The notes under the pieces: generated by a model | Database searches by the model: none | Told to the model about the DNA's origin: nothing | Seen by the model: the letters and a program-made list of their open reading frames with translations, nothing else | Assembly (NCBI GenBank): GCA_030624945.1 | Contig: JAUXJB010000002.1 | Location: 1 to 22,002 of the forward strand | Length of the DNA stretch: 22,002 bases | Direction: 5' to 3' | Source: Deltaproteobacteria bacterium | GTDB taxonomy: Bacteria > Myxococcota_A > UBA9160 > SZUA-336 | Shown here: one piece after another, positions 1-22,002 of the stretch | Layout: every line of letters begins with the position of its first letter | Numbering within the stretch: position 1 is the stretch's first letter | Program-made: the position numbers and the translations under genes

Positions 1-452
1 AGAACCCGCTTGGCGGCCTCGAGCGTGCGCCGCCCGACGCCGCCCTCCAACGTCGAGAACGGGATCCCGGAGACGACTAGGTCTGCCCGCCCCTCACCGG
101 TCTGTGCGAGCGCGCGCTCCAGATCCGTCGAGCAGCCCTCGTAGATCGTGATCCGCGGGTCGGGCCAGCTCGTGCGAAGCAGCCCCGCGAACGCCGGCAG
201 GATCTCGACCGCGACCAGCTTGCCGTCGGCGGGCATCCGCTGGAGGATCTGGCCCGTCAGCACGCCGGTTCCGGCTCCGAGCTCGACGATCACCCGGGCC
301 GTCGCGACGCTCCCGCACTCGAGCACGCGGCGCGCCAGAAACCGTGAGCTGGGAACGACGGAGCAGACCTCTTTGGGGTTGCGCAGGAAGCCCTTGAAGA
401 ACTCGAGCGGCAGGTTCACCGCCTCGCTTTGCCTATCCAGTGGCGATCTCAT
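1..452 (-). CDS. PmtA-like SAM-dependent methyltransferase (partial, C-terminus off the left edge)
   Basis: The first 150 residues of a class I SAM-dependent methyltransferase are visible; the rest lies beyond base 1. The SAM-binding motif I is ELGAGTG at residues 57-63. A following acidic strand end (AVEI, about 81-84) would hold the ribose. The stretch SGIPFSTL at 128-135 is the post-strand-4 motif of the phospholipid N-methyltransferase (PmtA)/rRNA adenine dimethylase-like group. The N-terminal region (FFKGFLRNPKEVCSVVPSSRFLARR) also resembles that group. The likely role, by family, is stepwise methylation of phosphatidylethanolamine at the inner membrane; an rRNA or other methyltransferase is the alternative. 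The ATG at 450-452 is preceded by GGAG about 7 nt upstream. The gene diverges from the reductase at 726. Confidence 0.75.
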   Translation of the reverse strand, partial: MRSPLDRQSEAVNLPLEFFKGFLRNPKEVCSVVPSSRFLARRVLECGSVATARVIVELGAGTGVLTGQILQRMPADGKLVAVEILPAFAGLLRTSWPDPRITIYEGCSTDLERALAQTGEGRADLVVSGIPFSTLEGGVGRRTLEAAKRV

Positions 453-725
453 TCAGGCTCCGTTGTCGGCCCGCTCGGAAGTGTGAGGAATAATGGGAAG
501 AGCTGATTCCGCAAGTAGAGACCCTTTTATCGCGGGAGCGGAATGCGGGTCAACCGCCCCCCCCCAGGGGGACGGCCAGCCGCCACAGGAGCGGGTGGAG
601 GCCCTGGTGCTCCCGCGGTCCCAGCCAGGCCATGAGCCACGACCTGTCCGGAGCCAGGCAGCCGCTTGAACCGGCTTCGCCCAGGCCGCATGATGCGTCT
701 CGGAGCGTGAAATAGGAGAACGACC
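453..725. other. Intergenic spacer between divergent genes
   Basis: This 273-bp spacer separates the methyltransferase (leftward) from the reductase (rightward), so it should carry both promoters. I see no convincing -35/-10 pair. It contains a 7-bp perfect inverted repeat, ATTCCGC at 504-510 and GCGGAAT at 536-542 with a 25-nt loop, which overlaps a locally A/T-richer patch. It also contains a run of nine C (555-563) followed by A and five G. The reductase ribosome-binding site (AGGAG, about 713-717) lies at its right end. No gene is supported here. Confidence 0.5.
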
Positions 726-1883
726 ATGACGCGTGCGTACTCGATCAGCGCAGAGTCCATCGCCAAGGAACGAGAGCGGGTGGCAGACGACCTCTCCCGG
801 TTCGACGTCTCCCGCGTCATCCAGATGGATGAGCTGGAGCTACGGCCGATGGGCCCCTTCGACGTACACCTCAGGATCCTGGCGGTCTCCGCGGAGCACA
901 ACGTCGACCACGCAGCGCTCGCCGATACGATCAACATCGTCGAGACGCGCGGCGGCAAGATGTACCCGGGAAATTCGGCCGTTGGGGAGATCCTCGGCGT
1001 TGGAGATGGCGTCCAGAGGTTCAAGCCGGGCGAGATCGTTCTCACACACTGCAACGGCGCGCCGGACAAGTTCGGCTACCCGCTCCGCATCTGGGGCTAT
1101 GACCAGCCCGACTCGATCGGCTGGTACGCCGAGGAGGCGATGGTCGAGGAGTGGCAGCTGATCCCCTGTCCCCTGGACTGCGGGCTCTCGCTGTGGGAGA
1201 TGGCGGCGCTTCCGCTGCGGGCGCCGACCGCCTACCACCTCTGGCGCCGCGCCATCGGCATCTACCGCCTCAAGGTACCCGCCGAGAGGCAGGCTGTTCT
1301 GAACGTGCTCGCATTCGGTGGAGGTGTTTCCGAGCTCTTCTTGATGCTCGCGGCCTCCCAGGGGCACAACGCGTTCTTCTGCTCCGGGAGCGAGGAACGG
1401 CGCGACGCCCTGGCCGAGCGCGGAATCGTGGGAATCGACCAGAACACCTTCAACCGCTTCGCGACGCGCGACGACGTCCGCGCGTTCAGCAAGGAGGTGC
1501 GACAGCTCACCTCGGGCGAGAACGTACACATCGTGTGCGACATGCTGCGCGGTCCCGTCGCCGACGCGGGAATCAACATTCTGGCTCGCCAGGGTGTGAA
1601 CGTGAGTGCGGGCTGGCAGCTGGCGCAGAAGGTCACCTACAACTCCACGATTCAGTCGGTCAAGCAGGTGACGCTCGACCACGTCCACCTCGAGACCATC
1701 GACGGCTCCGTGGCGGCGACAGAGCTCTACGGGCGAGTATTCAAGCCCACAATACACAAAGAGGTGTACGCCTTCGAGGATCTTCCGCGCTGCATGCAGG
1801 AGATGTACGAGAACGTCCAAACGGGCATCCCGATCATCCGGGTGGCCCAGGAGCTGCCCGCTGCGTTCGGCCAAACCGGGTAG
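726..1883 (+). CDS. Medium-chain dehydrogenase/reductase (MDR) family oxidoreductase, crotonyl-CoA reductase-like
   Basis: A 385-residue NAD(P)H-dependent oxidoreductase of the MDR superfamily. The N-terminal GroES-like half carries PGNSAVGEILGVGDGVQRFKPGE (about 81-103). The nucleotide-binding half has a glycine motif at 196-203 (AFGGGVSE), followed by a serine/arginine patch (CSGSEERRDAL) that could hold NADPH. The GHE zinc-ligand motif of alcohol dehydrogenases is absent, which suggests a zinc-free reductase. The IWGYDQPDSIGWYAEEAMV region (about 122-140) recalls the crotonyl-CoA reductase branch, but I cannot assign a substrate. The start is supported by AGGAG upstream of 726. It is the first gene of a run with the EVE protein (5-nt gap) and an acyl-CoA ligase, so an acyl-CoA or enoyl substrate is a reasonable inference. 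Confidence 0.72.
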   Translation: MTRAYSISAESIAKERERVADDLSRFDVSRVIQMDELELRPMGPFDVHLRILAVSAEHNVDHAALADTINIVETRGGKMYPGNSAVGEILGVGDGVQRFKPGEIVLTHCNGAPDKFGYPLRIWGYDQPDSIGWYAEEAMVEEWQLIPCPLDCGLSLWEMAALPLRAPTAYHLWRRAIGIYRLKVPAERQAVLNVLAFGGGVSELFLMLAASQGHNAFFCSGSEERRDALAERGIVGIDQNTFNRFATRDDVRAFSKEVRQLTSGENVHIVCDMLRGPVADAGINILARQGVNVSAGWQLAQKVTYNSTIQSVKQVTLDHVHLETIDGSVAATELYGRVFKPTIHKEVYAFEDLPRCMQEMYENVQTGIPIIRVAQELPAAFGQTG

Positions 1884-1888
1884 CGGCC

Positions 1889-2323
1889 ATGCCGCGCGCC
1901 TACTGGCTCGCGAAGTCCGAACCCGGTAGCTACTCCTGGTGGGACCTCGAGAAGGACGGGAGCACCTACTGGGACGGCGTCCGGAACTACCAGGCCAGAA
2001 ACAACCTGCAGGCGATGAAGAAGGGAGACCTCGTCCTCTTCTACCACTCGGTCAACGACCCGGGGGTCTTCGGGATCGCGCGCGTCACGGGCGCGGCGTA
2101 CCCGGACCCGACGACCGACGACGAGCGCTGGGTTGCCGTCGATATTGAGCCCGTCGTCGGACTCGAGCGCCCGGTCTCCTTGAAGGAGATCAAAGCGGAG
2201 CGCAAGCTCCAGCAGATGGCCCTCCTCAAGCAATCGCGACTGTCGGTCATGCCCGTCGAGCGTGAGCACTTCGACAAGATCCTCGCTCTGGGAAATACGC
2301 GACTCCCAGGCCGGAAGAGCTGA
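1889..2323 (+). CDS. EVE domain-containing protein (THYN1-like)
   Basis: A 144-residue stand-alone EVE domain, a member of the PUA/YTH-like fold that binds modified bases in DNA or RNA. Diagnostic features are YWLAKSEP at residues 5-12 and WDGVRNYQARN at 28-38, followed by a KKGDLVLFYHS strand and GVFGIARV. Length is normal for the bacterial stand-alone family. The ATG is 5 nt after the reductase stop and has no strong Shine-Dalgarno sequence, so translational coupling is likely. Its molecular target is unknown. The position between two metabolic genes does not suggest a restriction or defence role, and no nuclease or methyltransferase partner is adjacent. Confidence 0.88.
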   Translation: MPRAYWLAKSEPGSYSWWDLEKDGSTYWDGVRNYQARNNLQAMKKGDLVLFYHSVNDPGVFGIARVTGAAYPDPTTDDERWVAVDIEPVVGLERPVSLKEIKAERKLQQMALLKQSRLSVMPVEREHFDKILALGNTRLPGRKS

Positions 2324-2346
2324 ACCGCCCGGATGGGAGGTAGAAC

Positions 2347-3834
2347 ATGGCTCTGAATCTCGGAACGATCCTCGCCACCTCCGCCCGCGAGCGACCCGAT
2401 CACACCGCGGTGCGGCTGAACGAGGCAAAGCTCACGTATGCGGAGCTCGATCGGGCCGCGCGGGGGATCGCGACAGGCCTGCGCGAGCACGGACTCGACC
2501 CCGGCAGCCACGTGGCCCTGTTGATGCCGAACGTGCCGGAGTTCTCGGAGGCGTACTTCGGGATCCTCTACGCGGGCTGCACCGTCGTACCCCTGAACAT
2601 CCTCCTGTCCGCGCCCGAGGTCAGCTACCACCTCCAGGACTCGCAATCAAAGCTGCTCTTGGCCCATCCGCAGTTCGAGGGTCCAGCAAGCGAAGGTGCC
2701 CAGGCGAACGGGATTCCGGTCTTCTGGGCGGGGGAAGGCTCACCGCGGTTGCGGGACCTGGCGCAAAGCGAGCCAATCGAGAGCCTGTATCCCTGCCAGG
2801 AGCAGGACACGGCCGTCATCCTCTACACCTCTGGTACGACGGGCAGGCCGAAGGGAGCCGAGCTCACGCACTCCAACCTGCTCCTCAACTGCGCGGCGGT
2901 CGTGCCGCGGCTGATCCCCTTTGGTAAGGACGACGTGGCGCTCGGGACCCTGCCCCTCTTCCACTCCTTCGGTCAGACCTGCATCCAGAACGCGAGCTTC
3001 GCCGCGGGCAGCACCGTGACCCTGCTCCCTCACTTCACTCCGCAGGAGGCACTCGAGATCATGCAGCGCGACCGCGTGACGCTGTTCGCGGGGGTGCCGA
3101 CCATGTACTTCGCGATCTTGAACCACGAGGGGGCGGATGCGTACGACCTGTCGAGCTTGCGCTACTGCCTGACCGGCGGCGCGGCCATGCCGGTCGAGGT
3201 GATGAAGCGGTTCGAGGAGCGATACCCCGTCAAGATCCTCGAGGGCTACGGTCTGTCCGAGACCTCTCCGGTGGCGAGCTTCAACATGCTCGACAGACCC
3301 CGCAAGCCCGGCTCGATCGGCTATCCCGTATGGGGCGTCGACCTGGCCATCCTCGATCCCGAGGATCGGCCGCTCCCGGACGGCGAACGCGGCGAGATCT
3401 GCATCCGCGGCCACAACGTCATGAAGGGCTACTACCGACGACCCGAGGCCAACGCCGAGGCGTTGCGGAACGGCTGGTTCCACACGGGCGACATCGGCGT
3501 ACGGGATGAGGACGGCAGCTACCGGATCGTCGACCGCCTGAAAGACATGATCATCCGCGGCGGCTTCAACGTGTACCCGCGCGAAATCGAGGAGGTCCTC
3601 TACGCCCACCCGGCCGTGGTCGAAGCCGCGGTGATCGGCGTCCCCCACGAGGCCCTGGGCGAGGAGATCAAGGCGGTTCTCACCCTGGGAGCCGGACAGG
3701 AGACCACCGCCGAGGAGATCATCGCCTACTGCAAGCAGCACCTCGCCGCCTACAAGTACCCCCGCTTCGTCGAGTTCGTGGAAACCCTCCCGAAGGGTCC
3801 CACCGGCAAGATCCTCAAGCGCGAGCTCGTATAG
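2347..3834 (+). CDS. AMP-dependent acyl-CoA synthetase (long-chain fatty acid-CoA ligase-like)
   Basis: A 495-residue adenylate-forming enzyme (ANL superfamily) that would activate a carboxylic acid with ATP and ligate it to coenzyme A. Visible motifs are the phosphate-binding loop LYTSGTTGRPKG (159-170), the GYGLSETSP motif (300-308), the hinge region YRIVDRLKDMIIRGG, and the C-terminal catalytic lysine of PTGKILKREL (Lys488). It is close to the size of shorter FadD/FadK-type or FcsI-like ligases. A GGAGG sequence at 2336-2340 sets the ATG. It closes the three-gene run starting at 726. A fatty acid is the usual substrate for this subgroup, but aromatic or branched acids cannot be excluded. 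Confidence 0.88.
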   Translation: MALNLGTILATSARERPDHTAVRLNEAKLTYAELDRAARGIATGLREHGLDPGSHVALLMPNVPEFSEAYFGILYAGCTVVPLNILLSAPEVSYHLQDSQSKLLLAHPQFEGPASEGAQANGIPVFWAGEGSPRLRDLAQSEPIESLYPCQEQDTAVILYTSGTTGRPKGAELTHSNLLLNCAAVVPRLIPFGKDDVALGTLPLFHSFGQTCIQNASFAAGSTVTLLPHFTPQEALEIMQRDRVTLFAGVPTMYFAILNHEGADAYDLSSLRYCLTGGAAMPVEVMKRFEERYPVKILEGYGLSETSPVASFNMLDRPRKPGSIGYPVWGVDLAILDPEDRPLPDGERGEICIRGHNVMKGYYRRPEANAEALRNGWFHTGDIGVRDEDGSYRIVDRLKDMIIRGGFNVYPREIEEVLYAHPAVVEAAVIGVPHEALGEEIKAVLTLGAGQETTAEEIIAYCKQHLAAYKYPRFVEFVETLPKGPTGKILKRELV

Positions 3835-3846
3835 CTCGCGGGGGTT

Positions 3847-4281
3847 CTAGGGCAAAGACTCGAACTTTCCAATGCGGCGAGCGTGGCGGCCGCCCTCGAA
3901 CTCTTCCTCGAGCCAGATGCGCACCCACTTGAGCAGGTCCTCGCTCGGGAACTCGCCCGCGCCGATGCACAGGACGTTCGAGTCGTGGTGGTTGCGGGTC
4001 ATGGCGGCGGTGCGCTCGCTGTACACGAGGGCGGCGCGCGCACCGGGGATCCGATTGGCGAGCATCGACATGCCGATCCCGTTCGTGCAGGCCAGGATCG
4101 CCCGGTCCGTCTCGCCGTTCGCAGCGCTCTGCGCCGCCGGTATTCCGAAGTCCGGATAGTCGCAGGACTCGCTGGAATCGGTTCCGAAGTCCTCCACCTC
4201 GTGCCCGAGTCTCTCGAGCTCCCGCCGGAGCTCGCATTTGAACTCGTAACCGGCGTGGTCCGAGGCAACGGCGATTCTCAT
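3847..4281 (-). CDS. rpiB: Ribose-5-phosphate isomerase B
   Basis: A 144-residue RpiB/LacAB-family enzyme interconverting ribose 5-phosphate and ribulose 5-phosphate in the pentose phosphate pathway. ASDHAG (6-11) supplies the phosphate-contacting Asp/His. Cys65 aligns with the catalytic cysteine of E. coli RpiB (Cys66). His98 in TRNHHDSNVL aligns with the ring-opening histidine. The GRHARRIGKFE end is typical. The active-site loop reads CTNGIGMSM rather than the common CGTGIGMSI. The ATG is preceded by GGGGAG and lies 22 nt after the aldolase stop, so the two are probably cotranscribed. It converges with the ligase at 3834 across 12 nt. Confidence 0.93.
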   Translation of the reverse strand: MRIAVASDHAGYEFKCELRRELERLGHEVEDFGTDSSESCDYPDFGIPAAQSAANGETDRAILACTNGIGMSMLANRIPGARAALVYSERTAAMTRNHHDSNVLCIGAGEFPSEDLLKWVRIWLEEEFEGGRHARRIGKFESLP

Positions 4282-4303
4282 CGAAACTCCCCGTGGACTC
4301 CCC

Positions 4304-5227
4304 TCAGGCCGCCGCCCGGTAGATGTCCATCACCGCGTGCAGCAGGTCGATCGCCTCTCGCTTGTCGCGCTGGAAGGAGTTGCGGCCGATGATGGAGCCA
4401 AACCCCCCGCCGTCCGCGATGGCCTGGATCTCGTCGATCAGGCCCTGCCGACCCTTTGCCGGACCACCCGAGAAGATCACGATACGGCGGCCGCCGAAGG
4501 CGCTCTGCACCACGTGGCTGATCCGCTCCGCGAGCGAGCCCACGGGGATTCCCTGCTCCTCGTACACCTTGCGGGCCGCCGCCTGCTCGATGTGCTCCGT
4601 CGGCGGCTTGACCTTGATCATGTGCGCTCCGAGCTGCGCCGCGATCTGCGCGGCGTACGCGCAGACGTCGATCGCGGTCTCCCCTTGCTTGGAGATGCCG
4701 GATCCACGCGGGTAGGACCAGATCACCACCGCGAGGCCCACGTGCTTGGCCTCCTCGGCGAGCTCCCGGATCTCCTCGTACATCAGGTTGCGGTTCGCCG
4801 ACGCCGGATAGATCGTGAAGCCGATCGCGGAGCAGCCGAGTCGCAGGGCGTCCTCGACGGAGCCGGTCACCGCGGGACACGGATCCTCTCCCGCATAGAG
4901 GGAGTCGGAGCTGTTGAGCTTGAGGATCAGCGGGATATCGCCCGCGAACTCTGCCGCCCCCGCCTCGAGGAAGCCCAGCGGTGCCGCATACGCATTGCAG
5001 CCCGCATCGATCGCGAGCTGAAAGTGGTAGCGAGGGTCGTAGCCCGGGGCGTTGGGAGCGAAGCTGCGGGCCGGCCCGTGCTCGAATCCCTGGTCCACGG
5101 GCAGGATGACCATCTTGCCGGTACCGCCCAGCCGCCCGTGGTTCAACATGCGGGCGAGATTCGTGCGGGTGCCCGGGTTGTCGGACGAGTACCAGGAGAG
5201 GATCTCCTTTACGCGCTTGCTACTCAC
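4304..5227 (-). CDS. fbaB: Class I fructose-bisphosphate aldolase (DhnA/FbaB type)
   Basis: A 307-residue Schiff-base aldolase of the DhnA family, which cleaves fructose 1,6-bisphosphate to the two triose phosphates. VILPVDQGFEHGP (about 40-52) is the conserved first-strand signature. Lys205 in HMIKVKPP is the likely Schiff-base lysine. IFSGGPAKG and IIGRNSFQR near the C-terminus would bind phosphate. An upstream in-frame ATG would add 30 basic residues without homology. I prefer the GTG at 5225-5227, which has a perfect AGGAGG 7 nt upstream. The partner gene downstream is rpiB, giving a small central-carbon operon. Confidence 0.9.
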   Translation of the reverse strand: MSSKRVKEILSWYSSDNPGTRTNLARMLNHGRLGGTGKMVILPVDQGFEHGPARSFAPNAPGYDPRYHFQLAIDAGCNAYAAPLGFLEAGAAEFAGDIPLILKLNSSDSLYAGEDPCPAVTGSVEDALRLGCSAIGFTIYPASANRNLMYEEIRELAEEAKHVGLAVVIWSYPRGSGISKQGETAIDVCAYAAQIAAQLGAHMIKVKPPTEHIEQAAARKVYEEQGIPVGSLAERISHVVQSAFGGRRIVIFSGGPAKGRQGLIDEIQAIADGGGFGSIIGRNSFQRDKREAIDLLHAVMDIYRAAA

Positions 5228-5234
5228 GGTGCTC

Positions 5235-5240
5235 CCTCCT
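5235..5240 (-). promoter_or_regulatory. Ribosome-binding site deciding the aldolase start
   Basis: On the minus strand this reads AGGAGG, a full match to the anti-Shine-Dalgarno sequence, with a 7-nt spacer to GTG at 5225-5227. It argues for the GTG start over an upstream ATG in the same frame. Confidence 0.8.
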
Positions 5241-5369
5241 ACCTGAGCGCCCTTCGCGCTCGAGAACGGGTCTCGCCTGCCGCCGCGCGGGTCGTCCGCT
5301 CGACGGCAACGGGGCAAGTCTAGCGCGGACCCGGATCGGCTCCAGGCCTCCCCGTCATGGCCGAGCTAG

Positions 5370-5375
5370 TAGAAT
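5370..5375 (+). promoter_or_regulatory. Possible -10 box for the enoyl-CoA hydratase gene
   Basis: TAGAAT matches the sigma-70 -10 consensus at 5 of 6 bases and sits 27 nt before the ATG at 5403. I find no good -35 hexamer at normal spacing, so this may be a weak or activator-dependent promoter, or chance. Confidence 0.25.
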
Positions 5376-5402
5376 CGGGCAGCCCGCAACGGAGGTCACC
5401 AG

Positions 5403-6173
5403 ATGCCCGATCTCGAGCTCACCGTCGATGGCGGAATCGCAACGGTCCTGCTCAACCGCCCGGAAAACCTGAACGCGCTGTCTTCGCAAGTCCTCGGCGA
5501 GCTCGACTCCGCCGTCTCGCGGATCGAGGAGTCCCGCGATATCGCGGGAGTCCTCGTGACGGGAGCGGGCCGCGCGTTCGTGGCGGGGGCCGACATCGAG
5601 GAGATCGCGGGGCTGGACCCGGCGCAGGGCCTGCGCTTCTGCGAGCGCGGGCAGGCCGTGTTCTCGCGCATAGAGCGGCTCGAGAAGCCGGTCGTCGCCG
5701 CCGTGAACGGGTTCGCCCTCGGCGGGGGCTGCGAGCTGGCCATGGCCTGCCACATGCGCGTGGCCTCGAACCGCGCCCGATTCGGCCAGCCCGAGGTGAA
5801 GCTGGGCATCCTGCCGGGCTTTGGCGGCACGCAGCGGCTGCCCAGACTCGTAGGGCGAGGCATAGCGACACAGCTGATCCTGAGCGGCGAGATGATCGAT
5901 GCCGACGAGGCGTTGCGGATCGGGTTGGTGAACGAGGTCGTCGAGCCCGATGCCCTGCTCGAGCGCGCGCGCAGCGTGCTCGAGCAATGTCTGGCAAACG
6001 GCCCGCGCGCGCTCGCGGCCTCGCTGGTCGCGATCCGGGACGGCCTCGAGCTCCCCCTGGAAGAGGCCCTCAAGGTCGAGGCGAGTCTCTTCGCCTCGAC
6101 CTGCGGTACGCCCGAGATGCTCGAGGGAACCCGCGCTTTCCTCGAGAAGCGTGATCCCAAGTTCCCCCACTAG
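5403..6173 (+). CDS. Enoyl-CoA hydratase/isomerase (crotonase) family protein
   Basis: A 256-residue crotonase-fold enzyme, most likely hydrating trans-2-enoyl-CoA to 3-hydroxyacyl-CoA. The oxyanion-hole and CoA contacts are seen in AFVAGADIEEI (58-68) and NGFALGGGCELAMACH (102-117). Both catalytic glutamates of classical hydratases are present: Glu111 in GGGCELA and Glu131 in FGQPEVKLGI. This favours true hydratase activity over an isomerase or dehalogenase. Length matches the family. GGAGG at 5391-5395 supports the ATG. It is a single gene, divergent from the aldolase and convergent with the FAH-family gene at 6253. Confidence 0.92.
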   Translation: MPDLELTVDGGIATVLLNRPENLNALSSQVLGELDSAVSRIEESRDIAGVLVTGAGRAFVAGADIEEIAGLDPAQGLRFCERGQAVFSRIERLEKPVVAAVNGFALGGGCELAMACHMRVASNRARFGQPEVKLGILPGFGGTQRLPRLVGRGIATQLILSGEMIDADEALRIGLVNEVVEPDALLERARSVLEQCLANGPRALAASLVAIRDGLELPLEEALKVEASLFASTCGTPEMLEGTRAFLEKRDPKFPH

Positions 6174-6252
6174 CGAGGGCGCCAACCTGGTCGGGGTGGA
6201 GGAACTGGCCGAAGACGATCCTATGGCCGTCCGGACCATCTTTCTGCTCCGT

Positions 6253-7128
6253 TCAGAACCGGACGGTGTCGGCTGGCTCCTCGATCACTGGATTCTCGAG
6301 TGTCCCGATCCGGTCGATCTCGATTCGAACGGTCTGCCCGGGCTTCAGAAAGCCCGGCGGCGACATCGCCATTCCGACCCCCGAAGGTGTACCCGTGGTC
6401 ACCACGTCGCCCGGCTCGAGCGTGGACACCGTGGATAGCGTGGCGACCAGGTTGAAGCAGTTGAACAGCAGGTACTTCGTATTCGACCGCTGTCGGAGAT
6501 CGCCGTCCACGTACGTCTCGAGCCCGAGCGAGTGCGGGTCGCCGATCTCGTCCGGCGTGACGAGCCACGGACCACAGGGGCCGTGGGTGTCCCAGGACTT
6601 CCCGAGCGTCATCGTAGGCGATCGCGCCTGCCAGTCCCTGACGCTCACGTCGTTCACGATCATGTAGCCGCCGATCACCTCGTGAGCGCGGTCCTCCGGC
6701 ACGTGGCGGCAGCGCTTCCCGATCACGAACGCGAGCTCGCCCTCGTAGTCGACCGCCGTCGAGGCCCGCGGAACGTGAATCGGATCTCGGTGGGCCGAGA
6801 CACAGCTCGTCTGCTTGTTGAAGACGAGCGGAAACTCCGGCAGCTCGCGCCCCATCTCTTCGATGTGATCCGTGTAGTTCAGGCCGATGCCCAGGAACTT
6901 CGACGGGTGCAAGACGGGTGCCTCGAACCGCACGTCTGCGAGCGCCAGGCGTCGCTGTGCCCCTTCTGCCGCGCTCCGGGCCGCCTCGCGCGCGGCCCGC
7001 CCCGCCGCGAGAAAGCGGGCCATCTCCGTCGGCAGGTCGGGTGCAGCCGCCGCGAGATCGACGATCTCGTCCCCGACAACGACACCGATGCGGGTCCGCC
7101 CCGCCTCCGTGAACGTCAACAGACGCAC
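6253..7128 (-). CDS. Fumarylacetoacetate hydrolase (FAH) family protein
   Basis: A 291-residue FAH-fold metal-dependent hydrolase, isomerase or decarboxylase. Residues 1-70 form the variable N-terminal domain, and the catalytic domain starts at PSKFLGIGLNYTDH (75-88). Likely metal ligands are Glu129 and Glu131 in DYEGELAFVIG, and Asp160 in GGYMIVNDVS. GTPSGVGMAMSP near the C-terminus is the conserved substrate loop. Members act on acylpyruvates, fumarylacetoacetate, ureidoglycolate or homoprotocatechuate products, and the substrate cannot be read here. The start is GTG at 7126-7128, with AGGAG 6 nt upstream. It diverges from the gene at 7174 over only 45 bp. Confidence 0.9.
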   Translation of the reverse strand: MRLLTFTEAGRTRIGVVVGDEIVDLAAAAPDLPTEMARFLAAGRAAREAARSAAEGAQRRLALADVRFEAPVLHPSKFLGIGLNYTDHIEEMGRELPEFPLVFNKQTSCVSAHRDPIHVPRASTAVDYEGELAFVIGKRCRHVPEDRAHEVIGGYMIVNDVSVRDWQARSPTMTLGKSWDTHGPCGPWLVTPDEIGDPHSLGLETYVDGDLRQRSNTKYLLFNCFNLVATLSTVSTLEPGDVVTTGTPSGVGMAMSPPGFLKPGQTVRIEIDRIGTLENPVIEEPADTVRF

Positions 7129-7146
7129 GTGTTCTCCTCAGCGAGC

Positions 7147-7154
7147 AGTATAAC
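7147..7154. promoter_or_regulatory. Overlapping -10-like boxes in a 45-bp divergent spacer
   Basis: AGTATAAC reads TATAAC (7149-7154) on the plus strand and TATACT (7147-7152) on the minus strand, each 5 of 6 to the -10 consensus. The minus-strand box would give an FAH-gene leader of only about 12 nt. No -35 match is seen on either strand, so this is tentative. Confidence 0.3.
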
Positions 7155-7173
7155 GCGTGCTAAGATTCCGCTG

Positions 7174-7638
7174 ATGCCGGAAGAGCGCGTCGCGGTTGCA
7201 CGTTATTCCTCTCCAATCGAGGCGAACCTGGCGCGCATGCGATTGGCGATCGCGGGAATCGAGGCATCTCTCACAAATGAGCAGGCGGCGGCCCTGTCGG
7301 GCGTGCCGGAAGACGGGCTCCCGATTCAGCTAGAGGTCGCACGCACCGACGCGCGCGGCGCCCTCGAGGTCCTCGGACAAAGGGCGGAGGAGCCCGCTGA
7401 AGAGCGCACGTGGCGAAACCGCGACGTGAATCCCGAGCGCTGCCCGATCTGCGGGTCCTCCTTCGTGGAGGTCCAGCAGCCATCGATCTCGGGTCGCATT
7501 CTTCGAACCCTGCTGACGAGCCTCGTCCCCATCCCCGCCTCCACGTTGGAGAGCAAGTCGCGCTCCTGCGGCGTCTGCAGGCACCGCTGGAAGAAGCAGC
7601 TGGGAGAGACCCACGAGCCGCCCGATCCCGGGAGCTGA
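7174..7638 (+). CDS. DUF2007-like protein with C-terminal split zinc ribbon
   Basis: A 154-residue protein of unknown function. Residues 4-68 (VAVARYSSPIEANLARMRLAIAGI and onwards, ending IQLEVARTDARGALEVL) look like the DUF2007 'putative signal-transducing' domain, a small ferredoxin-like fold. Residues 90-135 hold two CxxC knuckles (Cys90/Cys93 and Cys132/Cys135), expected to bind one zinc. Between the knuckles is a hydrophobic stretch (about 107-122, GRILRTLLTSLVPIPA), too short to be sure it enters a membrane. The ATG at 7174 is the first good start after the divergent spacer. The lipoprotein gene follows after 21 nt and may be cotranscribed. Confidence 0.7.
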   Translation: MPEERVAVARYSSPIEANLARMRLAIAGIEASLTNEQAAALSGVPEDGLPIQLEVARTDARGALEVLGQRAEEPAEERTWRNRDVNPERCPICGSSFVEVQQPSISGRILRTLLTSLVPIPASTLESKSRSCGVCRHRWKKQLGETHEPPDPGS

Positions 7639-7659
7639 CGCGACCAAGAAGCGGTAGCC

Positions 7660-8139
7660 TTGCCGGTCGTGGGGAGGCGAGACGCAACGCTTGCGGTCCT
7701 GGCGCTCGTGCTGCTCGCGGGCTGCAGCGCTCCGGAGGCATCGCCCAAAGAGAAGATCCGCGCGCTGCTCACGGAAGTCGAGCGAGCTTCGCGCGACAAG
7801 GATCTCGGCGCCCTGCGCGACGTGATCTCCGAGCGCTACGCCGACTCCGCGGGCCGCGACAAGCGGGAGCTCGACGGGATTCTGACCGCCCAGTACCTGC
7901 GCAGGGGATCGGTCCACGTGCTGACCCGCATCCGCAGCCTCGAGTTTCCCCGGGCTGCGCACGCCGAAGCGAGCGTGCTGGCCGGCCTGGCCAGAACGCC
8001 GGTTCTGGACTTTGCCGATCTGCGTCGGCCTCAGGCAGACATCTACGTCTTCGACCTCGAGCTGGCAGAGGAGGACGACTCGCGCTGGCGCGTGATCCGG
8101 GCCCGCTGGCGCCCGGCACGTCCGGACGATCTCTACTGA
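7660..8139 (+). CDS. Small lipoprotein with NTF2/SnoaL-like domain
   Basis: A secreted, lipid-anchored protein of about 159 residues. A hydrophobic leader ends in a lipobox LLAGC with the modified cysteine at residue 22. The mature part (residues 28-155) starts with a helix VERASRDKDLGALRDVISERYAD and ends with paired strands (ADIYVFDLELAEED, SRWRVIRARWRPA), the pattern of NTF2-like cone folds. No catalytic residues can be assigned. The start is uncertain: TTG at 7660 and GTG at 7669 both keep the signal peptide, and neither has a strong Shine-Dalgarno. It converges with the thiolase gene, 10 nt away. Confidence 0.72.
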   Translation: MPVVGRRDATLAVLALVLLAGCSAPEASPKEKIRALLTEVERASRDKDLGALRDVISERYADSAGRDKRELDGILTAQYLRRGSVHVLTRIRSLEFPRAAHAEASVLAGLARTPVLDFADLRRPQADIYVFDLELAEEDDSRWRVIRARWRPARPDDLY

Positions 8140-8149
8140 CAGCTCGGAG

Positions 8150-9451
8150 CTAGTCGATCCGCTCGAGGATGGTCGAGATCCCCATGCCGGCGCCGATGCA
8201 CTGCGTGGCGAGGCCATACCGGGTTCCGCTGCGACGCAGCTCCCTGGCAACGGTCAGAACCAGGCGCGCGCCCGTCGCCCCCAGCGGATGACCGATTCCC
8301 AGAGAGCCGCCGTTCACGTTGACCTTCTCCTTGGCCAGCCCGAGGTCCCGGAGCGAGGGGATGACCTGAGCCGCAAAGGCCTCGTTGAACTCGACCCGGT
8401 CGATCTCGTCCGCCGTGATTCCCGCGTGTGCCAGCGCCCTGCGGGTGGCCGGGATGGGCCCCAGGCCCATCACCTGCGGTTTCACGCCCCCCACGCCCAT
8501 GCCCACGATACGCGCCAGCGGCTCGATGCCCAGCTCGAGCGCCCTCGCCTCACTCATGAGGAGCGCCGCGGAGACACCGTCGTTGGTCGGGCAGGAGTTG
8601 CCCGGCGTGATCCGAACCTCCTGGTTTCCGAAGCTCTGCACGCCCGGAATCGGGTTCAGCGCCGCCAGCTTCTCCACCGTCGTGGTCGGCCGAATGCACT
8701 CGTCGCGATCGAAGGTGATGGCCTTCCCGATCTCGCCTTCGATCCACTCGCCGTTCTCGTTGAAGACCGGCTCTTCGACCTCGAGCGGAACGATCTCGTC
8801 CTTGTAGATCCCGGCCTCGTAGGCGGCGTGCGCCTTCTGGTGACTCTTTGCGGAGTACTCGTCGAGCTCCTCGCGCGTGAGCCCGTAGCACTCGACCACG
8901 TTCTGCGCGGTCTGGGTCATGGCCGTGAGCGGCGGCGCGTTCAGAATGAAGTCCGGGAAGGGTACCGAGAAGTTCTGGTCGTGATCGGCCGCCATGCTGC
9001 GCTGAACCTCGTTCATCTCGAGCAGCCTCGGGTTCAGCTTGGTGATCCGCGTCTGCTCGACGCGGGGGCCGCCACCGAGTCCCCGACCCATGCGCTCGAT
9101 CCCCAGGGAGATGCCGCAGTCCATGGCTCCCACCATGATCGACGTCGCGATGCGGTGGATGGTCTCCATGCTGGAGCCACACTGGCGGTTCGAATTGAAG
9201 CTGCAGACCTCCAGCGGCAGCCCGGCCAGACGCACGACGGCACCGAGACCCAGGAACTCTCCCTCTCCGCTCACGTTCCCCAGGCCGACGTCCTCGATCA
9301 TGGCGTCCGTGACCTTGGGGTTCCGCTCCAGCAGGGCGCGCAGCACCGTCGCTCCGGCCTCGTCGAGGCGGGTGGCAACCAGCTTGCCCCGGGCGCCTCG
9401 GCCAAAAGCGGACCGCACCCCATCCACCAACACGGCGTTCCTGAGTTCCAT
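8150..9451 (-). CDS. Thiolase (acetyl-CoA C-acyltransferase)
   Basis: A 433-residue thiolase catalysing CoA-dependent cleavage of 3-ketoacyl-CoA, or the reverse condensation. The nucleophilic cysteine is Cys91 in NRQCGSSMETI. Asn356-Glu357-Ala358-Phe359 is the NEAF motif. His388 lies in GGSLGIGHPLGATGAR, and Cys418 in CIGAGMG, so the catalytic set is complete. At 433 residues it is longer than the usual biosynthetic thiolases (about 390) and nearer FadI/FadA-type degradative enzymes. GGAGGG at 9459-9464 with a 7-nt spacer supports the ATG. Transcription diverges from mrp. Confidence 0.92.
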   Translation of the reverse strand: MELRNAVLVDGVRSAFGRGARGKLVATRLDEAGATVLRALLERNPKVTDAMIEDVGLGNVSGEGEFLGLGAVVRLAGLPLEVCSFNSNRQCGSSMETIHRIATSIMVGAMDCGISLGIERMGRGLGGGPRVEQTRITKLNPRLLEMNEVQRSMAADHDQNFSVPFPDFILNAPPLTAMTQTAQNVVECYGLTREELDEYSAKSHQKAHAAYEAGIYKDEIVPLEVEEPVFNENGEWIEGEIGKAITFDRDECIRPTTTVEKLAALNPIPGVQSFGNQEVRITPGNSCPTNDGVSAALLMSEARALELGIEPLARIVGMGVGGVKPQVMGLGPIPATRRALAHAGITADEIDRVEFNEAFAAQVIPSLRDLGLAKEKVNVNGGSLGIGHPLGATGARLVLTVARELRRSGTRYGLATQCIGAGMGISTILERID

Positions 9452-9549
9452 GCCCGTACCCTCCGTTGTCTGGGACCTACCCGGCTATTCTCGCGGTCCG
9501 GGCCGCGTTGTCCACGCTTCCGGGGGCTGGAAGAGATCCGCCCGGAATC

Positions 9550-9577
9550 TTGACGGATTAGTATATTTTGATATGTG
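9550..9577 (+). promoter_or_regulatory. A/T-rich patch with possible promoter upstream of mrp
   Basis: TTGACG at 9550-9555 matches 5 of 6 bases of the -35 consensus and is followed by an unusually A/T-rich run (ATTAGTATATTTTGATATG) in otherwise G+C-rich DNA. The best -10 at normal spacing is poor (TATGTG, 16-nt spacer), while TATATT is too close. It is probably a promoter or regulator site for the mrp operon, but the exact boxes are uncertain. Confidence 0.35.
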
Positions 9578-9603
9578 TCGAGCGCATCGCCACGGGAGCC
9601 CGT

Positions 9604-10701
9604 ATGAGCAGCGTAAGCGAGGCCGAGGTCCTGAACGCCCTCCGCCCCATCGAGGATCCGGACTTCAAACGCTCCATCGTCGATCTGGGGTTCGTGAAGA
9701 ACATCGTGATCGAAGGCCCGCGCGTGGCGTTCTCGATCGAGCTCACGACGCCCGCGTGTCCGGTAAAGGCGCAGTTCCAGGAGGCGGCGCGCGCCGCGGT
9801 CGTCGCGCTTGACGGGGTCGAGCGGGTCGAGGTCACGATGACCGCGAACACGCGCGGGACGAGCCACAAGGACAAGCCCGAGGGGCTCGAGCAGGTGCGG
9901 AACACCGTGGCGGTGGCCAGCGGAAAGGGCGGCGTCGGAAAGTCGACCATCGCCGTGAACCTGGCGCTGGCGCTCGCGGAGAGCGGTGCGCGGGTGGGGC
10001 TCCTGGACTGCGACATCTACGGCCCGTCCATCCCGCTCATGCTCGGGATCTCGGGAAGACCGCAGATCACGGAGGAGAAGAAGATCCTGCCGCTCCACAG
10101 CTACGGGCTCGAGCTGATGTCGATCGGCTTCCTGGCAGGCGAGAACACCCCGGTCATCTGGCGCGGGCCGATGGTCCACGGGATCATCCGCCAGTTCCTC
10201 GGGGACGTCCGCTGGGGTGAGCTGGACTACCTCGTACTCGATCTCCCCCCCGGAACCGGCGACGCCGTGTTGACGCTAACCCAGAGCGCTCCGCTGGCCG
10301 GCGCGTTGATCGTGACCACCCCGCAGGAGGTTTCCTTGATCGACGCGCGCAAGGGCCTGCAGATGTTCCAGCGGGTGAACGTCCCGGTGCTCGGGATCGT
10401 CGAGAACATGAGCTACTTCGTCTGCGACGGCTGCGACAAGCGCCACGCCCTCTTCGGGGAGGGCGGCGCGGAACGCGCCGCGCAGGAGCTCGACACGGAG
10501 GTCCTGGCGCATATACCCTTCGAGGCGGACGTGGTCGCGGCGGGTGACGCGGGCAAGCCGACACTGATCGCCCAGCCGGACTCCCTCGTCGCAATGGCGA
10601 TTCGCGAGCTGGCCGGACGCGTAGCCCGCAAGCTGTCGCTACTCAACGCGGAGGCGCCGCCGGTGCTGGACACGAACATCCAATGGGTGAATACGCAGTG
10701 A
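9604..10701 (+). CDS. mrp: Mrp/ApbC (NBP35-type) Fe-S cluster carrier P-loop ATPase
   Basis: A 365-residue cytoplasmic ATPase that binds and transfers iron-sulfur clusters. Residues 5-80 form an N-terminal MIP18/DUF59 domain (LRPIEDPDFKRSIVDLGFV, TTPACPVKAQF). The deviant Walker A motif with two lysines is SGKGGVGKST at 106-115. The Walker B-like strand is DYLVLDLPPGTGD (208-220), and the cluster-binding CxxC is Cys274/Cys277. I chose ATG 9604 over an in-frame upstream ATG (9568) because GGGAG at 9594-9598 is well placed and the extra 12 residues match nothing. The cupin gene overlaps its stop. ApbC is classically tied to thiamine synthesis through Fe-S enzymes, and thiD lies two genes downstream. 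Confidence 0.93.
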   Translation: MSSVSEAEVLNALRPIEDPDFKRSIVDLGFVKNIVIEGPRVAFSIELTTPACPVKAQFQEAARAAVVALDGVERVEVTMTANTRGTSHKDKPEGLEQVRNTVAVASGKGGVGKSTIAVNLALALAESGARVGLLDCDIYGPSIPLMLGISGRPQITEEKKILPLHSYGLELMSIGFLAGENTPVIWRGPMVHGIIRQFLGDVRWGELDYLVLDLPPGTGDAVLTLTQSAPLAGALIVTTPQEVSLIDARKGLQMFQRVNVPVLGIVENMSYFVCDGCDKRHALFGEGGAERAAQELDTEVLAHIPFEADVVAAGDAGKPTLIAQPDSLVAMAIRELAGRVARKLSLLNAEAPPVLDTNIQWVNTQ

Positions 10702-11027
10702 AGGTCGTCCGCTGGGACGAGCAGGCCAGGCGCTTCGCGCCGGAGAAGATGCAGAAGGTGGGCCTGTTCGCCTCGGAGCGCTTCTTCCTCGACCTCTACT
10801 GCCTGGAGCCGGGGCAGTTCCAGAAGACGCACGCCCACGCGGGTTCCGACAAGGTCTACCTCGTGACGGAGGGTCGCGGGCGCTTCCAGATCGGGGAGGA
10901 GAGCAAGACGCTGGTGGCCGGCGAGGCGGTCATGGCGACCCCGGGGGAGGTACACGGAATCGCGAACGATTCGGGCGAACGCCTGGTGGTTCTGACGCTG
11001 ATGGCCCCGCCGCCCACGTCGGGGTAG
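10683..11027 (+). CDS. Small single-domain cupin
   Basis: A single cupin barrel of 114 residues (109 if GTG at 10698 is used). Motif 1 is QKTHAHAGSDKVYLVTEGRG with His50 and His52. The usual glutamate ligand position is occupied by a D-K pair (56-57). Motif 2 is PGEVHGIAND with His91. Three histidines could hold a metal, but the incomplete first motif makes activity uncertain. The ATG at 10683 overlaps mrp by 19 nt without a Shine-Dalgarno. GTG at 10698 forms a GTGA start/stop overlap and has GGGTGA upstream, so it may be the true start. thiD starts 1 nt after its stop. Function is unknown; cupins of this size include isomerases, dioxygenases and sensors. Confidence 0.78.
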   Translation: MGEYAVKVVRWDEQARRFAPEKMQKVGLFASERFFLDLYCLEPGQFQKTHAHAGSDKVYLVTEGRGRFQIGEESKTLVAGEAVMATPGEVHGIANDSGERLVVLTLMAPPPTSG

Positions 11028-11028
11028 C

Positions 11029-11787
11029 GTGCAAAGCGCGCTCGCGATCGCCGGCTCGGATCCCACGGGGGGAGCCGGAATCCAGCTGGACCTGCAGGTC
11101 TTCGCGTTCCACGGGGTGCACGGAATGGCGGTTCCCACCGCCCTCACGGTGCAGACGACCGCCGGCGTCCTGCGTACGCTGCCCGTCTTTCCCAACGTGG
11201 TCGGCGAGCAGCTCACCGCCCTGTTCGACGACATCCGCCCCGACGCGATCAAGATCGGCATGCTCGCCACCGACGACGTGCTGCTGCGCGTGATCGGGGT
11301 ACTCGAGCGCATTGACGTGCCGCGGGTCGTCGATCCGGTCCTGCAGGCCTCCGACGGCTCGTTCCTGCTGGAGCGACGGGCGCTCGGGAACCTCGTCGAC
11401 CGCGTGATCCACGGCGCAGCACTGGTCACGCCGAACCGGAGCGAGGCCGAGGTCCTGACCGGGACCTCCGACCCGGAGGAGGCAGCTCGCGTGCTCCTCG
11501 ATCTGGGCGCGCGCGCAGCCCTGATCAAGGGAGGTCACGCCGACGGTTCGGCCGACGACTTTCTACTGACGAAGCAGAGCGGCTGCTGGCTGCGCGGGAA
11601 GCGCGTCGAGGGCGGGGCCGTTCACGGAACCGGCTGCGCCCTCTCCTCCTCGATCGCCGCCCGTATCGCTCGAGGCGAGGAGCTCGAGCTTGCCGTCCGG
11701 GGAGCGAAGCGCTGGCTGCACGACGCGATATCCGGGGCGGAGCAGCTCGGCAAGGGGCAGCTGCACTTGCACCTGCACCCGGGCTAA
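11029..11787 (+). CDS. thiD: Hydroxymethylpyrimidine/phosphomethylpyrimidine kinase
   Basis: A 252-residue ribokinase-fold kinase that phosphorylates HMP and HMP-P to HMP-PP for thiamine diphosphate synthesis. The start is typical: ALAIAGSDPTGGAGIQLDLQ (4-23). VVDPVLQASDG is at 100-110. The anion-hole motif with catalytic cysteine is GTGCALSSSIA (Cys203). Single-domain length excludes a ThiD-ThiE or ThiD-ThiN fusion. GTG at 11029 follows the cupin stop by 1 nt, implying coupled translation. No other thi gene or TPP riboswitch is visible in the window. Pyridoxal kinase is the main alternative for this fold, but the sequence fits ThiD better. Confidence 0.9.
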   Translation: MQSALAIAGSDPTGGAGIQLDLQVFAFHGVHGMAVPTALTVQTTAGVLRTLPVFPNVVGEQLTALFDDIRPDAIKIGMLATDDVLLRVIGVLERIDVPRVVDPVLQASDGSFLLERRALGNLVDRVIHGAALVTPNRSEAEVLTGTSDPEEAARVLLDLGARAALIKGGHADGSADDFLLTKQSGCWLRGKRVEGGAVHGTGCALSSSIAARIARGEELELAVRGAKRWLHDAISGAEQLGKGQLHLHLHPG

Positions 11788-11796
11788 CCTAGGGGC

Positions 11797-12996
11797 ATGG
11801 ATCTTCGGTACAGCGAGGAGTACGAGGGGTTCCGCGCGGAGGTGAAGGCATTTCTCGCGGACAACTGGCCCCCGAAAGGCGAGGAGTCCCAGCGGAGCCA
11901 GGACGAGCAGCAGGCCCGCTTCCGCGGCCTCGCCATCGAACGCGGCTACCTCGCGCGCGCGATTCCGAGAGAGTACGGTGGCTCCGAGCAGCCGCCTGAC
12001 GTGCTCCGGGGGGCGATCATCCGCGAGGAGTTCGGCCGGGCGGGCGCCCCCCAGGACCCGCACCCCCCGACGGCCCAGCTCATCCCGACGCTCCTCGAGC
12101 ACGGTACCGAGGCGCTGAAGCAGCGCTACCTGCCTCCGACGCTGCGAGGGGACCTGGTCTGGTGCCAGGGCTACAGCGAGCCGGGCTCCGGCAGCGACCT
12201 GGCGTCGGTCCAGACGCGGGCCGAGCGGGTGGGTGACGAGTGGGTGATAAACGGCCAGAAGATCTGGACGACGGGGGCCCACCAGGCGGACATGATCTAC
12301 CTGCTCTGTCGCACCGAACCCGATGCGGGCAAGCACGCCGGCATCTCGTACCTGCTCCTCGACATGAATCAGCCCGGCGTCGACGTGCGGCCGCTCAAGC
12401 AGATGAGCGGGGACGCACACTTCAACGAGGTCTTCTTCGACGACGCCCGCACGCCGGCCGATCACATCGTGGGCAAGCGCGGCGAGGGCTGGATCGTGTC
12501 GCGCTCGACGCTCCAGCATGAGCGCAACGCGGCCGGCCGCGTTGCGGAAGTGCGCGGTCCGTTCGAGGAGCTCGTGCGGCTAGCGCAGAAGAGCGTCCGC
12601 AACGGAGGCCCGGCGATTGCGGACCCGAACGTTCGCCAGCGCATTGCCGAGATCGAGGGCTACGTCGCGTCCCACGAGTACTCGGCCTACCGCCAGCTCA
12701 CCTGCGATGCGCGCGGAGAGAGCCCCGGGCCCGTCGCCACCATGAACAAGCTCGCGAAGACGGATGTCTGCCTGATGATGGCGAAGCTTGCCTTCGATCT
12801 GCTCGGAGACGAAGGACTGTCTGCGCCGGTCTCGAGCCGGGATGGCCCGCCGACGGACAGCCGCACCTGGATCTACGAGTACATGAACTCGATCGCGCAA
12901 ACGATCGGAGCAGGAACCTCCAACATCCAGCGCAACATCATCGGGGAGCGCGGTCTCGGACTCCCGCGCGACTTCGCCGCCCAAAAGAACCGCTAG
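11797..12996 (+). CDS. Acyl-CoA dehydrogenase
   Basis: A 399-residue FAD-dependent acyl-CoA dehydrogenase that introduces the 2,3 double bond of an acyl-CoA. The FAD/substrate signature is QGYSEPGSGSDLAS (124-137), followed by INGQKIWTTGAHQADMIYLL. The C-terminal AGTSNIQRNIIGERGLGLP (372-390) is the second signature. The residue before Gly-Thr, which is the catalytic Glu in MCAD/SCAD types, is Ala372. Glu242 in STLQHERNAAG aligns by eye with the alternative base used in isovaleryl-CoA and long-chain dehydrogenases. It follows thiD by 9 nt and ends the mrp operon. The start has only a weak upstream AGGGG. Confidence 0.9.
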   Translation: MDLRYSEEYEGFRAEVKAFLADNWPPKGEESQRSQDEQQARFRGLAIERGYLARAIPREYGGSEQPPDVLRGAIIREEFGRAGAPQDPHPPTAQLIPTLLEHGTEALKQRYLPPTLRGDLVWCQGYSEPGSGSDLASVQTRAERVGDEWVINGQKIWTTGAHQADMIYLLCRTEPDAGKHAGISYLLLDMNQPGVDVRPLKQMSGDAHFNEVFFDDARTPADHIVGKRGEGWIVSRSTLQHERNAAGRVAEVRGPFEELVRLAQKSVRNGGPAIADPNVRQRIAEIEGYVASHEYSAYRQLTCDARGESPGPVATMNKLAKTDVCLMMAKLAFDLLGDEGLSAPVSSRDGPPTDSRTWIYEYMNSIAQTIGAGTSNIQRNIIGERGLGLPRDFAAQKNR

Positions 12997-13025
12997 TGTC
13001 CTGTTCCGGGAGTGCGCTCGCATCT

Positions 13026-13038
13026 CCCACCAGGTGGG
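13026..13038. terminator. Small hairpin between convergent operons
   Basis: CCCAC-CAG-GTGGG forms a 5-bp stem with a 3-nt loop. It lies immediately after the efp stop and 29 nt after the acyl-CoA dehydrogenase stop. The symmetry would serve either direction, but no T-run follows on either strand, so it is at best a weak or Rho-assisted terminator. Confidence 0.25.
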
Positions 13039-13605
13039 CTACTTGCAGCGCTCCACGTAGCGGAGCTCTCCCGGATCCACGCGGATTCGATCGCCCGCCT
13101 CGATGAAGGGCGGCACTTGCAGGCTGACCCCGTTCTCGAGCACGGCGGGCTTCGTCGACTTGGCGGCGGTCTGGCCCCTCACGACGGGCTCCGCCTCGCG
13201 CACGCCGACCTCCACGGTCTTGGGGAGCTGGACGCCAATCGGGTTGCCGTCGAGCAGCTCCACGTGGATGCGCATGCCCTCTGAAAGCCAGGGACTCGCC
13301 TCGCCCAGCGTCTCCTTGGAGAGGCTGAGCTGCTCGTAGCTCTCGGTGTCCATGAAGACGGCCGTCTCGGGCTCCGAGTAGAGATACTCCATCTCGCGGG
13401 CCTCGACGTGTGCCCGCTCGACGAGCTCCGCGGCGGAGAACCTCACCTCGCGTTGACTGCCGTCGAGCAGGTTGCGCAGCTTGGTCTGGACGAAGGCGCG
13501 CTTGTTCCCGGGTGTGCGGTGCTCGAACTTGAGCACCCGGTAGGGGATGCCCTCGTAGATGATGGGCGTTCCGCGCCTGAGACTATTTGCCTGGATGTCT
13601 GCCAT
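13039..13605 (-). CDS. efp: Elongation factor P
   Basis: A 188-residue, three-domain translation factor that rescues ribosomes stalled at polyproline stretches. Domain I (1-65) carries the peptidyl-transferase-facing loop HRTPGNKRAFVQTKLRNL, domain II is at about 66-128, and the C-terminal OB domain ends in IRVDPGELRYVERCK. Length is standard. In ungapped alignment with E. coli EF-P (KPGKGQAF, Lys34), position 34 here is Asn, with Lys35-Arg36 beside it. This makes EpmA/EpmB beta-lysylation or EarP rhamnosylation at the classical positions doubtful. The ATG lies 1 nt after the mpl stop, at the end of the rpsF operon. No modification enzyme gene is visible in the window. Confidence 0.93.
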   Translation of the reverse strand: MADIQANSLRRGTPIIYEGIPYRVLKFEHRTPGNKRAFVQTKLRNLLDGSQREVRFSAAELVERAHVEAREMEYLYSEPETAVFMDTESYEQLSLSKETLGEASPWLSEGMRIHVELLDGNPIGVQLPKTVEVGVREAEPVVRGQTAAKSTKPAVLENGVSLQVPPFIEAGDRIRVDPGELRYVERCK

Positions 13606-13606
13606 A

Positions 13607-15040
13607 TCAGGAGCTCTGTTTCAGCCGGGCGAGCAGGCGGTCCCAGATCCCTCCGAAGCCTCCGTTCGACATGATCAGGGCCACGTCGGAGCCCGTCCGG
13701 GAACGCGCCAGATGATCGATGATCTCGTCGACCTCGGGCAGATATTTCGCTTCGAGGCCGCGCTCCGCAAGCTCGGAGACGACCCACTCCGGCCGCAGTC
13801 GCTCCTCTTCCGGAATCTGCTCCGGTCGGAACACCCGGGCCAGGATGACGGCATCCGCTCCGCTGAGCGCCTCGACAAGCTCCGCCTCGAAGTAACGGCG
13901 GCGGCTCGTGTTCGTGCGCGGCTCGAAGACGGCCCAGAGCTTGCGGTCCGGATGGCTCGCTCGTGTGGCGGCGATCGTCTCGCGCACGGCGGTCGGGTGG
14001 TGGGCAAAGTCGTCGATCACGGCAAAGCCGTTCTCGTCGCCGCGCAGCTCCTGGCGCCGGCGCACACCTTGAAACTCTTCCAACGCCTCGGCCGAGCGCC
14101 CCGGGTCCACTCCCAGGGAGTCGCACACCGCCACGGCACCGAGAGCGTTCTCCACGTTGTGTCGTCCGTGCAATGGAAGATGGATCCGGGACATCCGCCG
14201 CTCTCCCTTCCAGAGCGTGAAGTCCGTCCCCTCCTCGTCGAACGCGACATCGCTCACGCGCCAGAGAGCCGGCTCGCGAAAGCCGTATCCTTCCACCCGG
14301 GCGCGGGCAACCTCCAGCACGTCGCGCACACTCTGGGAATCACTGGCGGCGATGATCCGCCCCCTCTCGGGCACGGTTGCTATGAGCTTGCGGAACTCCG
14401 CCTGGATATCCGCGAGCGACGCGTAGATGTCGGCGTGGTCGAACTCGCACGAGGTCAGGAGTACGGTGCGCGCGCCGTAGTGCAGGAACTTGGGCGTCTT
14501 GTCGAAGAACGCCGTGTCGTACTCGTCGCCCTCGATCACGAAGTGCTCGCCACGGCCGAGCCGGATACTCCCACCCAGATTCCGCGCCACACCACCCACC
14601 AGCACGCTCGGATCCACGCCGGCATGCGTCAGGATCCACCCGATCATGCTGGTCGCCGTGGTCTTGCCGTGCGTGCCCGTCACGACGACGCTGTGCTTGC
14701 CGCGCATGAAGAAGAACTGCACGGCGTCGGGAAACGAGATGTACGGAAGACCGCTGTCGATCGCGGCGCGCGCCTCCGGGTTGTCTTTGCGCACGCTGTT
14801 GCCGATCACGACGAGGTCCGGGGACTCGCGCAGCACGTGGTCTGCCACGTAGCCCTTCTGTACCTCGATGGACGCGTCCCGCAGCTGATCGCTCATGGGG
14901 GGGTAGATATCCTGGTCGCTTCCGCTGACCCGGAAGCCCCGGTCCGCCAGCATGCAGGCGAGCGAGCCCATACCCGTTCCGGCCACCGCGACCAGGTGGA
15001 CGTGGCGGATCGCCTCGAGCGGCGGCAGCTCAGGCGGCAA
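13607..15040 (-). CDS. mpl: UDP-N-acetylmuramate:L-Ala-gamma-D-Glu-meso-DAP ligase (murein tripeptide ligase)
   Basis: A 477-residue Mur-ligase family enzyme that re-attaches recycled murein tripeptide to UDP-MurNAc. The N-terminal nucleotide-binding motif is VAVAGTGMGSLACML (17-31). The ATP loop is TGTHGKTT (121-128). The stretch EGDEYDTAFFD (170-180) is characteristic of Mpl rather than MurC. The central and C-terminal domains contain LHGRHNVENALGA and DDFAHHPTAV. Size fits Mpl (about 450-480). It overlaps the upstream serine hydrolase gene by 11 nt and is followed by efp after 1 nt. The LD-carboxypeptidase two genes upstream would make its tripeptide substrate. Confidence 0.92.
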   Translation of the reverse strand: MPPELPPLEAIRHVHLVAVAGTGMGSLACMLADRGFRVSGSDQDIYPPMSDQLRDASIEVQKGYVADHVLRESPDLVVIGNSVRKDNPEARAAIDSGLPYISFPDAVQFFFMRGKHSVVVTGTHGKTTATSMIGWILTHAGVDPSVLVGGVARNLGGSIRLGRGEHFVIEGDEYDTAFFDKTPKFLHYGARTVLLTSCEFDHADIYASLADIQAEFRKLIATVPERGRIIAASDSQSVRDVLEVARARVEGYGFREPALWRVSDVAFDEEGTDFTLWKGERRMSRIHLPLHGRHNVENALGAVAVCDSLGVDPGRSAEALEEFQGVRRRQELRGDENGFAVIDDFAHHPTAVRETIAATRASHPDRKLWAVFEPRTNTSRRRYFEAELVEALSGADAVILARVFRPEQIPEEERLRPEWVVSELAERGLEAKYLPEVDEIIDHLARSRTGSDVALIMSNGGFGGIWDRLLARLKQSS

Positions 15041-16217
15041 GGAAAGCCTCCCAGATCAGGTCGTGCACCTGCGGCCGCAGCTCGAAGCGACTCCGCTTGG
15101 CAACGAGGTGCACGCGGTTCGCGAGCATCACGACGATCCAGCCGCGTTCGAGGTCGATCCACAGGCTCGTACCCGTGAAGCCCGTGTGCCCGATCGAGTG
15201 GCTGGAGAAGTACTGACCCGAGGTCGACCGGCCGGCGGTAGGCGTGTCCCAGCCCAGTGCCCAGTCGCTGGCCTCCGTGAGCTGCTGACGGCGGAAGAAC
15301 TCGAGGGCGAGCTCGGCGGGAAAGATCTCGCTCTGGCCGCGGCTGGCGGCCAGCATCTCCCGCCCGAAGCGCAGCACGTCGGCCGCCGTACCGAAGAGCC
15401 CCGCGTGGCCCGCGATGCCTCCCATGGCCCACGCGTTGGGATCGTGCACCTCGCCCCAGAGGATCCGGTCGCGCCAGGCGCAGTCCTCGGTCGCGGCCAC
15501 CCGCTCGACCGTCCCCGCGGACCCGACCCGGCGGAAGCCCGTGTCGACCATGCCCAGGGGCTCGTAGACGCGCCGCTGGCAGAACGTGTCGAGCCCCTCT
15601 TGCGCGAGCTCCGCCACGATCTCTCCCAGCACGATGAAGTCGAGATCCCCGTAGACAAAGGCGTCGCCCGGCTCGTACACGGGTGCGCTGCGCAGGGTCC
15701 GATTGACGATCGAGTCTCGGCCCGCGGGCTGGGCCAGCAGCGTCTCCCCCGTCTTGTGCTCGCGCTCGCGCAAGTCGGCGTAGTACGCCCGCCAGGGCCG
15801 GAGTCCGGAGCAGTGGGCCAGGAGCTGGCGGACGCTGATCTTCTCCTTGCCGCGCTCTGCGAACACCGGCAGGATCTCGCAGACGGGCTGGTCCAGCGCC
15901 AGCTTTCCCTCCGCAACCAGCAGCATCAGCGCCGGGGTGGTCGCCATGACCTTGGTGAGCGACGCCAGGTCGTAGATGGTGTCCGGCCTGGCCTCGTAAC
16001 GCTCCGGCGAGAGAACCGCCGCTCCGTGAACTCCCCGGTAGCTGAGCTCTTGACCGGGGTAGAACCCGCTCGGCGAATCCGTACCGACCGTCCCCTCCCC
16101 CGCCGGCCCGCACAGCACGGACTCGACGACGCTGCTCGCGAGCTCGCCCCGCTCGATCGCGCGCTCGATCGCGCGATCCACCTTCGCGAGCTTCCTGCGC
16201 ACGGCGGCGAGCTTCAA
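15030..16217 (-). CDS. Serine hydrolase of the class C beta-lactamase/penicillin-binding fold
   Basis: A 395-residue serine hydrolase of the beta-lactamase family. The SxxK nucleophile motif is SLTK (Ser86, Lys89) in YDLASLTKVMAT. The second motif is Tyr189-Gly190-Asp191, in place of the YxN of true beta-lactamases. The third is His344-Thr-Gly346 (HTGFTG), in place of KTG. This combination is common in esterase, D-aminopeptidase and peptidase members rather than antibiotic-hydrolysing ones. No signal peptide or lipobox is visible at the N-terminus (MKLAAVRRKLAKVDRAIERA), so a cytoplasmic location is likely. Its ATG overlaps the LD-carboxypeptidase stop (ATGA) and it overlaps mpl by 11 nt, implying a role in murein peptide recycling; substrate unknown. 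Confidence 0.85.
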   Translation of the reverse strand: MKLAAVRRKLAKVDRAIERAIERGELASSVVESVLCGPAGEGTVGTDSPSGFYPGQELSYRGVHGAAVLSPERYEARPDTIYDLASLTKVMATTPALMLLVAEGKLALDQPVCEILPVFAERGKEKISVRQLLAHCSGLRPWRAYYADLREREHKTGETLLAQPAGRDSIVNRTLRSAPVYEPGDAFVYGDLDFIVLGEIVAELAQEGLDTFCQRRVYEPLGMVDTGFRRVGSAGTVERVAATEDCAWRDRILWGEVHDPNAWAMGGIAGHAGLFGTAADVLRFGREMLAASRGQSEIFPAELALEFFRRQQLTEASDWALGWDTPTAGRSTSGQYFSSHSIGHTGFTGTSLWIDLERGWIVVMLANRVHLVAKRSRFELRPQVHDLIWEAFLAA

Positions 16218-17152
16218 GCGCCCTCCTCCACGACCGGGTCTACCAGAGCCAGCGTCCCGCGATCGCCATCGAGCTCCGCGGTGATCCCCACGCCGAGCGC
16301 GCGATTGTCCGCAACGTGCCCGAAGGGCAAATCCAGGGCGATCGGTCCCCCGACCTCGGCCTGCAGGATCTCGGCGACCACGTCCCGGGCCGCGACCTGA
16401 GGGTAGCGCTCGTCGACGCAGTCCACGAGCTGTCCTACCGCCACGCCCCGGGCCTGCTTGAGCTTGCCCGCCTCTCGCAGCTGCAGGAGGCAGCGATCGA
16501 TCGCGTACGGCTTCTCCCCCACCTCCTCGAAGAACAGAATGGCTCCACGGGTGTCCACCTCCCAGGGCGTACCGAGGCTGCCGGCGAGCATGGTCAGGTT
16601 CCCACCGACCAGGGGGCCCCGCACCCGCCCGCCCCGGAGGAGCTCCCCCTCCAACGGGACCAGGGCCTCGGGACCCCCGCGCAGGACCTCGAGCAGACGC
16701 GCGCGCGCGGGCAGAGTCGCATCGCTGCGCTCCAGCATGGGGCCGTGCACCGAGGCCAGACCGGCGCAGCGCCGCAGCCAGAGCAAGAGCAGCGTCGCAT
16801 CGCTGTAGCCCACGAAGAGCTTCCGGGCGCGCCGGATCTCCACCGGGTCCAGCTGGGGCAGCAGGCGTCCCACCCCGTAGCCCCCCCGCGCCAGCACGAT
16901 CGCGCGCACCTCAGGCGCTCGGATCAGCTCGAGCAGATCCGCGAGCCTCTCCCGATCGGTGCCCGCCAGGAAGCCGGAGCGGGCCCGCAGGTTCTCGCCG
17001 CAGCGCGTCCGATAGCCCGCCTCGTCGAGCCAGTGGAGCCCTTCCTCGAGCGGGCTGTCGTCCACCGGGCCCGACGGCGCGCAGATTCCGATGGTGGACC
17101 CCGGTGGCAGCGAGAGCGGTCTCTTCAACGCGCGCCCGCGCGAGAGCCGCAT
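16214..17152 (-). CDS. ldcA: LD-carboxypeptidase (S66 family, LdcA/MccF-like)
   Basis: A 312-residue S66 serine peptidase that by family removes the terminal D-Ala from L,D-linked murein tetrapeptides in the cytoplasm. The N-terminus has IGICAPSGPVD (21-31). RGGYGVGRLLPQLD (89-102) is conserved. The nucleophile is Ser117 in GYSDATLL, the catalytic Glu is most likely Glu209 in LFFEEVGEKPYAIDR, and the His is His279 in PFGHVADN. No signal peptide is seen, consistent with cytosolic recycling. MccF-like microcin immunity peptidases share the fold, but the Mpl neighbour favours murein recycling. Its ATG shares one base with the dnaB stop (TGATG), so translation is coupled. Confidence 0.9.
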   Translation of the reverse strand: MRLSRGRALKRPLSLPPGSTIGICAPSGPVDDSPLEEGLHWLDEAGYRTRCGENLRARSGFLAGTDRERLADLLELIRAPEVRAIVLARGGYGVGRLLPQLDPVEIRRARKLFVGYSDATLLLLWLRRCAGLASVHGPMLERSDATLPARARLLEVLRGGPEALVPLEGELLRGGRVRGPLVGGNLTMLAGSLGTPWEVDTRGAILFFEEVGEKPYAIDRCLLQLREAGKLKQARGVAVGQLVDCVDERYPQVAARDVVAEILQAEVGGPIALDLPFGHVADNRALGVGITAELDGDRGTLALVDPVVEEGA

Positions 17153-18606
17153 CAGAACGGCGACTCCACATCCCCTCCACCGCCACCCCAGCTCTCGGGC
17201 TCCGGACCGGGGTCGAAGCCAGTCTCGACCGGAGGGGCGGCATCCCGGCCCGCCAGGTTGTGGAAGCGGGCGAAGCGCTTCTCGAACTGGAGCCTCACCG
17301 TGCCGATCGGCCCGTTCCGCTGCTTGGCGATGATCACCTCCGCGATGCCCTGGTCGGGACTGTCCTCGTCGTAGACCTCGTCGCGGTAGATGAACACCAC
17401 GTGGTCCGCGTCCTGCTCGATCGCTCCCGACTCGCGCAGATCCGCGAGCTGCGGCCGCTTGTCCGGGCGGTTCTCCGGTCCGCGATTCAGCTGGGAGAGG
17501 GCGATCACCGGGATGTCGAGATCCTTGGACAGGAGCTTGAGCGAGCGACTGATGTCCGCGACCTGCTGCTCGCGGCGCTCCCGCTCCTGACGGCCCTGGA
17601 TGAGCTGGATGTAGTCCACGATGAGCAGCGTCAGGTTCTGCTCGCGGTGGAGGCGGCGGGCGCGGGCCGAGATGTCGCTCACCGTGACGGCCATGCTGTC
17701 GTCCAGATAGAGTCGCGCGCCCTCGAGGATGGTGGCCGCGCGGGTGAGGCGCTTCCAGTCCTCGTCCGAGAGCATCCCGTTCTGAAAGCGTATGTTGTCG
17801 ACCTGGGCTTCCGAGAGCAGGAGGCGCAGCACCAGCTCGCGCTTGGTCATCTCGAGGGAGAAGAAGCCGACGCAGCCGTTGTCGTCCACGGCGTGGTTGC
17901 GCGCCACGCTCAGCGCCAGGGCGGTCTTCCCCATGCTGGGTCGTCCTGCGATGACCATCAGCTCGCCGCCCTGGATCCCACCGGTCTTGCTGTCGAAGTC
18001 ATCGAACCCGGTGCGCACGCCGGTGACCTCTCCGGCCTGCACGCGCTCGATCCAGTCGAACGTTCCCTGCATCTCGTCGCGCATCGAGGTGAAGACGGAG
18101 CCGGCATGACCCACGGCGATCTGCAGCACCTCGCGCTCCGCGAGCTCGAGGAGCTCGTCCACCGGCTGCAGCCCGGCGTAGCCGCGCGAGGCGACCTCTT
18201 CACAGGTGCGGATCAGCGCCCGCGCGATGGACTTCTCGCGCAGGATCTGCGCGTGGTGCTCTATGTGCGCCGCCGTCGGGACGGCGTCGGCTATCCGACT
18301 CAGGAAGGCGACGCCGCCGATCTGATCGAGCAGGCCGCGCTCTTCCAGGTAGCTGCGCAGCGTGATCAGCGTGGCGGCCTGCTGCTTGGCGGCCAGATCG
18401 GCGCAGGCCTCGTAGAGAATGCGGTGACGCGGGAGGTCGAAGACAGCCGAGGAGAGCTTGTCCTCGACCTTGAAGTAGGAATCGTGGTCGAGGATGAGCG
18501 CGCCCAGCACGGCGCGCTCCGCCTCGTGATCGGACGGGATGGCGCGCAGCGTCTCCTCCGCACGCGGCGGGCTAGCTCCGGTCCTGGGCTCCGTCTCGAA
18601 CGCCAA
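17152..18606 (-). CDS. dnaB: Replicative DNA helicase DnaB
   Basis: A 484-residue hexameric helicase that unwinds DNA ahead of the replisome. The N-terminal domain spans about 20-130 (DHEAERAVLGALILD) and is followed by a linker helix. The RecA-like domain has Walker A GRPSMGKT (221-228) and a Walker B strand LTLLIVDYIQLIQG (Asp331). The arginine-finger region and C-terminal strands follow. There is no intein. The tail from about 460 is low-complexity (PEPESWGGGGGDVESPF). The start appears to be TTG at 18604-18606, with GGGGAG a few nt upstream; no other plausible in-frame start precedes the conserved domain. It lies 39 nt after rplI and overlaps the LD-carboxypeptidase start. Confidence 0.96.
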   Translation of the reverse strand: MAFETEPRTGASPPRAEETLRAIPSDHEAERAVLGALILDHDSYFKVEDKLSSAVFDLPRHRILYEACADLAAKQQAATLITLRSYLEERGLLDQIGGVAFLSRIADAVPTAAHIEHHAQILREKSIARALIRTCEEVASRGYAGLQPVDELLELAEREVLQIAVGHAGSVFTSMRDEMQGTFDWIERVQAGEVTGVRTGFDDFDSKTGGIQGGELMVIAGRPSMGKTALALSVARNHAVDDNGCVGFFSLEMTKRELVLRLLLSEAQVDNIRFQNGMLSDEDWKRLTRAATILEGARLYLDDSMAVTVSDISARARRLHREQNLTLLIVDYIQLIQGRQERERREQQVADISRSLKLLSKDLDIPVIALSQLNRGPENRPDKRPQLADLRESGAIEQDADHVVFIYRDEVYDEDSPDQGIAEVIIAKQRNGPIGTVRLQFEKRFARFHNLAGRDAAPPVETGFDPGPEPESWGGGGGDVESPF

Positions 18607-18615
18607 ACCTCTCCC

Positions 18616-18645
18616 CCACGGAAGGCACAGTGTACACCACCGTGG
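18616..18645 (-). promoter_or_regulatory. Hairpin in the rplI-dnaB spacer
   Basis: CCACGG (18640-18645 on the minus strand) and CCGTGG (18616-18621) form a 6-bp inverted repeat. It starts directly after the rplI stop and ends just before the dnaB ribosome-binding site. Its 18-nt loop contains the self-complementary octamer GTGTACAC and a -10-like TACACT. It could attenuate dnaB relative to the ribosomal genes or contain an internal promoter. No T-run follows, so a classical terminator is unlikely. Confidence 0.35.
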
Positions 18646-19215
18646 CTACTCGTCGGAGAACGTGTCCTCGTCGGAATCTTCGTCCGAGCCTTCGCCCTCG
18701 GCCCCGTCGGATTCCGCCGCTTCGAGCTCCGGTGTCTCGACCTCGTCGGGCTCGGGGATGCCGGCGGAGACCACCTTGACGGCGAGCTCGGCGATCACCT
18801 CCCGGTGGAGTCGCACGGACACGGTGTGGTCTCCCACCTGCTTGATGGCCTCCCCGAGCTCGATCTTGCGACGGTCGATCTGGAAGCCCGCCTCGGCGAG
18901 GCGGCCCGCGATATCGGCGTTGGTCACGGATCCGAACAGCCTGCCCTCGGAGCTCGCCTGCATCTCGAAGGCGAGGTCGACCGTGGCCAGGCCGCGAGCC
19001 ACCTCCTCCTGGACGGACATCTCCTTGCGCTGCTTCTCCGAGACCATGCGGCGCTGGTGCTCGATCTGCTTGACGCGCCCCGGCGTCGCCAGCATCGCCT
19101 TGCCCTGCGGGAGCAGGAAATTGCGACCGAAGCCGGCGCGCACCTTCACCACGTCACCGGCCTCGCCCAGCTTCGGGATGTCCTCGGTGAGGATGACCTG
19201 CATGGATCCCGCCAT
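18646..19215 (-). CDS. rplI: 50S ribosomal protein L9 with acidic C-terminal tail
   Basis: A two-domain ribosomal protein at the base of the L1 stalk. The N-terminal 23S-binding domain is MQVILTEDIPKLGEAGDVVKVRAGFGRNFL (5-34), followed by the long connecting helix and the C-terminal domain (about 80-150). Ordinary L9 is about 148 residues. This one continues for 37 residues (153-189), of which 18 are Asp or Glu. Met5 (ATG 19201-19203) aligns with the usual L9 N-terminus and may be the true start instead of 19215. Gene order rpsF-rpsR-rplI-dnaB is conserved in many bacteria. The spacer to rpsR is 9 nt. Confidence 0.95.
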   Translation of the reverse strand: MAGSMQVILTEDIPKLGEAGDVVKVRAGFGRNFLLPQGKAMLATPGRVKQIEHQRRMVSEKQRKEMSVQEEVARGLATVDLAFEMQASSEGRLFGSVTNADIAGRLAEAGFQIDRRKIELGEAIKQVGDHTVSVRLHREVIAELAVKVVSAGIPEPDEVETPELEAAESDGAEGEGSDEDSDEDTFSDE

Positions 19216-19224
19216 TCCCGCTCG

Positions 19225-19500
19225 CTATTGATGCGCCGTGGTGAAGGGGATCAGCGAGAGGTGGCGCGCTCGCTTGATCTCCACGGTGAGCCTGCGCTGG
19301 TGCTTGGCGCAGTTTCCGCTGATCCGCCGAGGGATGATCTTGCACCGCTCGGTCAGGAAAATCCGTAGCGTCTTCGAGTCCTTGTAATCCAGCTCCAGGG
19401 TGGCGTCCGCGCAGAAGCGGCACATCTTGTTGCGGCTGAACATGCGCCGTCCACCGCGACGCCTCTTTCGCGTGGGCCTCTTTGCAATGATCTCGGGCAC
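19225..19500 (-). CDS. rpsR: 30S ribosomal protein S18 (zinc-binding form)
   Basis: A 91-residue S18, partner of S6 on the platform of the small subunit. It has a basic N-terminus ([13 protein letters not shown]) and the core [23 protein letters not shown]. Cys27/Cys30 (MCRFC) and Cys64/His67 (GNCAKH) form a complete CxxC...CxxH zinc site. This marks it as the 'C+' form that most E. coli-type S18 proteins have lost. The GTG at 19498-19500 is supported by AGGAG a few nt upstream. The gap to rpsF is 9 nt. Confidence 0.96.
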
Positions 19501-19509
19501 GCTTCGCTC

Positions 19510-20163
19510 CTACTTCTCGTCCTCGTCGACCTCGAGCTTCTCGTCCTCAGCGACCGCGAGCTTCTCGCCCTGGCTAACCTCGAGCTTCTCGTCCTCGCTG
19601 ACCGCGGGCTTCTCGTCCTCGCCGACCGCGGGCCCCTTGTCCTCGCCGACCGCGAGCTCCTTGCCCTCGCTGACCCCGGGCCTCTCGTCCTCGCTGACCG
19701 CGAGCTCGGGCGCCCCGCCGTCCTCTTTCTCCAGCCCGGCCTGGCGCTCGGCCTCCATCCTGGCCCGTTCCTGCTCACGCTCCGCCTCGAGGCGCGCGCG
19801 CTCCTCCTGACGCCGGGCCAGCTCTGCTGCCTGCTCCGCGGCCTCGCTGATCCGAGCCTCCACGTCCTTCACGCTGTCGTCCACCTGGACGCTGAGGAAG
19901 CGCAGCACGTCGGGGTCGAGCCGAAGTCCGCGCTCGAGCTCGCTGATCTCGGAGCCCTCGCCCAGAAAGTTCAGCTGGAAGTAGTGACCCTTCTGGAACT
20001 TGCGGATCTCGTAGGCGAGCTTGCGTTTGCCCCAGTCGTCGCGAAGCAAGACCCGCGCACTACCCGAGCCCTCTATGAACTCATCTGCGCGAGAGTGGAT
20101 CTCTTGCTCGCGTTCGGGTGTCGCGTCCGGCTGAATGACGTAGATGAGCTCGTATTCGCGCAC
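19510..20163 (-). CDS. rpsF: 30S ribosomal protein S6 with long repetitive C-terminal extension
   Basis: Residues 1-96 are a normal S6 ferredoxin-like domain (MREYELIYVIQPDATPE, WGKRKLAYEIRKFQKGHYFQLNF, LRLDPDVLRFLSVQVD). The remaining 120 residues are extra. Residues 101-145 form a highly charged, probably helical or coiled-coil segment rich in Ala, Glu and Arg. Residues 153-216 are eight consecutive octapeptides of the pattern [KE][LP]xV[SG]ED[EK]. E. coli S6 is about 131-135 residues, so this protein is roughly 80 longer. The GTG at 20161-20163 has GGGAGG at 20175-20180, a 10-nt spacer. It is the first gene of the operon through efp. The tail should be solvent-exposed, because the S6 C-terminus is at the subunit surface. 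Confidence 0.95.
   Translation of the reverse strand: MREYELIYVIQPDATPEREQEIHSRADEFIEGSGSARVLLRDDWGKRKLAYEIRKFQKGHYFQLNFLGEGSEISELERGLRLDPDVLRFLSVQVDDSVKDVEARISEAAEQAAELARRQEERARLEAEREQERARMEAERQAGLEKEDGGAPELAVSEDERPGVSEGKELAVGEDKGPAVGEDEKPAVSEDEKLEVSQGEKLAVAEDEKLEVDEDEK
19516..19707 (-). repeat. Eight 24-bp tandem repeats inside rpsF
   Basis: Eight contiguous 24-bp units with no indels encode octapeptides ELAVSEDE, RPGVSEGK, ELAVGEDK, GPAVGEDE, KPAVSEDE, KLEVSQGE, KLAVAEDE and KLEVDEDE. The valine at position 4 is invariant, and an acidic residue occurs at positions 6-8 of nearly every unit. The DNA units are diverged yet strictly in phase, so they are old enough to have accumulated changes while the reading frame and pattern were kept. 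One Lys and the stop codon follow. Confidence 0.95.
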
Positions 20164-20186
20164 CGCGCAGCGTCCTCCCGGTCAGG

Positions 20187-20206
20187 GGCCCCGGAGTGCC
20201 GGGACC
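20187..20206 (-). promoter_or_regulatory. Stable hairpin in the rpsF leader
   Basis: In the minus-strand RNA, GGUCCCGG-CACU-CCGGGGCC folds into an 8-bp stem (one G-U pair) with a 4-nt loop. It lies 6 nt upstream of the rpsF Shine-Dalgarno (20175-20180), within the 101-nt hppA-rpsF spacer. No T-run follows, so it is less likely to be an hppA terminator. Position suggests a translational control structure; binding by the S6:S18 complex, as known for rpsF leaders in other bacteria, is only an inference. Confidence 0.4.
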
Positions 20207-20264
20207 GAGGATGTGGTGCTCCGTTCTGGAGGGGGCGCAGTGTAGCCCCGCAGCGCCGCCGTCG

Positions 20265-22002
20265 CTAGATGATGAGCGGGGCGATCACCACACTCACGAT
20301 GGCCATGAGCTTGATCAGGATGTTGAGCGAAGGCCCCGCAGTGTCCTTGAAGGGGTCGCCCACGGTGTCGCCCACGACGGCGGCCCTGTGCGCGTCCGTG
20401 CCCTTACCCCCGTGCGCACCCTTCTCGATGGTCTTCTTGGCGTTGTCCCAGGCACCTCCGGCGTTCGCCATGAAGAGCGCCATCAGGACGCCGGTGACCG
20501 TCACCCCCGCCAGAACGCCGCCGAGCGCTTGCTTGCCAACGATGAAGCCGACCAGCACGGGGACACTGATGGCCAGGAGACCGGGCATCATCATGCGCCG
20601 GATCGAGGCCGTGGTGGAGATGGCGACACATCTTGCGTAGTCGGCCTTGGCGGTGCCCTCGAGCAGTCCCGGGATCTCTCGAAACTGGCGGCGCACCTCC
20701 TCGATCATCTCGCCTGCCGCGATGCCGACCGCTTTCATGGCCAGCGAGCTGAAGAGGAAGGGGATCATGCCTCCCACGAATACACCCGCCATCACGATCG
20801 GGTTCAGGAGGTCGAGGGACTCCAGATGGGACTGGGTCCGGAAGGCGCTGAAGAGCGCGAGGGCGGTGAGCGCCGCCGACCCGATCGCGAAGCCCTTGCC
20901 GATGGCGGCCGTGGTGTTCCCGACCGCGTCCAGCATGTCGGTGCGCTCGCGAACCTCGGGTGGCAGGCCGGCCATCTCGGAGATTCCCCCGGCGTTGTCC
21001 GCGATCGGCCCGTACGCGTCGACCGCCAGCTGAATCCCGACCGTGCACAGCATGCCCAGCCCGCCCATGGCGATGCCGTAGAGCCCGCAAAGCCAGGAGG
21101 CGCCGACCATGGCCAGCGCGATCACGATCACCGGAACCGCCGTCGATCGCATGCCCACGGCCAGCCCCGAGATGATGTTGGTCGCCTCGCCCGTGACGGA
21201 GGCCGCGGCGATCTCCGCGACCGGGGCGGTACCGGTGGCGGTGTAGTGCTCCGTGGCCAGCGCGATCACGGTCCCCCCGACGAGTCCCAGCACCATGGCG
21301 CCCAGGATGTGAAGCGTCCCGACCCCGACGATCGCGTCGATGGCGAAGTAGGCGACCGGGATCATGATCACCACCGCGCCAAACACCCCGATGTTGAGCG
21401 CCATCTGGGGACTCCCACCCTCCGAGGTCCGGACGAAGAAGGTCGAGACGATCGACACCACGATGCCCAGCCCGGCCAGCGCGAGCGGGAGCACCACGTA
21501 GCGAACCTGGCCCTCGACGGGAATCTCGAGCGAGACCGCGTAGGGCACGCCGAGAATCATCGCGCCGATGATGGCACCGACGTAGGACTCGAACAGGTCC
21601 GCACCCATGCCGGCAACGTCCCCCACGTTGTCTCCGACGCAATCGGCGATCGCCGCGGGGTTGCGCGGATCGTCTTCGGGAAGCCCGGCCTCGACCTTGC
21701 CGACGAGATCCGCCCCGACGTCCGCCGCCTTGGTGTAGATACCGCCCCCAACGCGCGCGAACAGGGCGATCGAGCTCGCGCCCAGGCTGAAGCCCGACAT
21801 CAGCGTGAGCACCTGACCCGTGACGTCCTCGACCGCCCAGCCGTACATCCGCGTGTAGAGCAGGAACAGCCCGGAGAGTCCCAGGATCCCGAGTCCCACG
21901 ACGCTCATTCCCATCACGGCGCCCCCGCTGAACGCGATCGCGAGCCCCGAGCTGAGAGAGTGTCGCGCGGCCGCGGTGGTGCGCACGTTGGCCAGGGTGG
22001 CC
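20265..22002 (-). CDS. hppA: Membrane-bound ion-pumping pyrophosphatase (N-terminus off the right edge)
   Basis: The last 578 residues of a polytopic membrane pyrophosphatase, which couples PPi hydrolysis to H+ or Na+ transport; full-length bacterial enzymes are about 670-700 residues. The frame stays open to the window edge, and the upstream residues [10 protein letters not shown] match the family, so the GTG at 21986 is internal. The substrate-site motif [22 protein letters not shown] is complete, as are [16 protein letters not shown] and the C-terminal [28 protein letters not shown] (20892-20930) has Ala where K+-independent enzymes have Lys, indicating the K+-dependent class. Ion choice (H+ or Na+) cannot be decided by eye. 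The spacer to rpsF is 101 nt. Confidence 0.95.

What the first reader, a model, noticed from the sequence alone, without database searches (positions are those of the whole stretch)
19516..19707. Ribosomal protein S6 ends in eight phased octapeptide repeats
Directly visible: after the S6 fold and a charged helix, residues 153-216 are eight uninterrupted 8-residue units [KE][LP]xV[SG]ED[EK], encoded by eight 24-bp DNA units without indels. Acidic S6 C-termini are known (E. coli RimK adds glutamates to the S6 C-terminus), but a genetically encoded repetitive tail of this kind is unusual. The units have diverged in sequence yet keep the invariant Val and phase, which suggests selection. The tail could be a flexible surface arm, a binding array or a genetically fixed substitute for RimK polyglutamylation.
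Basis: partly seen in the sequence, partly recalled or inferred. Interest (0 to 1): 0.75.

Follow-up and report, generated by a model that had tools for sequence, protein, structure and literature searches.

The report
Repeat-grown acidic tail on ribosomal S6
An uncultured Myxococcota-type bacterium has a normal ribosomal protein S6 whose long, probably floppy, acidic tail has recently been lengthened by copying one 8-residue unit, a local variation on a tail that its examined relatives also carry.

Summary
In detail: rpsF (19510-20163, minus strand, 217 aa) ends in eight in-phase 24-bp/8-aa units (19516-19707) plus Lys. The reading needs correction. (1) The tail is not peculiar to this genome: 75 of 75 complete S6 genes of the same class have 59-192 residues beyond the fold, with a negative distal part; 21 of 75 (window included) show tandem periodicity. 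(2) The units are young duplicates: same-residue codons differ in 7 of 119 comparisons against 47.7 expected; pN/pS is 2.3. An invariant column is expected by chance (0.91), and the Val is lost in one unit each of two sisters. Unit number (6-9) and sequence change while the S6 core differs at 0-4 of 97 positions. (3) A RimK substitute is not supported (tail length with/without RimK-family protein, p=0.17). AlphaFold2: S6 fold, 46-residue charged helix, low-confidence tail. Most likely the octads are near-neutral lengthening of a class-wide acidic brush on the 30S platform; the brush role is inferred. S6's partner S18 has a basic N-terminal extension in the class, but tree-corrected covariation is absent. 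New variant of a known kind.

The parts
19510..20163 (-). rpsF, ribosomal protein bS6, 217 aa, GTG start
   Evidence: TIGR00166 79.8 bits over cut-off 42.9; PF01250
19870..20163 (-). S6 fold, residues 1-98
   Evidence: Pfam match residues 3-92; AlphaFold2 strands and helices of S6, pLDDT about 90 apart from a loop near residues 41-60; top Foldseek hits are S6 crystal structures and ribosome entries
19726..19863 (-). charged (E/R/A) helix, residues 101-146
   Evidence: AlphaFold2 helix 101-146, block pLDDT 86 to 76, 58 at its end; helix 101-147 in sister P0005
19516..19707 (-). eight 24-bp / 8-aa tandem units, residues 153-216, net charge -17; predicted unstructured
   Evidence: AlphaFold2 block pLDDT 44-54
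19507..19511 (-). AGGAG Shine-Dalgarno-like sequence before rpsR, overlapping the rpsF stop codon
   Evidence: sequence directly
19225..19500 (-). rpsR, ribosomal protein bS18 (binding partner of S6)
   Evidence: TIGR00165 101.4 bits
19441..19500 (-). basic N-terminal extension of S18, 20 residues, net +8
   Evidence: 19-20 residues and +7 to +8 in the 5 family loci examined, window included
18646..19215 (-). rplI, ribosomal protein bL9 with a 39-residue acidic tail (net -18)
   Evidence: TIGR00158

Best explanation
rpsF encodes an ordinary bS6 that, like its relatives in this class, carries a C-terminal arm: a charged helix of about 46 residues followed by an acidic, probably disordered tail. 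Selection acts on the arm's gross properties (reading frame, length range, negative charge), not on a fixed sequence. In this lineage the acidic part has been built by repeated in-frame duplication (slippage or unequal exchange) of one 24-bp unit, each adding eight residues and about two negative charges. Shown: repeat anatomy, youth of the units, turnover in sisters, class-wide acidic tail. Predicted only: helix and disorder. Inferred: that the arm extends from the 30S platform near S18 and the S1/mRNA-exit site and works as an electrostatic brush, limiting non-specific contacts or tuning S1, S18 or mRNA access, with the octads themselves being nearly interchangeable filler.
For: Class-wide tails: 75 of 75 complete class members, 59-192 residues beyond the fold, distal net charge -5 to -46, median -14; the last 64 residues of 18 other window ORFs that I took as genes run from -7 to +8, apart from L9 at -18. 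Tandem periodicity at p<0.01 against composition shuffles in 21 of 75 tails (window included; about 0.75 expected), best periods 4-23; by eye no common unit among the printed tails. Units are recent copies: codon mismatch 7 of 119 against 47.7 expected; pN/pS 2.3. Sisters P0001-P0006 have 8, 8, 9, 6, 8 and 7 units with core differences of 1, 1, 1, 2, 1 and 4 of 97; P0005/P0006 arrays are largely re-homogenised to KLEVGEAT. Two AlphaFold2 models agree: S6 fold, helix, then low confidence from about residue 149. [quoted passage not shown] Mycoplasma pneumoniae S6 has a long C-terminal extension and ribosomal-protein extensions are common in bacteria (PMC9534751).
Against: No experiment bears on this organism; the brush function is inferred. 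Octad length and the LxV-acid pattern are kept through re-homogenisation (Val in 52 of 54 units of 7 proteins), which could mean unit-level selection, though duplication alone explains it. pN/pS above 1 could also mean diversifying selection; the difference between codon positions is not significant when columns are counted (Fisher p=0.21). Low AlphaFold2 confidence is not proof of disorder, and a single chain cannot show a multimer. 3 of 97 relatives gave no S6 match, two of them over 90% complete (G013, G020), and 14 of 96 cut loci could not be judged.
Confidence: 0.68

Rival explanations
1. Multivalent docking array: each octad (LxV followed by acidic residues) is a short linear motif that binds one partner copy, so the array concentrates an RNA-binding factor or S1 at the platform.
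For: Octad length and the LxV-acid pattern survive re-homogenisation in P0005/P0006; Val at position 4 in 52 of 54 units of 7 proteins.
Against: Among the 120 listed of 853 S6 hits only P0001-P0006 have octad tails, and the tail-only search added no other S6 (it missed P0005 and P0006, so its reach is limited). Other class members have other repeats or none, so no conserved partner is implied; Val retention is expected from recent copying.
Confidence: 0.12
2. Genetically fixed substitute for RimK polyglutamylation of S6.
For: Acidic tail; no RimK-family match above cut-off in the own genome (best listed 70.1 bits with TIGR00768, cut-off 143.4; 44.7 bits with NF007764, cut-off 331), and the one NF007764 hit lies in a glutathione synthetase.
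Against: Genome 73% complete, so absence is weak; TIGR00768 passes its cut-off in only 7 of the 14 control genomes. 17 of 75 class members have both a RimK-family protein above cut-off and a long tail; tail length medians 94 and 99, p=0.17. The tail is mixed E/D/K/L/V/P, not polyglutamate.
Confidence: 0.08
3. Partner tail: the acidic S6 tail shields or pre-organises the basic N-terminal extension of S18, its heterodimer partner encoded by the next gene.
For: All 58 class loci in which the S6 end and S18 could be read have a basic S18 extension (net +7 to +16), median 72 residues; raw correlation of tail and extension length rho 0.73 and of charges -0.63 over 101 loci.
Against: With phylogenetically independent contrasts the correlation vanishes (length r=-0.04, p=0.72; charge r=-0.16, p=0.12); within the class rho is 0.09 for length and 0.05 for charge, and among the 43 other loci 0.20 and -0.28 (p=0.19 and 0.065). 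In the window's family the S18 extension stays at 19-20 residues while S6 tails run 62-119 (5 loci).
Confidence: 0.1
4. Triple-stranded beta-helix of the phage T4 gp5 / VgrG kind, built from octapeptide repeats.
For: Pfam PF22178 matches the octads: window 23.4 bits, tail alone 25.8, sister P0003 32.3 against a cut-off of 30.9; P0001, P0002, P0004, P0005 and P0006 score 20-25.
Against: Window and five of six sisters are below cut-off. The two above-cut-off matches among 19 relatives (G012, G002) are near neutral and richer in G, N and T (0.21-0.25 against 0.09), E+D 0.14-0.19 against 0.38 here, Chou-Fasman beta 0.95-0.97 against 0.79; both models show no strands in the tail.
Confidence: 0.02

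Closest known systems
Mycoplasma pneumoniae ribosomal protein S6 C-terminal extension (PMC9534751, passages seen)
   Same: Long encoded C-terminal extension of S6 with helical and loop parts; the paper reports such extensions throughout bacteria
   Different: Here the distal part is an acidic array of young 8-residue tandem copies; no solved structure
RimK-polyglutamylated RpsF of Pseudomonas / E. coli, including encoded rpsF-10Glu constructs (PMC7343187, PMC11957791, passages seen)
   Same: Acidic extension at the same C-terminus of the same protein
   Different: Here genetically encoded, 119 residues beyond the fold, mixed composition; post-translational glutamates unknown; no RimK above cut-off in the held genome
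Acidic S6 tails with other tandem repeats in the same class (this work, e.g. L026, L057, L063, L072)
   Same: Same place, same acidic, low-complexity character
   Different: Unit sequence unlike the octads here; L057 also has an 8-residue period but a different unit; independent origins inferred
T4 gp5 / VgrG octapeptide beta-helix (PF22178; VgrG and octapeptide rule recalled)
   Same: Eight-residue period with Val
   Different: Acidic, poor in Gly/Asn/Thr, below cut-off in the window, no predicted strands

Membership tests
bS6 (TIGR00166 / PF01250) | family profile above curated cut-off | tested here: met
   79.8 bits against 42.9; 82.2 against 27
bS6 (TIGR00166 / PF01250) | S6 fold, and rpsR and rplI as neighbours | tested here: met
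   AlphaFold2 and Foldseek; rpsR and rplI adjacent
Ribosomal-protein extensions (criterion of PMC9534751: more than 20 residues beyond the E. coli protein) | extension longer than 20 residues beyond the E. coli end | tested here: met
   217 aa against S6 chains of 131-135 aa that I recall as E. coli; 119 residues follow the fold
RimK-modified S6 system | rimK in the genome | tested here: inconclusive
   none above cut-off, but genome 73% complete
RimK-modified S6 system | post-translational C-terminal polyglutamate | not testable with these tools
   needs mass spectrometry
Gp5_trimer_C (PF22178) | score above curated cut-off | tested here: not met
   window 23.4 against 30.9; of six sisters only P0003 passes, 32.3
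Gp5_trimer_C (PF22178) | beta strands / trimer | tested here: inconclusive
   no strands in monomer models; trimer not modelled

The most novel reading that the evidence does not exclude
This class of Myxococcota-type bacteria has a remodelled 30S platform: an acidic, repeat-growing tail on S6 facing a basic, outside the window's family often low-complexity, N-terminal extension of up to about 135 residues on its partner S18, together forming a tunable charged gate at the S1/mRNA-exit site; the octad array is one lineage's fast-evolving setting of that gate.
Probability: 0.15. Interest if true: 0.65.

Novelty: new variant of a known kind. Interest (0 to 1): 0.3.

Why it matters
It shows a core ribosomal protein with a near-constant fold whose tail length and sequence turn over by tandem duplication between very close relatives. 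Such tails are a natural series for asking what ribosomal-protein extensions do: relatives differ in 8-residue steps while the fold is constant. It also points to an acidic-S6 / basic-S18 pair of extensions across a class, which I did not see described in the listings of the searches I made (open-licence PMC papers only). It does not reveal a new system.

Tried and rejected
S6-S18 covariation: strong raw correlation but gone after independent contrasts; kept only as a rival. T4 gp5-like beta-helix: looked attractive because of the octad period and one above-cut-off sister, rejected on composition, score and models. Solved-structure sequence search with the tail: 0 of 177635 distinct sequences at E up to 10. 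S6 tandem repeats or Myxococcota S6/S18 extensions in print: nothing relevant in the listings (15 papers; 8 of 170 shown). PMC11764897 (passages) speaks of eukaryotic RPS6, a different protein. P0121 (120 aa, no S6 domain), the only non-S6 hit of the tail search, has similar KPxVSxDE units; taken as convergence. Shine-Dalgarno count: my S18 start rule prefers starts with a Shine-Dalgarno-like core, so '42 of 42' is partly circular.

Rows dropped: of 96 loci cut for S6, 11 run off a contig and 3 are broken or partial (L094-L096), leaving 82, of which 75 are class members and 7 from other classes. Of 176 loci given to the S6/S18 script, 104 had S18 and an S6 with its stop; 3 duplicates were removed, leaving 101. 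L095, with only the later part of S6, is among the 58 class loci. S18 starts were chosen by rule; a few (for example L078) look unsure. In one search only the best 120 of 853 hits were listed, so remoter octad tails could be missed.

Full report
What is there. rpsF lies at 19510-20163 on the minus strand and encodes a 217-residue S6 (TIGR00166; PF01250). Residues 153-216 are eight contiguous octapeptides encoded by eight 24-bp units at 19516-19707 without indels, followed by Lys-stop; Tandem Repeats Finder gives score 227 and 8.1 copies. The neighbours downstream are rpsR (S18), rplI (L9) and dnaB. The window is the whole of contig C49 of a 73% complete genome of 1.78 Mb in 301 contigs. The nearest named records by S6 are metagenome bins titled Myxococcales, Proteobacteria, Deltaproteobacteria and Myxococcota, so I call the organism Myxococcota-type by inference; its own name is not given. 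'Class' below means the tool's kinship 'same class' or nearer (G000-G089).

How old the repeat is. Between units, pN is 0.224 and pS 0.099 over 28 pairs. Among unit pairs with the same residue, codons differ in 7 of 119 cells; drawing codons from 13 window ORFs gives 47.7 on average and never as few as 7 in 5000 draws (lowest 18). So the units are copies of one another, not convergent, and they are young. Nine of 16 first/second codon positions vary and 2 of 8 third positions (Fisher p=0.21, not significant); with nine variable, an invariant residue column is expected with probability 0.91, so the 'invariant Val' carries little weight. In-phase 24-bp steps are what duplication within a gene must give if it is to keep the frame.

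Close relatives. A search of 5.77 billion proteins listed the best 120 of 853 hits; six of them have octad tails (P0001-P0006, 80-97% identical). Parsed back from the C-terminus, allowing Val or Ala at position 4, the seven proteins hold 8, 8, 8, 9, 6, 8 and 7 units (window first), with core differences of 0, 1, 1, 1, 2, 1 and 4 of 97. In P0005/P0006 most units have become KLEVGEAT, the sign of array-wide turnover. Position 4 is Val in 52 of 54 units, the exceptions being the first unit of P0005 and of P0006. P0001's cluster may include the window's own protein, so it is not independent. A search with residues 148-217 alone gave five proteins, P0001-P0004 and P0121 without an S6 domain; it missed P0005 and P0006.

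Wider relatives. S6 was found in 94 of 97 genomes (none in G001, G013, G020). I cut out 96 loci; 82 hold a complete S6, 75 of them in the class. All 75 have 59-192 residues after the fold (median 96), and all 75 have a negative distal part (after the first 45 tail residues), -5 to -46, median -14. Twenty-one of 75 tails, the window's included, show tandem periodicity (p<0.01; 200 shuffles; periods 4-24 scanned), with best periods of 4 to 23 residues. The seven complete members of other classes have tails of 24-90 residues. So a long acidic tail is a class character and repeat growth in it is frequent; the window's octads are one instance.

Structure. AlphaFold2 on a 72-sequence alignment gives the S6 fold, a helix at 101-146 and block pLDDT 44-54 over the repeats. 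A very regular array, P0005, gives the same with pLDDT 33-46 over the tail. The 50 listed Foldseek hits are S6 crystal structures and ribosome or small-subunit entries. The match of the octads to PF22178 I read as the shared 8-residue Val period; the two above-cut-off matches among 19 relatives are of different composition.

RimK. TIGR00768 passes its cut-off in 21 of 97 genomes, not in the own one (in 7 of 14 control genomes); NF007764 finds only a 44.7-bit hit in the own genome, in an ORF that Pfam calls glutathione synthetase. Tail lengths of 17 RimK-family-positive and 58 negative class members do not differ (Mann-Whitney p=0.17). Absence in the own genome is weak because the genome is incomplete.

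S18. In the 58 class loci where the S6 end and S18 could be read, S18 has an N-terminal extension of net +7 to +16 before the conserved core; in the 53 outside the window's family it is 31-135 residues long (median 74), in the 5 of the family 19-20; 35 of 58 contain a K/R-A/S-R/K-K/R-K/R-A/S-R/K-K/R motif. In 42 of 58 the chosen S18 start overlaps the S6 stop as ATGA, and in these 42 a Shine-Dalgarno-like core lies within the last S6 codons; since my start rule prefers such cores, the 42 of 42 is partly circular. In 9 of the 12 printed examples it falls on Glu-Glu codons, so the very end of the acidic tail may in part be kept as the ribosome-binding site of rpsR. In the window the AGGAG overlaps the S6 stop instead. 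Length and charge of S6 tail and S18 extension correlate across 101 loci (rho 0.73 and -0.63), but independent contrasts give -0.04 and -0.16, not significant: it is a difference between clades, not continuing coevolution.

Interpretation. Passages of PMC11957791 say that S6 binds S18 and that mobile tails of both interact with S1; passages of PMC10123108 place S1 between head and platform beside uS2, bS18 and bS21; passages of PMC9976891 place bS6, bS18 and bS21 around the 16S 3' tail in Flavobacterium. Passages of PMC7343187 report Pseudomonas rpsF extended by 10 or 4 encoded glutamates. An acidic arm there could plausibly act as an electrostatic brush. That is inference. PMC9534751 (passages) reports that 11 Mycoplasma pneumoniae ribosomal proteins, S6 among them, have extensions, that extensions are common in bacteria and that their functions remain largely elusive. 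Hence: known kind, new variant, moderate-to-low interest.

Noticed in passing
class loci, e.g. L013, L038, L047; window 19441-19500: S18 carries a basic N-terminal extension in all 58 class loci read, up to 135 residues outside the window's family and, by eye, often with GDR/GGDR-like tandem units, ending in a K/R-rich stretch before the core.
   Followed up: partly
class loci: The chosen S18 start overlaps the S6 stop (ATGA) in 42 of 58 class loci, with a Shine-Dalgarno-like core inside the last S6 codons (partly circular, because starts were chosen with such a core).
   Followed up: partly
window 18646-18765: L9 ends in a 39-residue acidic tail (net -18); acidic L9 tails of 16-39 residues occur in the 7 family loci read, while many other class members have about 2 residues and some others 27-51 acidic ones.
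   Followed up: no
P0121 (120 aa): A protein without an S6 domain but with similar KPxVSxDE octads, suggesting that such acidic octad arrays arise elsewhere.
   Followed up: no
P0024, P0028: More distant S6 tails contain an ELAVSEDE or ELAVSGDE stretch, in P0028 within a 16-residue-like repeat; a possible older seed of the octad, or chance.
   Followed up: no
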